A stretch of 64,000 nt of DNA from Verrucomicrobia bacterium Tous-C9LFEB. GTDB taxonomy: Bacteria; Acidobacteriota; Terriglobia; Terriglobales; Acidobacteriaceae. Positions 1-64,000 of the stretch are shown here, piece after piece (position 1 is the first letter of the stretch; each line of letters begins with the position of its first letter). Both the position numbers and the translations under genes were made by a program. The stretch is from positions 1 to 64,000 of the forward strand of contig CAJCIP010000005.1 in assembly GCA_903970445.1 (NCBI GenBank), in the 5' to 3' direction. Under the pieces are notes generated by a model that was given only the letters and a program-made list of their open reading frames with translations, made no database searches and was not told the DNA's origin.

Positions 1-678
1 AAGCTCGACTACCACTACCGCAACATCACCCCCGGCCGCGACTTTGGCTGGACCGTCCTCGCCGACATTCGTAACGCGGTCGAGGGCGAGCTGTGCCCTG
101 TCTGCCCGGCCGAGGCAGGTCACACCCTCCGTATCGGCAAAGCAGTCGAGATCGGCCATATCTTCAAGCTCGGGTACCGCTACGCCGACGCCCTCGGCGC
201 CAAGGTGCTCGACCCGAACGGCAGGGAGGTCACCCTGATCATGGGCTCCTACGGTATCGGTATCGAGCGCATCCTTACCGCTGCTATTGAATCCTCTGCA
301 GCAGCTTTTAAGACACGCTTTCCAGCTACAGAAGCTGCGGGGGAGCAGTACGCCTTGCCCTCGTCCATTTCACCGTTTGAAGTTGTTGTGACGATTACCA
401 ACACGAAGGAAGCTCAATTGCTCTCTGCGGGCGAGGCGCTTGCGCTTGAACTGTACGGCGCCGGTATTGACGTGCTGCTCGATGATCGCGATGAGCGAGC
501 CGGCGTGAAGTTCAAGGACGCTGATTTGATCGGTGTGCCCTACCGCATCAATCTCGGCAAGAAGCTTGCGGAGAACACGGTGGAACTGGTGGACCGTCTG
601 AACCAGATAACACTCGATCTCCCACTCGAATCAGTCTGCGCTCACCTGAAATCGATACTTGCTGCGTCAAAAAGCTAG
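1..678 (+). CDS. proS: Prolyl-tRNA synthetase, C-terminal part (5' end outside window)
   Basis: Charges tRNA-Pro with proline in the cytoplasm. The frame is open from base 1 to the TAG at 676-678, so about 225 C-terminal residues are present and the start lies upstream. Visible landmarks are a CPVCP cysteine pair, the stretch AVEIGHIFKLGYRY, the class II aaRS motif 3 region MGSYGIGIERIL, and then the anticodon-binding domain (VVVTITNTKEAQ ... GIDVLLDDRDERAGVKFKDADLIGVPYRI). This order is typical of bacterial-type ProS with the editing domain further upstream. The next gene starts 51 bp after the stop on the same strand. No frame damage is seen. The family call is secure; only the missing 5' part limits it. 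Confidence 0.95.
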   Translation, partial: KLDYHYRNITPGRDFGWTVLADIRNAVEGELCPVCPAEAGHTLRIGKAVEIGHIFKLGYRYADALGAKVLDPNGREVTLIMGSYGIGIERILTAAIESSAAAFKTRFPATEAAGEQYALPSSISPFEVVVTITNTKEAQLLSAGEALALELYGAGIDVLLDDRDERAGVKFKDADLIGVPYRINLGKKLAENTVELVDRLNQITLDLPLESVCAHLKSILAASKS

Positions 679-729
679 CATCATCAGCGCAACACCTGTC
701 TACGTTCTTTCCGTCTACTGTTTCTCTCT

Positions 730-3210
730 ATGGCATATCGCGTAAAACTCGGTTCACGCGGAGGCTCCGCCCTGTGGCGCTTCTTTCGCGGCGTCCTGCT
801 GCTGGCACTCATTTGCGTCGTGATTGGCGCAGTGATCTTTTTCTCCTACTACAAGCACTACGAAGGCCTGGTAGATGAGCGTCTGGCGCAGGGACCACTC
901 TTCGCTTCTGTCGCGCAAATCTACGCTGCACCGCAAGAGGTACGGCCTGGTCAGCAGCGTTCACTGGATGAGATTGCTTCTCTGCTCCGGCACGCCGGAT
1001 ACAACACGAATCCGCAGCTAGGCACCTACCAGCTTCGCGGGAGTGAGATGTACATCAAGCCTGGCCCGCAAAGCTATCTCGCCATGGACGGCGCAACGGT
1101 TGCTGTATCCGGAGATGTCATCCAAACAGTGACCGCCGACAACGGTGCGGCTCTCGCCGGCTACAAGCTGGAACCACAGCTCATCACCGCGTTATCCGAA
1201 GACAAGAATCGCACCAAGCGTCGTTTGGTCACTTACAACCAGATACCGCCGCGCATGGTCCAGGCCATCGTTGCGATAGAAGACCATCGCTTCTTCGAAC
1301 ACTCCGGCGTGAATTACGTCCGTCTCGCAAAATGCGTCGTCGAAGATCTGGCAACGCACCACAAGGAGTGCGGTGGATCCACTCTGACGATGCAGCTTGC
1401 ACGCGGATTTTTCCTCAGCCCCGCCAAAACGCTGCACCGCAAGATTGAAGAAATCATGATCACGTACCAGCTCGAATCGCGCTTCAACAAAGAGCAAATC
1501 TTCGAGATGTACGCAAACCAGATCAACATTGGCCAGCGTGGCTCTTTTGCGATCAACGGCATTGGCGAAGCCGCGCAGGCATACTTCGGCAAAGATTTGC
1601 GGCAACTCGACGTCGCAGAGTGCGCCATGATCGCGGGCATCATCAACAGCCCGAACCGGCTCAATCCATATCGCCATCCAGATAAGGCTGTGGCTCGCCG
1701 CAACCTCGTTCTCGACCAGATGGTCGAAACGGGTGCAATTTCGCCAGCTGACGGTGAGCGTTACAAAGCGGAGCCACTTCGTCTGGCTCCAGCAAACGTG
1801 GACGCCAGCGAAGCGCCTTATTTTGTAGACCTGGTGCACGACCAACTGGTGCAGCGTCTCGGCGAACAGAGCTCAGGCCACGACAATCTGCGCATCTACA
1901 CCTCACTCGATCCTGAGCTGCAGCGCGCCGCTTCAGAAGCTGTTGAGGTTGGCATGCGCAATGTGGACTCTCTAGTGCAGCGTGGGCGCGGCCGGGGCGA
2001 AGCCGGAGGGGTTCTCCCACAGGTGGCCCTTGTGGCGCTCGATCCTCATACAGGCCAGGTGCTCGCGCTCGTGGGTGGGCGGAATTATGGAAGCTCGCAG
2101 CTTGACCACGCGACGTCGAAGCGGCCTACAGGCTCTATCTTCAAACCGTTTGTATACGCCACTGCAGAACAGCAGGCAGTCAGCGGACAGCAGTTGGATG
2201 GTGCGCCATTTACCGCGCTGACCATCCTGCACGACGTCCCAACAACGTTCACTTTCGACGGACAAACCTACAATCCTGGAAATTACAAGGACGAATTTCA
2301 CGGCGATGTGACTGCCATTTACGCGCTCGCCCACTCTCTGAATAATGCAACGATCTCGCTGGGCCAAATGGTTGGATTCGGCAATGTGGCTGCGTTAGCA
2401 CGTGCCTCAGGTATCACCGCCGCACGTGGTACGCCGTCGGTTTCGCTTGGCTCGTACGACGCTACGCCGCTCGACATGGCCGGCGCGTACACAACGTTCG
2501 CCAACGGCGGCGTTCATCTGACTCCATGGATTCTTTCGAGCGTGCGCAACCCGAATGGCGACATCGTTGCGGACTTCGCACCGGAAGCTCATCAGGTGAT
2601 GGACCCCAAGGCTGCCTATCTCACGCAATCGTTGCTTGAAGGTGTCATGAACTTCGGCTACGGCGTAGCTGTGCGCAAAGCCGGCTTCACTGCACCCGCG
2701 GCCGGGAAAACAGGCACATCGCATGACGCCTGGTTCGCCGCCTATTCTTCCAATCTCATCTGCATCGTCTGGATTGGCAACGACGACTACACCGATGTGA
2801 AGTTGGCCGGTGCAATTGCCGCGGCACCCATCTGGGCCGAGTTCATGAATCGCGCCATTCGCCTGCCTCAGTACTCCGACATGAAGCCGTTCCTGCCCGT
2901 TCCGGACGGCCTGCAACTGTTACGTATCAATCGTGCAACGAACCTTCCTGCCGATGACTCGTGCCCGGGCGACAGCTTCTCCGCCGCCTTCCTGGTAGGC
3001 ACCGCTCCCCAGGGCACGTGCTCGCATATGGGCGAAGACACGCAGTCGCTTGGCAACCGGCTGTTCAACCAGAACGGCCAGCAGATCGATCCCAACACAG
3101 GCCAACCGGTGGAAAGCGGCCAGTCTGGCGATGGCAAGCACCGCAACTTTTTCCAGAAGCTGTTCGGCACCGGCAAGGATAAGAACTCGCAAGACCAGCA
3201 GCCTCAGTAA
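730..3210 (+). CDS. Class A penicillin-binding protein (PBP1b-like)
   Basis: Bifunctional peptidoglycan synthase of 826 residues, anchored in the inner membrane with its catalytic domains in the periplasm. There is a basic N-terminus and one membrane segment at about residues 21-40. A short UB2H-like region follows (IYAAPQEVRPGQ near 64-75). The glycosyltransferase 51 domain has its catalytic Glu184 in EDHRFFEH. The transpeptidase domain shows SIFK (Ser469, Lys472), SLN (Ser536) and KTGTS (Lys660). The C-terminal tail, from about residue 760, is Gln/Asn/Gly-rich and probably disordered. The start is the first ATG of the frame; the 20 bases before it are pyrimidine-rich with no clear ribosome site. 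The UB2H-like segment favours the PBP1b branch over PBP1a, though this family is often simply labelled PBP1A in annotations. Confidence 0.93.
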   Translation: MAYRVKLGSRGGSALWRFFRGVLLLALICVVIGAVIFFSYYKHYEGLVDERLAQGPLFASVAQIYAAPQEVRPGQQRSLDEIASLLRHAGYNTNPQLGTYQLRGSEMYIKPGPQSYLAMDGATVAVSGDVIQTVTADNGAALAGYKLEPQLITALSEDKNRTKRRLVTYNQIPPRMVQAIVAIEDHRFFEHSGVNYVRLAKCVVEDLATHHKECGGSTLTMQLARGFFLSPAKTLHRKIEEIMITYQLESRFNKEQIFEMYANQINIGQRGSFAINGIGEAAQAYFGKDLRQLDVAECAMIAGIINSPNRLNPYRHPDKAVARRNLVLDQMVETGAISPADGERYKAEPLRLAPANVDASEAPYFVDLVHDQLVQRLGEQSSGHDNLRIYTSLDPELQRAASEAVEVGMRNVDSLVQRGRGRGEAGGVLPQVALVALDPHTGQVLALVGGRNYGSSQLDHATSKRPTGSIFKPFVYATAEQQAVSGQQLDGAPFTALTILHDVPTTFTFDGQTYNPGNYKDEFHGDVTAIYALAHSLNNATISLGQMVGFGNVAALARASGITAARGTPSVSLGSYDATPLDMAGAYTTFANGGVHLTPWILSSVRNPNGDIVADFAPEAHQVMDPKAAYLTQSLLEGVMNFGYGVAVRKAGFTAPAAGKTGTSHDAWFAAYSSNLICIVWIGNDDYTDVKLAGAIAAAPIWAEFMNRAIRLPQYSDMKPFLPVPDGLQLLRINRATNLPADDSCPGDSFSAAFLVGTAPQGTCSHMGEDTQSLGNRLFNQNGQQIDPNTGQPVESGQSGDGKHRNFFQKLFGTGKDKNSQDQQPQ

Positions 3211-3261
3211 ACCTGCATCAGCCCAGCCTGGTGCAACTCGGATACAATCCGACTGTTCGCT

Positions 3262-3279
3262 TTCACGCGTTCGCGTGAA
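3262..3279 (+). other. Inverted repeat (hairpin) upstream of the sugar transporter
   Basis: TTCACGCG and CGCGTGAA are perfectly complementary, separated by TT. The hairpin lies 52 bp after the PBP stop and 33 bp before the transporter start. It is followed by a mixed sequence with only a short T-rich stretch (CATTTT), so it could be a weak terminator for the PBP gene or a dyad operator. A TACAAT hexamer at 3243-3248 could be a -10 element, but no convincing -35 is seen. Confidence 0.4.
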
Positions 3280-3312
3280 CTTCAGCATTTTCAGTACTGC
3301 GAGGAGCCTCAC

Positions 3313-4674
3313 TTGGCTGTTTCCGTTCAGAACGTCAGCGCGCCCGGTTTCACGGATGAATTTCAGGTCAGGACTGACACGCGTGCCATGAGTGTGGCAA
3401 CCGCCTTGTTCTTCATGGTCGGCTTCCTTACTTGCCTGAACGACGTTGTCAGTCCGCATCTTAAATCGATTTTTGGGCTCACCTACAGCGAAACCCAGGA
3501 CATTCCCTTCTTCTTCTTCACCTCCTATTTTGTCTTCAGCTATCCGGGCGGCAAACTAGTCGATATCTTCGGCTATAAGAAAGCGATGATCGTGGGCCTA
3601 TTCATCATGGCTGCCGGCGCGCTCGGCTTTTTGCCTGCTGCCACATCGGCAAGCTTTCCGTTGTTCCTTGTCGCCCTTGTCGTGTTGGCCGCTGGAATGA
3701 CAGTCGTTCAAGTGGCCATCAACCCTTATGTCACGGTGATCGGACCTACTGCTACCGCAGCGAGCCGGCTCAATCTTGCACAAGCCTTCAATTCCGTTGG
3801 CACATTCATTGCGCCGTTCGTTGGAACGGCTTTGATTCTGAAGAACGCCCACGGGATTGTCAGCGCGGAGAAGTTCCACCTCATGTCCGCTGTGCAGCAG
3901 CAGCTTTATCGCGCGGATCAGGCCTCAACGGTTCGCCTGCCTTATTTACTCATCTCGCTTGCCCTGGCGCTGCTCGCGCTGGCGCTGGCTGCAATCAAGC
4001 TCAAGACAACAACAGGTGTCAGCGAACACACGCAGGACTTCCGTCCGGGGGCCTTTGCTGAAGCACTGTACCCAACCAAAAGTATCTGGAAACACAAGTG
4101 GGTGCTTCTCGGTGCAGCCGGCATTTTCACCTATGTTGGCGCAGAAGTTTCAATCGGCAACCTGCTCATCAATTTCATGGGGTTACCGCAGATTGCCCAC
4201 CTGCCTGAAGCCATCGCCGGCTATTTCCTGATGTGCTACTGGGGTGGAGCGATGGTCGGTCGCTTTGTTGGCTCTGCCGTGCTGCAGAAATTGCGCACCG
4301 GTCCGGTGCTTGCCATTGCGGCAGCGGGAGCTTTTTTCCTGACATCCATGTCCTTGCTTACAACAGGCCATCTCGCAATGGGTGCGCTGCTCGCTGTCGG
4401 ATTCTTCAACAGCATCATGTTTCCTTCGATATTTACTTTGGGAATTGAAGGTCTGGGTCCACTGACCAGCAAGGGTTCCTCCATCCTGATTGCTGCGATT
4501 CTGGGTGGAGCTATCGTCCCGAAAATCCAGGGTGCCCTGGCTGATCACATAGGGCTCCACCCTTCGTTCATCGTTCCTACCATCTGCTACATCTACATTG
4601 CGATTTTCGGGTTGATGAGCATGAAGCGCGCTGCGGCCAGTCACGCCGCAGTTCCTTTAGAACCTGTGGCGTAA
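3313..4674 (+). CDS. fucP: FucP/GluP-type sugar:proton symporter (MFS, FHS family)
   Basis: Inner-membrane sugar importer of 453 residues with about 12 hydrophobic segments, in the fucose-galactose-glucose:H+ symporter family. The first helix contains the typical ALFFMVGFLTCLNDVVSPHLK, where the N-D pair in helix 1 matches the family's substrate-site region. Also seen are FFFFTSYFVFSYPGGKLVD and helix 4 QVAINPYVTVIGP. The start is a TTG at 3313, chosen because GAGGAG sits at 3301-3306, six bases ahead. An ATG further in (3388) is too late because it would cut the conserved N-terminus only slightly but has no ribosome site. Substrate (fucose, glucose or galactose) cannot be decided by eye. It ends 15 bp before a strong hairpin terminator. 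Confidence 0.88.
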   Translation: MAVSVQNVSAPGFTDEFQVRTDTRAMSVATALFFMVGFLTCLNDVVSPHLKSIFGLTYSETQDIPFFFFTSYFVFSYPGGKLVDIFGYKKAMIVGLFIMAAGALGFLPAATSASFPLFLVALVVLAAGMTVVQVAINPYVTVIGPTATAASRLNLAQAFNSVGTFIAPFVGTALILKNAHGIVSAEKFHLMSAVQQQLYRADQASTVRLPYLLISLALALLALALAAIKLKTTTGVSEHTQDFRPGAFAEALYPTKSIWKHKWVLLGAAGIFTYVGAEVSIGNLLINFMGLPQIAHLPEAIAGYFLMCYWGGAMVGRFVGSAVLQKLRTGPVLAIAAAGAFFLTSMSLLTTGHLAMGALLAVGFFNSIMFPSIFTLGIEGLGPLTSKGSSILIAAILGGAIVPKIQGALADHIGLHPSFIVPTICYIYIAIFGLMSMKRAAASHAAVPLEPVA

Positions 4675-4688
4675 ATCGTTGCCAAGGC

Positions 4689-4713
4689 GAGGCGGCCTTC
4701 GGGTCGCCTCTTA
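4689..4713. terminator. Bidirectional intrinsic terminator between convergent genes
   Basis: Nine-base stem GAGGCGGCC / GGTCGCCTC (one G-T pair) closed by a TTCG tetraloop, followed by TTAGATTT. It sits between the transporter stop and the stop of the small minus-strand gene, as expected for two convergent transcripts. Confidence 0.7.
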
Positions 4714-4911
4714 GATTTCCGGATAGAAGTCAAAGAACGCATCGATGCTTGTACGCAGTTGCGACTCGATGGACTCGCGACTGCCTTCCAGCACATGCAT
4801 TGTCACCTGCGCTTCGTTGCCGTTCTTCAGCGCTATCGGCGCAGCCTCCACACCTGATATCTCGTCTGCGGGCAGGAGACGCATTCCGTACACCAACACC
4901 AAATTAGCCAT
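4711..4911 (-). CDS. Small hypothetical protein, 66 aa
   Basis: Unrecognised. The product starts MANLVLVYGMRLLPADEIS, has mixed alpha/beta character with no membrane segment, and ends in an aromatic/acidic segment (SIDAFFDFYPEI). Support for it being real: it fills the gap between a terminator hairpin and trxB without overlapping either, its composition is protein-like, and its stop lies right at the terminator. Against it: no ribosome site is visible before the ATG at 4911, and the length is small. It is divergent from trxB, with 68 bp between the two starts. Confidence 0.5.
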   Translation of the reverse strand: MANLVLVYGMRLLPADEISGVEAAPIALKNGNEAQVTMHVLEGSRESIESQLRTSIDAFFDFYPEI

Positions 4912-4979
4912 AGAGCTATGCTACGCCGCGCGGCTCTGTGCCGGACGCATCTTTCGCTGCCCGGTACAATCAGAAGGAT

Positions 4980-5939
4980 ATGTCTTCAACGTCTTCGCCT
5001 GTACGCGACTGTGTCATTTTGGGCTCCGGCTGCTCCGGTCTTACCGCCGCCATTTATGCGGCACGCGCGAATCTGAAGCCGCTTGTGCTCGAAGGCCACG
5101 AGCCCGGCGGCCAGCTTTCGATCACAACGCTTGTGGAGAACTTCCCAGGCTGGCCGGAGGGCGTACAAGGTCCTGAACTCATTGAGAACATGAAGAAGCA
5201 GGCCACGCGCTTCGGTGCCGAGCTGAGTATGGCTCACCTGACTTCTGTCGACTTGATGAAATCCCCTTTTGAGCTAACTATCGGGCGCGAAGTTGTACAC
5301 ACGCGTTCGCTGATTATCGCGAGTGGAGCTTCGGCTCGCTGGCTCAATTTGCCCAGTGAGCAGGCACTCATCGGTTACGGCGTTAGCTCCTGTGCGACCT
5401 GCGATGGCTTCTTTGCCTCCGGAAAAGAGATCGCGGTGATCGGCGGCGGCGACTCTGCCATGGAAGAGGCGCTGTTCCTGACGCGCTTCGCCAGCAAGGT
5501 CACCATCATCAACCGTTCCGAGAACTTTCGCGCCAGCCGCATCATGCTGGAGCGCGCTGTTTCTCACCCGCAGATCGAGTTCCTGCACAACACGCTCGTG
5601 GAAGAGGTGCTCGGCGTGGAGGAGAAGGACGTTCGTGGCCTCAAGTTGTTCAACCGCAAGACCCACGAGCGATGGGAGCTTCCAGTGCAGTTCATGTTCC
5701 TCGGCATCGGGCACGAACCCAACGCGACGATGTTCAAAGATCAGATCGACCTGGATGCGGACGGCTATGTGAAGACCGAGCACAATGTCTTCGTGAGCCG
5801 GCAAGGCGTCCAGATGCACGGCGTCTATGCCTGCGGCGATATCCAAGATCGGCGTTACCGACAGGCAATCACCGCTGCAGGAACCGGGTGCATGGCGGCG
5901 CTGGAAGTGGAAAAGTACCTCGAAGAACTCGGCCGGTAG
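4980..5939 (+). CDS. trxB: Thioredoxin reductase
   Basis: NADPH-dependent flavoenzyme that reduces thioredoxin in the cytoplasm. From the ATG at 4980 it has 319 residues, the usual length for low-molecular-weight TrxB. An FAD-binding GSGCSGLTAA motif lies near residues 13-22. The redox-active CATC is Cys138/Cys141. An NADPH-binding GGGDSAMEEA motif follows. The C-terminal second FAD motif is GVYACGDIQD. A GTG at 4938 would add 14 residues before the fold, so the internal ATG is preferred; AGAAGG lies just before it with short spacing. A TACAAT hexamer at 4965-4970 suggests a very short leader. MsrA, which uses thioredoxin electrons in its cytoplasmic form, is encoded next. Confidence 0.94.
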   Translation: MSSTSSPVRDCVILGSGCSGLTAAIYAARANLKPLVLEGHEPGGQLSITTLVENFPGWPEGVQGPELIENMKKQATRFGAELSMAHLTSVDLMKSPFELTIGREVVHTRSLIIASGASARWLNLPSEQALIGYGVSSCATCDGFFASGKEIAVIGGGDSAMEEALFLTRFASKVTIINRSENFRASRIMLERAVSHPQIEFLHNTLVEEVLGVEEKDVRGLKLFNRKTHERWELPVQFMFLGIGHEPNATMFKDQIDLDADGYVKTEHNVFVSRQGVQMHGVYACGDIQDRRYRQAITAAGTGCMAALEVEKYLEELGR

Positions 5940-5985
5940 AGTCTTCCCTCGCAACTGCGCATTGGAGTAGATCAACATCCGCAAC

Positions 5986-6024
5986 GGCACCTCATGCGTC
6001 CTATAGCTAAGGGCCTGAGGTGCC
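5986..6024 (+). promoter_or_regulatory. msrA leader hairpin that covers the ribosome binding site
   Basis: GGCACCTCA at 5986-5994 is the exact reverse complement of TGAGGTGCC at 6016-6024. The 3' arm contains the Shine-Dalgarno-like GAGGTG (6017-6022), which lies six bases before the msrA ATG. A 21-base loop can form a few further pairs (CCT/AGG). A stem of this kind would hide the ribosome site. There is no U-run after it, so it does not look like a terminator for trxB. The regulatory role is inferred. Confidence 0.5.
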
Positions 6025-6028
6025 CGCT

Positions 6029-6718
6029 ATGCGTTCTTTCCCCACGAGACATCTGTTAGGTGCGGCGCTTGCCGTTGCCTTGAGCTCCACCGTTGCTTGC
6101 TCCCAGGCCACCCACGGCATCATTCCTGCGCCAAAGGTTGATGTGAGCCTGGCGGCGGTTCCGGGCAAGGCCACAGCGGTGTTCGCGGGTGGATGCTTTT
6201 GGGGCACGCAGGCCGTGTTCGAACGGCTGAAGGGCGTGACGAAGACGACGGTCGGTTATGCGGGCGGTTCGGCGAGCACGGCCACATACGACCAAGTCAC
6301 GACGGAGACGACGGGGCATGCTGAGTCGGTCGAGGTCGTTTACGATCCGTCCAAGTTGACCTATGGACAGCTTCTGCGTGTGTTCTTCTCCGTGGCGCAT
6401 GATCCCACGCAGCTTAATCGGCAAGGCAATGATGTTGGCACGTCTTACCGCTCGGTAATCTTCTTCACGAGCGACGAGCAGAAGAATTTGGCGCAGGCTT
6501 ACATCGCGCAGTTGAACGCGGCGCATGTTTTCTCGAAGCCCATTGTGACGGACGTTACACCGCTCAAAGGTTTTTATCGTGGCGAGGATTACCACCAGGA
6601 TTACGCACTGAAGAATCCAGAGAATCCCTACATCGAGGTTTGCGACCGGCCGAAGATCGCGGCTCTGAAGCAGCAATTCCCTGAGTTGTTTGTGGACTAC
6701 AAAGGTAACGGACGCTAA
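6029..6718 (+). CDS. msrA: Exported peptide methionine-S-sulfoxide reductase
   Basis: Reduces methionine-S-sulfoxide in proteins. It has 229 residues from the ATG at 6029, chosen over a GTG at 6020 because GAGGTG lies six bases before the ATG. The N-terminus is a signal peptide (basic start, then LLGAALAVALSSTVACS), with a Cys that makes only a poor lipobox. The catalytic motif GGCFWG holds Cys56. TGHAESV and the DPTQLNRQGNDVGTSYRS block are typical of the family, and one C-terminal Cys (IEVCD) could be the resolving cysteine. An exported MsrA needs an extracytoplasmic electron donor; the neighbouring TrxB is cytoplasmic and cannot feed it directly. It ends just before a strong terminator. 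Confidence 0.93.
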   Translation: MRSFPTRHLLGAALAVALSSTVACSQATHGIIPAPKVDVSLAAVPGKATAVFAGGCFWGTQAVFERLKGVTKTTVGYAGGSASTATYDQVTTETTGHAESVEVVYDPSKLTYGQLLRVFFSVAHDPTQLNRQGNDVGTSYRSVIFFTSDEQKNLAQAYIAQLNAAHVFSKPIVTDVTPLKGFYRGEDYHQDYALKNPENPYIEVCDRPKIAALKQQFPELFVDYKGNGR

Positions 6719-6731
6719 TTCCACGGAGAAT

Positions 6732-6765
6732 AAAGAGGGGACTGACTTTGCCAGCCCCCTCTTTT
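6732..6765. terminator. Bidirectional intrinsic terminator between msrA and the RNase gene
   Basis: AAAGAGGGG (6732-6740) pairs with CCCCTCTTT (6756-6764). Inside, CTG/CAG pairs continue the stem after one mismatch. The arms carry A- and T-runs, so it can act on both convergent transcripts. Confidence 0.8.
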
Positions 6766-6785
6766 GCGTTCCAGCTTATCGCTTG

Positions 6786-9700
6786 TTAGTGGATGTCGAA
6801 CTGCTCCGGATGAAGGGCTGGGTCGCTCTTCACCAGAATGGTTTTGCCTGAGATTTCTTCCATCTCCTGTAGCCACTTGCCGTTGTTTGTCTTGAGCTGC
6901 TTCACGACTTCCGGATTCACGCGGAGCATGACGTCGCCCTTGTCGAACTGCTTCTGCATCTTGCGCAGCTCGACGTAGATTTCATTGCAGACCGTTACCG
7001 GCGACTTGACCATGCCGGTGCCGGTGCAGACGCCACAGGTGGTGGAGAGCGTGCGCTCCAGCGACTGCTTGACGCGCTTGCGGGTGATGGCGACAAGGCC
7101 AAAGTCATTGAACTGAAGAACCTTCGATGGTGCACGGTCTTTCTTCAACTCTTCTTCGAGCGCGATCATCACCTTCTGGCGGTTCTTGCGCTCGTCCATG
7201 TCGATGAAGTCGATGATGATGATACCGCCGAGATCGCGGAGGCGAATCTGGCGAACGATCTCCGGGATGGCATCGAGGTTGGTTTTCACGATCGTGTCTT
7301 CGAGGCGTGCTGTCTTGCCGACGAATTTACCGGTGTTGATGTCGATGGCGACGAGAGCTTCGGTCTGATTGATCACGATTGAGCCGCCGGACTTGAGCCA
7401 TACTTTCGAACGGAGCGCCTTGTTGATTTCGCTCGTAATGCCGAACTGCTCGAAGAGCGGCGTGTCCTTGGTGTAGAGCTTGACGCGACGCAGCAGGCTT
7501 GGCTGGAAGCGTTGCAAGAAGCGCAGGACGCGCTCGTACTCGGCTTCGGTGTCGACCCAAATGGCGGAGAAGTTGTCCGAGACCTGGTCGCGCAGAACGC
7601 GCTCGACGAGGTTAAGATCGTGGTAGATCAGCGCGGGCGACTTCGAGCCTTCGGAGCGCTGCTTGATGTCTGTCCACAGATTCAGGAGGAAGCGCAGATC
7701 GCTGCGGAGTTCTTCTTCGCTTGCGCCCATGGCTGCGGTGCGCACGATGAAGCCGCCGGAAGCCTCGCCCTTCTCGCTAAGCAGGACTTCCTTCAGCCGG
7801 CGGCGCTCGCCGTCAGATTCGATTTTGCGCGAAACGCCAACGTGGTTGACAGTCGGCATGAAGACCAGGAAGCGTCCCGGCAGGGCGATGTGGCTGGTGA
7901 TGCGGGCACCCTTCTTGGCGATGGGCTCCTTGGCGATCTGCACGAGAACTTCCTGGCCGGGTTTCAGCAGGTCGCTGATGGCCGGAAGGTCGGTCGCCTG
8001 TACAGAGTGACGGCCCGGACGGCCACCGCCATTGCGCGCGTGTGATCCACCACCGCTGCGGCGATCGCGATTGTTACGATCGCGTCCGCGACGATTGTTG
8101 TCACGGCGTCCGCTGGGACGCCCTTCGCTGCCTTGGCGCTCTGGCGCGTCTTCCGCAGCGACTGGATGTTCGCTTTCGCTGTCCTCATGGTCGGATGGCT
8201 CGGCGAATTCTTCTTCGCCCTCGGAGACTTCATGATCGGCAAAGGCATCGCCTTCTTCGCCGTGAGACTCGAGCTCGTCTTCTTCCATCTCTTCTTCGTC
8301 GATGTCGAAATCATCTTCTTCGTGTTCGCTGCCATCTGGTTCCGGACGAGTGATGTGATCGATCGACATTTCGCGGATCATCGTGCCGAGATCGGCGGCA
8401 TTTTCCAGCGTTTCTTCTTCCGTGTCGTCGAAGGCGCCGGCATGCAATACCGGAAGGTCGCTGTCGTCTTCGTCGAGCAGCTCTTCTTCGAGCTCGCCAT
8501 CGCCGGGAGCGAAGGTTCCCGGCATAGTCACGACTTCGGCCTGGGAGAGAATTACCGACTCGACGGCGGTCTCGTGCGCGATGGGTGCTACCGCTGCCTC
8601 GGCGTCATGCGCGTCTGCCTCGGCTTCTGAAACCATGGGCGCTTCGGAGATCATCTCGCCGGTGGTCTGAACGCTAGTGAACTCATGCTGCGGAACCGCA
8701 TCTCCGGTGCCGGAATTTTCATCGAAGCGCACGGCTGCGAAGTCTTCCTTCAGCACCGGCGCGTCCTGCCGGAACTCGCGCGGACCCGCGGGATCAACGC
8801 GGTAGGAAGCGGAAGCGTTGTCGCCGGGTTCGTACTCGGAGACTGTTTCGTGGAACTCTTCTACGGCTTCGAGAACTTCTACCGAAGGCTCGCGGGTCTC
8901 CTGCGGCGCCAGGTCAGTCTGTGGTTCGTATGCAGGCTCTGCCGTGAAGTGCTCTTCGATTTCGAGGCGATGCTCGGTTGCGGCCACTTCGAAGTCCGGC
9001 GCGTCATCCGTCAGCGGGAGCACAGTGGGTTCAGGCTCATGCTGCGAGGTCACTGCAGGCTGTACAGCTTCTGCCGGACTCAGCTGACGGCTGCCGCCAC
9101 GATGCTGGTCGCGCTCGCGACGACGGTCGCGACCGCCGCCGCGGTTTTCACTGAAAGTTGATTGCTCGCGTGTCGACTGCGGAGCAGCTTCCTCGCGATT
9201 GCGATGGCGGGAAAGCGATTCGCCGGGAAGCGTTGAGCCGCCGTCCCATGCCGCGTCGATGACGAACTCGGTCGATGGCTTTACGGCGATGGTGGGCGTG
9301 TTCGCCTTGGAGGCAAAAGGTGCTTGAGACTCCATTCCGGCATCGCCGCCTGCGCGATACTTCGACAGCGATTCGCCCGGTAGGATAAACGGCTCGACGG
9401 CGGACGCTTGCAACTCTACGCCTTCGTCGCGGCGGGGGCGATCTTCGCTAGACGGCCGGCTGTCGCGATGGTTGCGGTCGCCACGGCCTCCGCGGTCACC
9501 ACGATCGCGATGCGGACGGCGCTCGGATTCGCCTTGGATAGGGGATGCAGAAGCATGCATCATGGCGGGCTCGGACTCTTCCCACGAAGTCTCGGAGCTG
9601 GTTGTTGCCGGCTGCGGCTGCGCCTCGGTACGAGCTTCTTCACTTCCATTCCGGCCACCGCGGCGGCGGCCACGGCGACCACGCCACTTGCGGCTTCCGT

Positions 9701-10226
9701 CCGCTGAAGTGGATTCAGAGTCGCCCGTTTCGGCCTTAGGTGCAGCTTCTCCTACCGTCTCTTCTTCTTGAGCAGGCGATGCCCGCCGCGGTTCATGCCG
9801 TCCATCGCGACGGCCACGATTGCGGTCACCACCACGGTCTCTACTTGTGTCGCCAGCAGGCTCTTCGCTGCTGCTTGCTTCGGCATTTTCAGTGGCGTCT
9901 TCGTCTTTGCGGGGCTTGCTGCGGTCATGTCTATCGCCGCGATCACCGCGTCCCCGCGAGCGGCCTTCGGCCGATTCGAAGTCTGCGGAGTCGCCCGCTT
10001 CTTCCATGAAATCAGTGATGTAGAGGAAGGCGTCGCGTTCAAGGCCGATGTCCACGAAGGCGGACTGCATGCCCGGAAGGACGCGCGTTACCTTGCCGTT
10101 GTAAATGGAGCCGGCGAGCGTGTATTCGTTTTCGCGCTCGTAATAGATTTCGCTGAGTTCGTCTTTTTCGACGATTGCGAGCCGCGTTTCCTGCGGCGTG
10201 CTGGAGATATAAATTTCTCTCGACAT
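6786..10226 (-). CDS. rng: Ribonuclease E/G with a very large insert in the S1 domain
   Basis: Endoribonuclease of the Rne/Rng family for rRNA and mRNA processing, 1146 residues from the ATG at 10226. That start is chosen because MSREIYIS begins the conserved fold; a start 57 bases upstream adds unrelated residues. The first half of the S1 domain is at about residues 37-73 (GSIYNGKVTRVLPG). It is interrupted by roughly 670 residues rich in Arg/Gly, Glu/Asp and Ser, and resumes at about 746 (LLKPGQEVLVQ). The catalytic RNase H-like/DNase I-like part has Asp962 (AIDINTG) and Asp1006 (IIIDFIDM). The Zn-link CGVC is Cys1064/Cys1067. The insert is far longer than in E. coli RNase G, which has none. 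There is no C-terminal degradosome tail, so the insert may hold the partner-binding role. Confidence 0.93.
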   Translation of the reverse strand: MSREIYISSTPQETRLAIVEKDELSEIYYERENEYTLAGSIYNGKVTRVLPGMQSAFVDIGLERDAFLYITDFMEEAGDSADFESAEGRSRGRGDRGDRHDRSKPRKDEDATENAEASSSEEPAGDTSRDRGGDRNRGRRDGRHEPRRASPAQEEETVGEAAPKAETGDSESTSADGSRKWRGRRGRRRGGRNGSEEARTEAQPQPATTSSETSWEESEPAMMHASASPIQGESERRPHRDRGDRGGRGDRNHRDSRPSSEDRPRRDEGVELQASAVEPFILPGESLSKYRAGGDAGMESQAPFASKANTPTIAVKPSTEFVIDAAWDGGSTLPGESLSRHRNREEAAPQSTREQSTFSENRGGGRDRRRERDQHRGGSRQLSPAEAVQPAVTSQHEPEPTVLPLTDDAPDFEVAATEHRLEIEEHFTAEPAYEPQTDLAPQETREPSVEVLEAVEEFHETVSEYEPGDNASASYRVDPAGPREFRQDAPVLKEDFAAVRFDENSGTGDAVPQHEFTSVQTTGEMISEAPMVSEAEADAHDAEAAVAPIAHETAVESVILSQAEVVTMPGTFAPGDGELEEELLDEDDSDLPVLHAGAFDDTEEETLENAADLGTMIREMSIDHITRPEPDGSEHEEDDFDIDEEEMEEDELESHGEEGDAFADHEVSEGEEEFAEPSDHEDSESEHPVAAEDAPERQGSEGRPSGRRDNNRRGRDRNNRDRRSGGGSHARNGGGRPGRHSVQATDLPAISDLLKPGQEVLVQIAKEPIAKKGARITSHIALPGRFLVFMPTVNHVGVSRKIESDGERRRLKEVLLSEKGEASGGFIVRTAAMGASEEELRSDLRFLLNLWTDIKQRSEGSKSPALIYHDLNLVERVLRDQVSDNFSAIWVDTEAEYERVLRFLQRFQPSLLRRVKLYTKDTPLFEQFGITSEINKALRSKVWLKSGGSIVINQTEALVAIDINTGKFVGKTARLEDTIVKTNLDAIPEIVRQIRLRDLGGIIIIDFIDMDERKNRQKVMIALEEELKKDRAPSKVLQFNDFGLVAITRKRVKQSLERTLSTTCGVCTGTGMVKSPVTVCNEIYVELRKMQKQFDKGDVMLRVNPEVVKQLKTNNGKWLQEMEEISGKTILVKSDPALHPEQFDIH

Positions 10227-10904
10227 TGCTCTGCTTTCTGTCCGCCGCGGCTTAGAGCCGTAGCGGACTGGCAGAACAGGCAAGAATCGCGCCTGAGGTT
10301 TATCCCCTCAGGACGGCACTCCGAGGATCAGACAGGAGAAGAATGGCTGTGACTGGGTCTGAGTTCCGGTGTTGCTGTCCGCATGTGCGGACCGGCCCGT
10401 GGATCCGCAGATTGCGTGACCTCGAGCATGAGCCGAAAGGGTGGATATCCAGTGTTTTACCGCGCGCTTCGGGTTGAACTTGATTGTTCTGAAGCGCGTT
10501 GATGCTACGGAGTTTGTGACCGTCACAGTCCTCGAAGGGAGGCAGGGCCGTTAGCTTTCCGAAAGCATTCATTCTTGAAACCTGTCCGGCTCCGGGGAAC
10601 TGATTCGCGCCTGGCCGGCCTTCGTAAAAAAATTGTTGTCGCCGCTGGTCCGGGAATGGTCGCGTCCGGACAGCCGGCGGAAAGGTCACCCGGCCCCATG
10701 GCCGTGCAACTGTCATTAGTATGCACCAAAAGCGCTGAGGCTTGTAACCGGAGTGAAACATCGGGATAATCGGCTAGGAATTCTGAAGGAGACGGCTTCG
10801 TATAGGTCTAGTAGCGACATCCTGCGAAAAATCATGGGTCTCTCCGCTCTGCGGCTGCGCCGCTCCGGTCGAGAAGACAGCGCTTTGACAGCGCGAGATG
10901 CTGC
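10227..10904 (-). promoter_or_regulatory. 678-bp gene-free leader between rodA and the RNase E/G gene
   Basis: No convincing gene lies here on either strand; the open frames have no domain character and no ribosome sites. It lies upstream of the RNase gene and holds three clear dyads: CCTGAGG/CCTCAGG (10292-10312), CGCGCTTC/GAAGCGCG (10463-10498) and the palindrome TGTGAC-C-GTCACA (10515-10527). A long structured 5' leader would fit autoregulation, as known for E. coli rne, but this is inference. No tRNA or other known RNA gene was recognised. Confidence 0.45.
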
Positions 10905-12008
10905 CTAATTCACAAAGCGCCGCATGCGTACATTCATCACGATTCCGAGCGAGAGGAACGTGAAGATAACCGACGATCCACCGTAGCTGAGCAGCGGAAG
11001 CGGGATGCCGGTGACGGGCATGAGGCCGATGCACATGCCGATGTTGATGGCGATTTGGAAGAGGGTGACGGCCATGACGCCCATGATGATGAAGGTGCCA
11101 GGCGGGTCGGCTGCCGTGCCGGCGTTCTGGATGAGGCGCATCAGGATGAGGAAGTAGAGGAGCAGTACAAGAACCGCGCCGACAAAGCCGTGCTCCTCGC
11201 AGAATGCGGCGAAGATGAAGTCGGTGTAGGGGATGGGTAGGAAGTCGCCTTGCGTCTGAGTGCCGTGGTTCGCTCCCTTGCCCCAGATGCCGCCGGAACC
11301 GACGGCGATAAGGGACTGCCGGATTTGGTAGCCGGAGCCTTTCGGGTCAGTATCGGGGTTGATGAAGGCGGTGAGGCGGGCGCGCTGATAGGGCTTGAGC
11401 AGCTTGCCGCTGCTCCAGCCGATTCCGATGACGATGAAGAAGCCGGCGAGCAGGATGCCCGCCTGTTTGAAGCGAATGCCACCGAGAAAGAGACCGATGA
11501 AAAGGACTGGGAGGTAGGTAAGCGCCGTTCCGAGGTCGGGCTGCTTGAGAACCAGAGCGAATGGGACGCCGATGAGGAGGAACGACTTGCCGAGGTCTTT
11601 CCATGTGAGCTCGCGTCCGCTGACAACGATTTCCCAAAAGAAGCGGGCGGCGGAAAGAATCAGAATGAGCTTTACCCACTCTGACGGCTGAAAGTGCATT
11701 CCTCCGCCGAGGTTGATCCAGCGCTTCGCACCGAGAACCTTCGTACCTACGAGCTTTACGGCAACAAGCGCGATGAGGCCGATACCATAGGCCCAATACG
11801 CGATGTCCAGAAGGCGATGGTAGTCGATCATGGAAACGACAAACATGATGACAAGACCGCCCGCGAGAAAGCCCATCTGCTTGGTTTGAAAGCCGTGAAA
11901 CTTGGTCATGGCGGTCGCCGACCGGATTTCCAGCACGCTGATCACGGAGAGCAGCAGGACGAAGCCCAGCAGCGTCCAGTCAAAGTCTCGAAAACGCGAG
12001 CGAAACAC
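10905..12008 (-). CDS. rodA: Rod-shape glycosyltransferase RodA (SEDS family)
   Basis: Peptidoglycan glycosyltransferase of the elongasome, 367 residues with about 10 membrane segments. SEDS landmarks are GAKRWINLGGGMHFQPSEWVK, KQPDLGTALTYLPVL, the GSGYQIRQSLIAVGSGGIWGKG region and the C-terminal PVTGIPLPLLSYGGSS. The short N-terminus and the absence of a divisome-type tail favour RodA over FtsW. The start is GTG at 12008; no ATG precedes the first helix. Downstream on the same strand, after a 678-bp leader, comes the RNase E/G gene, and mreB/mrdA are not in the window. Confidence 0.92.
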   Translation of the reverse strand: MFRSRFRDFDWTLLGFVLLLSVISVLEIRSATAMTKFHGFQTKQMGFLAGGLVIMFVVSMIDYHRLLDIAYWAYGIGLIALVAVKLVGTKVLGAKRWINLGGGMHFQPSEWVKLILILSAARFFWEIVVSGRELTWKDLGKSFLLIGVPFALVLKQPDLGTALTYLPVLFIGLFLGGIRFKQAGILLAGFFIVIGIGWSSGKLLKPYQRARLTAFINPDTDPKGSGYQIRQSLIAVGSGGIWGKGANHGTQTQGDFLPIPYTDFIFAAFCEEHGFVGAVLVLLLYFLILMRLIQNAGTAADPPGTFIIMGVMAVTLFQIAINIGMCIGLMPVTGIPLPLLSYGGSSVIFTFLSLGIVMNVRMRRFVN

Positions 12009-12059
12009 AGGACAAGTGTAACGTTTGCGCTCAGTGAGCTAGTGGCGATGGCACAGGAA

Positions 12060-12090
12060 CAAAAACTACAGCGTCCGCGCGGGACGCTGT
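12060..12090 (-). terminator. Terminator-like hairpin in the rodA leader (minus strand)
   Basis: ACAGCGTCC (12068-12076) and GGACGCTGT (12082-12090) form a perfect nine-base stem with a five-base loop. Read on the minus strand it is followed by AGTTTTTGTT, the layout of an intrinsic terminator. It lies 60-80 bp upstream of the rodA start, where no minus-strand gene ends, so it could be an attenuator or the end of a small RNA. No U-run follows on the plus strand. Confidence 0.5.
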
Positions 12091-12234
12091 GGGGAGGGTT
12101 ACTTCTTATTTAGGATCGCGCGTTCGCCATTTTGCGTCTTCGGTGGAAAGGATGAATCTCACTCCATCCATCGGTGGAGGTGAACTCTCTCGTTTTCGCC
12201 AGATTTGCTGCTTGCGTTCTCGCCGGGAATCTAG

Positions 12235-15234
12235 TTGCCTAGCGGAAGGCCTTTGCGGAACGCATTCCCATCACGACGGTACCTGCTTTTGGTGTGGCTG
12301 CTGCTCTGCTTGCGGGTGTTGGTTGTTGCGACCGGGCAAGCGTCTCGGGGAAACCAGCTCCCGCCATTGAGCCACCAGGCCTGGTCCACCGAAGAAGGAC
12401 TTCCCGCGAATGGCGTGCATGCAATCTTTCAGTCGCGCGATGGATTTATCTGGCTAGCGACGGAAGGTGGCGCGGTTCGCTTCGACGGAAATTCATTTGT
12501 GACATACAGCGAACGCACGCAGCCCGGGTTTGCCGGGAGCGATGTGAGCGCCATCGCGGAAGACGGTGGCGGGAATATGTGGTTCGCCACCTCGGAAGGG
12601 CTGAGCGAACTCCGTCATGGTGTGTTCCGAAAAGTGGCGGAGCAGGACGGTTTGCCTTCAGGCGGGGTGCTTGCGCTTGCTGCGCCGAAGGACGGCTCGA
12701 TGTTGGTGTTGACCGGGCGCGGCTTGTGGCGGTTTGACGGCGAGCATTTGCGAGCTTTGGAGTCCGTTCCCGCAGGAGTTTCTGACTTGTCGACACTTTC
12801 AGACGGTACGGTGTTGCTGCTGACGGAGTCGGGCGTGTTGCGGTATGAACACGCGAATGCCGTAGCAGTGCCGATGCCCTCCCCGGAAAACGTGCCATTA
12901 CTGGGGGTCCGAAAAAGCGAAGGAGGTGCGCTCTGGATGTGGTCGGCACGAGTGGTGGTTTCGCAGCGGGAAGGCGACCGCCGTGAATGGCGCACGGGAA
13001 TGGACTTGCCGAACGCTCGGATCAGTGCGCTGGAAGTCGATCGCCGACAGTTGACCTGGATTGGGACGAGCCACGGGCTGTATGCGCTTGAGCCCGGGAC
13101 GACGGACAGGCCGTTACCCGTAGATGCGCTGCAAGGTGAGGCCATCGCGTCACTGCTCTCTGACCGTGAGGGGAATCTATGGGTTGGGACTGAGGGGTCG
13201 GGGCTGCACGTGCTGCGTCCGCGCACATTTCGCAGCGTTCAGGCGACGTCGGGGGAGGCGGTGACGTCGGTCGTCGAGGGTTCGGACAAGACCCTTTGGT
13301 TCGGTACGCGGAATGACGGAGTACACGCGATCCGCGCAGGCGAGCTGATAACTCCAGTTGCGGCCACTTCGCTGACCAGCCCCGTGATTCTCTCGGTAGC
13401 TGCCGGCGCGCATGGTGATCTTTGGGCTGGGACACCGGATGGCTTGAACCACATCACCAGCAAGAGGATTGAGCAGTTCACCTCTGCGACCGGGTTGCCG
13501 GATGATTTCGTGCGCTCGGTGCTGGCCGATAAGAACAGCATAGTTTGGGCGGGTACCCGGCGAGGTCTTGCACGGATTGAGAGCGGTAGCGTGAAAGTTT
13601 TGACGACGGCTGACGGGCTCGGGAGTGATTCTATCGGGCCGATGCTTGAAGTGCGTGGTCTCGTAGAGGGACCGCGCAGCCTGACCGGGCTGTGGATTGG
13701 GACTTCTGCTGGTCTATCGCACATTAGCGGCCGGAGTGTGGAGAGCTTTGCTGTCGGTAAAGATGCAGCGCACGGCATTGTCACGGCTATCGCGGAGGAT
13801 GGTGCGGACGGGCTATGGGTGGGCGTCCATGGTGCGGGGATCAGCCACTTTCGCAATGGCTTGTTTACGCACATAGCATCAGCGTCGTTGCCGGACGAAG
13901 TTGTGGCTCTTTCGGTGGACCATCGGGCATTTCTTTGGCTTCGAGGTCTGAAAGCTGTGTACCGCGTTGATCAGAATGCGTTGCGGGCTTGCGCAGAGAC
14001 CCCGGGGTCCTGCGACGTTGCGGTTGCCGTGTACAACACGGTTGATGGGCTGCCTAGCGATACTCTGGCGAGCGAAGGTTCGCCAGCAGCCTGGCAAGCG
14101 GCCAACGGGGGGCTTTGGTTTGCTACGCGCACCGGGATTGCCGCGACGGACACTGCTTCTCTGACGCTGAATACGACTCCGCCGCCGGTGGTTGTGGAGC
14201 GCTTTCGTGTTGACGATGAAGATATGCCAGTAAATCTCGACGAGAGCGCGATTGGTCCGGGGCACAATCGTTATGCGTTCGACTTTGCTGCGCTGAGTTT
14301 TACGGCGCCTTCGAAGAACCGCTACCGGTACATGTTGGAGGGATTTGATCGCGGCTGGATCGACGCGGGGGCGACGCATACGGCGTCCTACACGAATCTT
14401 CCGCCGAAGCTTTATGTTTTTCGCGTGCAGGCTGCGAACAATGACGGCGTCTGGAACAGAGCAGGAGCGTCATTCGCGTTCAGGGTTCTTCCGCCGTTCT
14501 ATCGGCGGTGGTGGTTTTACCTTGTTGTGCTGGCTGTGTTTGCGGGAGTGGGGTTTGGAATTTATCGCGTTCGTGTTCTCCGCATCGAGCAGCGCTTTGC
14601 TCTGGTGCTAAACGAGCGTAATCGCGTGGCACGTGAGGTACACGACACGCTGGCACAGGATTTTGTGAGCGTTTCGCTGCAACTGAATCTGGCATCAGCT
14701 CTGCTGAAAGGCAAGAAGTTCGATGAGGTCAGCGCGCAGCTTCAGGAAACCCGAAAGCTGGTGAAGGAAGGACTGGAGGAAGCGCGGCAGAGTATTTGGA
14801 ACCTGCGCGCGAACACTGCGGCTGACAGCCTACCGGCGCGAGTCACTGCCTTGGCGAAACGCCACTCGGATGCGAGCTTCCGGCTGCGGTTGAAGATGGG
14901 TGGCGCGTACCATCCTGTAGCGAGTCAAATTGAGAATGAGGTTCTTCGCATTGCGCAAGAAAGCCTTTCCAACGTTGAGCGCCATGCGAATGCCAGCGAA
15001 GCTCGACTGGAATTGCACTATGAGCAAGACTCGCTGCGCCTCGCCATTACAGACAATGGACGTGGCTTTTCTATGAAAGACGCGGAAGGCCTGCAAGGGC
15101 ATTACGGACTTCGAGGCATGAAAGAGCGCGCTGCGGCGATCAATGGAACATTTACGATTCAGAGTGAGCCGGGACAGGGCACGTGCTTGACGCTTTCTGT
15201 CGCATTGCCCGAACGTGAAGGAGCGCATACATGA
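12235..15234 (+). CDS. Sensor histidine kinase with periplasmic beta-propeller (HisKA_3)
   Basis: Membrane sensor kinase of up to 999 residues. The order is: signal/membrane segment near residues 16-33; about eleven propeller repeats of the W-(I/V/F)-(G/A)-T type (for example NLWVGTEGSGLHVL) filling residues 45-660; a Y_Y_Y domain ending near 755 (GFDRGWIDAG ... NNDGVWN); a membrane helix near 760-782 (WWFYLVVLAVFAGVGFGIY); the dimerisation helix with His803 in EVHDTLAQ; and an HATPase_c domain (N-box NEVLRIAQESLSNVERHA, DNGRGF, GLRGMKERA). The start is uncertain: TTG at 12235 follows a stop directly, TTG at 12253 has GGAAGG before it, and no ATG is available. Its stop overlaps the response regulator start (ATGA). 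The ligand is unknown; such propeller sensors often sense polysaccharide breakdown products. Confidence 0.92.
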   Translation: MPSGRPLRNAFPSRRYLLLVWLLLCLRVLVVATGQASRGNQLPPLSHQAWSTEEGLPANGVHAIFQSRDGFIWLATEGGAVRFDGNSFVTYSERTQPGFAGSDVSAIAEDGGGNMWFATSEGLSELRHGVFRKVAEQDGLPSGGVLALAAPKDGSMLVLTGRGLWRFDGEHLRALESVPAGVSDLSTLSDGTVLLLTESGVLRYEHANAVAVPMPSPENVPLLGVRKSEGGALWMWSARVVVSQREGDRREWRTGMDLPNARISALEVDRRQLTWIGTSHGLYALEPGTTDRPLPVDALQGEAIASLLSDREGNLWVGTEGSGLHVLRPRTFRSVQATSGEAVTSVVEGSDKTLWFGTRNDGVHAIRAGELITPVAATSLTSPVILSVAAGAHGDLWAGTPDGLNHITSKRIEQFTSATGLPDDFVRSVLADKNSIVWAGTRRGLARIESGSVKVLTTADGLGSDSIGPMLEVRGLVEGPRSLTGLWIGTSAGLSHISGRSVESFAVGKDAAHGIVTAIAEDGADGLWVGVHGAGISHFRNGLFTHIASASLPDEVVALSVDHRAFLWLRGLKAVYRVDQNALRACAETPGSCDVAVAVYNTVDGLPSDTLASEGSPAAWQAANGGLWFATRTGIAATDTASLTLNTTPPPVVVERFRVDDEDMPVNLDESAIGPGHNRYAFDFAALSFTAPSKNRYRYMLEGFDRGWIDAGATHTASYTNLPPKLYVFRVQAANNDGVWNRAGASFAFRVLPPFYRRWWFYLVVLAVFAGVGFGIYRVRVLRIEQRFALVLNERNRVAREVHDTLAQDFVSVSLQLNLASALLKGKKFDEVSAQLQETRKLVKEGLEEARQSIWNLRANTAADSLPARVTALAKRHSDASFRLRLKMGGAYHPVASQIENEVLRIAQESLSNVERHANASEARLELHYEQDSLRLAITDNGRGFSMKDAEGLQGHYGLRGMKERAAAINGTFTIQSEPGQGTCLTLSVALPEREGAHT

Positions 15235-15857
15235 AGGAATCCATACGAGTGCTGATCGCAGAAGATCATGCAGTCGTACGCCAAGCCTTCACGGCATTGC
15301 TATCGGCGGCGCCCGATATCGAGATCGTAGGCACCGTTTCCAACGGCGCAGATGCGGTGACGGAACATGCAAAACTCAACCCTGATGTGACGCTGATGGA
15401 CCTGCAGATGCCGACGATGGGTGGTGTTGAGGCGATCACGCGAATCCGCGCGGCCGATCACAATGCGCGCGTTATCGTGCTGACAACGTTCGATGGCGAT
15501 GAAGACATCTACAGGGCCATGCAGGCGGGGGCAAAAGCTTACCTGCTGAAGGGCATGGAGCTGGAGGATCTGCTCTCGGCCATTCGCGCAGTGCATAGTG
15601 GCCGCGCGCGTATTCCAGCCGAGATCGCAGAAAAGCTTGCTCAACGCGTCGGTTCGCAGGAGCTAACCGGCCGCGAAACCGCAGTGTTGGAGCGCATCGT
15701 CGCTGGCAGGGCAAACAAGGAGATCGCGAGCGACCTGAACATCTCGGAAGCTACTGTGAAGTCCCACGTCAACAGCCTGCTTGGAAAGCTTGGTGTCGAC
15801 GATCGAACCCATGCCGCCGTGATTGCTTTACAACGCGGGATTGTTCATCTGCCGTGA
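15231..15857 (+). CDS. NarL/FixJ-type response regulator
   Basis: DNA-binding response regulator, 208 residues. The receiver domain has the acidic pair Glu11/Asp12, phospho-acceptor Asp57 (TLMDLQMP), Thr85/86 and Lys107 (YLLKG). The C-terminal LuxR-type helix-turn-helix follows (LTGRETAVLERIVAGRANKE ... VKSHVNSLLGKLGV). The start overlaps the kinase stop by four bases (ATGA), so the two are translated together and form a cognate pair. Its own stop overlaps the start of the next gene by four bases. Its targets cannot be read here, but the secreted protein coupled to it and the acylation unit 0.8 kb downstream are candidates. Confidence 0.95.
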   Translation: MKESIRVLIAEDHAVVRQAFTALLSAAPDIEIVGTVSNGADAVTEHAKLNPDVTLMDLQMPTMGGVEAITRIRAADHNARVIVLTTFDGDEDIYRAMQAGAKAYLLKGMELEDLLSAIRAVHSGRARIPAEIAEKLAQRVGSQELTGRETAVLERIVAGRANKEIASDLNISEATVKSHVNSLLGKLGVDDRTHAAVIALQRGIVHLP

Positions 15858-16390
15858 GCCAACGAATGCGCACATCGCTTGGAAAGTTGGCTCTCTGTCT
15901 AGCCGTCGCTACCACCTTCACGCCGCATGCGCGCGGCGCCGAACGCAACAACTGGCGGGCGGCCACTGCGCAGGAGCTTGATGCGGCGCTTCCAGCGCGC
16001 GCCCCCGTGGAGAAGGAGCGCATCGAGACGGAAATGCGTACAGCGACGGGCATTCAGAATGAGCATGGAAAGCTCATCGCCGCTGTCGTGCTGATCACGG
16101 CAGGGTATGCGGCTGACGGCAAATATTCCCACTACTTCCTGGTGCAGGCGCCGATCACGATTGCAGATCATCCGCTCGCTCCCGGAGCCTATGTGGTTGG
16201 CTGGAAGCATGCGGAAGACGGGCTTACTGTCAGCTTCTTCGACGCTGCATCAGGAGCAGAACGCGTCGTGCTTCTAGCAAAGCCAATCGTCGGCAACAAG
16301 CGCGTGGAGAGTTTTCGCATTTGGCCACCAGCCGAGAAGTCAATCATTCAGATTGGGCGGTATATGTTGCCGTACGTTGTTGGCCCCTAA
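15854..16390 (+). CDS. Secreted protein of unknown function coupled to the response regulator
   Basis: Not recognised. The 178-residue product has a signal peptide (MRTSLGKLALCLAVATTFT ... ARG/A cleavage near residue 29). The mature part is beta-rich with the pattern ITIADHPLAPGAYVVGWKHA and ends QIGRYMLPYVVGP. The APGAYVVGW segment recalls many small secreted acidobacterial proteins that have an LPAGTY-like motif, but no function is known to me. The start is GTG at 15854 within GTGA, overlapping the regulator stop; an ATG 12 bases on is the alternative. Translational coupling to a two-component system suggests an accessory sensing or response role, which is inference. Confidence 0.75.
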   Translation: MSQRMRTSLGKLALCLAVATTFTPHARGAERNNWRAATAQELDAALPARAPVEKERIETEMRTATGIQNEHGKLIAAVVLITAGYAADGKYSHYFLVQAPITIADHPLAPGAYVVGWKHAEDGLTVSFFDAASGAERVVLLAKPIVGNKRVESFRIWPPAEKSIIQIGRYMLPYVVGP

Positions 16391-16678
16391 TGTCGTAAGA
16401 GCGTCGGCGGCCGTTATGAGTCGCGCCTTCAGCGCTCCAGGTACTTCGCCCTCACACACCGGGCCTTTCGGCATGGGCTGAAATGATTAGAGCTATCGGC
16501 GATCCACGGCAAGACGCTGGAGTTGTGAAGAACCCTGCTCTGAACGCGGTTCTGATCGCAGGACTCTGGCAAGTAAACACTGCAGAATACGTGAGCGTGC
16601 AAAAAGACGAGACTCACGGCATACTGCGAGCAGAGACCCGTTCCGCCCCTCATCCATCAGGGTTCAAACCGGCTTTTT

Positions 16679-18052
16679 ATGCTGCTGAGCACCCCTTCTT
16701 TTGCTGCCTTCTTCGTCGTTGTGTGTTTTGCCTACTGGGCCCTCTATGGGAGCCGGCGGGCGCAGCAAGTTTTGCTGCTCGCAGCGAACTGCTTCTTCCT
16801 TCTGAAGTTTGGGCCGGTGTATCTGGGGCTGATTGCCTTCGCGACGTGCGACTTCCTGCTGGCTCGGCGCATGCCTGCGAGCTTGCCGGCCGCTAAGCGC
16901 CTTCTACTGCTCGCGTCGTCGGTGCTCAATCTCGGAGCCCTGGCAGCGCTCAAGGTGCTTCCGCTATCCAGCGGCGATCGGTTCGATTGGCTGTTGCGTT
17001 TGAGCCTATCGTTCTACGTGTTCCAGTCGCTCAGCTACACCATCGACATCTACCGCGGCGAGGGCAAGCCAACGAATGACTGGCTTGTCTATCTTTCATC
17101 CGCGCTTTTCTTCCCGTCCATTGTTGCGGGGCCAATACCGCGGCAGCGGAAGCTGCTGAAGGAGATCAGCGCTCCATTCCACCTTGACTCTGCGCTTGCC
17201 GCGCGCGCGTTCCTGTTGATTGGCACAGGGCTTGTGAAGAAGCTGCTGATTGCGGACTATCTGGCTGACAACCTTGTGAATCGCGTCTTCGATACGCCAA
17301 CTCTGTATAGCGGACTGGAGAATCTAGTTGGCGTGTACGGCTATGCGCTGCAACTGTTCTTCGACTTCTCCGGATACACCGATCTTGCGATGGGTATCGC
17401 GCTGCTTCTGGGGATACGACTGCCGGAGAACTTTCGTCTGCCGTATCTTTCCGTAAATCTGCAGGATTTCTGGAAGCGCTGGCATATCAGCTTCTCGTCC
17501 TGGCTGACGGACTACTTGTTCGAGCCGCTGCCGAAAAGCCGCAAGTGGCTTCGCATGAGTTACTGCTCTGCCTTCTTGCTGACGTTCCTGCTTGGCGGGC
17601 TGTGGCACGGCATGGCCTGGACGTTTGTGATCTGGGGTCTGCTGCACGGCTTCGGATTATCGCTGGTGTTCGTGTGGGCGAGATGGCGCAAGGCGCGCGG
17701 CGCAGGACGAGGAACGTTGTGGGGACGTGTGCTCGGTACGTTGCTCACGTTCCACTTCGTCTGCTTTACATGGGTTTTCTTCCGTGCCGAGAGTGTCCCC
17801 CAGGCGCTTGAGGTGCTTCGTCAGATCGGGTCGCACACAGTGACTGCTGAGAACCTGAGTAGCCGTGTACTGCTGGTGCTGCTCGCTGCCGCAGTGCTGC
17901 ACTGTGTTCCTCAGTCACTTTTTGAACGCTCTGAGAAGCTCACGGCGCGTGTTCCCTTTCTGCTACAGGGGGCGGCGCTGGCAGGGCTGGTACTTGCGAT
18001 TCAGAGTCTGGCGGGGAAGGGTTCGGCACCATTCGTTTATGGCAAGTTCTAA
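16679..18052 (+). CDS. MBOAT O-acyltransferase (AlgI/DltB-like)
   Basis: Integral membrane acyltransferase of 457 residues with about 11 hydrophobic segments. It moves acyl groups across the inner membrane to extracytoplasmic acceptors. MBOAT features seen are SFYVFQSLSYTIDIYRGE, FFPSIVAGPIPR, LFFDFSGYTDLAMGIALLLG, FWKRWHISFSSWL (His269) and the invariant His310 in GGLWHGMAWTF, with His323 nearby. Length matches AlgI and DltB. It is the first gene of a unit with two SGNH proteins, a DltC-like carrier and a KASIII-like protein; the SGNH gene starts 14 bp before its stop. The ATG at 16679 has no strong ribosome site, but upstream codons do not extend the fold. The donor is probably a carrier-bound acyl group; its nature is unknown. 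Confidence 0.9.
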   Translation: MLLSTPSFAAFFVVVCFAYWALYGSRRAQQVLLLAANCFFLLKFGPVYLGLIAFATCDFLLARRMPASLPAAKRLLLLASSVLNLGALAALKVLPLSSGDRFDWLLRLSLSFYVFQSLSYTIDIYRGEGKPTNDWLVYLSSALFFPSIVAGPIPRQRKLLKEISAPFHLDSALAARAFLLIGTGLVKKLLIADYLADNLVNRVFDTPTLYSGLENLVGVYGYALQLFFDFSGYTDLAMGIALLLGIRLPENFRLPYLSVNLQDFWKRWHISFSSWLTDYLFEPLPKSRKWLRMSYCSAFLLTFLLGGLWHGMAWTFVIWGLLHGFGLSLVFVWARWRKARGAGRGTLWGRVLGTLLTFHFVCFTWVFFRAESVPQALEVLRQIGSHTVTAENLSSRVLLVLLAAAVLHCVPQSLFERSEKLTARVPFLLQGAALAGLVLAIQSLAGKGSAPFVYGKF

Positions 18053-19769
18053 CGCGGCGAAGACTGTAGCCGGCGCCTCGGGCTTTCCGTGGAAGCCGGC
18101 GCTCGCCAGTCTTACTGTGTTCGCAGCGCTGTTCGCGTGGCATCGCTTCAGGAATCCGGAGACCGGACTCTACCCATCGATTTTTGCGGACGCGTTCAAA
18201 GTGCATCTTCGCGCTGCGGCGAAGCCGGCTCATAACGCACGTAAAGGGACTGCGCTAACAATTGCTGCAAAGCCGGGAAGCGTGCCGGCGGCCGCTGGAG
18301 GAAGGCCGCCGATCTCGGCATTTCTGATCGACGACTCCGGTGCGCTCGATCCTTTCTTCGCTTCGCTGCATGAGCTTGAAGCCGGAAAGCAAGCGGTAGT
18401 CACGGTGCTGCACTACGGCGATTCACCCACGACGGCCGACCTCATCACCGGCGATGTTCGCGCGCTGTTACAAGCGCGCTTCGGAGATGCGGGACACGGC
18501 TTTAACCTCATTGCGAAGCCGTGGGCCTGGTATGGACACAGAGATGTAGCGATCTCCGACCACGGATGGAAGTCGATCACAGGCGTTGGATCGATGCGGC
18601 AGGCGGCGTATGGCCTGGGCGGCGCGCGCTTTGAGGGCGAGAGCGGCGCAAAGACAACGTACAAACTTGCGGACGCAGCACAAACAGATGTCGAGTTGCA
18701 GTTTTTTACGGAACCGGAAGGCGGTACGGTGACGATTACCGCCGATGGTATCCAGGTGGAGACGGTTAACACCAAGGGCGACGCGGGGGAGCCGTCAGCG
18801 AAGTTGGTGCATCTACCGGCGAACACAAAGGAAATTGGATTGGCGGCAAACGGCCCTGTCACGCTGCTCGGAGTTGATTTCAAGCGCGGCAGTCATGGCG
18901 TTGTTTACGACAGCCTTGGACTGAATGGGGCGTCGACGACTGTGTTGTCTCGTGCGTTTGATCCATCGCTGTGGACGGCAGAATTGCAGCACGCGGCACC
19001 GGCGCTCGTTGTGATCAATTACGGGACGAATGAGAGCAGCTTTGGTGCGTTCGTCGACAAACAATACGAGGGCGAACTGCGAACGGCGGTTGCGCGTGTT
19101 CGGAAGGCGCTTCCGACGACACCGATTTTGATCATGAGTCCCATGGACAGGGGTGAACGCGCCGGACTGAACGAGATTCGCACGATGGACACCATCCCCC
19201 GCGTCATCGCGATTCAGCAAAAGGTGGCGGCCGATCTTCACTGTGCATTCTTTGACACCTTTGATGCGATGGGTGGCGATGGCACCATGTCGGATTGGTA
19301 CAACGGGAAGCCGCGGCTGGTTGCGGCGGACCTGATTCATCCGACACCGCAGGGCGCGCTGATCGTGGCGCAGGAGATGGTCGACAACCTGAATCTGGGC
19401 TATTTGCGTTGGGAAAAGATGCAAGGCATCGCTGCGCAAGCGCCCGTGGCCGCGCAGGCGTGCCGCCCGGTGGCTAAGACAGACCTGGCGAAGACTGAGG
19501 TGGCGAAAGGCGCCGACCTGACTCCGCCCAGAACCATCGGTGCGCCCGCCGAGCCGCTGCCTGCGACCAACTCGGCACCGCAGGCAGGGTCCTGGCATGG
19601 GCGAACGCTTCCGCCCTGCCCGCCAAAGGCTGCTCCCGCAAAAGCACAAACGAAACCAAATGAGGCGAAGTCCAATGCAACAGCAAAGGCCGCCACTTCC
19701 GGCGATACTAAGAAGAATGACCGTTCAAACGCCGGCGAAGCGACGCCGGTACCCCCGCCTCATCTTTAG
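18039..19769 (+). CDS. SGNH/GDSL-family protein, membrane-anchored (first of two)
   Basis: Predicted extracytoplasmic acyl-transfer or esterase protein, 576 residues from the ATG at 18039, which overlaps the MBOAT stop by 14 bp. One hydrophobic segment lies at residues 20-35. The SGNH set is present: Ser129 in HYGDSPTTAD, Asn331 in NYGTNES, and Asp431/His434 in DLIHPTPQGA. A beta-rich insert (residues about 205-280) precedes the GTN block. The C-terminal 100 residues are Ala/Pro/Lys-rich and look disordered. In DltD and AlgJ/AlgX systems such proteins take the acyl group from the MBOAT and pass it to the polymer, the likely role here. An upstream GTG-type start would only add MBOAT-overlapping residues. 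Confidence 0.85.
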   Translation: MASSNAAKTVAGASGFPWKPALASLTVFAALFAWHRFRNPETGLYPSIFADAFKVHLRAAAKPAHNARKGTALTIAAKPGSVPAAAGGRPPISAFLIDDSGALDPFFASLHELEAGKQAVVTVLHYGDSPTTADLITGDVRALLQARFGDAGHGFNLIAKPWAWYGHRDVAISDHGWKSITGVGSMRQAAYGLGGARFEGESGAKTTYKLADAAQTDVELQFFTEPEGGTVTITADGIQVETVNTKGDAGEPSAKLVHLPANTKEIGLAANGPVTLLGVDFKRGSHGVVYDSLGLNGASTTVLSRAFDPSLWTAELQHAAPALVVINYGTNESSFGAFVDKQYEGELRTAVARVRKALPTTPILIMSPMDRGERAGLNEIRTMDTIPRVIAIQQKVAADLHCAFFDTFDAMGGDGTMSDWYNGKPRLVAADLIHPTPQGALIVAQEMVDNLNLGYLRWEKMQGIAAQAPVAAQACRPVAKTDLAKTEVAKGADLTPPRTIGAPAEPLPATNSAPQAGSWHGRTLPPCPPKAAPAKAQTKPNEAKSNATAKAATSGDTKKNDRSNAGEATPVPPPHL

Positions 19770-21255
19770 CTGCTTTTTCACTTTGGTGTCTTGCTGGATG
19801 GCTTCCGCTGCTGTCACGAAGCATTTAAGAAACTCGCGGCCCCAAGTAGCGCAAAGAAGCCGGGGGGCTGCGGCCAGACCACGGACAAAGGCCGCCGTGC
19901 GCGGTAAGTCACGACCGGTGCATTCGACTTCACGTGCGGCGCCACACGGGCGGACGACGACGGCTGGTCGCGGGTACCCCCGGCGTGCTGCCGTTCCGCG
20001 CGAAGTGTTCAATCCTGCGGCACGGCTGGATACCATCAGCGATCTGTCCTATTCGCTCGCTCATGGTGCTTCCGCGTTGGCGTACCCGGCCGCGTTGGAA
20101 AGCTTCTATGAGGCGCTGGCGGAGCAGCAGACGGATTCGTCGTCAACAGTGCGCGTCCTTCAGTATGGCGATTCGCACACGGCGGCTGATATGTTCACCG
20201 GCGAAGCTCGCCGCGTTTTTCAAGGGCAGTTTGGCAATGGCGGAATTGGCTTCAGCTATCCGGGGCATCCGTTTGCCGGGTACCGCATTTATGGCTCGCA
20301 GAGAGCGCAGTCGAGCGGGTGGAACACGCTGGGTACGCATTTTCTTGAGCTAGGGGATGCCAAACTGGGTCTGAGCGGGCTGGCTCTTTCGACGTACTCT
20401 CCAGGGCAGTGGATTTCGCTCGATACGCCGTGCGCCACGTTTCAGCTTGATTTTCTCCAGCAGCCCGGTGGCGGCACGTTGCAAGTGGCCGATAACGGAG
20501 CTTCGGTGGGCGAAGTTGAGACTTCGGGTGCTTCGGGTGAAGCCGGCTCCTGGCGGTACGACTGCCCGGCGGCGAATGATCTAGGCCAACATCACTTCAC
20601 GGTGACTACAGAGGCTAGCGCGCCCGTGCGGCTGTTTGGAACAACGACCTTACAGCCAGGCGTGACGTGGGAAGCAATGGGACTCAATGGAGCCCAAGGA
20701 CCGCTGATCCTCGACTGGTACCAGCCGATCTTCACGTCGTACCTGGCGAAGACAGGCGCTTCGTTGATTGTGCTGGCGTATGGAACGAATGAGGCCGCAG
20801 CGCCGCACTGGACCTATGAGAGCTACAGCGAGACGTTTGGGCACATCGTTGACCTGATCCATGCGACCTTGCCGTCCGCGTCGATTTTGGTACTGGGACC
20901 GTCGGATCGTTCGACCGCGGCTGCACGGCGAGGATTCGCTCCGTTCAATGGAACCGAGCGCATTGTGGAAGCACAGCGAGACGTTTGCCGGACACACTCC
21001 TGTGCGTTCTGGAATACGCAACATCGCATGGGAGGATTCGGCGCGATGCAACGCTGGGTATATGCAGGGTGGGCGCAGCATGACCACACCCATCTCAACG
21101 GTGAAGGCTATCGGGTACTCGCGGATGCACTGATGGCCGATCTGCTTTCAGGCTACGATAGCTACCGTGCCGCGCGCGGGCTACCCGTATTGCCTACGCT
21201 ACGTGGCGGCTTGCCGCCAACAGCACCATCCGTCTCACCGGCCATACCCCGATAA
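19717..21255 (+). CDS. SGNH/GDSL-family protein, exported (second of two)
   Basis: Paralogue-like partner of the preceding protein, 512 residues from the ATG at 19717. The N-terminus is a signal/anchor (basic RRRYPRL, then IFSCFFTLVSCWMASAA), followed by a very Arg/Ala/Thr-rich linker of about 60 residues. The SGNH set is Ser153 in QYGDSHTAAD, an Asn in LAYGTNEAA, and Asp/His in DHTHLNGEGY. The position of a beta-rich middle insert matches the first SGNH protein. The start overlaps the upstream gene by 53 bp. ATG at 19675, with GAGG nine bases before it, is an alternative that gives a longer, less signal-like N-terminus. The catalytic serine here is followed by His (GDSH) rather than Pro as in its neighbour. 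Confidence 0.83.
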   Translation: MTVQTPAKRRRYPRLIFSCFFTLVSCWMASAAVTKHLRNSRPQVAQRSRGAAARPRTKAAVRGKSRPVHSTSRAAPHGRTTTAGRGYPRRAAVPREVFNPAARLDTISDLSYSLAHGASALAYPAALESFYEALAEQQTDSSSTVRVLQYGDSHTAADMFTGEARRVFQGQFGNGGIGFSYPGHPFAGYRIYGSQRAQSSGWNTLGTHFLELGDAKLGLSGLALSTYSPGQWISLDTPCATFQLDFLQQPGGGTLQVADNGASVGEVETSGASGEAGSWRYDCPAANDLGQHHFTVTTEASAPVRLFGTTTLQPGVTWEAMGLNGAQGPLILDWYQPIFTSYLAKTGASLIVLAYGTNEAAAPHWTYESYSETFGHIVDLIHATLPSASILVLGPSDRSTAAARRGFAPFNGTERIVEAQRDVCRTHSCAFWNTQHRMGGFGAMQRWVYAGWAQHDHTHLNGEGYRVLADALMADLLSGYDSYRAARGLPVLPTLRGGLPPTAPSVSPAIPR

Positions 21256-21266
21256 GGAGCACGACC

Positions 21267-21503
21267 ATGGACTACCGCCCTGGCATTTTGAAAGTACTAC
21301 ACGCCGTCGCCGGCGAAGAGATCAACCCCGAACCGGATGAGAGCCTCTTCAGCTCTGGTCTGCTGGATTCGTTCACGCTACCTGACTTCGTCAGTGGCCT
21401 TGAGCAGGAGTTCAGCATCACCGTTCCTGACTCCGACCTTTCTGCGCGCAAGTTCGACACCGTGGAGAAGGTCGAGACGTACCTTGAAGACAAAGTGAGC
21501 TAA
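21267..21503 (+). CDS. DltC-like acyl carrier protein
   Basis: Carrier protein of 78 residues, the same length as DltC. The phosphopantetheine site is Ser35 in GLLDSF; DltC has the same GLLDSF with Ser36. The segments around it (DESLF before, LEQEFSITVP after, and a DTVEKVETYL final helix) also follow the DltC pattern more than the FabA-pathway ACP pattern with DSL. AAGGAG overlaps the upstream stop, seven bases before the ATG, so translation should be strong. No dltA-type adenylation gene is in the window. The gene after it starts immediately at its stop codon. The role, to carry an acyl group to the MBOAT protein, is inferred from the neighbours. Confidence 0.85.
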   Translation: MDYRPGILKVLHAVAGEEINPEPDESLFSSGLLDSFTLPDFVSGLEQEFSITVPDSDLSARKFDTVEKVETYLEDKVS

Positions 21504-22442
21504 ATGGCTTTCCTACGCGGCTTTGGGAAATACCTGCCTGAGCGCGTCGTTACGAACGATGAACTCGCGGCAGTGTGCGGGGTGGAGGCTGAGTGGATCC
21601 TGAGCGCTTCGGGAATACGCGAGCGCCGGTACGCTGCTGATGCCGAGACGGTTGCTTCGCTCGCGACGAGCGCTGCGAACGACTGTCTGACCCGTTGCAG
21701 TCTTGAAGCGGCAGAACTTGGCATGATCATCGTGGCGTCCGGGTCGCCAGATCGTTATACGCCCGGGCCGGCCGCGATGGTGGCGCAGGCGCTTGGCTTG
21801 AATTCAACTCCAGCGCTTGATGTACCGGTGGCGAGTGCGGGTTCCCTTATCGCGATGGCTATGGCCTCGCAGTTTGCCGGGACTGTTGGACCAGTGCTCG
21901 TGATTGGTTCTGAGATTATGTCGCGGCGGGTCGAACGAACGCCGGAAGGCAAGAACACCGCGATCTTGTTTGGCGACGGCGCCGGGGCGGTGCTGATTCA
22001 CCCAGGCGAGGGTCTTGCGCGAATTCTCGATCACGTGCTGCGGACCGATGGCTCAGCAGCGGAGATCCTTCGCATTGAAGATCGTCACCTGCACATGGAC
22101 GGCGGCAGTGTAATCCTCCAGGCTTTGAGAAAGATCCCGGCGGCAATGAAGGAGCTAATGGATAGGCATAGCATTTCGCCGGAGCAGATCGGTACGGTGA
22201 TCATGCATCAGGCGAACCTGAACCTGATCCAGCGTGTGGCGAAGGTGTCCGGCATTGCGCTGGAGCGTTTTCCCGTAAACATCGATCATTATGGGAATAC
22301 TTCGTCGGCTTCCCTGTTGATTGCCGCGGCAGAATGGAACGAAGGGCGCAACGATCTGCCTGTTGACGGACACCTGCTCTTTGCGGCCTTTGGAGCGGGC
22401 TTGAACTGGGGCGCGCTGTTAGCTTCTTCCGCAAAGGAATAG
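21504..22442 (+). CDS. KASIII (FabH)-like protein with Ser in place of the catalytic Cys
   Basis: Thiolase-fold protein of 312 residues, the length of FabH. The pattern includes GFGKYLPERVVTN at the start, ILSASGIRERRY, GDGAGAVLI, the His motif MHQAN (His235) and NYGNTS-like DHYGNTSSAS (Asn265). At the position of E. coli Cys112 the codon is AGT, giving Ser111 (PVASAGS instead of the usual AACxGF). Condensation by the normal thioester route is therefore unlikely. DpsC of daunorubicin synthesis is a known KASIII-like protein with a Ser here that handles acyl-CoA. The ATG follows the carrier stop without a gap. It probably loads or selects an acyl group for the carrier; this is inference. Confidence 0.86.
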   Translation: MAFLRGFGKYLPERVVTNDELAAVCGVEAEWILSASGIRERRYAADAETVASLATSAANDCLTRCSLEAAELGMIIVASGSPDRYTPGPAAMVAQALGLNSTPALDVPVASAGSLIAMAMASQFAGTVGPVLVIGSEIMSRRVERTPEGKNTAILFGDGAGAVLIHPGEGLARILDHVLRTDGSAAEILRIEDRHLHMDGGSVILQALRKIPAAMKELMDRHSISPEQIGTVIMHQANLNLIQRVAKVSGIALERFPVNIDHYGNTSSASLLIAAAEWNEGRNDLPVDGHLLFAAFGAGLNWGALLASSAKE

Positions 22443-22774
22443 TCCGTTCGACGGTCCCCATGCGAGGTTTCTTGACGGAAAAGCTAAGAACGTAGGGGCC
22501 TGGATGAAGTCCATCGTGGACTATCGAAGTCGTCATGGGTGCGCCCGTGCTTCGCTCAGGATGACAGAACACCGCGCAAACGATTGCGCCGATCGTTGAA
22601 CGCGCTAAGTTACTGAGTAACGGGACTATTGCTCACTGGTTTTACCACCTTCGTGGTGTTTGCTTCGCACCGTAAACCCATATAACCAAGGAAGCGTTCA
22701 GATTCCAGCTAGATCTCTCAGATCGCTGACGCACTCGAGAGTCAAGCACTGCAAGGTGCTGGGACCTCACTTTT
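22443..22774. other. 332-bp gene-free stretch before the diguanylate cyclase
   Basis: No gene is supported. It contains a short hairpin AGTCCA-TCG-TGGACT near 22507-22521, the phrase GTGCTTCGCTCAGGATGACA at 22547-22566, which resembles a repeat seen very often in intergenic DNA of soil bacteria, and a second hairpin ACCAC-CTTC-GTGGT at 22644-22657 within T-rich flanks. The last could end the upstream transcript. No c-di-GMP riboswitch consensus was found. Confidence 0.4.
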
Positions 22775-23986
22775 ATGGCTATACGTGCGATTCTGATCCT
22801 CGGCGCCATCATGCTCACGTGCGGAAGTGCGGGACTTCTTCTTGTCCGCCTGACTAGCCCGATGTTGCGGGGTGTTGGTTATCTCGGCGGCGCATTCGCG
22901 GCCGGAAGCCTGGGTTCTGTACTGATGCTGGGCGCAGGACATGTGCACCCTCAGTTCTCTATCACCATCGCAGACCTGAGTATTCTTGGCTCTTTCGTTC
23001 TTCTGCATGTAGCTGTTCTTGATATTGCTGAACGTGAATCGACGCTACCGATCTTCGGTTTCGTGCTGTTAGGGATACAAGCGAGCGTCGACATCTTCCT
23101 GATTCTCGGAAGCGGCTCGGGACGCATCAGGGTTCTGGCCGCAGGTCTGTTGATTGCCGCGCAAGCTGCCCAGACGTGCTCCGTGCTCTTCCCTCAGGCT
23201 CGACTCCGGGTGCGTGTGCCCACAACGTTCGTGGGCGGTTTGCTTGTTCTTACAGCCGTGCTGAACAGCACGCGAAGCCTGGCACTGATCTTTGGTTATT
23301 TCGCCGATCCACAAGTTTTCTATGTGGTAGCTGCTGGCACGTTCGCGAGTTTTGTTGCGGTCGCCCTTGGTCTTGGCTTCGGTGTCTTTTGGATGAGCAC
23401 GACGGCGCTCACCAACGGGCTCGAGCAGATGGCCAGCACTGATCCGCTCACGCGCACGTTCAACCGGCGCGTTTTTCTTCGCTGGTGTGATCGAGAGCGC
23501 GAGCGGAACGTGGAGAAAGGCGCACCCTTCTCGATCCTCATGATCGACTTCGATCACTTCAAGCAGATTAACGATACCTTCGGACATCACACAGGGGACG
23601 AAGTGCTGATATCAGCCGTCGAACACATGCAGAATGCGATTCGCGGTATCGATGTTCTTGGGCGCTGGGGCGGCGAAGAGTTCGCTGTTCTGCTGCCAGG
23701 CGCGACAGCTGACGCTGCCTCGCTCGTTGCAGAACGCTTGAGAGCCAATGTCGCAAGAATGCGTTTGCCGGAGGCACCTGAGGCGCGTGTTGATCAGCCA
23801 ATAGTCCGCATGACAGTGAGTGTTGGTGTGGCGACCTACATGAATGCCGACGACACAATCCAGCAGCTTCTGAAGCGGGCGGATGCAGCCCTCTACGAGG
23901 CCAAAGCCGCGGGACGCAATCGCGTTGTTGTGGGATCAAGAACACCGCAGCCGCAGCAGTGGGTCGCTACGCCGGTTTCGTACTAA
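22775..23986 (+). CDS. Membrane-bound diguanylate cyclase (GGDEF)
   Basis: Makes cyclic di-GMP from two GTP. It has 403 residues. The first 215 or so hold six to seven hydrophobic segments with no recognised sensor motif. The GGDEF domain starts near 225 (ASTDPLTRTFNRRVF) and has GGEEF at 299-303, so it should be active. The inhibitory I-site RGID is at 290-293, five residues before GGEEF. The C-terminal YEAKAAGRNRV is typical. No EAL domain is present. Its place between an acylation unit and an exopolysaccharide locus fits a role in surface/biofilm control, which is inference. The ATG has no strong ribosome site nearby. Confidence 0.93.
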   Translation: MAIRAILILGAIMLTCGSAGLLLVRLTSPMLRGVGYLGGAFAAGSLGSVLMLGAGHVHPQFSITIADLSILGSFVLLHVAVLDIAERESTLPIFGFVLLGIQASVDIFLILGSGSGRIRVLAAGLLIAAQAAQTCSVLFPQARLRVRVPTTFVGGLLVLTAVLNSTRSLALIFGYFADPQVFYVVAAGTFASFVAVALGLGFGVFWMSTTALTNGLEQMASTDPLTRTFNRRVFLRWCDRERERNVEKGAPFSILMIDFDHFKQINDTFGHHTGDEVLISAVEHMQNAIRGIDVLGRWGGEEFAVLLPGATADAASLVAERLRANVARMRLPEAPEARVDQPIVRMTVSVGVATYMNADDTIQQLLKRADAALYEAKAAGRNRVVVGSRTPQPQQWVATPVSY

Positions 23987-24332
23987 GTAGACCGGCACTT
24001 CCAGCACCGATGTCACCAATCTGTTCAGATGTTCCCCGGTGTACGGCTCTCGAATTGCAGAAGAGATCACGTGGCACAGGCGAACACCAAGATTCCTTCC
24101 TTCTGTTCCCACTGAGGGACAGAATGATCGTGGGAGGTGTACGTTTATCCCCGGCGGTGAGCTTGTGCGTCAGGGCCGTGAGCCTCTTGTGAGCCGGTTA
24201 TAGGGCGGTAAGCTCATCTTTCCCAATATCAAATATCGTTCCACGAAAGTGGTATTTGCCGATATCGTGCCAGAGCGCACACTTTGGTTACTTCAGTCCT
24301 GTCGATGAAGACAGGCGAAAGGCAAATACATC
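23987..24332 (+). promoter_or_regulatory. 346-bp gene-free stretch with structured leader of the RHH gene
   Basis: No gene is seen. Two clean hairpins lie close to the next start. The first (24226-24265) has outer pairs ATATC/GATAT, middle pairs AAATA/TATTT and a top CCAC-GAAA-GTGG with a GNRA loop. The second (24298-24315) is CCTGTC-GATGAA-GACAGG. GAAAGG follows at 24317-24322, ten bases before the ATG at 24333. This suggests a structured mRNA leader. It does not match a riboswitch class I know. Confidence 0.45.
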
Positions 24333-24575
24333 ATGGAACAGGAACTACGACGGAAGCAGAGCTTCCTTCTCCGTCTGCCGTTTTCTGTACGTGAGCAAGC
24401 AACACAGCTCGCGCGCGAAGAAGGCACGTCTCTTAACCATTTCATCAGCCTGGCAGTGGCCGAGAAAATCAGCCGAATGCATTCGCCAGCAGTACTGAAG
24501 TCCACACCTTCACGAATGGAAGAGCTGGTTCCAGCGACTCCATTTCGCAATTTCCGCTTTCCACGCATCGCATAG
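24333..24575 (+). CDS. Small ribbon-helix-helix protein (orphan antitoxin-like)
   Basis: An 80-residue protein. Residues 8-48 follow the ribbon-helix-helix plan: a beta strand SFLLRLPFSV, helix REQATQLAREEG, then SLNHFISLAVAEKISRM, as in HicB C-termini and Arc-like regulators. The TSLNHFI turn is typical. The tail (about 30 residues) ends in FRNFRFPRIA and is of unknown role. No toxin-like gene of HicA, RelE or PIN type flanks it, so it is either an orphan antitoxin or a stand-alone DNA-binding regulator. GAAAGG lies ten bases before the ATG, behind two hairpins. It is only 35 bp upstream of the glycosyltransferase gene and may be co-transcribed with it. Confidence 0.78.
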   Translation: MEQELRRKQSFLLRLPFSVREQATQLAREEGTSLNHFISLAVAEKISRMHSPAVLKSTPSRMEELVPATPFRNFRFPRIA

Positions 24576-24610
24576 GGCATGTAAAGCTTAGGTAGAACGC
24601 GCCTCTGCGT

Positions 24611-25618
24611 GTGCTACAGGTTTTGGCTTTGCGTGACATTGATACCAGCGTTGTTCTAGCGACCTGCAGTCGCGCTCGCATGCTCCGCGGAGCATTATCG
24701 AGCCTGCTTGCCGAGGCGGCGAGCTGGGACAAACCGGTCGAAATCGTAGTCGTCGACGACGGTTCCACGGACGATACGGCGGATGTTCTCGCTGACTTTC
24801 AGCAGACATCCGCTGTGCCTTTTGTGGTTGTCAACGGGCACCGCAAAGGCATCGCCGCCGCGCGCAACCTGGCGGCGCGGAACGCACGTGGCGTCTGGCT
24901 CGCGAGCTTTGATGACGATCAGATCGCGTTTCCCGGCTGGTTGGCGGCGCTGCGCGATATGGCCGAGTCAAGCGGTGCGGCATTCGTTGGCGGATCGCTG
25001 GCGTTAGATCTTCCTCCAAACAGAAGCCTCGATGAGTTTGGTCCGCGTGCGCGCCTCGTACTGGGCGAGAACTTGTCGCCGCCGGCTGCCCCGGCGTATC
25101 GTCCTGCCAGCAACAACGTGCTGATGCGACGTGATGTCTTTGATTCCCTCGGCGGGTACGACCGAACCTACACAGAGGGCGCGGAAGATGTCGATCTTTT
25201 TGATCGAGCAGTTGACGCTCATCACGCACTGGTCTTCCAGCCAGAAGCGAAGGCTCTTCACGTCACGCCGCACTCGCGTTTGGAGCGCAGCAATATGCGC
25301 TGGACCTCTATTCGCATTGGCGCCGGCGATGCCCGCCGCCTTTCACGCAAGGGAAAGACGAAGCTACTACGAATTGCTATCGCCCGCGCAGCCGTAGCTT
25401 CCCTGCGTGATATTCCACAGCTCGCCTGGTATGCAATCGCGGGCAATCGCAAAGGGAAACTCGACGCGCTTTGTAGCCTCTGGTACACGCAGGGATTGTT
25501 GCGGGGCATCCCGGCTTTTATCCGTCGAGGGCGCCGCGGCACATCCAGGTTTCTTCGATCGCTCGACTTTCGCTCACGTAACGGGGAGCGAACGGATTTC
25601 ACAGTGCGTGAGAAGTAG
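24611..25618 (+). CDS. Glycosyltransferase family 2
   Basis: Transfers a sugar from a nucleotide donor, probably in the cytoplasm at the inner membrane, 335 residues. GT-A signs are SVVLATCSRARMLRGALSSL at the start, VVVDDGSTDDT, and the metal-binding FDDDQI, followed by the acceptor region with GAEDVDLFDR (ED acid). The start is GTG at 24611; the first in-frame ATG would cut into the nucleotide-binding strand. It faces the exopolysaccharide operon convergently and is probably part of the same locus. Linkage and sugar cannot be told. Confidence 0.88.
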   Translation: MLQVLALRDIDTSVVLATCSRARMLRGALSSLLAEAASWDKPVEIVVVDDGSTDDTADVLADFQQTSAVPFVVVNGHRKGIAAARNLAARNARGVWLASFDDDQIAFPGWLAALRDMAESSGAAFVGGSLALDLPPNRSLDEFGPRARLVLGENLSPPAAPAYRPASNNVLMRRDVFDSLGGYDRTYTEGAEDVDLFDRAVDAHHALVFQPEAKALHVTPHSRLERSNMRWTSIRIGAGDARRLSRKGKTKLLRIAIARAAVASLRDIPQLAWYAIAGNRKGKLDALCSLWYTQGLLRGIPAFIRRGRRGTSRFLRSLDFRSRNGERTDFTVREK

Positions 25619-25672
25619 ATCAATTTGCGGCAGCTTGGTGTTGATTGGTTTGAGCGAGTTACAAAGAGCGGG

Positions 25673-25792
25673 AACGCGGACGGGCGCAAGGGAGACGCGA
25701 AGAGCGCGAAGCAAGCGTCGCGCTCGTTCGTTCCATTGTTTGGCTCACTTCTTCGCTTTGCTTTGCGAGTTCCTCTTCGCGGTTTTTGCGTT
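25673..25792. repeat. Long imperfect inverted repeat between convergent genes
   Basis: The left arm starting AACGCGGACGGGCGCAAG (25673-25717) and the reverse complement of the right arm starting AACGCAAAAACCGCGAAG (25748-25792) align over about 45 bases with several mismatches; both carry repeated CGC(G/A)AAG units. The two arms enclose about 30 bp. It lies between two gene ends, so it may work as a terminator or be a small non-autonomous repeat. Confidence 0.45.
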
Positions 25793-25800
25793 GCTGCTTT

Positions 25801-26916
25801 TCAGTTCGTCTGGCCAGCGGTTCTGAGAAGCTTGAGCGTTGTAGCTCGATCGCGCGAGTTTGCGTAAAGCGTTTGCGCAAGCTCGGCGCGGTAGAACTGC
25901 AGCACTGCCGGATTGTCTTCAATGCGAGCGTCCCCCCAGTCGGACCACTGCGGATACATGCTCCAATTCCAGTCGATGTAGCAGAACGCCTTGATGCCGG
26001 GTGAGCTGTGTATCAGCCCAAAGTAGGGCCTATACCAGGCCGCAACGAGACGGTCGCCTTCGATGACGGAGTGACCCTTCGGCGTGGATTCCCCAATCAT
26101 GACGGGCATGCGGTGCTTGTCTGCATCATGGAGGAAGTTCGCCGTCGCGTTGCTCCAGAGACTGGCAGCGCCGAAGATGTTTACGCCCCACCAATCTACC
26201 CACGCGTCACCAGGATAAAAGGCCAGATAGCGATGGCTTGCATCTTCCGCAGAAGCTCCGCCTTCCTCTGCATCAAGTTCCGCACCAGCGGACCAATCCC
26301 AGACAAGCGCTACGTCTTGAAGTCCGCAAGCCCGTATGTATCCGGCGATATGGCGGAACGCGGCTATGTAACTTGCAGGCGAATATCCGTTCCAGGAGCC
26401 GTTGAATTCATAGCCTACGCGAACGAAGACGGGGCGATTCAACGAACGAATCCCTTCACAGAGCTGCTGAAGATGTGGGTCCTCCTGGCCTGCGGCAACC
26501 GCGCCTTCGTAATGCTTCTTCGCGTCACCGGCGTTCAATGACAAGCCTATCTGCGGAATGATGAGATCGGGGAAACGCGCCAGCTCCCTATTCAAACGAC
26601 TGAAGTAGTTCGGAATGTCCTCATGCAAGTCGATGTAACTCATCGACAGCATGGGGCGCGTGGGCGATACGGCTTTGCTGTACGCCGCAAAACTACTTTC
26701 ATCACTTTGACCCGCTCCGTGAAGCACAACGGATTCGCGTGGCTCCAAACGTTTCCCGTAAAAAACTCGAGGCATAGGAGACTTGGTGTCGGCTGCGCGT
26801 AGCTTTTCTGCAGCATCACCAGTCCCTGATTCCGCTTTCTGCTGAGCGTGCCACCAACCCGCTCCCAGGAGAGCGAGCGCTATAACCGGAAGTGCAATCG
26901 AGCTTACACGTCCCAC
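25801..26916 (-). CDS. GH26-like glycoside hydrolase, membrane-anchored or secreted
   Basis: Predicted endo-acting hydrolase of 371 residues with an N-terminal hydrophobic segment (residues 6-22). The TIM-barrel signs match family GH26: acid/base Glu170 in VRVGYEFNGSWNGY, the aromatic-rich YPGDAWVDWWGVNIF, and the nucleophile candidate Glu276 in MIGESTP. It is the last gene of the exopolysaccharide operon: its GTG start directly follows the TAA of the glycosyltransferase, with GAGG about ten bases before. A hydrolase in such a place usually trims or releases the polymer made by the operon. GH26 often acts on mannans, but the substrate cannot be fixed from motifs. Confidence 0.8.
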   Translation of the reverse strand: MGRVSSIALPVIALALLGAGWWHAQQKAESGTGDAAEKLRAADTKSPMPRVFYGKRLEPRESVVLHGAGQSDESSFAAYSKAVSPTRPMLSMSYIDLHEDIPNYFSRLNRELARFPDLIIPQIGLSLNAGDAKKHYEGAVAAGQEDPHLQQLCEGIRSLNRPVFVRVGYEFNGSWNGYSPASYIAAFRHIAGYIRACGLQDVALVWDWSAGAELDAEEGGASAEDASHRYLAFYPGDAWVDWWGVNIFGAASLWSNATANFLHDADKHRMPVMIGESTPKGHSVIEGDRLVAAWYRPYFGLIHSSPGIKAFCYIDWNWSMYPQWSDWGDARIEDNPAVLQFYRAELAQTLYANSRDRATTLKLLRTAGQTN

Positions 26917-27897
26917 TTAGAGGACCTCGGGAAGACGAGAGTCGACCTGCGTCGCAGGGGTACCCTCCTCGTTTGGCAAGGCTGAAAGAGAACGTTTCCA
27001 CGCCGCATGCAGAACGAAATTGGGAAGCAGGCCGATACCCACTAGAAAGATCGTGTCGAGCGGCCGCGGACGGTTGCGCAGAACCTTGCCGGCAATCTCC
27101 CACAGTCCCCGCCAGTCACGCGCGCGCTTCGCCTTACGCGCGACCTTCGTGGCGAGGAAAGAGTTATACCCATCGTTACTGATCCAGCGTCGATACTGAT
27201 CCGCCCAGGCAAGTGAATCGCGCCAGTTCGCGCGACGGCTGCGCGAAACACTTTGCGTTGCTATGTTGTACACAACGAGCGGCTCCCAAACGAAGTCGAT
27301 GCGTGCGCCCGCTTCATGCCAGACCTCTAATAGCCATGCCCAATCCTCGTGATCCTTATGCGAGGTAAATGGAACTGATTCGAGAAGGCTGCGATGCATC
27401 AGCAGCGTCTGCACAGGCAAGACACCTGGGCGCCCACGCAATGAAGGTCGAATGAGAATGTAATCAGCAATGTCCTCCTCAGGCTCGATGGGACGCTTCG
27501 GCCACACGTCGTCTTGACCGTCATGCCTGTAGATCGTCCGACAGGAAACCATCCTTAGAGGATTTACCGTCCGAGCGAGGCGTAGTTGGTGCTCGACCTT
27601 GTGCGGGAGCATGAGGTCGTCGTCATCCAGGAAGGTGAGCCATTCGCCGCGGCTCATCTGTACGCCCAGATTGCGCGCTTCGGCAGGGCCGCTATTCCTT
27701 TCCAGCTCGAAATAGCGGAGCTTCGGGTGCGAGTTCACCAGCGCCGATTGAACGTCCGGATCGGGTCCATCAGACACAACAATGACTTCTATATTCGGGT
27801 GCGTCTGATCCAACGCACTCCCTACGGCGAGCCGGAGCTCGTGCAAGCGGCGGTACGTCGGGATAATGATGCTTACAAGATCAGATTGCTCGTTCAT
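26917..27897 (-). CDS. Glycosyltransferase family 2
   Basis: Cytoplasmic GT-A glycosyltransferase, 326 residues from the ATG at 27897. Motifs are VSIIIPTYRRLHELRLAV, VVSDGPDPDV, RNSGPAEARNLG and the metal-binding FLDDDDLMLP. The chosen start has GTGGAGACC just before it and opens directly with the first beta strand; a 68-residue upstream extension is Arg-rich and overlaps the previous gene, so it is rejected. The C-terminus has a hydrophobic stretch (FLVGIGLLPNFVLHAAW) that could attach it to the membrane. It follows wzy by 20 bp and builds the repeat unit, probably by adding one sugar. Confidence 0.88.
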   Translation of the reverse strand: MNEQSDLVSIIIPTYRRLHELRLAVGSALDQTHPNIEVIVVSDGPDPDVQSALVNSHPKLRYFELERNSGPAEARNLGVQMSRGEWLTFLDDDDLMLPHKVEHQLRLARTVNPLRMVSCRTIYRHDGQDDVWPKRPIEPEEDIADYILIRPSLRGRPGVLPVQTLLMHRSLLESVPFTSHKDHEDWAWLLEVWHEAGARIDFVWEPLVVYNIATQSVSRSRRANWRDSLAWADQYRRWISNDGYNSFLATKVARKAKRARDWRGLWEIAGKVLRNRPRPLDTIFLVGIGLLPNFVLHAAWKRSLSALPNEEGTPATQVDSRLPEVL

Positions 27898-27917
27898 GGT
27901 CTCCACTGTGCTGTATG

Positions 27918-29399
27918 TCAGAGCACCGTCATCCGCCGACGCGGAGGCGATGCAGGCATCCCAAGGCCTACGACGCGTGCGGGATTCAACAGTTCCGAAG
28001 GACGTGCTGTCGGCGAAGGCAGACCGTGCACAATCTCGTCTCCGAAGTGGGAATCCGTTTCGTCTTCGGACCCCTCCACCAGACACATTTTCACGAGGCA
28101 TGTGTAGGCAAGAAGCGTCGGCAGATACGGGTCAACGGGTACAGACTCTGCAATACCGGTCAAGGCCACCCACGTAAGAAGAATAGGTGGAAGAAGGGAT
28201 TGTTCGGAAGGCTTGCGCAGGAAGCGCCGCCACGCCATTACTGCTCCACCCCCGAGCAAGCCGATGTAAAGCAGCATTCCGACCACGCCGAGTGACAAAG
28301 TCTGATCGAGATAGGTGTCGTGCGCGTGAGGAACCATCCATCCCTGGTCTGCTGATATTCGCTCGACACGCGCGGGCGTCCAGAACGCCTCATAGCCATA
28401 ACCCACGAGCGGATGAACGCGAACGCTTTCCATCAACTCGGCCCACAGGGGAGCACGGTTCGAGAGATTCGACGTGTTCTCTGTGTCCTTGCGGCCCATC
28501 ATGAAGGCGCTTTGCGCAGCGCCTTCGCCGCCGTTGCGGCCTATCGCAAAAATGACTGCAGGTACGACGACTGTAAGTCCGACTACGAGCGCCAAAGTTC
28601 TCGCCTGAGGCTTCAGGTGTTGCCGGCCATACCGAACGGCCAGAATGGCAAGGAGGAGGAGTCCGAGGATCGAGCCAAGACGAGAGCGCGTGAGATACAG
28701 CAGGATGAGACCCACACCCATGACAGGGGCGATCCAGCGCAACCAGTGCGGGCGCTTTTGCAGCAGTGTCATGCCGCAGATCATGCACATCACCAGGTTC
28801 ATCGCCTGGTAGTTCGCGGTCATCACGCCGTTGAAGCGGTAGTCAGGGTCAAATGGCGCAAACTTCTTTTCCTGCAGCACCTCAACATAGACGGAGATGA
28901 GCGCGACAATCCCGGTCTGGGCAAAGCCGAAGAGCGCCATCTCATCGCCGCTCAGCACACGAGCCACGGCCATGGCAAAGAAGCAATTGATGCAGAAAAC
29001 GATGAGCCGTTTTCGCGTGATCGAGGGGTCACCACTCCAGCCTGCGCTAAGAATCGCCCAACCTAGATACATGATTGCAATGGGCATCAACCGACTGCCG
29101 AAGCGTCCGCGTTTAGGAAGACGCCAAATCAAGAAAGCCGCTGCCAACGCGATGATCGGCATAGCCACTTGACGGCTGAAGTTTCCCTCGTAAGCCGCAG
29201 CCTCGTTCGCCGCAGCTTTCTTCGGGTTTGGATCGATCTTGAGCGGCAGGTAGTACGGAACGGAGTACCAGAAACATACACCGAGCAAAACACCGCAGAG
29301 TATTTTGATCACGCGGACACGGTAGGACTGGCGCTCGAACTCGTAATTTATGCGCGTGCGCTCGGCGTAGGCGAGCCGCTCTGCGATTTGGGCTCTCAC
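27918..29399 (-). CDS. O-antigen ligase/polymerase family protein (Wzy-like)
   Basis: Polytopic membrane protein of 493 residues with about 11-12 hydrophobic segments, the size and layout of Wzy polymerases and WaaL-type ligases. The long periplasmic loop in the second half has the family pattern NLSNRAPLWAELMESVRVHPLVGYGYEAF followed by PHAHDTYLDQTLSLGVVGMLLY, where the His of AHDTYL is conserved. In a Wzx/Wzy locus with a co-polymerase the polymerase role is the likely one. The start is GTG in a GTGA overlap with the flippase stop. The last 50 residues, from about SEDETDSH, are polar and probably disordered in the cytoplasm. Confidence 0.87.
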   Translation of the reverse strand: MRAQIAERLAYAERTRINYEFERQSYRVRVIKILCGVLLGVCFWYSVPYYLPLKIDPNPKKAAANEAAAYEGNFSRQVAMPIIALAAAFLIWRLPKRGRFGSRLMPIAIMYLGWAILSAGWSGDPSITRKRLIVFCINCFFAMAVARVLSGDEMALFGFAQTGIVALISVYVEVLQEKKFAPFDPDYRFNGVMTANYQAMNLVMCMICGMTLLQKRPHWLRWIAPVMGVGLILLYLTRSRLGSILGLLLLAILAVRYGRQHLKPQARTLALVVGLTVVVPAVIFAIGRNGGEGAAQSAFMMGRKDTENTSNLSNRAPLWAELMESVRVHPLVGYGYEAFWTPARVERISADQGWMVPHAHDTYLDQTLSLGVVGMLLYIGLLGGGAVMAWRRFLRKPSEQSLLPPILLTWVALTGIAESVPVDPYLPTLLAYTCLVKMCLVEGSEDETDSHFGDEIVHGLPSPTARPSELLNPARVVGLGMPASPPRRRMTVL

Positions 29400-30712
29400 G
29401 CGAGGCTTACCTCTCGACGGTAGTAGAGGTGTCGGACCATCATCACTACCATGCTACCTACCAACATCGCAGCGGCTGCTCCGGGAACCTGCAAGTTCTT
29501 CACCAGCCAGATAGCGGAAGCAGCCTGCACGACGAATCCTGCGAGATTCGCATAAAACGTTGGGCCGGCTTTCTTCATCGCGGAAAGGCCGTAGCTTTCC
29601 GGAAGCGTTGCCGCAAGTGCTACAAAATTGACGGCCAGGACGAAGAGTATCGTCCTTGCATTGCCGGGAACGTCCTTGAAGATCAGGCGCGCTACAAATG
29701 GACCGAAGAGCGCAATGCCAACCGCGCATAACGACGAGCCGAGGAAGAGATGCTTGTTAAATTTCTTCACCAATGCGGCCAGCGCAGGCTTGCCGCCATC
29801 GGCGAATTTCTGCGCCATGATGGGCGAGAACATGTTCTGCATGCTGACCAGCGCTACGCGTGGGATGTTTACCACCTGCTCGCACACTGAGTAATTGCCG
29901 ACGGCAGCGCCGCCGGCGAGCGCGCTCAACGTCCACGGGTTCCACTGTGAACTGGCAAGGAAAACCATGTTGCTGCCGACGAACCATCCGCCAAGATTGA
30001 GGTTGCGGATGCAGTCTTCGCGGATAGCACGCGAACGCACGCCGAACGTGGGCCACTCCTTGAGGAGCCACCACAGCGAAACGAAGATGGCTGCGGCGGA
30101 AAGAACGAGCAGCGTATTTGTGACATCCAGACGATGCGTCAAGCGGAGCCACTCGACGCCACCGATCTGCAACACCACTGTTGCGACCTCTGTCCAGAAA
30201 GCTTCCTTCATGCGCAGATCGGCAAAGTACATTCGCCGCGTGAACTCGCGAAAGACGATGCCCGCGGACGTAAATATCAAAGGCTCAAAGACGCCGTAGT
30301 AGAGTCCACGTGACGGCGTGCTGCACCATTTCGCAATGCCCCAGAGCAGCAGAAACATCAAGACGGAACAAACCACTTGAACCGCGAAAATGCTGCCAAG
30401 ATAGAGACGCTGGCGTTCCTTTTCCATACCGGGACGGTTGAACATGAATGGTCCCCACATGATGTTGTTGCACATCTGTATCAACACATCCAGGGCACGC
30501 TGCGTCAGGATGTAGATACCGAATTGCCACTCAGATGTATGGCGCCGCAGCAGTGCAGCGACAACCATGTTCCCGAAGCTATACGTCAGTTGATCAGCGA
30601 GTGCGTAGCTAAGACGGCCTGTTGCGAAGCCGCGTGCCTTTGTCCAAACTCCGGGCCGAGGCAATGGTGCTTCGACTTCCTCGGCAACCGAGGCTTCGGG
30701 CAACAGGGTCAC
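29396..30712 (-). CDS. Polysaccharide flippase (Wzx/MOP superfamily)
   Basis: Membrane protein of 438 residues with about 12 hydrophobic helices, predicted to flip undecaprenyl-linked repeat units to the periplasm. The N-terminal pattern (ALADQLTYSFGNMVVAALL), helix 7 region (SSQWNPWTLSALAGGAAVGNY) and VSMQNMFSPIMAQKF are typical of Wzx/PST proteins. The first 30 residues are polar and precede the first helix. The start is GTG in GTGA, overlapping the GT4 stop by four bases, and its stop overlaps the wzy start the same way. Substrate specificity is not readable. Confidence 0.85.
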   Translation of the reverse strand: MTLLPEASVAEEVEAPLPRPGVWTKARGFATGRLSYALADQLTYSFGNMVVAALLRRHTSEWQFGIYILTQRALDVLIQMCNNIMWGPFMFNRPGMEKERQRLYLGSIFAVQVVCSVLMFLLLWGIAKWCSTPSRGLYYGVFEPLIFTSAGIVFREFTRRMYFADLRMKEAFWTEVATVVLQIGGVEWLRLTHRLDVTNTLLVLSAAAIFVSLWWLLKEWPTFGVRSRAIREDCIRNLNLGGWFVGSNMVFLASSQWNPWTLSALAGGAAVGNYSVCEQVVNIPRVALVSMQNMFSPIMAQKFADGGKPALAALVKKFNKHLFLGSSLCAVGIALFGPFVARLIFKDVPGNARTILFVLAVNFVALAATLPESYGLSAMKKAGPTFYANLAGFVVQAASAIWLVKNLQVPGAAAAMLVGSMVVMMVRHLYYRREVSLA

Positions 30713-32034
30713 GTTTTTGTCGTCTCCTTCTCAGCTGCCGCGAGCTTCTTTTCCGGCCCGCCGGCCAGTTCGCGATAGATGGCGTTCACCCGATCGCCAT
30801 TCGCATTCCAAAGGAACTTTCGGGCCTGCACAGTTCCGCCTTCACTTAGCTTCAGCAGCCGCTGTGGGTCTCCTGCCAGTGTACGGATTGCATCTGCCCA
30901 GTCGGCAATGGCCCGCTTGGGTGACGTTACCTTGATCTTCACCCCGCTTCCATCGCTGACCATGTCGCCCGCGCCCTGATGGTCAAAGCAAACGACCGGC
31001 ACACCGGCGGCCAGGGCTTCCAGAACCACGTTACCGCTGGTATCACGCAGGCTGGTGAAGCAGAAAAGGTCGGCGGAGGTCATCTCCGCAACAGCTTCGG
31101 CGAAAGGAAGGCGCCCAAGGAATTCCATGGCGTTCGCGCCATTTGGGATGTTGTGCGCCAAGCCAAGTCGCTTGGCTTCTGCGCTCCAGCGCGCGCGCAT
31201 CGGACCGTCTCCGAGGATGCGTAGCGTGAATCGCACTTCGTCTCGAAGCATTGCGAGGGCGCGAAGAAGTATCGGAAGAGCCTTTCTTGTTTGGAATTCT
31301 CCACTCCATAGAATGTTCAGCGCAGGTAACTCTGCACCTCGCTGATGAGCTTCTACGCGGCCGCGGAAGCGTGTGCGGTCAGGATCATCAACGCGGTGCA
31401 GGCCTGTTTCGAGCAATAACTCTACGTCACGTTTGAAAACGTGTTGGTAGTCGCGGAGGTTTGTTGAATTTGCGGCGATCACTTTCACGGCCCTCTTTGC
31501 GGCTTGTCGTACACGTGATTTGCAGCGCAAAGATAACCAATTGCTCAGGCCCCGCATGCCCTCCTTGAATGCCTCAACGGGCGGCAGAATGGGCAGGAAT
31601 TTCGTGGGAAAGTTCTGGCTTCCACCAACAGGACCCCAAAGATACGGGATGCCCAATTGCCACGTGTAGCCAGGTTCGCGAAACGTGCACACGTTGACTT
31701 GATGAACGAGGTCGAAGCGTTGTGCGTCGTGGAGTTTACGCGCGAGATCAAGCGCCAGCTTTTGCCAATGATGGTACGCAACGTAGTTGTAGGCAAAGAG
31801 GCCCGGTTTGGCTTCCATCGTCTTCAGCTTTTCGTCTGGGGCGGGCGTGTAGAAGTGGACGTTCATAGGCAGGAGTCCTTCGCCACGAGCTTTTTGCAGT
31901 GCGGCAAAGTTCGACCGGCTGGTGATGATGTGCGTGTCCGCGACGCGGGCGGCCTGCAGCAGTCTGCCCCAGCCTACGGCCCACTCGGAGCCGCGATAAG
32001 GACTGCACTCATACGACATGAGCAGCACCTTCAT
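30709..32034 (-). CDS. Glycosyltransferase family 4
   Basis: GT-B retaining glycosyltransferase, 441 residues. The N-terminal domain begins MKVLLMSYECSPYRGSEWAVG. The C-terminal donor domain has LNILWSGEFQTRKALPILLRAL, FTLRILGDGPMR and the EX7E-type region FCFTSLRDTSGNVVLEALAAGVPVV. It works in the cytoplasm on lipid-linked intermediates. AAAGGGA lies seven bases before the ATG. It comes 39 bp after the Wza-like export gene and is coupled by GTGA to the flippase. The conserved YECSP at the start is shared with a subgroup of exopolysaccharide GT4 enzymes. Confidence 0.9.
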   Translation of the reverse strand: MKVLLMSYECSPYRGSEWAVGWGRLLQAARVADTHIITSRSNFAALQKARGEGLLPMNVHFYTPAPDEKLKTMEAKPGLFAYNYVAYHHWQKLALDLARKLHDAQRFDLVHQVNVCTFREPGYTWQLGIPYLWGPVGGSQNFPTKFLPILPPVEAFKEGMRGLSNWLSLRCKSRVRQAAKRAVKVIAANSTNLRDYQHVFKRDVELLLETGLHRVDDPDRTRFRGRVEAHQRGAELPALNILWSGEFQTRKALPILLRALAMLRDEVRFTLRILGDGPMRARWSAEAKRLGLAHNIPNGANAMEFLGRLPFAEAVAEMTSADLFCFTSLRDTSGNVVLEALAAGVPVVCFDHQGAGDMVSDGSGVKIKVTSPKRAIADWADAIRTLAGDPQRLLKLSEGGTVQARKFLWNANGDRVNAIYRELAGGPEKKLAAAEKETTKT

Positions 32035-32073
32035 TGCGTCCCTTTCAGCTCCGGTTTACCGCTCGCGTGTGGG

Positions 32074-32769
32074 CTATTTGATCAAGTTGCTGATCGGGTC
32101 AAAGTAGAGACCCAGGTTGATCGCCTTAACGTAGCGTTCTACCTTCGAAAGATTGTCATGCCGGACGAGGATCATGTCATCGGGCTGCAGGATCATGTCC
32201 TGCTTCGAGCGATTCTTGCTGCGAAAGTCGCCAAGCTGAAGCACATGCACCTCAGATACCTCTGAGTTCAGCTTACGAAACAAAAGAACCCGGCCAAGCG
32301 CCGCATCATCCTTTGGGCCGCCCGCAAGCAGAATGGCTTGCAATGCTGTTATAGGACGGCGCAGCTCGAATCGGCCTGGCGTCGTGACCTCTCCTGCAAC
32401 GATGATGTGAGGGCGCTCGAAGTCCTTGAGCAGCACCGCGACTTCCGGGTTGGCCAGCTTGGACTCAGATTCATGCGCGATCTTGCGCTTTGCTTCGTCG
32501 AGCGTCAGGCCCGTGAGAAGGATTTCGCCTGTAGATTTCAGCGTGACGCGGCCATCCGGACCGATGACGACCTCATCGTTGAACTCGGGTGTGAACCTGA
32601 AGTTAACATCGATGGTGTCGCCGGGGTAGAGCCTGTAAGGCTCTGTTTGCTGCTGGAGCGGCGTGCGATCGCGCGGAGGCAACAGTTGAGTTGAACTTGC
32701 CGCTTGCGTGAACCCAGAAGGACAAGCGATCGCCAGCAGCAGAACTATAACGAACAGTCGTGCGCTCAT
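32074..32769 (-). CDS. Polysaccharide export protein (Wza-like, Poly_export plus SLBB)
   Basis: Periplasmic/outer-membrane export component, 231 residues from the ATG at 32769. A signal peptide (LFVIVLLLAIACPSGFTQAA) is followed by the Poly_export domain (YRLYPGDTIDVNFRFTPEFN ... VTLKSTGEILLTGLTLDEAK) and an SLBB domain (IIVAGEVTTPGRFEL). It is shorter than E. coli Wza and lacks the C-terminal amphipathic outer-membrane helix in clear form. Starts at 32778 and 32805 also exist; AAGGA seven to nine bases before 32769 and the signal peptide favour that one. It lies 29 bp after the co-polymerase gene. Confidence 0.88.
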   Translation of the reverse strand: MSARLFVIVLLLAIACPSGFTQAASSTQLLPPRDRTPLQQQTEPYRLYPGDTIDVNFRFTPEFNDEVVIGPDGRVTLKSTGEILLTGLTLDEAKRKIAHESESKLANPEVAVLLKDFERPHIIVAGEVTTPGRFELRRPITALQAILLAGGPKDDAALGRVLLFRKLNSEVSEVHVLQLGDFRSKNRSKQDMILQPDDMILVRHDNLSKVERYVKAINLGLYFDPISNLIK

Positions 32770-32798
32770 GAGAGTCATCCTTATGCCCCTTCGAGGCG

Positions 32799-34922
32799 TT
32801 ACCACAGCAGCCGATGCATCCAGTTCGGAACCGGATATTGCCGGCGATTGAGAACATAGCCGAGGAGCGGCGCGCGTGATTCTCTCAGGACCGCAGACAT
32901 CTGTTCGAGATTACTCTTGCGCGCCTTGCCGGCACTGACTATCGCCACGTATCCGTCCACGCAGATGTCCAACTCGCTCGAAAGCGTCGATTCAGCGAAG
33001 CTCGGGCAATCGAGAAAGAGGAAATCAAATTCTTTGCGAGCATCGATCAGCAGCGGGCACATGCGCGCTGAAAACTGTCCCTGGGCGGCAGCATGGCGAA
33101 ATGGATCGACCGCGCCGGGATGTTCCTTCGCAAAGGTAAGTACCCAATACTGCTTGTCCGGCAGGTAGCGAAGCGCAAAGGTAAGGTCTTCTTCGGCTTC
33201 AAACTGCCGGAGGAGTCCGCCCATATCGAGCACCGCAACGCGGCTGCTCGCCTGCTTCGATGCTTCCTGCGCGAGATTGCTGACGAGATGACTGACACCT
33301 TCGCCGTTTGTAGCAGCCGTAAAGGCAACGCAGTATCCTGCGGGAATGTCTCCAGAAGAGGATGAAGCGGACTCAAATTTCGAACCCGGCCCGTTCAGGC
33401 TTTCTTCTTCGGCGAGGCGTGGAGTCAGAGAATTACGTAATGCGAAAAGAATCCGCCGATACTCCAGCCGATTGTTTTCCGCAGGCACCATTGCATCGCC
33501 TTCGGTTGCAAAGGTAGCAATAGTACGCGTTCCTGTGAGCGCATCCAGTTGCGTCGGCGTGTAGACCTGCTCCGCGGAGGTGTCGTTGTAGAGTGCCAGA
33601 GCGATGCCTAAAAGTATGCCGAAAGCAAGCGCGACGCCAAGATACAGCAGCGGCTTTGGTCGCACGGCTTCCGCAGAGGAAACTGGCGCTTGCACCAGCG
33701 ACACGTCGAACATCTTCGCCTTGTCCAACTCCTCGGCGATGTGCGCCTCGTCACGGCGCTGCGCATACAACGTGTAGTCGGCCTGTGACTGTGCGACCTT
33801 GCGCTTGAGCGAATCAAAGTCAGAGGTCGCTTCATTCAACTCATTCATGCGTTTACGCGCGGCCACGAGCTGAGCCTCAATTTCTGCGCGTTGTGCGGTC
33901 GTGCCGTGCACCTCTGTGCCTGACTGAACAAGCGCTGTGCTCAGCTGCTGGTAAACCGGATTGACGTCCGTGGCCTGCTCACCCGCGGGCTGCGAAGTCG
34001 CGGTCGCCATAGCCCGTTTGGTGGTGGCAATCTTCTCCTCAACTTCGACTACCTGGCGATCGGTCGGAACGTAGCGTTTGAGCAGTTCACTGCGCCGGTT
34101 TTCGAGGTCGACAAGCGCTGTAAGGAAACGCTCCTGCGAGTACTGATTGGTGATGGTGCGCTCAGTCGTGCGCGTGCGCTGTGGCGTTAGGCTGAGCTGG
34201 TTCTTCTCAGCATCACGGAGGCTGATCTGCCGCGCGAGCGCTGTATCGGCCTGTGTCAACTGATCCTGGAGCCCTGCAATGCGCTGCACCTGTAGTTTTT
34301 TCTGATCGTCGAGATCGGCGATGCCGTGGGCGACTTCGAAATCGGTCAGCGCTTTCTGATTAGCGTCGACGATGGCGCTTTGCGTCTCGGCCTGCTTGTT
34401 GAAGAAGTCTGCTGCACCGCTGGAGCGCGCTGTGCCTGCACGGACCTCGAAGTAGGAATCGAGAACCTTCCGGAGCTGGAGATCAGCGTCTTCGGGCGAG
34501 TTCGCGATCAAGCTAATGTTGATGAGATTCGTCTGGTGGACTGCTTCAACGATGAGCCTGTGCTGCAGGTTAACGATTCTGCTGTCCTGCTCAGAAGTCT
34601 TTAGCCCCGCAATCTGGTCCTGTAGCGCACGCCGGGCGACGCCACCGCTTTGCAGCAGATCAACTTCGCTGTTGATCTCTTCCGGACTGACATCGGTTTG
34701 CGAAACCTGGCGGTCATTTGGGTTGGTACTCAACGGCGTGAGTGAACGCACGTTTTGCACCATCAATTTGGCCTGTGACTTGTACTTCTTGTGCATCAGC
34801 AACGTAGCGATGGCTGCCAGGCCAACGACCACGCACACAGTCGCCACAAAGATTTGCTTGCGGCGGAACACGGCTTCGGTAAGTATCTGGCGAAGCTTGG
34901 GCGGAGCGTAGGTCTTCATCAC
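32799..34922 (-). CDS. Wzc-like polysaccharide co-polymerase with degenerate ATPase
   Basis: Inner-membrane chain-length/export protein of 707 residues. Wzz domain with first helix near 24-44; long periplasmic coiled coil (about 180-410, many Gln/Glu/Arg heptads); second helix near 435-455 (LLYLGVALAFGILLGIALAL); then a cytoplasmic MinD-like domain. In that domain the P-loop is NGEGVSHL (540-546) where BY-kinases have PGEGKS, so the ATP-binding Lys is Val543. The Walker A' (VAVLDMGG) and B (FLFLDCPS) strands keep their Asp. No C-terminal tyrosine cluster is present. It should keep its structural role but probably lacks kinase activity. It opens the seven-gene minus-strand operon, divergent from the priming transferase. 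Confidence 0.88.
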   Translation of the reverse strand: MMKTYAPPKLRQILTEAVFRRKQIFVATVCVVVGLAAIATLLMHKKYKSQAKLMVQNVRSLTPLSTNPNDRQVSQTDVSPEEINSEVDLLQSGGVARRALQDQIAGLKTSEQDSRIVNLQHRLIVEAVHQTNLINISLIANSPEDADLQLRKVLDSYFEVRAGTARSSGAADFFNKQAETQSAIVDANQKALTDFEVAHGIADLDDQKKLQVQRIAGLQDQLTQADTALARQISLRDAEKNQLSLTPQRTRTTERTITNQYSQERFLTALVDLENRRSELLKRYVPTDRQVVEVEEKIATTKRAMATATSQPAGEQATDVNPVYQQLSTALVQSGTEVHGTTAQRAEIEAQLVAARKRMNELNEATSDFDSLKRKVAQSQADYTLYAQRRDEAHIAEELDKAKMFDVSLVQAPVSSAEAVRPKPLLYLGVALAFGILLGIALALYNDTSAEQVYTPTQLDALTGTRTIATFATEGDAMVPAENNRLEYRRILFALRNSLTPRLAEEESLNGPGSKFESASSSSGDIPAGYCVAFTAATNGEGVSHLVSNLAQEASKQASSRVAVLDMGGLLRQFEAEEDLTFALRYLPDKQYWVLTFAKEHPGAVDPFRHAAAQGQFSARMCPLLIDARKEFDFLFLDCPSFAESTLSSELDICVDGYVAIVSAGKARKSNLEQMSAVLRESRAPLLGYVLNRRQYPVPNWMHRLLW

Positions 34923-35212
34923 AGGCGCGGTGTTCGATCGTTTCCGTCAGGTTTTCCGGTTTGTTCGCAGTGTACCAACGCCGGCGCAAAACCCTCTTTG
35001 CAAAGCACCTGAACCTAGAAAAAGAATGTACCATTCGAGCGTCACGCTGTAAGGGCGGAATAGACTATAGGCCGAACCCAATCGTGTCAGCGATGCATGA
35101 ACCAAGGCAGCGCGCGTGACACATGTGGGGAATGCACACACCACAAATGCTGTGCAACGGTTAACGTAAGGGGAGCGCCGATCTCCGCGCACCCTTAGGA
35201 CTTCGATGTTCC
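34923..35212. promoter_or_regulatory. Divergent promoter region of the exopolysaccharide locus
   Basis: A 290-bp gene-free region between the starts of the co-polymerase (minus) and the priming transferase (plus). It should hold both promoters. Two copies of TGTACCA lie about 55 bp apart (34970-34976 and 35026-35032). A GG-N10-GC spacing on the minus strand resembles a sigma-54 site but the match is poor. No firm promoter call is made. Confidence 0.4.
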
Positions 35213-36751
35213 ATGGCTGAGCCTTCCATACGAGTCGTCGGTAAAGATGGGTCAGGCATTCATCTGCGGGCCGCAGGAGAGTCGTCGGCATCGGTCCTTG
35301 CTGCTCGTGAAGCTGCCGCACACCAGGTATCGGCACTCTCGCGCGCCATGTGTGCCGCCAGTGTTCGTGTCGCTGATCAGGCTGCCCTTGTACTTGCTGT
35401 CGTTTTCTCACTGTTCAGTTCCCCGTTTGAACGTGGCGAAGCCTTCGAGCATTTTCTAGGTCTGCGCATTTCCATGCGCAACTTGCTTGTTCTTCTTGGC
35501 CTTCTCATTGTTTGGCGATTCTTCTTCTGGGTGGCCGGCACCTACCAGCCACGGCTGAATCCCTCCTTGCGCACTCCACTATGGCGTGTTCCGCTCACGG
35601 CTGGCCTATGTGCTGCCCTGCTTTGCCCTCTCCTACTTTGGGTGCGTCCAGGCGACGAGGCTATTCGCTCCTGCATATTGTTCTGGCTGATTGCCGCAAC
35701 GCTGATGCTGATTGTTCGCGCCGGCGTTCTGATCTACGAACAGCAGATTCGACCAAACTTTCGCAGACGCCGCACAGTACTGATTTGCGGCACCGGTGTA
35801 CGAGCCCGGTCGGTGCTTATGGGCCTTCCCGGCAGCAGGGATTTCAAATATCAGCTTGCGGGCTTCATCGATTCACGCATGCAAAGCGCATGTAGCAGGT
35901 TTGGCAATCTCGCGGGCGGTTTCGACGATCTTGAAACCATACTCATGCGGCAGCCGATTGACGAGGTCATCGTTGCACTTCCGATCAAGAGCCACTTCAA
36001 TGAGATTCAACACATCGTGGACGTTTGCGGTCGCGCCGGGATCCAGACGCAATACCCGCTACTGAATCTTCGTAGCGAGGTGGCCAAGAACCACTCGCTT
36101 GAGCAGGTAGAGGGCACGCGTGTCACGCTGGAGATGGTGCATCGAGATCACCGTCTGGTCTTGAAGAACCTTCTGGACCGCATCATTTCCGCGATTGGTT
36201 TACTCATCCTTTCGCCGCTGCTACTCGCGATTGCGCTCGGCATCAAGCTTTCGAGCAAAGGTCCGGTCTTTTTCATCCAGCAGCGTTATGGGCTGAACAA
36301 GAGACGCTTCGGCATGATCAAGTTTCGGTCGATGGTGACTGACGCCGAGGCCCGCCTGGCCGCACTGGAGCACCTCAACGAGAACTCTGGACCCACTTTC
36401 AAGATGAAGCGCGATCCGCGCATAACGCGTTTTGGCGCGTTGCTCCGGCGCACCTCTCTCGACGAGTTGCCGCAGCTGTTCAATGTGCTGAAGGGTGACA
36501 TGTCTCTAGTTGGGCCGCGGCCTTTACCCCTGCGCGACGTTGAGCGCTTCTTAGAGCCTTGGCTCATGCGGCGATTCTCCGTTAAGCCCGGGATCACCGG
36601 CCTTTGGCAGGTTTCAGGCCGCTCGAATCTTGACTTCTCGCATGCGATAAAACTCGACCTGCGCTACATCGATCACTGGTCGCTGATTATGGACGCGGAG
36701 ATTCTCTTTCGAACCTTCAGCGCTGTTGTGCGAAGCGACGGAGCGTACTAA
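35213..36751 (+). CDS. Polyprenyl-phosphate hexose-1-phosphate transferase (WcaJ/WbaP type)
   Basis: Primes repeat-unit synthesis by moving a sugar-1-phosphate to undecaprenyl phosphate, 512 residues. Four membrane helices lie in the first 180 residues, followed by a CoA-binding-like Rossmann domain (VLICGTGVRARSVLMGLPG) and one helix at about 325-345 (RIISAIGLLILSPLLLAIAL). The C-terminal catalytic domain has FFIQQRYGLNKRRFGMIKFRSM, the DELPQLFNVLKGDMSLVGPRP motif and PGITGLWQVSGRS. This is the complete polyisoprenyl-phosphate transferase layout. The ATG at 35213 starts a normal-length protein. It is divergent from the rest of the locus and ends 3 bp before the convergent ATP-grasp gene. Confidence 0.93.
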   Translation: MAEPSIRVVGKDGSGIHLRAAGESSASVLAAREAAAHQVSALSRAMCAASVRVADQAALVLAVVFSLFSSPFERGEAFEHFLGLRISMRNLLVLLGLLIVWRFFFWVAGTYQPRLNPSLRTPLWRVPLTAGLCAALLCPLLLWVRPGDEAIRSCILFWLIAATLMLIVRAGVLIYEQQIRPNFRRRRTVLICGTGVRARSVLMGLPGSRDFKYQLAGFIDSRMQSACSRFGNLAGGFDDLETILMRQPIDEVIVALPIKSHFNEIQHIVDVCGRAGIQTQYPLLNLRSEVAKNHSLEQVEGTRVTLEMVHRDHRLVLKNLLDRIISAIGLLILSPLLLAIALGIKLSSKGPVFFIQQRYGLNKRRFGMIKFRSMVTDAEARLAALEHLNENSGPTFKMKRDPRITRFGALLRRTSLDELPQLFNVLKGDMSLVGPRPLPLRDVERFLEPWLMRRFSVKPGITGLWQVSGRSNLDFSHAIKLDLRYIDHWSLIMDAEILFRTFSAVVRSDGAY

Positions 36752-36754
36752 GAG

Positions 36755-38005
36755 CTACGAAGTTTCGGAGCGGCTCTGCCACCGGGGATCATCTGTGATG
36801 ACCTGCGGCAACGGCTTGAGCGCGAGTCTCATCAGCTCAGGTGACTCCCATGGGACGTCATGATGCGCGGTGTGGATAAACTCACTGTTTGCGTCTCGAA
36901 TAAGTTCTTGCGGGAAGAGAGCCACGACGTCGCCAGAGGTCATCGCTACCCTGTCCGGCACATGTCGTTCGAGCACTCCGCGCACGTAAGCGGCCATCAA
37001 GTCGCGGCTGGGGCCGAGTGCAAGATGTGCGGTTTGCGTCGGCCTGGGATTCATCTCTATGAGTAGCGGCTCTCCCTGCGCTGTCACCATGAAGTCGAAA
37101 CCGCAAAAGCCAGAGAGATTCAGCCGCGCAGCTATCTTTGCGATTGCCTCTTCCATGGCAGCATCGTGCACAATGCGCAGCACGCTGGAAGGACCGCGCT
37201 CCTGCCACGTTTTCGCGACTTCAAGACACGCAGAAGCAAGCACGCGGCCTTCGTGGCATATGGCCATGCTTGTCCGCTCCGAGCCTCCCTGCACAAACTT
37301 CTGAGCAGTGATCGCGAGCGTTTCTCGCTTTGCCCAGGAACGCAGATGCGCCCAATTCTTGAACAGGATCCCGCGTCGTATGACGCGTGCAAGATTTGGC
37401 GGGTAGTGGAGCTTTTTCCAGCTTCGTTGGGCCTCACGGAGATCACGCACGATGTGAACTCCGTCACCTCCGGAGGTCATGTCGGCCTTTAGCACTAAAG
37501 GAAAACCAAGTTTGGCGACCGCTGCTTCCAGTTCGCTCTCTTGATCTACGCATACTGTTTCGGGAACCGCCACGCCTTCATCCAGGGCGATCTGCAATAC
37601 ATGCATGCGCGATCGGGCGGCAAAAAGCGCCTCGCGTGAGCCGAGCGACGTGCGGAGGAGTTCAATGAGATATCGATTGTCATGATCGTTCTTTGCTTCG
37701 GCTCCAAGCCAAAGTTCTTGCAGATGAATCACGCTGCGCTCGTCGGCGGGAATAACGGCGCCGGGGCGAAGATCGAGAAGAAGATGTCGTATTCGGCTCA
37801 GTGGCCGAAGTGGACTGTGCCGGTGGAACGAACGAATTGCGCCTGTCACTAGAGCAGGATGGGCAGCCGGAGCGAGCAACAATACTTCGCAACCCAAAGA
37901 CGCCAGTACCATGGATTGCCGGGCCGTCGAAAGCCACATCTCGGTAGATATGACGAGGACCTTCGGCTCTATGACCAGGCGAGCTTGCTCTTGCGTTTCG
38001 CTCAT
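36755..38005 (-). CDS. ATP-grasp ligase-like protein
   Basis: Predicted carboxylate-amine/thiol ligase of 416 residues. The ATP-grasp fold is seen as AAVAKLGFPLVLKADMTSGGDGVHIV (ATP lysine and glycine loop), KFVQGGSERTSMAI, and the metal-binding GFCGFDFMVTAQGEPLLIEMNPRPTQT. The N-terminal part (KVLVISTEMWLSTARQSMVLASLG) is a Rossmann-like domain. The start at 38005 begins the domain; a longer frame to 38170 runs into the divergent gene and is rejected, although no strong ribosome site is seen at 38005. Its partner is the flavoprotein 139 bp away. Substrates are unknown; a peptide-like or amide product is possible. Confidence 0.83.
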   Translation of the reverse strand: MSETQEQARLVIEPKVLVISTEMWLSTARQSMVLASLGCEVLLLAPAAHPALVTGAIRSFHRHSPLRPLSRIRHLLLDLRPGAVIPADERSVIHLQELWLGAEAKNDHDNRYLIELLRTSLGSREALFAARSRMHVLQIALDEGVAVPETVCVDQESELEAAVAKLGFPLVLKADMTSGGDGVHIVRDLREAQRSWKKLHYPPNLARVIRRGILFKNWAHLRSWAKRETLAITAQKFVQGGSERTSMAICHEGRVLASACLEVAKTWQERGPSSVLRIVHDAAMEEAIAKIAARLNLSGFCGFDFMVTAQGEPLLIEMNPRPTQTAHLALGPSRDLMAAYVRGVLERHVPDRVAMTSGDVVALFPQELIRDANSEFIHTAHHDVPWESPELMRLALKPLPQVITDDPRWQSRSETS

Positions 38006-38144
38006 CAGGCGCCAGTTTATCGCCGCTCGAACGCGCGTTGATATCACCTTCTTCGATCCAACTAACGCTCTTGGTGCATAGCTCCATAAACGCGCAGGGT
38101 CTAATCTGATAGAGGTAACCAGCGAGCTGTACAAACGCCTGCGC

Positions 38145-39401
38145 ATGGAACACACACACGCCGTCATCATCGGAGCCGGACCCTACGGACTTTCTCTCGC
38201 TGCGCATTTCCGCGAAGCAGGAATCCCCTTCCGCGCGTTTGGCCACCCGATGCACACGTGGAAAACGCAGATGCCGGTGGGCATGAAGCTCAAGTCAGAT
38301 GGTTTCGCTTCCAGCCTGTCTGCAGGCTCGCAAAGCTTCACGCTTGCCGAGTGGAGCGCAGACAACGGTCGCCACTACCACGACACACTGATCCCTGTTC
38401 CGCTTGAAGACTTCATCGAGTACGGTGAGGAGTTTGCGCGGCGTTTCGTTCCGAATCTTGAAGAAACGAATGTAACGGCCGTGGTGCGGGAAGGCCGTGG
38501 GTACCGCGTGACACTTGAAACAGGCGAGACGTTCCACTCGGAAAAAATTATCCTCGCCATGGGCGTGGGCAACTTCAACTTCATACCCAGCTTCTTGCGT
38601 GGGCTGCCGGAAGGCACGGTTTCACATAGCTCTGAACATCGCACCTTCGATGAATTCAATGGGCGCGATGTTACAGTGCTAGGCCGTGGAGCGAGCTCGT
38701 TGAATGCTGCTGTTTTGCTGAGCGAGCTTGGAGCAAACGTAACGCTCATTGCGCGCAGCCGTAAGATTCACATCCATGAACCAACGTCAGACAAGCGCTC
38801 CTTCTATCAGAAGGTGCGTCATCCGCTTTCGCCGCTTGGTGTCGGCGTTCGCTCATGGTTGGCTTGCGCTTGGCCAGATCTTTTTCGGATTCTGCCTGCA
38901 GCAGTGCGGCGCATCATCGTGTTCAAGCACCTGGGCCCAGCTGGTGGAACGGCTCTGCAAGGCCGCATTCATGGGCGATTCCCTGCTCTGCTTGGCTGGT
39001 CCATTGATTCCGTAGAGGCCGTTCCGGGTACCGACCAAATCAGAATGCAGCTTTTAGGTCCGAAAGGTGAAAAGCGCGAGCACATGACGTCACACATCAT
39101 CGCCGGCACGGGTTACCGCGTTGACCTTGCTCGTCTTTCGTTCCTGCCGGAAGAACTCGCTTTGCAGATTCAGCGCGAGCCGAACGGGCAGCCAACGTTG
39201 AACCGCAACTTTGAAACGTCCGTGAAGGGCATTTACTTTGTCGGGCCTGCTGCCGCAGCAAGCTTCGGCCCGCTCATGCGCTTTGCAGCCGGCGCTCAGT
39301 ACGCTGCGACTCGCATCACGGACCATGTGCGCCGTGAGCTTGCACGTGAGCCGCAACGTTCACGGTCCACCGTCGCTGTGCCGTCGATGACCGGGCAGTA
39401 A
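38145..39401 (+). CDS. FAD/NAD(P)-dependent oxidoreductase (N-monooxygenase-like)
   Basis: Flavoprotein of 418 residues. The FAD-binding motif GAGPYGLSLAAHF is at residues 10-22, and a second dinucleotide motif, VTVLGRGASSLNAA, is near 180. The shape is that of lysine/ornithine N-hydroxylases and related flavin monooxygenases, including the LKSDGFASSL and GTGYRVDLARL (ATGY-like) motifs. The substrate is unknown. It diverges from the ATP-grasp gene, sharing a 139-bp promoter region, and its stop abuts the RidA stop with no gap. The pair could make and oxidise an amide or amine, but this is inference. Confidence 0.8.
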   Translation: MEHTHAVIIGAGPYGLSLAAHFREAGIPFRAFGHPMHTWKTQMPVGMKLKSDGFASSLSAGSQSFTLAEWSADNGRHYHDTLIPVPLEDFIEYGEEFARRFVPNLEETNVTAVVREGRGYRVTLETGETFHSEKIILAMGVGNFNFIPSFLRGLPEGTVSHSSEHRTFDEFNGRDVTVLGRGASSLNAAVLLSELGANVTLIARSRKIHIHEPTSDKRSFYQKVRHPLSPLGVGVRSWLACAWPDLFRILPAAVRRIIVFKHLGPAGGTALQGRIHGRFPALLGWSIDSVEAVPGTDQIRMQLLGPKGEKREHMTSHIIAGTGYRVDLARLSFLPEELALQIQREPNGQPTLNRNFETSVKGIYFVGPAAAASFGPLMRFAAGAQYAATRITDHVRRELAREPQRSRSTVAVPSMTGQ

Positions 39402-39890
39402 CTACTTCGAGCGAACGGCGATCACTTCAATCTCAACCAGTGCCCATGGCGCCGCAAGCGCGGCGACCTGAAACGCAGAACGTGCAGGCTTGTTGGGCTG
39501 CCCCGCTGTGCCAAAGTACTTCAAGTACTCCGACTGCATACCGGCAAAATCCAGTTTGCCGCTCTCAGGGTCGGGGCCGAGGAAGACGGTCATCTTCACG
39601 ACATCCTTCATGTCGAGACCTTGCTCCTGTAGTCGCTTTTGGATTTTTGCAAATACGCTTGCAGCCTGAGCCTTTGTGTCGCCGTAATCTGCAGCGATGT
39701 TCTTCGTCGCGTCTGCAGGCGTGACTGGATCGGCCAACTGCCCGCTGAGATAGTAGGTGTCACCCGCCCAAGCCCCTATTGCGATTGGCGACTTGTCTAC
39801 CTGCACATGTTTGACAATCGTCTGCGCTTGCGCCAGTGGCCAAGCGAGCAATGCTGCTAACAGAGCAGGGTTCTTCCAACACTTCATCAT
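39402..39890 (-). CDS. Exported RidA-family enamine/imine deaminase
   Basis: A 162-residue RidA/YjgF protein with a signal peptide (LLAALLAWPLAQAQ). RidA proteins hydrolyse reactive imines to ketones and ammonia. The family signs are present: GDTYYLSGQLA, ADYGDTKAQAASVFAKIQ, the active-site Arg in KPARSAFQVAAL, and VEIEVIAV at the end. Most RidA proteins are cytosolic; the signal peptide places this one outside. GGGAGAAG lies before the ATG (39890, or the next ATG at 39887). It lies nine bases after the amine oxidase stop, so the two form an operon. This fits removal of the imine made by that oxidase. Confidence 0.88.
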   Translation of the reverse strand: MMKCWKNPALLAALLAWPLAQAQTIVKHVQVDKSPIAIGAWAGDTYYLSGQLADPVTPADATKNIAADYGDTKAQAASVFAKIQKRLQEQGLDMKDVVKMTVFLGPDPESGKLDFAGMQSEYLKYFGTAGQPNKPARSAFQVAALAAPWALVEIEVIAVRSK

Positions 39891-39899
39891 GTCTTCTCC

Positions 39900-41609
39900 C
39901 TAACTTTGATTCATTCTCGAAGGCGCCGAAGCGAGCTTTGTCGCCTTCACATGGTCGCTGATTGCCTGCACCGCACGCAGCGCGCTAAGCGCGGCGCCCT
40001 CCTGCCAACCGACGAGATGCGACGTATGGTCCCCGATCAGCATGATCGGCCAGTCCGGCTGAATGAGAGCCTCGTAGGCCCCATTGGTTTCCGTGGCTGC
40101 GGCGGTTGGCTGTTTCTCTCCGCCCGTGCTGCCTTTTTGAACGATCCCAGGAGCCTGCGCGCTGTTCACACGCTTGCGCCTGCCGTGTTTATCCTTTTTG
40201 TAGAGACTGTCACCAGAGCCGTAGCTTTGAATCCACGAGCCCTCATTGAAGGAAACGCGACCCCAGCCAACATACATTGGCTTTTCCAGTTCCTTGCCGT
40301 GCCCAGGATGCAAACGCTCCATTGATTTGCGACTTTCCTCGAGCTTCTCCCGGTAAGAAAGTGTCGCAAAGGAGCTATCAAGCTCGTCTGTGTAGCCACT
40401 CACCACAACGCCGCGGTCTGTAAACATTCCCGCGGAAGGAAACCAGATCGGACTACAGCCGACGTTGCAGAACTCGAGGCCACCGTAGATGTTGTAGTCC
40501 TCCTCCCAGAAGCGGCGGCTTTCCCATGCGACCTTGTAAGCATGAGCGTACTCACTTTCGCGAACCACCTTCTGGTGCGATTCGGTCAGATCGTTTGGAA
40601 TGTTTCTGAGGATGGTGAGCGGCAGCCCACACAAACAGTAATCTGCTTGGATGGACTTCTTGTCTCCTCCCTCGACATAGGAGACAACCACGCCGTGCGA
40701 GGTCTTTCGGATCTCACTAACAATCGAGTTGTACTTCACAAGCGACCCAAGCGACTTCGCGAAAGCGTAAGGGATGCGGTCCATACCACCCACCGGCTGG
40801 AACATTGTCGCCTGCTGATCGAACGCTTGATCGAACAGCAAACCCTCCCAGAAGTTCGCATCGAGCAAAGTGTGCATGTCTAAAGGAACGCTCAGGACAC
40901 CCGCCTCATCGCCTGCGCCTGGTGTTCTGGAATAGCCCGCGCGGTCGTCGCCGATGTAACTGCCGGCATCATTCAGCGGACCGTAGGTTGAAAGGAAGTC
41001 CATCATGCGTTCGCGGTCGGCGCTAGTGATCTCTGCGTCAAGAGCGCCTGCATTGATGCACTTCATCAGCAGTTCACTGACATGGCCGCGCGTATCGTTC
41101 GCTACCTGACGCATCGTTGCGGCCTTACCGTCATTCGCCTTATCGTTCTGCAGAAAGGCGGAATTCGTCATGTTTACTTCCACCTGCAGCTCTACGCCGA
41201 GCTTGCGGCAGTAGTTCAGCATGTGCGTGTGGATGGAGGGCAAACGGGCAGGGCCGAAGTTTTGATAGTGGCCGGTGTCCCACGTACATCGCTGCGCAGC
41301 CATGCCGTTCAGCACAACACTGTCGCCGCCGCGAACAGTCCAATTGCGGCCTCCCGGTCTCGAGCGTGCTTCGAGAACTGTGCATTGATAGCCAAGCGCA
41401 CGGAGTTCATAGGCCGCCACCAATCCGCTGATGCCACCGCCTAAGATCACCACGGTCGTCCCATTTCCGGAGCCGGGCGCGGCTTCGATTCTTGCTTGTG
41501 CGACGGCGCGGTGCTCCACAAGCCCTAAGCCTTGCATGGCAACAAACGCAGCACTGTAGCCGCCCGCCTGTCCCACGCGCATAAGGAAATCTCGACGAGA
41601 AAGTCCCAC
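39900..41609 (-). CDS. Tat-exported flavin amine oxidase
   Basis: FAD-dependent amine/amino-acid oxidase of 569 residues. The N-terminus has the twin-arginine motif SRRDFLM and a hydrophobic core, so the protein is folded with FAD before export. The dinucleotide motif VVILGGGISGLVAAYEL is followed by EARSRPGGRNWTVRGG, and the C-terminus by the second FAD contact HTSHLVGWQEGAALSALRA. These match the monoamine oxidase / L-amino-acid oxidase superfamily. The start is GTG at 41609 because a full AGGAGG lies eight bases before it. It is followed by exported RidA. Which amine or amino acid is oxidised cannot be read. Confidence 0.87.
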   Translation of the reverse strand: MGLSRRDFLMRVGQAGGYSAAFVAMQGLGLVEHRAVAQARIEAAPGSGNGTTVVILGGGISGLVAAYELRALGYQCTVLEARSRPGGRNWTVRGGDSVVLNGMAAQRCTWDTGHYQNFGPARLPSIHTHMLNYCRKLGVELQVEVNMTNSAFLQNDKANDGKAATMRQVANDTRGHVSELLMKCINAGALDAEITSADRERMMDFLSTYGPLNDAGSYIGDDRAGYSRTPGAGDEAGVLSVPLDMHTLLDANFWEGLLFDQAFDQQATMFQPVGGMDRIPYAFAKSLGSLVKYNSIVSEIRKTSHGVVVSYVEGGDKKSIQADYCLCGLPLTILRNIPNDLTESHQKVVRESEYAHAYKVAWESRRFWEEDYNIYGGLEFCNVGCSPIWFPSAGMFTDRGVVVSGYTDELDSSFATLSYREKLEESRKSMERLHPGHGKELEKPMYVGWGRVSFNEGSWIQSYGSGDSLYKKDKHGRRKRVNSAQAPGIVQKGSTGGEKQPTAAATETNGAYEALIQPDWPIMLIGDHTSHLVGWQEGAALSALRAVQAISDHVKATKLASAPSRMNQS

Positions 41610-41754
41610 TGCTCCATCCTCCTGGCGACAACAAGATAGACAAAGGCCGAACGCGAAAGATCGCGGCCACAGATTTCATGAAGGGTGTTGTTGATTCAAT
41701 GTACAGGAAGACTCGCCCGAAGCTTATGGAGAGGAGCAGATTGCGACTGAGAAT

Positions 41755-42834
41755 CTAGCTGGAGCGTTCAAGCCTCTGCTGCCACTCCGCTACCAATCTG
41801 GCTTCGGTCGCGGCAAATGTGAGATGGCCAACTTTGCGAGCAGCGCGTGGTTCTTTCCCATAGTCATGTCGCAGAAGCTCTGGAAAGAGTTTTGTGTCTT
41901 GCTCAGGCGGCATTTCACGGATGCAATTCAGCATGATCATCGGTCTGCTTTGCGTGTTGCCAAGCGGCATGCCACATATTGCCCGCAGATGATTTTCGAA
42001 CTGAGAACTGTCGGAACCTTCTATCGTCCAATGGCCTGAATTGTGCACGCGCGGCGCCATTTCATTGGCGATGAGGCAATTGCCAGCGACGAAGAACTCG
42101 ACGGTCAGTACACCGACGTAGTCGAGCCCTTCGAGTAGCGTTCGCAGATAGCCTTCTGCCTGCTGCTGCAAAGAAGAGTTCAGGAACGGCGCAACTGATT
42201 TCCGCAGGATGCCGTCACGATGAAAATTCTCCACAAGAGGATAGAAGGCGACCGCACCGTCCTTACCACGTACGGCGATCAGCGAAACCTCTGTGTCGAA
42301 ATGCAACATGCCTTCCACAATGCACGGCACCTTTCCTAGCTGGTCCCATGCAGGAGCAAATCCTTTTCGCTCATAAATCCGCACCTGACCTTTACCGTCA
42401 TAACCCATGCGGCGAGTTTTCAGAATCGCAGGCAGACCTGTTACAGCGAGCGCCAAGACAAAATCGGCGGGAGTGTCTACCGGCGCAAACGGAGCGGCCT
42501 CAAGGCCACACTCCTGGAAGAAACGCTTCTCAAGTAAGCGATCCTGCGCGACTCCGATTGCATGCGCGTTCGGAAACAGGTTTATGCCGGTCAGCACCTC
42601 CGGCTGGATGTTCTCGCTCTCGACGGTAACGACATCGACCTGCTTTGCGAACTTTGCTACGTCACTTGCATCCTCAAGATTCACAGGAACGACAGTCGCG
42701 ACTGACGCAGCGCAATCACCAGGTTGTCCAGCGCAGATGACGTCGACACCTATGTGTTTGCCCGCTTCGGCAAGCATCAGCGCCAATTGACCGGCGCCGA
42801 GCACGCCTACGCGCATCCCCTTAGCCACATTCAT
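41755..42834 (-). CDS. purK: N5-carboxyaminoimidazole ribonucleotide synthase
   Basis: ATP-dependent carboxylation of AIR with bicarbonate, the step before PurE; 359 residues. ATP-grasp fold: [17 protein letters not shown] at the N-terminus, [16 protein letters not shown], the [25 protein letters not shown] block near residue 260, and PLGNTQSRP. These are the PurK signatures. It is the last of eight tightly packed purine genes; its ATG overlaps the purE stop (ATGA). The presence of PurK and PurE together means the bacterial N5-CAIR route is used. Confidence 0.95.
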
Positions 42835-43352
42835 ACTCGTGGATCGGGTTGTGCAAGCACAGCATCGGTTTGTGCTTTGCGAAACGCATTCAGCCGCTGC
42901 GCGATCCCGTCGTCATGCAGGGCAAGGATCGATGCTGCGAAGAGACCGGCATTCTTGCTGCCAGATACGCCAATTGCGAATGTTGCTACGGGAATACCAG
43001 CGGGCATCTGCACAATGGATAGCAGGCTATCCATGCCGTTGAGAGCTTCGCTCTTTACTGGAACGCCGAGGACCGGCAAGCGCGTTTTCGCCGCCAGCAT
43101 TCCGGGGAGATGTGCGGCGCCGCCGGCGCCGGCGATGATGATCCGCAGCCCGCGAGCTTCGGCTGTATCGGCATACTGCATTAATTTGTCTGGTGTGCGG
43201 TGCGCGGAAACGACTTCTGCCTCATAGGAGATGCCAAGCTCGTCGAGCACCTTCGCCGCAGGCTCCATCGCGGGCCAGTCAGAGCGAGAGCCCATGACGA
43301 TTCCGACTACAACGCTTGCGGATTTGGGTTCTTCGCTCAATCTGCTTTCCAT
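42831..43352 (-). CDS. purE: N5-CAIR mutase
   Basis: Converts N5-CAIR to CAIR; class I PurE, 173 residues. Motifs are [33 protein letters not shown] (active-site His in SAHRTP) and [19 protein letters not shown]. It overlaps purN by 16 bp at its start and purK by four bases at its end. The order purE-purK is the usual one. Some 10 residues before the VGIV strand are not conserved, but the ATG at 43352 is the only good start. Confidence 0.95.
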
Positions 43353-43912
43353 CCCTGCAGAACTTCGACAAACGCCTGCTGCTCCAGGGCCTGCACCCTG
43401 TCTTGCAACGATTCCACGGTATCACCCGACAGCACAGCGCAGCGCTTCTGTAGGACGATGGGGCCGCCGTCGACGTCTTCCGTCACGTGGTGAATCGTGC
43501 ATCCTGTCTCGGTCACTCCGCTGGTCAGAACAGCTTCGTGAACCTTCTTGTTCATCATGCCTCCGAAGGCAGGAAGAAGCGACGGATGCACATTCAATAA
43601 CCGCCCGCGCCAAGCTTCTACGAACGACGGAGAAACGATGCGCATGTAGCCCACCATCAGCACGATGGTCGCTTCCGCCTGTTGCAGGGCTGCCGTGACA
43701 AGCTCATCGTAAGCCTGCCGCGTGCGCCCGACTGGATCGAGCACCAACGTTGGCAAATTGTGATCCGCAGCGCGATTTAACATGGGGGCTGTCGGCTTGT
43801 CGGCGACGATCAAAACAATTTCGGCATCGAGCGTACCCGCTTCGATAGCGTCGATAACGCCCTGGAGCGCGGTTCCCCGCGTAGACGCGAGCACACCGAT
43901 GCGCAGACTCAT
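43337..43912 (-). CDS. purN: Phosphoribosylglycinamide formyltransferase
   Basis: Formyl-THF-dependent formylation of GAR, 191 residues from the ATG at 43912. The start overlaps the purD stop (ATGA) and begins the fold at [15 protein letters not shown]; a longer frame inside purD is rejected. The catalytic set Asn-His-Asp is seen in [14 protein letters not shown] and [13 protein letters not shown]. Its length is normal for PurN. No purT or purH is in the window. Confidence 0.94.
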
Positions 43913-45231
43913 ACGGACCTCAGGCGTTGCATATGAGCGACACGGCGTGTGATCGCGGATGCTGTGCCTATGTCTTTGCGGTGGAAGAGAGGACCTGACA
44001 CAGTCAACGTGGCTTGCTCGCACGAAGCCTCAGCTTCTGCAATGCTGTTGCCGGTACTCACAAAACCTACGACGCGTGTACCCGAAACGATCATGCGGTG
44101 GTCCTGTTCGACTAAGCCTCCGAGATACATAGTGGTTTGATCTGGAAGCTGATCTGGCAGTTGCACAATTCCGCCCTGCTGTGGCGCGTCCGGATAGCCT
44201 TCCGACACCATGTATTTGCAGACGCTTGCCTTGCGTGTGAATCTTACGTCCGTTTCGTACAAGGTGCCTTCGACAAGTCCACGGCAGATACTGACTAAGT
44301 CTGTCTCTAGCAAGGTAAGTACGTTGAGCGCTTCGGGATCGCCGAAGCGTGCGTTGTACTCGATGAGCCTAACGCCGTCCTTCGTCGCCATGAAACCACC
44401 GTACAGCACGCCCTGATAGGACACGCCACACTCTGACACGAGTGCCGCGGCTACCTGCTCGTTCATGCGCTGCGCAGCGTCAATGTCCGCCTGCGCAAGG
44501 AACGGAAGTTTGCCGTCGGCATCGGTGTAAGTTCCCATGCCGCCGGTATTTGGTCCCTTGTCTCCTTCGTAGGCGCGCTTGTGATCCTGCGCTGGCGGCA
44601 TGTGCCGCAGAGTCCTACCGTCGCAAAAACTAAGTAAGGAGAACTCTTCGCCTTCCATCTTCTCTTCGATAACAAAGGCATGCTCTTCATCGATCAATTC
44701 ACGGCAATATGCCAGACTGTCCTCGAGTGAATGGAGATGGTCCCCCCACACCTTAACACCTTTGCCACCTGCAAGACCGTCGTCTTTGATGACATGACTT
44801 TCTGGCAAAGTTCGCAGAGTTTCTTCTACGCCTTCCATCGAATCGAATCGCCGGAAAAACGGATTGCCCGCGATGCCGTACTTGCGAAGCAGTTCGCGGG
44901 TGAAACTCTTGCTGGACTCGATGCGCGCGAGATGACGCCGAGGACCAACTACCGGCACTCCTAGAGCCCAGAGCGCATCTGCCAGACCTGCGGCTAACGG
45001 CGCCTCGGGTCCGATGATCGCCAGAGTCGCACGTTGCTCTGCGGCAAAGCGCGAGATCGACGGTAGATCAGTCACGCTTCCTGCCCCGTACGACACACAA
45101 AGTGGAGCAATGCCGGCGTTCCGTATCGCGCCAAAGCACAGAACTTCCGGGTGCTGCGGAGAGCGAGTCAGGGCGACTGCAATAGCATGCTCACGTGCGC
45201 CTGAACCAACGATCAGGATGCGCTCTCTCAT
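43909..45231 (-). CDS. purD: Phosphoribosylamine-glycine ligase (GARS)
   Basis: ATP-grasp ligase that joins glycine to phosphoribosylamine, 440 residues. Motifs include ILIVGSGAREHAIAVAL, GLAGGKGVKVW, FVIEEKMEGEEFSLLSFCDG, PPAQDHKRAYEGDKGPNTGGMG and EYNARFGDPEALNVL. All are PurD landmarks. Its ATG overlaps the purC stop (ATGA) and its stop overlaps the purN start. Nothing unusual is seen. Confidence 0.96.
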   Translation of the reverse strand: MRERILIVGSGAREHAIAVALTRSPQHPEVLCFGAIRNAGIAPLCVSYGAGSVTDLPSISRFAAEQRATLAIIGPEAPLAAGLADALWALGVPVVGPRRHLARIESSKSFTRELLRKYGIAGNPFFRRFDSMEGVEETLRTLPESHVIKDDGLAGGKGVKVWGDHLHSLEDSLAYCRELIDEEHAFVIEEKMEGEEFSLLSFCDGRTLRHMPPAQDHKRAYEGDKGPNTGGMGTYTDADGKLPFLAQADIDAAQRMNEQVAAALVSECGVSYQGVLYGGFMATKDGVRLIEYNARFGDPEALNVLTLLETDLVSICRGLVEGTLYETDVRFTRKASVCKYMVSEGYPDAPQQGGIVQLPDQLPDQTTMYLGGLVEQDHRMIVSGTRVVGFVSTGNSIAEAEASCEQATLTVSGPLFHRKDIGTASAITRRVAHMQRLRSV

Positions 45232-46208
45232 CCTGCCGCGCTTGCCTCAATTGCCATAAGGACAGTCTCCTGCAACGGGCGCGTGTCGGGCTGGAAAGTG
45301 TCGCCGGTGATCGTCTCAAACAGAGTGATGTAACGTGATGCCAACTCGGCGGTCAACTCTGGAGGCGGAACTGGCAGCACCTCATCTTTGTAGGGGTCGC
45401 AGCGCTCACGAAACCAGAGGCGAAAAAATTCCTTATCGATCATGTCCGGTTCTTTGCATTCGGCCAGACGAGCTTCATAGCTTTCCGCAATCCAATAGCG
45501 GCTTGAGTCAGGCGTATGGACTTCGTCGATAAGCAGAACCTCGCCGGTCGGCAGCACACCGAACTCGTACTTGGTATCGACGAGGATCAGGCCGCGCTGC
45601 GCGGCAAGTTGTTGACCAAAAGTAAAAAGATCGAGCGCCTTCGATGAAGCTAATTCCCACTGCGCAGCCGTGAGCCAGCCTTCGCCGACGATCTCTCTCG
45701 CGGTGATCGGCCGGTCGTGTTGAACCTCTTTTGTCGTGGGAGTCACGATGTTCGCTGGAAGCTTCTCGTTCTTGCTCATGCCGCCTGGTAGTTCATGCCC
45801 GCAGTAGTTTCGAGTGCCACTTGCGTATTGAGTCCAGATGGAAGTGTCAGTCGATCCCGTGAGGTATCCTCGCACGACGAACTCGATAGGAAGAACGGTG
45901 CATTTGCGAGCGATCAGCGCGTTTGCGTGCGGGAGGGAGATAACGTGGTTCGGCATGACGTGCTTCGTTTGATCAAACCAGTAGAGTGATGTCCGATTGA
46001 GGACCTGGCCCTTAAATGGGATGGCTCCCAGCATGCGGTCGAAGCCGCTCTGCCGATCTGTGGTGATGAGCAGAAGTTCTCCGTCTGGCGATCCGGGCGC
46101 AAGGTCATAGGTGTCTCTGACCTTGCCAACGTATTTCTTACCGATGGGCAAGTCGCTGCCCTTCAGACAGTACGGGATTGCGGCGATAAGAGTGTCGCGA
46201 GCAATCAT
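45228..46208 (-). CDS. purC: SAICAR synthase
   Basis: Joins aspartate to CAIR, 326 residues, the longer PurC form. Signatures are GKVRDTYDL, TTDRQSGFDRMLGAIPFKGQVLN (split by eye), VLPIEFVVRGYLTGS and the region LILVDTKYEFGVL ... EVHTPDSSRYW. It overlaps purM by four bases (ATGA) and purD by four bases. With purB absent from the window, the next step is encoded elsewhere. Confidence 0.95.
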   Translation of the reverse strand: MIARDTLIAAIPYCLKGSDLPIGKKYVGKVRDTYDLAPGSPDGELLLITTDRQSGFDRMLGAIPFKGQVLNRTSLYWFDQTKHVMPNHVISLPHANALIARKCTVLPIEFVVRGYLTGSTDTSIWTQYASGTRNYCGHELPGGMSKNEKLPANIVTPTTKEVQHDRPITAREIVGEGWLTAAQWELASSKALDLFTFGQQLAAQRGLILVDTKYEFGVLPTGEVLLIDEVHTPDSSRYWIAESYEARLAECKEPDMIDKEFFRLWFRERCDPYKDEVLPVPPPELTAELASRYITLFETITGDTFQPDTRPLQETVLMAIEASAAG

Positions 46209-47257
46209 GCAACAACTCCAGCGAGTGTGACACCTTTCGTGCCAGCAGATACTTCGCCAACCTGCCAGACATGGAAAGGCTTCATGGCCCGGCTGAGTGC
46301 GTCTTCGTGTCCAGCTGGAGCGACAATGACTAAGCCGACGCCCATATTGAATGTGCGGAACATTTCGGCTTGAGCAATGCTGCCGAGTCGCTGCATCAAC
46401 TCAAAGACGGGCGCGGGTCTCCAACTTGCTCGATTTACAACTGCACCTAAGCCCTGGGGCAGAATTCTCGGCACATTCTCCAGCACGCCGCCGCCGGTAA
46501 TGTGAGCCATGCCCTTGATCGGTATGCCTGCTTCGAGCGCACGACGAATGGGCTGGACATAATTCCCGTGCGGCTCGAGCAACACGTCGGCCAGCGAGCG
46601 ACCGCCGAGTTCCTTAGGTACATCGTCAATTTTGTACTTACCAATTTCGAAGAAAAGCTTTCGCGCAAGCGACCAGCCGTTCGTGTGCAGACCTGTCGAG
46701 CTCACACCGTAAAGCACATCGTCGTTTGTGATGGTCTCTCCTGTGATGAGCTTCGAGCGCTCCACCACGCCTGTTACAAAGCCAACGACATCGAGCTCGC
46801 TCTCGGAATACACCGCCGGCATTTCCGCTGTCTCTCCGCCAACGAGCGCGATACCTGCGTCGGCACAAGCTTCACTCATGCCCTTTACGATTTGCTCAAT
46901 GATCTCCGGCTCGACTTTGTGCACGCCGAGATAATCGAGGAACGTGAGCGGTGTGGCGCCCATGACGGCGATGTCACCAGCTACAGCTGCAACGAGGTCC
47001 CGCCCAAGCGCCTCATAGCGTCCCGCCATTACCGTAACCTTTGTTTTGGTGCCGACGCCGTCCGTACTCTGCACAAGCACTGGATCGCTGTAGCCGGCGA
47101 GCGCTTCCTTCAATGAAAACAGCGTGCCGAACGAACCGAGCCCAGTAAGCACAGCGGATCCGTGCGTCTTCGCGACATGCTGCTTCATGCGGCGGACCGC
47201 CTCGTTGCCGGCCTCGATGTCCACGCCCGCGGACTTGTAATCCATCTTCGCGCTCAT
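46205..47257 (-). CDS. purM: AIR synthetase
   Basis: Closes the imidazole ring of FGAM to AIR, 350 residues from the ATG at 47257. The fold begins at MDYKSAGVDIEAGNEAVRRM. Other motifs are VQSTDGVGTKTKVT, GGETAEMPAVY, GLHTNGWSLARKLFF and MAHITGGGVLENVPRILP. A start at 47296 would overlap purL by 29 bp and adds non-conserved residues. The chosen start leaves a 10-bp gap after purL with a weak AGG nine bases before. The C-terminus is normal. Confidence 0.95.
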   Translation of the reverse strand: MSAKMDYKSAGVDIEAGNEAVRRMKQHVAKTHGSAVLTGLGSFGTLFSLKEALAGYSDPVLVQSTDGVGTKTKVTVMAGRYEALGRDLVAAVAGDIAVMGATPLTFLDYLGVHKVEPEIIEQIVKGMSEACADAGIALVGGETAEMPAVYSESELDVVGFVTGVVERSKLITGETITNDDVLYGVSSTGLHTNGWSLARKLFFEIGKYKIDDVPKELGGRSLADVLLEPHGNYVQPIRRALEAGIPIKGMAHITGGGVLENVPRILPQGLGAVVNRASWRPAPVFELMQRLGSIAQAEMFRTFNMGVGLVIVAPAGHEDALSRAMKPFHVWQVGEVSAGTKGVTLAGVVA

Positions 47258-47267
47258 TGTTGATAGC

Positions 47268-50200
47268 CTATCCGACCCACTTGCGGGCATTGTCAAACAT
47301 TCTTTGCCAAGGGCTTTCCTTCAGGTTCCTGGTCCAACTATGCTGCAAGCCGAGAAAGACCCGTTCAGGGTGCGGCATCACAATCAAAGCGCGTCCATCT
47401 TCGCTCGTCAGTCCAGCGATGCCGTTTGGAGATCCGCTTGGGTTGAGCGGGTACTGCTCCGTCGGTAGGCCTGCATCGTCAATGTAGCGCATCGCGACGA
47501 GAGCGGATGGTGCTCCGCTTGTGGCGTGTCCTTCTCCATGCGCGACAGCAATAGGAACCTTCGAGCCTGCCATTTCCTCGAAGAACAGCGAGCTTGTCTC
47601 CGGAAGCTCAACCATGCAAAGTCGCGCCTCGAATCGTGCGGAAACATTGCGCCCGAACAGCGGCCAGTTTGCTGCACCGGGAATGATTTCTCGAAGCTGC
47701 GCCATCATTTGGCAGCCGTTGCAGGCTCCGAAGGAGAAGGTATCCGCGCGGTGGAAGAACTCTGTGAACTGATCTTTCAATCGCTCGTTGAAGAGGATTG
47801 TCTTGGCCCAGCCGCTGCCGGCGCCGAGCACGTCTCCATAGGAGAAACCGCCGCACGCGGCAAGTCCTGTGAACTCGCCCAAGTGCTCTCGTCCGGCGAG
47901 CAGATCGCTCATGTGCACGTCGACCGAAGAAAAGCCGGCGCGGTCGAATGCGTACGCCATTTCCGTCTGACCATTAACACCTTGCTCACGCAAGATGGCT
48001 ACTCGTGGCCGTTTCGTTTGGAAAAAGGGTGCGCTGACGCGCTCGTTCAGATCGAACGGGACATCCACGAACAATCCCCGGCGATTCGGCTGATCGATCA
48101 ATGCAAACTCTTGTTGCGCGCTATCAGGGTTGTCGCGAAGAGATTGGATATGGAAGCTGGTTTCGCTCCAAATCTTTTGCAGGGCTCTTAGAGTGTTGCT
48201 GTAAATGACACGAGATGGTTGCCCGAGATCATCGATACGGCTGATGGCGATCTCTTCGCCCGCGGCAGCGTCGGCAACATGCAGCACTCGAAGCCGTCGA
48301 GATCGGAGATGGTGGGTGACTTCGGCAAGGTCAGGCTTACGAACAGCAACAACTGCTCCAAGCTCTTCGTTGAACAGCGAGCGGATGCCGTCATCGCCAA
48401 CGGAAATTTGCAAGCCCATCCGGCTCGCAAATGCCATCTCGAGCAGCGTCGTGAGTAGGCCGCCGTCGCTCCGATCGTGATAGGCAAGCAACTTGTTGTT
48501 ACGATTCAGATTCTGGATGGCTGAGAAGAAGTCTTTGAATTGAGCAACATCATCCAGGTCTGGGCAACTTCCACTGACCTCCTGCGTCATTGCGTACGCC
48601 TGCGCTAAAGCTGAGTGTCCTAGACGTGGCTGATCGGGTCCGAGATCGATGAGGAGCAGTGCGCATTCTTCCTGCGGAAACTGAGGCGTCAAGGTATGTC
48701 TGACGTCCGTTACGGGAGCAAACGCGCTGACGATCAATGAGAGCGGCGAGATGACCGTATGATCGCCGGCATCATCATGCCACCTGGTGCGCATCGACAT
48801 GGAATCTTTGCCGACGGGAATCGTGATTCCCAGTGCGGGACAGAGTTTCATGCCAACAGCACGCACGGCATCGTAGAGTTTTTCGTCCTCGCCCCGAGCA
48901 CCAGCGGCCGCCATCCAGTTGGCCGAAAGCTTGATGTTGCTCAGAGAAGCGACGGCCGTGCCCGCCAAGTTGGTGATCGCTTCGCCTACTGCCATTTGCG
49001 CACTGGCAACGGCATCGCTCACTGCTAACGGGGTGCGTTCTCCAATGGCCATTGCCTCGCCTGTTGTAGCGCCCAGTGCGCTCATTGTGACAGCGCAGTC
49101 AGCCACGGGTACTTGCCAGGGACCGACCATCTGGTCTTGCACGGTCAAGCCGCCAACCGTCCGGTCTCCAATTGTGATGAGGAACGACTTGGAGGCCACC
49201 GAGGGCACTCGCAGCACGCGCTCGATCACCTCCGCCAGTGGGACGTTTCGCAGCCGCTCTGGGGCTTTCTCTACGATGATGCGTTCAAAGGCCCGCATCA
49301 TCTTAGGCGGCTTGCCAAAGAGGACGCTCATTGGCAGCTCAATCGCCTTTATCTCGCCGTCGAGAACTGTCAGGTGCTTCTCCGACTCGGCGTAGCCAAC
49401 GACGGCGAAGGGGCAACGCTCGCGCTCACATATCTGTTCGAAACGAAGGAGATTGTCGGGAGCCACCGCGAGCACATAGCGCTCCTGCGATTCATTACAC
49501 CAGAGCTCGAGTGGGTTGAGACCTTCGTCGCTTCGCGATACCGCCGCTAGATCGAAGCTGCCGCCCAGACCGCCATCTTTCACTAGTTCCGGGAAGGCAT
49601 TTGATAGTCCGCCCGCACCAACGTCATGAATGAACGCGATGGGATTTGCCTCACCAAGCTGCCAGCAACGATCAATCACTTCCTGTGCGCGGCGCTCCAT
49701 TTCCGCGTTCTCGCGTTGCACGCTAGCAAAGTCTAGCTCCGCATTGCTGCTTCCAACCGCGCTGGAGGCTGCACCACCTCCAAGTCCGATCAGCATGGCC
49801 GGTCCGCCAACACAGATCAACGCATACCCCGGTTTGATCTCACCCTTCTCAACATGCTCTGCGCGAATGTTGCCAAGGCCGCCGGCCAGCATGATCGGCT
49901 TGTGATAGCCAAAGTGCGTTCCTGCTACATCCGCTTCAAAGGTGCGGAAATACCCGCAAAGATTTGGCCGGCCGAACTCGTTATTGAAGGCTGCTGCGCC
50001 AAGTGGGCCTTCGATCATAATGTCGAGCGGAGACGCGATGTAGGATGGCTTCGACTCGTTTGCCTCCCATGGCTGCGGCGCTTGCGGCAGACGCAGATTG
50101 CTGACCGTGAAGCCGCACAGCCCTGCCTTCGGTTTGGCACCGCGCCCGGTCGCTCCCTCGTCCCGAATCTCACCGCCCGCGCCAGTAGCAGCGCCAGGAA

Positions 50201-51143
50201 ACGGAGAAATCGCGGTGGGGTGGTTGTGCGTTTCCACCTTCATGAGGATGTGAATGTCTTCTTCGTGTGCACGGTACGTCCGTTCATCCGAATCCGGAAA
50301 GAAGCGCGCCCCGCGCCAGCCGCGCATGACCGCAGCATTGTCGCGATACGCAGAGAGGACATTTTCTCCGCCCTTTTCGTAAGTGTTGCGGATCATGGCG
50401 AACAGCGATTTAGCCTGAGGCACACCGTCGACCGTCCAGTGTGCATTGAATATCTTGTGCCGGCAGTGTTCGCTGTTCGCCTGCGCGAACATGTAAAGCT
50501 CAACATCAGTTGGGTTGCGTTGCAACTTCCGAAACTCGTCGACAAGGTAGGCGACTTCATCCGCTGCGAGCGAGAGACCCAGCTCGCGATCAGCGGCTTC
50601 GATTGCGCGAGCACCGAGACTCAGCACATCGATGTGCATCATCGGCTTGCTTTGGCGGGGATCGAACAGAGAAAACAGTTGTTCCGCGCTCTTGAAGAAC
50701 ACTGTCTCGGTCATGCGGTCATGCAGAAGCCCAGCTAGACGCTTTGGCTCTCGAGCGCCTTTGATGCGCACGACTCGCCCACGCTCAAGGCGCGCGATTT
50801 TGTTGAAGCCTGTGTTGCGGAGAATTTCGGTTGCTTTGCTCGACCATGGAGATTGGGTGCCCGTGCGAGGACCAATCCATACGCAAGAATCGTTAGGAGC
50901 GGAAGCGCCAAGCTCAAGTAGTTGCGCGAGCCGTGACTCATCGGTGGTGCCGTCGCTTGCCTCCTGCAGAAGGTAGATGTACTGCGCAGACACCTGCATC
51001 ACGCCTGCATCTTGCGCACGAAGCCGCTTTATCAGCCGCGTAGCCTCAAAGTCGGTTAGCGCAGAGCCGCCCGGCAGCATGCGGACGGTGAACTCGTGTT
51101 TAGAGCTGCGCCGAGAAGTTTCTTGAGATATGGCTGGCGACAT
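47268..51143 (-). CDS. purL: FGAM synthase, large one-chain form (PurL with fused glutaminase)
   Basis: Converts FGAR, glutamine and ATP to FGAM, about 1291 residues. The order is an N-terminal PurS-like domain (MLPGGSALTDFEATRLIK), a linker, the two AIRS-like halves (ISPFPGAATGAGGEIRDEGATG-type block near 330; PVGKDSMSMRT near 800), and a C-terminal class I glutaminase with Cys in FGACNGCQMMAQL and the His/Glu of VMPHPER. This is the gammaproteobacterial/eukaryotic form; many other phyla use separate PurS, PurQ and PurL. The start is uncertain: ATG at 51143 overlaps purF by 44 bp; 51182 or the inner 51080 are alternatives. The frame is intact over its full length. Confidence 0.93.
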   Translation of the reverse strand: MSPAISQETSRRSSKHEFTVRMLPGGSALTDFEATRLIKRLRAQDAGVMQVSAQYIYLLQEASDGTTDESRLAQLLELGASAPNDSCVWIGPRTGTQSPWSSKATEILRNTGFNKIARLERGRVVRIKGAREPKRLAGLLHDRMTETVFFKSAEQLFSLFDPRQSKPMMHIDVLSLGARAIEAADRELGLSLAADEVAYLVDEFRKLQRNPTDVELYMFAQANSEHCRHKIFNAHWTVDGVPQAKSLFAMIRNTYEKGGENVLSAYRDNAAVMRGWRGARFFPDSDERTYRAHEEDIHILMKVETHNHPTAISPFPGAATGAGGEIRDEGATGRGAKPKAGLCGFTVSNLRLPQAPQPWEANESKPSYIASPLDIMIEGPLGAAAFNNEFGRPNLCGYFRTFEADVAGTHFGYHKPIMLAGGLGNIRAEHVEKGEIKPGYALICVGGPAMLIGLGGGAASSAVGSSNAELDFASVQRENAEMERRAQEVIDRCWQLGEANPIAFIHDVGAGGLSNAFPELVKDGGLGGSFDLAAVSRSDEGLNPLELWCNESQERYVLAVAPDNLLRFEQICERERCPFAVVGYAESEKHLTVLDGEIKAIELPMSVLFGKPPKMMRAFERIIVEKAPERLRNVPLAEVIERVLRVPSVASKSFLITIGDRTVGGLTVQDQMVGPWQVPVADCAVTMSALGATTGEAMAIGERTPLAVSDAVASAQMAVGEAITNLAGTAVASLSNIKLSANWMAAAGARGEDEKLYDAVRAVGMKLCPALGITIPVGKDSMSMRTRWHDDAGDHTVISPLSLIVSAFAPVTDVRHTLTPQFPQEECALLLIDLGPDQPRLGHSALAQAYAMTQEVSGSCPDLDDVAQFKDFFSAIQNLNRNNKLLAYHDRSDGGLLTTLLEMAFASRMGLQISVGDDGIRSLFNEELGAVVAVRKPDLAEVTHHLRSRRLRVLHVADAAAGEEIAISRIDDLGQPSRVIYSNTLRALQKIWSETSFHIQSLRDNPDSAQQEFALIDQPNRRGLFVDVPFDLNERVSAPFFQTKRPRVAILREQGVNGQTEMAYAFDRAGFSSVDVHMSDLLAGREHLGEFTGLAACGGFSYGDVLGAGSGWAKTILFNERLKDQFTEFFHRADTFSFGACNGCQMMAQLREIIPGAANWPLFGRNVSARFEARLCMVELPETSSLFFEEMAGSKVPIAVAHGEGHATSGAPSALVAMRYIDDAGLPTEQYPLNPSGSPNGIAGLTSEDGRALIVMPHPERVFLGLQHSWTRNLKESPWQRMFDNARKWVG

Positions 51144-52611
51144 CTTCCGTGTGCTTGGCAGCATCGTTGCGTTGTTTTTCAAGCGTTGCGAGATACTCCT
51201 CCGTCACATCGCCGGTTACATAGCGGCCATCGAAGACGGAAGTGTCGAAGTGTGTGAGCCCTGGGCACGCCTGAGAGACAGCGTCTTTCAGGTCCTGGAG
51301 ATCTTGAAAGATAAGCTCGTCAGCACCAATGTCATCAGCGAGTTGCCGCACAGTTTTTCCGTTTGCTATCAGCTCGGACCGGGCGGGCATATCAATTCCA
51401 TAGACATTTGGAAACAGCACGGGAGGCGCCGCTGAACACACGTACACGTGCTTTGCTCCTTGCTCGCGAACCATGGCGATGATTTCTCGAATGGTGTTTC
51501 CGCGAACGATCGAATCATCGACGAGCAGAACATCTTTCCCCTGAAACGCTTGCGGTATAGGGCTCAATTTGCGGCGGATGGACTTCTTGCGTTGCGCTTG
51601 ACCGGGCATGATGAACGTTCGCCCGACATAGCGATTTCTGACAAGCGCATCACGATACGGCAGGCCAAGTTCGTTTGCGATCTCCTGCGCGGCAACGCGG
51701 CTTGTTGATGGTATGGGCACGACGACGTCGATAGGCAGATCCGGCCATTCGCGTTTGATCTTGGACGCTAGCTTGGTCCCCATGTGTATGCGGCTTTCGT
51801 ACACCGATGCGCCATCCAGAACGGAATCCGGCCTTGCCAGGTAGACAAACTCGAATAGGCACGGCGCCTTCTCATGCGCCTGCAAGCTGGTATGAGTGTG
51901 CAGATCGCCTTCCATATCGATGTAAATCACTTCGCCAGGCGCGAGATCATGATGCAGATCGAAACCCGCTACCTGCAGGGCTACACTTTCCGAGGCGATC
52001 ATGTAATCAGTCTTGCCATTCTCGACGCGGGTGCCAAAGATGAGCGGCCGTATGCCGTGGAGATCGCGGAAAGCAACCATGCCTACGCCGGCGATCATTA
52101 CCACCACGGCGTACCCACCCTTGCAGCGGCGGTGCACTTCCTCCACAGCCGCAAAGATGTCGAGCTCGTTTGGGTTGACCATGGCTCGCCGCGTCATGGC
52201 GTGAGCGAACACATTCAGCATCACTTCGGAATCTGATGTGGTGTTGAGGTGACGGAGGTCTGTCTTGAACAGGTCCTCAACAATTTCCGCAACATTCGTC
52301 AGGTTGCCGTTATGAGCGAAGACGATTCCGTGAGGCGAATTTACATAAAACGGCTGGGCCTCGGCTACCGAAGCACAGCCTGCTGTCGGATAGCGAACGT
52401 GACCGATACCCATGTCGCCGAGAAGCCGCGCCATGTTCGCGGCGTCGAAGACATCAGTGATGAGGCCGTTGCCCTTGTGCAAATAAAAGCGCTCGCCGAA
52501 GCACGTGGCGATACCCGCAGCATCCTGTCCGCGATGTTGCAGCATGGACAACGACTCATAAATGACGTGGCTTACCGGGCTGTGCCCGAAGACCCCGACA
52601 ATACCGCACAT
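51100..52611 (-). CDS. purF: Amidophosphoribosyltransferase
   Basis: First committed step of purine synthesis, 503 residues. It starts MCGIVGVFGH, so the catalytic Cys2 is exposed after Met removal with no propeptide. The glutaminase motif SMLQHRGQDAAGIA follows, and the PRPP-binding motif is DVLLVDDSIVRGNTIREI. GCGAGG lies six bases before the ATG. It leads the purF-L-M-C-D-N-E-K operon; the 136 bp before it should hold the promoter. No E. coli PurR box was found there. It carries no obvious Fe-S cysteines of the B. subtilis type. Confidence 0.96.
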   Translation of the reverse strand: MCGIVGVFGHSPVSHVIYESLSMLQHRGQDAAGIATCFGERFYLHKGNGLITDVFDAANMARLLGDMGIGHVRYPTAGCASVAEAQPFYVNSPHGIVFAHNGNLTNVAEIVEDLFKTDLRHLNTTSDSEVMLNVFAHAMTRRAMVNPNELDIFAAVEEVHRRCKGGYAVVVMIAGVGMVAFRDLHGIRPLIFGTRVENGKTDYMIASESVALQVAGFDLHHDLAPGEVIYIDMEGDLHTHTSLQAHEKAPCLFEFVYLARPDSVLDGASVYESRIHMGTKLASKIKREWPDLPIDVVVPIPSTSRVAAQEIANELGLPYRDALVRNRYVGRTFIMPGQAQRKKSIRRKLSPIPQAFQGKDVLLVDDSIVRGNTIREIIAMVREQGAKHVYVCSAAPPVLFPNVYGIDMPARSELIANGKTVRQLADDIGADELIFQDLQDLKDAVSQACPGLTHFDTSVFDGRYVTGDVTEEYLATLEKQRNDAAKHTEDVASHISRNFSAQL

Positions 52612-52747
52612 CTAATCCTCGCTGTGTAGAAGGGTGAACAATTCAAAACGGGTCATACCTGTAAGAATGCGAAATCCCGCATGATTAGAATCTCACGGGA
52701 CGCTCTTACAGATTGCGAAACGGTGGAAAACACGCGTTGCGTATTTT

Positions 52748-54067
52748 CTAAGCTGGGCGAAAGCCACAGAGCTGCATTGCGCGCACTGGTTCTTTGTTGC
52801 TCATGAAGTGCTTCCAGATGAAGCCTGACCGAAGGTTTTCCGCCATCATCATGCCGATACCAAGATCGATACCGAGCACATCATTGTCGTACCAGTTCGC
52901 CGCTGGGTGGAGAGCATCCCGAAAGCCGTACCGGCCATAAGCCTGCCCCCCGTAGCTGTTTTTCAGCGCACGCTGAACTCGAAGACACTCAGCAGGGAGG
53001 AACGGCAGTGATCCTGCCGTAGCGCATGGGACCACCGTTCCATCCACGGGTCCTAGCTTGGGCGGGCCACCCCACGCTCGATATCCCGTGGCAGAATCCG
53101 AAGCAGTGACGCCCCAGTAATCATCCGTGTAGCCCTCTTGCAAACCCAAGCAGAACGCCATGTGCGCTTTGGTGGCGGTGACGGAATTCTCAAAATAGTT
53201 CGCATACTTGTCGCGCTTAGCGCGGAAGTCGAACCAGGCATGTGAAAACTGATGTACAAACAGCGGGTCATGCGATCCGATGTAGCTATAGTTTCCAAAT
53301 TGCATGACAGGCCTGCTGAAGCTGTCCCAGCTTGAAGCGTCAATCGGATGTGTAGGAGAACCGATCGCTAGGAGATACAACATCATCAGTTCGCAATAGC
53401 GATCCCAGCGAGTCTTGATGAAGCCGGCACCGAAGAACCCGCCTGTGTTGTATCCCATGGAGAGCGTGCTTCCGCCGTTCATCATCCACGGCCAATCCAC
53501 GCGCTCATATAACTTGGTCGCCAGATCTGTGATAGCCGGGTCTTTGAAGTAAGCTCGCGCCGTAAGAACGCCGCACATCAGAATTGCAGTATCGATCGAC
53601 GAGATCTCACTGCCGTGCGCGGGTTTACCCGTATGCACATCGCTGAAATGCGAGAAGAAGCCATGCTCGTGCGGCAGCTTCAGCAGATAGAACTCGAGCG
53701 TTGTGCGAACCCGCTGCAGAATGTCTGAGTGAGTTCTGTAATGCCGCTGGTCCGCAATGCACAATGCTCCCAAACCGAATCCTGTAGCTGCAATGCTGGC
53801 GAGTGACTTCGGTGAAAGCTCACCCGTAGCGTTGTCCCACTTTGCACGATCCAGAATCTGGCCTGTGGCGGGGTCCGTTTGCTCCCAGAAGAACAGCGCG
53901 GCGCGACGTTCCAGGTCATCAAGAAGAGCATCGTCTTCAGGAGAGAGCCCCCGATGAGATGATTTCGCCGGTTGCCGCTGCGGCTTCGCCCAGGCTGGTA
54001 GAGCAACCCCGGACACTGCTCCCGTCATGAGTCGTAGTGCGTTGCGGCGTGTGTAGTCAATTGCCAT
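52748..54067 (-). CDS. GH144-like secreted glucanase (glucoamylase-like domain)
   Basis: Secreted protein of 439 residues with a Tat-like signal (YTRRNALRLMTGAVSGVALPA). The mature part is an (alpha/alpha)6-type domain with RRAALFFWEQTDPATGQILDR, SIAATGFGLGALCIA, FSHFSDVHTG, SSIDTAILMCGVL and QFSHAWFDFRAKRD. This matches the glucoamylase-like Pfam domain PF10091, which includes GH144 endo-beta-1,2-glucanases. GH144 is the best guess; the substrate is not proven. It lies 15 bp after the GH39 gene and is part of the TonB-receptor locus. Confidence 0.82.
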   Translation of the reverse strand: MAIDYTRRNALRLMTGAVSGVALPAWAKPQRQPAKSSHRGLSPEDDALLDDLERRAALFFWEQTDPATGQILDRAKWDNATGELSPKSLASIAATGFGLGALCIADQRHYRTHSDILQRVRTTLEFYLLKLPHEHGFFSHFSDVHTGKPAHGSEISSIDTAILMCGVLTARAYFKDPAITDLATKLYERVDWPWMMNGGSTLSMGYNTGGFFGAGFIKTRWDRYCELMMLYLLAIGSPTHPIDASSWDSFSRPVMQFGNYSYIGSHDPLFVHQFSHAWFDFRAKRDKYANYFENSVTATKAHMAFCLGLQEGYTDDYWGVTASDSATGYRAWGGPPKLGPVDGTVVPCATAGSLPFLPAECLRVQRALKNSYGGQAYGRYGFRDALHPAANWYDNDVLGIDLGIGMMMAENLRSGFIWKHFMSNKEPVRAMQLCGFRPA

Positions 54068-54082
54068 AGATTCAGACGAGAC

Positions 54083-55702
54083 CTAGTTGGCGTGCTTCCC
54101 GCTTTCAACCCGCAGAACGACCAAACCCTGCTGTGGAACTGTCACGCTGAGCGTACCGCCGGCCAAATGCATATGCTCTGATGGAGAAGCTTTCCCGGCA
54201 GCCTGCAGGGTCTTTATCTGCTCTCGGCTTGGAGTGGCCGGCCGGCCCATCGCGTCGAAGGCCTTGATGACGTTGCCGTGCTCTTCATCGACGCGCCACA
54301 ATGTCACGGCAGCATTCTTGGCTACTCCTTCGAGCCTGAGGCTGAATGTTTTTGTAGTGCGCGGACCTGCCGGGGGGGGCGTGTAGGTCGCGCCAGTGCC
54401 GTCAGGTGGAGCGTAGTTCCAAAGAGCAATGGCGAAGGTCCCGTCGGCTGCCTTCGTTGCAAGCGCGTCGTCCGAGTCAAGCTTGATCCGCCGGTCGCCC
54501 AGTTCGTGCAGCGCTGCAAATACATTGAAGGCCGGTTTTGGAATGTTGTCGGCCGCGATCAGACCGAAGCCGCCATAAAAAGGGGTACGCACCACTCCCT
54601 GCTCATCGAACACATCGGAAAAAGACCAGTAGCTCATGCTTTGCGTCAAGCCGTCGCACTGGCCGATCGTGGTTGCCATCCAGGGTCCCATATACGCCGT
54701 GTCTGTCACGTTCGGCTCGTTCGCGTAGCTGGCGTTGTACTCGCTCCAGATGAGTGGAGTCTGCGGATACGGCGAGTTCACAATTTCTTCATGAACCTTC
54801 TTCACTGCCATGCAAACCAGCTTGTCACGTGGGATTTCGCCGGTACGGTGGAAGACATCCGGTACGCTGTCGTTGCCATAAACGTGAGTTGAGGCAAAGT
54901 CGACGGGAACGTTGTTGTCCTTGCAGTGCTTCAGGAACTCGCCGACCCATGCCGCCTGGGCCGTTGATGGTCCACCCACCTGAAGGCGCTTGTCTACAGC
55001 CTTCAAAGCACGCGCCGTGTGGTCATACAGCTCAAAGTAGGTTTTCTGCCTGGGATTGCCGCCCCAGAAGTCGAGGTTGGGCTCGTTCCACACTTCGAAC
55101 TTCCACTGAGAGACTTCATTGATTCCGTAACGCTCGATCAGGTGCTTTGCGAACGCTTGAATCATCGCGTCCCACCTCGCATAATCCGCAGGCGGCGAGA
55201 CATTCGGGTGATCCCAGAATGGATGAAGCTTTTGCGGGTCCGCGGCGAGCTTCTTCGGCATAAAGCTCAACTCAACGAAGGGCCGGACGCCGCGCTCCAG
55301 CAAGCCGTCATAAATCTGGTCGATGTAGGAGAAGTTGTAGATCCCAGCGTTGTCCGCCGCAGCGGTGGACGCCTTTGCCATCTGAGCAAACTGGACGGAT
55401 TGCCGGTCCGGGTCGTACAGCCCGACTTCGTCGCTGAAGATCTCGTGAAAGCGAACCGATTCAAACCCTGTTGCCTGCTTCACCGCGCTGAGATCGTCTC
55501 GGTAACTTTCGCGCAGCGCGAGGATCGCTCGCCCGGATCCAAATGTCTGTTCCCAGAAATGCGGGAATGGGGTCGTCTGGGCATGAGCGTCAATGGTGAT
55601 GTGTTCTTTCTCTTGGCCTCGCACAGCTGGCTCCGCAGCAATAAGTAGAAGTCCGGCAACAAGAAGAATCGGCACCGCGCGGAGGGAAAAAGGAATTTTC
55701 AT
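54083..55702 (-). CDS. GH39-family glycoside hydrolase (beta-xylosidase type)
   Basis: Secreted hydrolase of 539 residues from the ATG at 55702, with a signal peptide (VPILLVAGLLLIAAEPAVRG). The TIM barrel has the GH39 pattern HFWEQTFGSGRAILALR, RFHEIFSDEVGLY, acid/base Glu207 in EVWNEPNLDFWGG and nucleophile Glu321 in LIWSEYNAS. A C-terminal beta-sandwich (from about 430) follows. GH39 enzymes are mostly beta-xylosidases, with some iduronidases. The start at 55702 has AGGACTC before it; an upstream ATG adds a non-signal stretch. It lies 112 bp after the receptor gene, behind that gene's terminator. Confidence 0.87.
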   Translation of the reverse strand: MKIPFSLRAVPILLVAGLLLIAAEPAVRGQEKEHITIDAHAQTTPFPHFWEQTFGSGRAILALRESYRDDLSAVKQATGFESVRFHEIFSDEVGLYDPDRQSVQFAQMAKASTAAADNAGIYNFSYIDQIYDGLLERGVRPFVELSFMPKKLAADPQKLHPFWDHPNVSPPADYARWDAMIQAFAKHLIERYGINEVSQWKFEVWNEPNLDFWGGNPRQKTYFELYDHTARALKAVDKRLQVGGPSTAQAAWVGEFLKHCKDNNVPVDFASTHVYGNDSVPDVFHRTGEIPRDKLVCMAVKKVHEEIVNSPYPQTPLIWSEYNASYANEPNVTDTAYMGPWMATTIGQCDGLTQSMSYWSFSDVFDEQGVVRTPFYGGFGLIAADNIPKPAFNVFAALHELGDRRIKLDSDDALATKAADGTFAIALWNYAPPDGTGATYTPPPAGPRTTKTFSLRLEGVAKNAAVTLWRVDEEHGNVIKAFDAMGRPATPSREQIKTLQAAGKASPSEHMHLAGGTLSVTVPQQGLVVLRVESGKHAN

Positions 55703-55750
55703 GGAGAGTCCTAAGGGCGCGAACTTACCGTGCTGTACGCCTGACATTCG

Positions 55751-55797
55751 GTGAAACAGAAAAGAAAGGAGAGAGTATCCGAGTGGACACTCTCTCC
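55751..55797 (-). terminator. Intrinsic terminator after the TonB-dependent receptor gene
   Basis: GGAGAGAGT (55768-55776) and ACTCTCTCC (55789-55797) pair perfectly; TCC/GGA pairs continue the stem inside. On the minus strand the stem is followed by TTTCTTTTCTGTTT. It lies between the receptor stop and the GH39 start, so it may lower rather than stop expression of the hydrolases. Confidence 0.8.
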
Positions 55798-55814
55798 AGT
55801 TGACTCCGACAGGC

Positions 55815-58800
55815 TTAGAAGCTCAGTCGTGCTTGCATCTGCACCTGACGCCCAGCCAGACCGCCGCCAGATGTTCCGAAGACAGGGCTGGTGATGTCAT
55901 TGTTTATCCCCGGGCTTGGGTTGTCCTGATTGAAGACGTTGAATGCGTCCACTCTGAACTCAAGCCCTGTGCGCTCGCCCAGGTAGTGGTTAGGAATTCC
56001 GAATGATTTCGTCACAGTTGCATCAAGAGCCGAGTAACGCGGTCCGACGAAACTGTTGCGTGAAATTCCTGGTGTCGGGAAGAAGGTGACGGGGTTGGGA
56101 TAGGTGCTTGATGTGGAAGCAATGAAGGCAGGATCGTAGCTGTTGAAGTAGGCTTGGCCACCGCGGGAGAAGTTTGATCCGTAGCTCGTGGATTCGAACG
56201 ACTTCTTGCCGCCATCGCTTCCAGCACCGCCCACGTATTGTGTTGGACGAAGCGTTCCGTAACCGCTGCCTGTGTAATACGCATTGGTGCCGTAATTGCG
56301 CACAGGGGTCCATGGGAATCCTGTGTGTAAGTTGAAGATGCCACTGAGATTGAAGCCGTTCAGCAGAACCTTGCCTAAGGCGTTCGAGCCGTAATAGAAC
56401 TTCGGAGAATACAGCCCGTACACCTTGAAAGCTTTGTTCACATCGAAATCTGAACGCGCACGATTGTAGTAAGGCTGGTATGGATATGGATCCTCTTCAT
56501 ATGGCCCAGAATTATCGTCCATACTCCTGGCGTACGTGAAGCTCGCATCTACCGTAAAGTTGTGTGCATAGGTATGTTTCAGGTCCACGAGAAGCGCGTT
56601 GTAATTCGAGGCCCCGGAATCGCCGAAGTACTCGATGTATGGAGTAGCTGGGTTGAATGCATATCCACGAGCTTGCCCATAGACGTACAAATTTTCGTGG
56701 AAGATCAAGTGATGAGAGGAACTACCTTCGTAGCCAACACTGGCGATGAGATTGCGGCCAAGATCGTATTGCGTGTCCAACGAGTAGTGATGAACCTGCT
56801 GCGTGTGTAAGTTGTTGGGGTACGTCGTCAAATTAAAGCCGCCTGTTGTTGGGAGTCCGTTGGTTCCGTAACCGGTAATTGTGTTTGGATTGGCAGCGTA
56901 GCCGAACAGCGAATTTGAGTTTGCAGGTACGTTGTACTGGATGCGTGGATCTGCAGCGGTCGGAGTGCTTTGATCGAAGGCTGGCGAGACGGCATCGTTT
57001 GGGTTGTTCGAACCGTTCGCAGAGATCGCAATTTCTTCCTGGTTATAGTTGATGCCGTAGCCGCCTCGAAGAACGAATCGCTTCATGAACTCCGGGTTGT
57101 AGGCAAAGCCAAATTGGGGTCCGATGTTGTTTTTCTGTGGCGTCCACTCTTTGCCACCGCGAATCAGGGTGATTCCCGTGAAGGTAGTGGTGCCTGTCCC
57201 GAAGACAGCGTGAGGCAGATTATCCTGTTTCGAATATAGCGCGTCGAAATAGTTGTAACGAACTCCTACATTCACAGTAAGGCTAGGCGTGATTTTCCAG
57301 TCGTCCTGTACGAAACCGCCGTAAATCCATTCACGCATGTCGTAACGGTTGGAAAAGGGGATACCTGTGAAGCGATCAAAGGTGCCGCTCTCAGCATACG
57401 GAGCGTCATTTAGAAAATTCCAAACGTTGTAGAAGCTGAATTGTGGGCGAGCAGCGTAAACGGCATCCTGTAGATAGTGGAGCTGCGTCGCATCTGCTCC
57501 GAACTTGATCGTGTGATTGCGAATCACCTTCGTTGCCACATCCTTATAGCCGAATGTCCACTGATCCAAATGGCTTGGACCGGAAGCACCGAAGGCCTCA
57601 ATCCCTGCGTTCGGCAGTCCATTGATGCTATCCGTCGGCAATCCGAAGGGTGCCTGAGGGTTGTCTGTGACCTCGTTCCATCTCCAACCGGCAGCGTTTG
57701 CTCGCGCTTCATTCAAGAACGATGGTGAGAAAGTGTGATTGTAGATGACCGAAAACGCATCGTTGATTTGATTGTGATTCCACTGGTTGTAGCCGCGAGC
57801 GGGTCCGTTAATGTAGTGCTCTGTAACAGGTACCCAATAGATTGCGAAGGCGAGATGGTCCCTTTTTGTCACATCCGCGTCCAGACGACCGTTGTACTGG
57901 GTATTGGTCGTTGTGTTGGGAGTAGCTGTCTGGAACTGCGCGACGTCAGCGATACCATCAAGACCGCCTCCAATACCCGGTGCTGCGCTTGACACGTAGG
58001 TGGGATCTTGTGTGCCCTTTGCGGTCTTGAGGGGTGATCCAATGTCAATGCCTTGGCCAGCAATGGTGTTGCAATAGGTGCCTACCGCCAAGCCGGCGGT
58101 AGCACATGTTGTTGGCAGCAGTGTGGCGCCAACAGGAGAGTGCCCGCCAAACGTTGTGTACTTGTTTGAGATATAACCAGCCGGAGCCAAGCCGTCGAAT
58201 GCGTTTGTTTCGTACCAACCATTGTTCGTGTCCGTGGAACCAATTCGGATTGTTTCGTAAGCGAAGAACCCGAACAAACGGTTCTTCAAGAAAGGTCCTC
58301 CAATGCTTCCACCGATATCGTTATATCGAGCAGTATCCCGCACTAGACCGTGAGCAGCGGCGCGGTTCACATTGTTATTTGCAACACCAGGCCCCAAGGT
58401 AAACGGCAGAAGAGAACTGGGGCCGTTGTAGCGGTTGAAGGCGTTGAGGCCTGGCCGGGCAACGCGAAAAAAAGCGCTGCCATGAATCTGGTTCGTACCG
58501 CTCTTGGTCGTTACCTGCATGTTCGCGCCACTGAAGCGTCCGAACTCTGCGTCGTAACCGTTGCTGGTGATCTTGACGCTATCGATTGAGTCTTCATTGG
58601 GAGTAATGACAGTTGTACCGCCCCAGACTGCCGATGTGGTGCTAATACCGTCAATGTTGACGCTGTTGGTCTCGTATTGACCACCGTTCGCGAGCGTCTG
58701 CGGTCCGTTTTCCGTCGCGAAGGGACCCTGTGTGGAGCTCGAACCACCTGGACCCTGTGTTCCTGGTAAAGAGTTTGTGCTCCCGTTACCACTTCGCTGA

Positions 58801-59324
58801 CCATCTCCAAAAGCGCCGGGCGTAAGCTGCGCAAGCTGGAACACATCTCGGCCGGCGGACGGAAGATGCTGAATCTCGTTGCTCGAAATTGTCCCGCTGG
58901 TAGACGCTGTCGCAGTTTCCAGCGAGGGCATCGTGTCGGCATTCACGTCAACCGTTGTAGTCGCCGATCCAGCCTCGAGCTGAACGTTCACGTTGTTCGG
59001 CTGCTCAGGAATGATTGTGAGATCTGAGATGTTCTTAGTCTGAAAACCAGACACGGAAGCAGACAGTCTGAAGTGATCCGGCGGAAGAGCGTTGAACGAG
59101 TAGAAGCCGCTTTCATTCGAAGTTGCATTCAAGACTTTGCCGGTCTCCGTGTCTCTCAGCGTGAGCTTCGCATTGGGGATCACGGCACCCGTTGTGTCCG
59201 TGACAGTACCTGTTAGTGATGCGCGGAATTGGGCGTGCGCCGCGGCCGCTATCGACAGGGTGCAAACTGCCGCAAGCAGCAGCAGAGCGCGTGAGCGCAG
59301 GTTGAGAATCTTGGTGTAACGCAT
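55815..59324 (-). CDS. Oar-like TonB-dependent receptor with carboxypeptidase-regulatory domain
   Basis: Outer-membrane transporter of 1169 residues. Signal peptide (ALLLLAAVCTLSIAAAAHAQ); CarboxypepD_reg-like domain at about 35-120 (GTVTDTTGAVIPNAKLTL ... GFYSFNALPP); plug domain with LPSAGRDVFQLAQLTPG and IDSVKITSNGYDAEFGR; then a long beta-barrel ending in QMQARLSF, with the terminal Phe that outer-membrane proteins need. Acidobacteria hold many such paralogues, used for oligosaccharide uptake. The ATG at 59324 has GGAGG before it and a candidate promoter upstream. Its neighbours, two hydrolases and LacI, suggest a glycan substrate. Ligand specificity is unknown. Confidence 0.92.
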   Translation of the reverse strand: MRYTKILNLRSRALLLLAAVCTLSIAAAAHAQFRASLTGTVTDTTGAVIPNAKLTLRDTETGKVLNATSNESGFYSFNALPPDHFRLSASVSGFQTKNISDLTIIPEQPNNVNVQLEAGSATTTVDVNADTMPSLETATASTSGTISSNEIQHLPSAGRDVFQLAQLTPGAFGDGQRSGNGSTNSLPGTQGPGGSSSTQGPFATENGPQTLANGGQYETNSVNIDGISTTSAVWGGTTVITPNEDSIDSVKITSNGYDAEFGRFSGANMQVTTKSGTNQIHGSAFFRVARPGLNAFNRYNGPSSLLPFTLGPGVANNNVNRAAAHGLVRDTARYNDIGGSIGGPFLKNRLFGFFAYETIRIGSTDTNNGWYETNAFDGLAPAGYISNKYTTFGGHSPVGATLLPTTCATAGLAVGTYCNTIAGQGIDIGSPLKTAKGTQDPTYVSSAAPGIGGGLDGIADVAQFQTATPNTTTNTQYNGRLDADVTKRDHLAFAIYWVPVTEHYINGPARGYNQWNHNQINDAFSVIYNHTFSPSFLNEARANAAGWRWNEVTDNPQAPFGLPTDSINGLPNAGIEAFGASGPSHLDQWTFGYKDVATKVIRNHTIKFGADATQLHYLQDAVYAARPQFSFYNVWNFLNDAPYAESGTFDRFTGIPFSNRYDMREWIYGGFVQDDWKITPSLTVNVGVRYNYFDALYSKQDNLPHAVFGTGTTTFTGITLIRGGKEWTPQKNNIGPQFGFAYNPEFMKRFVLRGGYGINYNQEEIAISANGSNNPNDAVSPAFDQSTPTAADPRIQYNVPANSNSLFGYAANPNTITGYGTNGLPTTGGFNLTTYPNNLHTQQVHHYSLDTQYDLGRNLIASVGYEGSSSHHLIFHENLYVYGQARGYAFNPATPYIEYFGDSGASNYNALLVDLKHTYAHNFTVDASFTYARSMDDNSGPYEEDPYPYQPYYNRARSDFDVNKAFKVYGLYSPKFYYGSNALGKVLLNGFNLSGIFNLHTGFPWTPVRNYGTNAYYTGSGYGTLRPTQYVGGAGSDGGKKSFESTSYGSNFSRGGQAYFNSYDPAFIASTSSTYPNPVTFFPTPGISRNSFVGPRYSALDATVTKSFGIPNHYLGERTGLEFRVDAFNVFNQDNPSPGINNDITSPVFGTSGGGLAGRQVQMQARLSF

Positions 59325-59357
59325 ACAGCCTCCAAAGTTGAAACACACTACGAGTGC

Positions 59358-59394
59358 AGTCGATCTTTATCTCGCTGAGAAACTTGTTCGACAA
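59358..59394 (-). promoter_or_regulatory. Candidate sigma-70 promoter of the receptor gene
   Basis: On the minus strand, TTGTCG (59389-59394) and GATAAA (59366-59371) are separated by exactly 17 bases, giving a start near 59358 and a 34-base leader that holds GGAGG. The match to TTGACA/TATAAT is moderate. Confidence 0.45.
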
Positions 59395-59428
59395 GCCTCT
59401 GAGAACGTACTCGCATGAATACAGGTAA

Positions 59429-59442
59429 TGCAATCGATTGCG
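59429..59442. promoter_or_regulatory. Candidate LacI-family operator
   Basis: TGCAATCGATTGCG contains the perfect 12-bp palindrome GCAATCGATTGC, with the central CG and flanking AA/TT typical of LacI-family operators. It lies between the divergent receptor and lacI-type genes, about 105 bp and 94 bp from their starts, so the encoded regulator is the natural ligand. Confidence 0.65.
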
Positions 59443-59535
59443 CGAAACGAATAGTGACTCACCCGAACAAGGGCTGTCAAGCGTGTTTTTGTCGGCAGGG
59501 TATTCGCAAGGTAAGGTGTTAGAAACCCTCTGTCT

Positions 59536-60609
59536 ATGTCGCCTTCCGAAAAAGATCGACCGCCGCGCGCGACGAGTGCCAATCCTCTGCGCACTGCCGC
59601 CGCACCCGTAAGCCTGAAGACTGTGGCCGAACAGCTTGGCCTTTCCGTGGCTACGGTTTCGCGCGTGCTGTCAGCGGCGCCGGCTGCGCGCTCGATACCT
59701 AAGTCGACGCAGGACCGCATCTTTGCGGCAGCCGCTGAGTTGCAGTACCGGCCCAACCTTGTCGCGCGGTCGCTGCGCAGCCAGCGCAGCTTGACCGTGG
59801 GCGTTATTGTTCCCGAGGTGTCCGAAGGGTATGCGACGCTCGTGCTTAGCGGCATTGAGCAGCGTCTGATGAGTGCCGGCTTTTTCTACTTCCTGGTAAG
59901 CCATCATCATCGGCCTGAAATGATTGAGCAATGCCAGCAGATGCTGCTGGCGAGAGCCGTAGAAGGGCTGATCGCTATCGACACCCCGCTGACGCATCGC
60001 GCACCCGTACCGACGGTGACTGTGTCCGGGCATCACGAGCCGGATGGTGTCACGAATATTGTTTTGGACCACGGCCGGGCGGCGGAGCTCGCCATAACGC
60101 ACCTGATAGAGCTTGGGCATAAGTCGATCGCCTTCATCAAGGGGCAGGCTTTCAGCTCCGACACTGAAGACCGCTGGCGCGCCATCAAGCAGGCCATGGC
60201 GGCGCATGATCTGCGTATCGCGCCTGCGCTGGTTGCGAGGCTTGAGGGCCTTGAGCCCACGCACGATCCAGGCTATATCGCCACGAAAAAACTGCTCGCC
60301 TCTACGACGCGCTTCACTGCTCTTTTTGCTTTTAATGACACATCTGCAATCGGCGCGATCCGCGCGCTCCGCGAGAAAGGTTTGCGCGTGCCCCAGGATG
60401 TGTCGGTCGTCGGCTTCGACGACGTCCAATCCGCCGCATACCAGAACCCCGCATTGACGACCGTTCGGCAGCCCTTGCGGACCATGGGGATACTCGCTGC
60501 CGAGCAGCTTCTGGAGCAGATCGGCAGCACGACGAACCTCACGGTTCAGCAGATTACCGTCGCGCCTGAACTCGTCGTCCGCGAGTCAACGGCGAAACGC
60601 ACCACATAG
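59536..60609 (+). CDS. LacI-family transcriptional regulator
   Basis: DNA-binding regulator of 357 residues. After about 18 polar residues the helix-turn-helix is SLKTVAEQLGLSVATVSRVLS, with a hinge helix ending QYRPNLVARSLRSQRS. The periplasmic-binding-like effector domain follows (LTVGVIVPEVSEGYATLVLSGIEQ ... ALFAFNDTSAIGAIRALREKGLRVPQDVSVVGFDD, abbreviated). It is divergent from the TonB-dependent receptor, with a palindromic site between the two, so it probably controls the receptor/GH39/GH144 genes and itself in response to a sugar. Its stop is 3 bp from the convergent efflux gene. Confidence 0.93.
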   Translation: MSPSEKDRPPRATSANPLRTAAAPVSLKTVAEQLGLSVATVSRVLSAAPAARSIPKSTQDRIFAAAAELQYRPNLVARSLRSQRSLTVGVIVPEVSEGYATLVLSGIEQRLMSAGFFYFLVSHHHRPEMIEQCQQMLLARAVEGLIAIDTPLTHRAPVPTVTVSGHHEPDGVTNIVLDHGRAAELAITHLIELGHKSIAFIKGQAFSSDTEDRWRAIKQAMAAHDLRIAPALVARLEGLEPTHDPGYIATKKLLASTTRFTALFAFNDTSAIGAIRALREKGLRVPQDVSVVGFDDVQSAAYQNPALTTVRQPLRTMGILAAEQLLEQIGSTTNLTVQQITVAPELVVRESTAKRTT

Positions 60610-60612
60610 CGA

Positions 60613-62091
60613 TCACTGCGGCGGAAGCTGCGTTCGATCCCATCCTCCGCCCAGCGCCTTCACAAGCTGCACGGTCGCATCCATACGACGGCGAAGGATG
60701 TCTACATCGTTTCGCTCGTTCACCAAGGCTGAGTTCTGAGCGGTAATGACCTGCAGGTAGGTGTCGACGCCCCCGACGTAGCGATTGTTGTAAATCCGCT
60801 GGGACTCAAGAGCCGCTGCGGTAGCTTCTCGTTGTTGTTGCGCCTCGTCCTGCAACACGCGAAGCGCGGCGAGTTCATCTTCCACTTGCTGAAAAGCGTT
60901 CAGCACAGTCTGTTTGTAGTCGGCGGCATTGCGATCAAACTGCGCGATGGCTTCGTCCTTCACGCCCTTGCGCCGCCCTCCATCAAAGAACGTGTAGGCC
61001 AGCCCGGGGCCAAGCGAGTACACCACACCCGCCGGGCTGAAGAGCGACTGCACGGTAGTCGAACTCTGGTATCCGAGCGAGCCGCCCAACACGATTCCCG
61101 GGTAGTACGCCGCCTGTGCGATTCCTATTGCTTCATTACCTTCCGCAGCACGCCGCTCGGCAGCCGCTATATCGGGTCTTCGCTCTAGCAGTTGCGAGGG
61201 CAGGCCCGTGGGCAAGATTGGCGGCTGTGTGCTGACATCCAGCGGTGAAAACGGAATGCTAAAGTCCGCAGGCGCTTTGCCCAGCAGATTTGCGATAGCG
61301 TGCTCGGATTGCGCTCGTTGCACCGCCACATCCGCGGCCTCCACCTTCGCATCCTGCAACTGCGTTTCTGCCTGGGTCACGTCGGCCTTGATCGCCACGC
61401 CGCCGTTGTAGCGGTTGCTCGTAATGCGCAGAGCGTCCTGGTACTGTGCCACGGTGTCGTTCAGCAGCTTTTGCAGGCTGTCTGCCGTGCGGAGCTCGAA
61501 GTAGTCCACTGCCAGTTCGGTCTGCAGCGAAAGCACGATGTTGACGCGGTCAGCAAAAGACGCCTGCGCTTCTTCTTTGCCGGCAGCGATGTTGCGTCCG
61601 ACCTGCCCCCAGAGATCCACTTCGTAAGCGAGCTGCAGTGGGTACTGGAGTGTAGCGTTAGGGCTGTACGCGGGCGCGGGATTGAAGTAGGGCTGGTTGC
61701 GATTGAATCGTCCACCAGCCGTGGTGGAATCGAGACCGAGTGTAGGAAAGCGATCTGCTTTGCGCACTTTGATTTCTGCGCGGGCGGCACGAAGGTTGGC
61801 ATCGGCCTCGCGAAGCGTCTGGTTCGCGACCTCAACCTGCGGTTCCAACGCATTCAGGCCGGCGTCGCCAAACACGGTCCACCACGCGCCCCGGGGGATC
61901 GCGTCGATCGGTTTCGCAGGCACCCAATCTGCTAAGCCCGTGCTTACTTCCTTGTAAGCATCCGGGCCGGCTTCCTTATACGCCGGAGGCGCGGGCGCAT
62001 TGGGCACCACGTATTTTGGTCCAACGCGGCAGCCGCTCAGGCAAAGCAGCACGCAGACGGTTGCGGCAAGCGAAAGAAAGTTCCTGCTCAT
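60613..62091 (-). CDS. RND efflux outer-membrane lipoprotein (NodT/OprM family)
   Basis: TolC-like outer-membrane channel of 492 residues. The lipoprotein signal ends LCLSGC, with Cys21 as the lipid anchor. Two OEP repeats are seen, with WWTVFGDAGLNALEPQVEVANQ opening the first coiled coil, LAYEVDLWGQVGRNIAAG, and GLPSQLLERRPDIAAAERR between the repeats, all standard for NodT/OprM. Its ATG overlaps the adaptor stop (ATGA), so permease, adaptor and channel form one operon. The exported compound is unknown. Confidence 0.93.
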   Translation of the reverse strand: MSRNFLSLAATVCVLLCLSGCRVGPKYVVPNAPAPPAYKEAGPDAYKEVSTGLADWVPAKPIDAIPRGAWWTVFGDAGLNALEPQVEVANQTLREADANLRAARAEIKVRKADRFPTLGLDSTTAGGRFNRNQPYFNPAPAYSPNATLQYPLQLAYEVDLWGQVGRNIAAGKEEAQASFADRVNIVLSLQTELAVDYFELRTADSLQKLLNDTVAQYQDALRITSNRYNGGVAIKADVTQAETQLQDAKVEAADVAVQRAQSEHAIANLLGKAPADFSIPFSPLDVSTQPPILPTGLPSQLLERRPDIAAAERRAAEGNEAIGIAQAAYYPGIVLGGSLGYQSSTTVQSLFSPAGVVYSLGPGLAYTFFDGGRRKGVKDEAIAQFDRNAADYKQTVLNAFQQVEDELAALRVLQDEAQQQREATAAALESQRIYNNRYVGGVDTYLQVITAQNSALVNERNDVDILRRRMDATVQLVKALGGGWDRTQLPPQ

Positions 62092-63371
62092 TGCTTTGCT
62101 GCTCCTGTTGATCGTGGCGCGATGCTGGCGATGCGGACAGGCTGACCCTCCGCCAGAGAATCGGCTGGGTCCAGAATGATTTCGTCACCGGGCTGCAGGC
62201 CCGCAGAGATGGTCACCGTGCTGCCGTTGTCTTTGCCGATGGTCACCGGTTGGAGATGAACGCGGCCGTTCTGCACGAGTCCAACGCGAAGCCCTTCAGC
62301 CCGGAAGAGCAGCGTGTTTGCAGGAACTCCCAGCGTGTGTTCGCCTTGCGGCAGCGCGAAATGAGCAAACACGTACGCGCCTGGCAACAGCTTGCCTTCC
62401 GCATTGTCGACATCCACTTCTACGTTCAACGTTCGCGAAGACTGGTCGATGGCACTGGAGTTACGCGTCAGGCTTCCATAGAACGTTTGCCCCGGATACT
62501 CATCAAGCGTCAGACCAACCTGCTCACCGTCATGAACTGCGGGCGCATACACTTCCGGCACAGCGACGAACACACGCAGCTTGCCCGTTGCTGCGATACG
62601 GAATAGATCTCGCGGCTGCGCGCTGCCCGAGCCCGCGTCGATCAGCGCACCAATATCTGTGTTTCGTGCTGTCACTACACCACTGAAAGGAGCGTAGATG
62701 CGCTCGAAGGATTGCAACTGCTGCAAACGGCGAACATTCGCTTCCGCCGCATCCACTGCGGCCTTTTTCGCTTGCGCACCGCTTACGGCGACGTCGGTCT
62801 CCTGCTTCGAGACCGAATCCTGCTTCAGCAGATTCTGGTAGCGCTCAGATGTCGTGTTTGCGAGGTTGAGATCCGCTTGCGCGCTCTTGAGGTTTGCTTG
62901 AGACACCTGAAGCTGCTCATCAATCTCAGGCGTTTCAATCACAGCCATCAACTGCCCTTTGACGACGCGCTGACCGATGTCGACGTAAAAGGCCTTCAGA
63001 TAGCCATTGGTGCGGGCGTAGATCGGCGTGTCGTTGAACGCTTGCGTGTTACCGGGCAAAGCAATCTCGGTTTGCACGCCCGTTGTGTTCGGACGAACTA
63101 CATTTACCGAGAGCGTTGCGCTATCGCGTGTGTTTTCTTCCAGACGGTGCTGAGCAGACGCCCGCGAAAGTATCCCAAATACAATTACGCCTGCCGCAAG
63201 GATCACAACAGCTCCGATCACAAGCCACAGACCAGGAGAAATTCCGCCACTACTTGCCGGTTGAGCGTGTGGGGGATTGGGATGCCCGGCCAGAGGCATC
63301 TGCTGAGACGGAGAGCGTCCGGCGTTGTCTACGGATGCCGCCGTCATGTCGGTGTTGATGTTGGTTGCCAC
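62088..63371 (-). CDS. RND efflux periplasmic adaptor (membrane fusion protein)
   Basis: Bridges the inner-membrane pump and the outer-membrane channel, 427 residues. One N-terminal membrane anchor (GLWLVIGAVVILAAGVIVFGIL at about 46-68) follows a Pro/Gln-rich cytoplasmic start. Lipoyl halves YLKAFYVDIGQRVVKGQLMA and YAPFSGVVTARNTDIGALID flank a coiled coil. Beta-barrel and membrane-proximal domains follow. The start is GTG at 63371 with GGAG about ten bases ahead; an inner ATG (MTAAS) is possible. There is no lipobox. Confidence 0.91.
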   Translation of the reverse strand: MATNINTDMTAASVDNAGRSPSQQMPLAGHPNPPHAQPASSGGISPGLWLVIGAVVILAAGVIVFGILSRASAQHRLEENTRDSATLSVNVVRPNTTGVQTEIALPGNTQAFNDTPIYARTNGYLKAFYVDIGQRVVKGQLMAVIETPEIDEQLQVSQANLKSAQADLNLANTTSERYQNLLKQDSVSKQETDVAVSGAQAKKAAVDAAEANVRRLQQLQSFERIYAPFSGVVTARNTDIGALIDAGSGSAQPRDLFRIAATGKLRVFVAVPEVYAPAVHDGEQVGLTLDEYPGQTFYGSLTRNSSAIDQSSRTLNVEVDVDNAEGKLLPGAYVFAHFALPQGEHTLGVPANTLLFRAEGLRVGLVQNGRVHLQPVTIGKDNGSTVTISAGLQPGDEIILDPADSLAEGQPVRIASIAPRSTGAAKQ

Positions 63372-63417
63372 TATGTTCCATCTCCAGAATCTTTATCTAT
63401 GCGTTGGCGTGAACAGG

Positions 63418-64000
63418 CTATTCGTCTGCATGCGCCAACTTGTGTTCCTTATCGCCACCATGCAATAACGCGAACACGGCGGGTACGAAGATGAGCGTGG
63501 CTATCGTCGCGAAGCACAAGCCTCCGATCACCGCACGTCCAAGAGGGGCGTTCTGCTCTCCGCCTTCACCGGCCCCTAACGCCATGGGGATCATGCCGAT
63601 GATCATCGCGAGAGCAGTCATCATGACGGGACGGAAGCGAGTTGCTCCTGCTTCGATTGCAGCTTGTACTGCGCTGCCAAGTACGAGGAATCGCTCTTTC
63701 GCAAAGGAAACCACAAGGATTGAGTTGGCTGTTGCCACACCCATACACATGATCGCGCCCATGAGCGCAGGCACAGACAACGTTGTGCGCGTAAGGAAGA
63801 GGAAGATCACGATCCCTGCGATCGCCGCCGGCAAGGCTGTGATGATGATGAACGGGTCAAGCCAGGACTGGAAGTTCACCACGATCAGCAGGTACACGAG
63901 CAAAATCGAAAACAGCAGTCCAAAGAGCAGGCCTGTGTACGAGCTGCGCATGGTGAGAACCTGTCCGCGAATATGGACGAAGTTTCCAGACGCGAGATGC
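63418..64000 (-). CDS. RND efflux permease, C-terminal part (5' end outside window)
   Basis: Inner-membrane proton-driven pump of the AcrB/HAE family. About 194 C-terminal residues are seen; the frame stays open to base 64000, so the gene begins outside. The visible part covers the last transmembrane helices: LLFGLLFSILLVYLLIVVNF, DPFIIITALPAAIAGIVIFL, LMGAIMCMGVATANSILVV, the loop AGATRFRPVMMTALAMIIGM and GLCFATIATLIFVPAVFALL. The GVATANSILVVSFAKER region is typical of heavy-metal/multidrug RND pumps. The adaptor gene follows 46 bp later on the same strand. Substrate cannot be inferred. Confidence 0.93.
   Translation of the reverse strand, partial: HLASGNFVHIRGQVLTMRSSYTGLLFGLLFSILLVYLLIVVNFQSWLDPFIIITALPAAIAGIVIFLFLTRTTLSVPALMGAIMCMGVATANSILVVSFAKERFLVLGSAVQAAIEAGATRFRPVMMTALAMIIGMIPMALGAGEGGEQNAPLGRAVIGGLCFATIATLIFVPAVFALLHGGDKEHKLAHADE

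Follow-up and report, generated by a model that had tools for sequence, protein, structure and literature searches.

ORF and Pfam analysis of the window, which is the whole 64,000-nucleotide stretch of DNA analysed here, showed five intact co-directional genes at positions 16679-22442. They lie on contig C5 of a genome of 3.68 Mb, which its named relatives place in the Acidobacteriota. The five open reading frames and their domain calls, as given in a first-pass annotation of the DNA, agreed with the ORF coordinates and Pfam matches. The genes are as follows.

16679..18052, + strand, MBOAT acyltransferase of 457 aa (PF03062, 1e-22), ending in FVYGKF
18039..19769, + strand, SGNH1 (PF13472, 1e-16), an Ape1-like SGNH protein with an N-terminal membrane anchor and a long Pro/Ala-rich tail
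19717..21255, + strand, SGNH2 (PF13472, 9e-10), an Ape1-like SGNH protein with a signal-like N-terminus
21267..21503, + strand, DltC-like carrier of 78 aa (PF00550, 4e-7), with the phosphopantetheine site GLLDSF and Ser35
21504..22442, + strand, KASIII-derived protein (PF08541 and PF08545; NCBIfam PRK09352 above cut-off)

Neighbouring genes were joined, in order, by a 14-bp overlap, an overlap of ~50 bp, an 11-bp gap and a 0-bp gap, so the earlier figure of at most 11 bp held for the gaps and was exceeded by both overlaps. The most likely start of SGNH2 was 19717, with 19660 and 19675 as alternatives. A promoter and terminator scan gave a signal no better than that of shuffled sequences. Just downstream of the unit, at 24611-29399, two family 2 glycosyltransferases, a weak GH26-like protein and a Wzy_C protein form a polysaccharide locus.

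In the alignment of the KASIII-derived protein with E. coli FabH, S111, H235 and N265 fell on C112, H244 and N274, which confirmed the Ser-His-Asn triad proposed from the first reading. A tree of 109 KASIII proteins placed the unit-linked KAS proteins (14 with Ser and 3 with Cys) on one branch with 100/98 support, and the remaining 92, among them the genome's own FabH, outside it. The catalytic Cys was replaced by Ser in 50/53 members, and a sequencing slip was thereby rejected as the source of the Ser. Arg36 of FabH was lost in 53/53, Arg249 was kept in 1/52, Lys214 was changed too, and the decarboxylation residues His and Asn were kept in 52/52, at an identity to FabH and BioZ of ~35-40%. 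We take Arg249 and Lys214 to be residues that dock ACP in FabH, and Ser is the catalytic residue of FabD-type transacylases. Arg36 of FabH positions the substrate (PMC10054515), and its His and Asn stabilise the decarboxylation intermediate (PMC10054515, PMC7645780). In BioZ, the Cys-to-Ser change C115S left condensation dead, with the acyl group still taken up on the Ser (PMC7645780), and ChlB3 is a KASIII-like acyltransferase which loads a discrete ACP (PMC9573744).

The unit-linked KASIII proteins which retain Cys were found in G075 (L022/L073), G063 (L074) and G291 (L013); they have lost Arg36 and form the sister group of the Ser members. G075 and G291, the two Cys members in which position 249 was read, have lost that Arg too. 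Docking and CoA positions had also changed in two of the Cys members read there, so loss of the docking surface preceded, or was apart from, the change from Cys to Ser. That the unit's KAS might be the only FabH of the genome was considered and rejected, as a canonical FabH is encoded on contig C108 and AcpP on C124.

The best solved relatives of the carrier were DltC proteins, in line with its earlier description as DltC-like, and the NCBIfam DltC model matched it at 1.6e-11, under its equivalog cut-off. Throughout the unit's carriers the DSF is kept, as is an acidic residue at the fifth position after the Ser; the matching residue of DltC is Glu40, which contacts DltB (PMC11035591). Two PP-binding proteins were found in the genome, namely the carrier of the unit and one on C124 aligning as AcpP. 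No AMP-binding protein was found in or beside the unit, the genome's three lying on other contigs, and the KASIII-derived protein does stand where DltA would be, as had been supposed.

The nearest solved relative of the MBOAT protein was DltB (1e-30), and the TIGR04091 model matched at 1e-60, below cut-off. All 28 unit-linked MBOATs have the C-terminal end FxYxxF, which reads FVYGKF in the window. This is an acyl-shuttle motif with a Tyr, borne by PatA-type MBOATs themselves and by the separate DltX in Dlt (PMC12148441). The 28 proteins formed one clade (SH-aLRT 100) apart from nine others, in a quick tree with SH-aLRT support only and with most of the nine outside MBOATs from the same genomes. 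The residue after the motif Tyr was usually Gly, Ser, Thr, Ala, Asn or Gln in the linked proteins, and the form FxYFxF occurred in 3/28 of them compared with 7/9 of the other MBOATs. A similar division was seen at the loop aligned with the DltC-docking helix of DltB, which is described in PMC11035591. Here LGGNR or LGGSR was read in 1/28 linked and 7/9 other MBOATs, the linked proteins having LPG or similar where the carrierless MBOATs have these motifs. Since the changed loop sits where the donor should dock, it may reflect the replacement of CoA by a carrier as donor.

Two further MBOAT loci were observed. The genome of the window (G000) encodes a second MBOAT on contig C15 (L076, 7568-8992), which ends in FIYFKF, and no carrier gene was recognised beside it. 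In G013, another Acidobacteriota genome, an MBOAT, a DltC-like carrier and an AMP-binding ligase lie in a row (L079, 7222-10616). This Dlt-like unit resembles ours in that the MBOAT gene adjoins the carrier gene, but it is loaded by a ligase, as in Dlt, and its MBOAT falls outside the KAS-linked clade.

The best solved relative of SGNH1 was the peptidoglycan O-acetylesterase 4k3u (2e-19). Its Ser129, Asn331, Asp431 and His434 are intact, and the catalytic residues were invariant in 10 aligned members. SGNH1 opens with a short N-terminus followed by a hydrophobic stretch, as in an anchored protein; its structure model was poor (mean pLDDT 39) and was used solely to note the N-terminal helix. 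SGNH2 matched 4k3u, which is of the Ape1 type, at 1e-34, and its Ser169, Asn374, Asp472 and His475 (numbers count from 19669) are intact and invariant in aligned members. SGNH2 was modelled with a mean pLDDT of only 60, and its predicted fold agreed with Ape1 along the full length of both domains (Z 29.7, 27.3 and 26.4; rmsd 3.3-3.4; 325-337 residues). Other SGNH proteins matched this model with Z of at most ~15, and PatB with Z 12.7, so that Ape1 stood ~10 Z units higher. Both proteins match Lipase_GDSL_2 and Ape1, not DltD. In both, the block II Gly, which true PatB transferases lack, is apparently retained (within GLNGA, which does not vary among aligned members and was assigned by eye), and on this ground neither seems to look like PatB.

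The distribution of the unit was then surveyed. SGNH1 was found in at least 12 of 297 genomes spread over the phylum, and all 12 carry a KASIII of the unit branch together with the carrier, the two usually adjoining. Within the class, SGNH1 or a paralogue was found in at least 73 of 349 genomes; in both surveys part of the candidates per genome was scored, and the counts are lower bounds. Among the 67 class genomes that have SGNH1 or a paralogue and are new relative to the first survey, the unit's KAS subfamily was present in 62 (threshold E <= 1e-52, every candidate scored), and the five genomes without a match are drafts of 140 to 1,040 contigs. The KAS gene lay within 3 kb of an SGNH gene in 46/62 genomes, mostly at a spacing of ~280 bp, which leaves room for one carrier gene; the Fisher p obtained in this comparison takes no account of relatedness and serves description only. 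Three genomes from the first survey show the complete order MBOAT-SGNH1-SGNH2-carrier-KAS, as do one named Acidobacteriales MAG and most of the additional loci that were read, covering two families, and the variant order SGNH2-MBOAT-SGNH1-carrier-KAS was found in G075 and G063. When named genomes were scanned with the KAS alignment, the carrier-adjacent members came from Acidobacteriota records only, among the matches listed. MBOAT and KAS distances were correlated over 25 genomes (Mantel r 0.88, p 0.0001), which partly reflects shared species history, and the same three genomes (G075, G063 and G291) were set apart in both trees. Conservation in related genomes had been named beforehand as the test that could refute the proposal, and the unit proved conserved by KAS presence, by proximity and by gene order in two families. 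Co-occurrence and gene order ruled out chance clustering. These results strongly support that the five genes form a conserved unit.

The unit is not intact in every genome. The genes were split over loci in G349, G468, G536 and others, with the carrier-KAS pair, or SGNH2 with KAS, placed at a second locus in G187, G289 and G349. In G187 and G289 the carrier and KAS genes stay paired away from the MBOAT genes, and at these two loci (L066 and L067) the pair, far from the MBOAT trio, adjoins fliW/flagellin and purine genes in one case and genes for phenylalanyl-tRNA synthetase in the second. A carrier and a Ser-type KAS were also found in G100 (L070, 7666-10771), where a CBS-nucleotidyltransferase and a hexapeptide-repeat protein flank the pair and a DegT aminotransferase lies near it. 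SGNH1 was not found in G100 in the phylum survey, in which part of the candidates per genome was scored, and the pair there may serve a different sugar acylation. Its presence in this other gene setting suggests that the carrier-KAS pair is a portable acyl-loading cassette. In three genomes of family f2 (L214, L215 and L219), a gene for a metallo-beta-lactamase-fold hydrolase lies directly upstream of the MBOAT gene.

The close co-occurrence might mean little if the carrier and KAS served lipid metabolism and merely adjoined a normal PatA/Ape1-like trio run on acetyl-CoA. Such an arrangement would account for the 16/62 genomes in which KAS is not within 3 kb of an SGNH gene, and for the pairs of G187 and G289 beside flagellar, purine or tRNA-synthetase genes. 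However, the genes occur closely together even when split, MBOAT and KAS have diverged in a correlated way, carrier-docking and CoA-binding positions are altered in both proteins, and the housekeeping FabH and AcpP are encoded separately, which makes this explanation improbable. A relay in which KAS acts on the unit's own carrier is, in our judgement, likely.

When compared with known systems, the unit resembled two of them in part. It shares with Dlt (DltA-DltC-DltB-DltX-DltD) a DltC-like carrier, a DltB-like MBOAT, an SGNH protein outside and the FxYxxF acyl-Tyr shuttle. Unlike Dlt, the unit has a KASIII-derived protein instead of DltA, has no DltX gene, with FxYxxF fused to the C-terminus of the MBOAT protein, has Ape1-like SGNH proteins rather than DltD, and is found in a Gram-negative phylum, the Acidobacteriota. 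The label Dlt-like, under which the locus was first described, therefore suits the carrier half of the unit, but not its PatA-kind MBOAT with the fused shuttle motif or its Ape1-like SGNH proteins. These parts recall the PatA-PatB-Ape1 operon of Gram-negative peptidoglycan O-acetylation, which likewise has one MBOAT with the fused motif and two SGNH genes; in the unit at least one of the two has the full Ape1 fold, and the model of SGNH2 matches, over its full length, the Ape1-like esterases with an inserted carbohydrate-binding module (Z 26-30). In contrast to that operon, where PatA uses acetyl-CoA and no carrier (PMC12148441), the unit includes a carrier and a KASIII-derived enzyme, and neither of its SGNH proteins seems to look like PatB. 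The unit is neither a Dlt nor a Pat/Ape1 operon, but a mixture of both which lacks defining features of each.

The KASIII-derived protein has the fold of ChlB3 and CerJ, KASIII proteins turned to acyl transfer, of which ChlB3 loads a discrete carrier; their triad is Cys-His-Asp compared with Ser-His-Asn here (PMC9573744), and they work in natural-product pathways, whereas envelope acylation is proposed for the unit. With the condensing enzymes FabH and BioZ it shares the fold, the His and the Asn, but it differs from them in the Ser, in the changes at Arg36, Lys214 and Arg249, and in its separate branch.

The first-pass annotation had proposed a surface glycan as the acceptor. A glycan is still indicated, and peptidoglycan is more likely than an unspecified one. 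Ape1 acts on the O-acetyl groups of peptidoglycan, and O-acetylation blocks lytic transglycosylases (PMC7083599). In ten loci from the window's family (L063, L064, L065 and L205-L211), the further flanks of which differ, a gene for an RlpA-like lytic transglycosylase (PF03330) was found divergent beside that of the MBOAT protein; it was found in 0/8 other MBOAT loci. The window itself lacks this neighbour, the genome's two copies being on C126 and C127. Taken together, the Ape1 fold and the RlpA-like neighbour point to peptidoglycan as the probable acceptor. The same relay could instead act on exopolysaccharide or lipopolysaccharide, since polysaccharides of plants and bacteria are substrates of SGNH-CBM proteins too (PMC9487903, and the lower-ranked fold matches of SGNH2), and glycosyltransferase and Wzy_C genes lie 2-7 kb downstream in the window. 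We consider this rather unlikely: polysaccharide genes were not a constant neighbour in the relatives' loci, as against the RlpA-like gene of the ten family loci, and no other SGNH fold came within ~10 Z units of Ape1.

On this evidence we propose that the unit is probably a carrier-fed MBOAT-SGNH relay which acylates the cell envelope, most likely peptidoglycan. The KASIII-derived protein would charge the holo-carrier with a short acyl group. It would most likely do so by transacylation without condensation, using Ser111 as FabD uses its Ser. The acyl-carrier would then dock on the cytoplasmic face of the MBOAT protein, as DltC does on DltB, which is suggested by homology and by the changes at the docking site. 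From there the acyl group may pass to the Tyr of the protein's own FVYGKF, a motif that is present in the sequence, in the manner of PatA. The anchored SGNH1, with its intact catalytic residues, would take the group and esterify a glycan hydroxyl, and SGNH2 may share in the transfer or remove the group, as Ape1 does. Peptidoglycan would be the final acceptor, as the Ape1 fold and the RlpA-like neighbour suggest.

The donor step leaves more room for choice. Acyl-CoA, the donor named earlier besides acyl-ACP, became doubtful, because the loss of Arg36 in every member argues against a plain acyl-CoA site. The genome's three AMP-binding proteins could load the carrier instead. Among the reactions of a KAS, we rank transacylation first, at about an even chance against all others, then decarboxylation of malonyl-carrier, then condensation. 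A pure transacylase does not lead one to expect the invariant His and Asn, as ChlB3 and CerJ have His and Asp. These two residues favour a decarboxylation step, which could turn malonyl-carrier into acetyl-carrier or form part of a condensation. In the former case FabD would load malonyl, and KAS would act like a KSQ domain and remove CO2, giving an acetyl-carrier that feeds peptidoglycan O-acetylation. With His and Asn invariant, Cys mostly replaced and Arg36 lost in all, this is a serious if less favoured rival, but Cys is kept in three unit-linked members, and the known KSQ domains carry, to our knowledge, Gln and not Ser. There is a precedent for envelope synthesis fed by acetyl-ACP that arises when malonyl-ACP is decarboxylated (PMC8666670), but the detour would need a reason, as PatA uses acetyl-CoA directly (PMC12148441).

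If KAS instead condenses, a 3-oxoacyl group would be built on the carrier, perhaps reduced by FabG to a 3-hydroxyacyl group, and an unusual acyl group put on the envelope. The kept His and Asn and the three members with Cys would agree with such a role, a dedicated carrier is easiest to understand if the acyl group is not available as a CoA thioester, and DpsC is a Ser-containing KASIII homologue described as condensing (PMC9573744). Condensation is nevertheless unlikely because the Cys-to-Ser change abolished it in BioZ (PMC7645780); moreover, Arg36 is gone and no reductase gene lies within the unit. Transacylation onto the carrier remains the reading that we prefer.

The claim that no system of this make-up has been described agreed with our search, in which none was found in open-licence PMC papers. 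In the current model, MBOAT-SGNH pathways other than Dlt have no carrier, since they use acyl-CoA (PMC12148441). The unit is a conserved apparent exception, in which a carrier apparently feeds a PatA-like MBOAT that bears the shuttle motif itself, and the candidate loader is ligase-free and taken from fatty acid synthesis. As a tentative extension, a widespread Acidobacteriota system might attach a non-acetyl acyl group to peptidoglycan through an ester bond, by means of a dedicated carrier and a Cys-less KASIII branch which makes or loads the group, as a third feed beside ligation by DltA and direct use of acetyl-CoA. The unit makes it testable how the donor of an MBOAT switches between CoA and carrier, and it points to a wall modification, so far unstudied, in one of the major phyla of soil.
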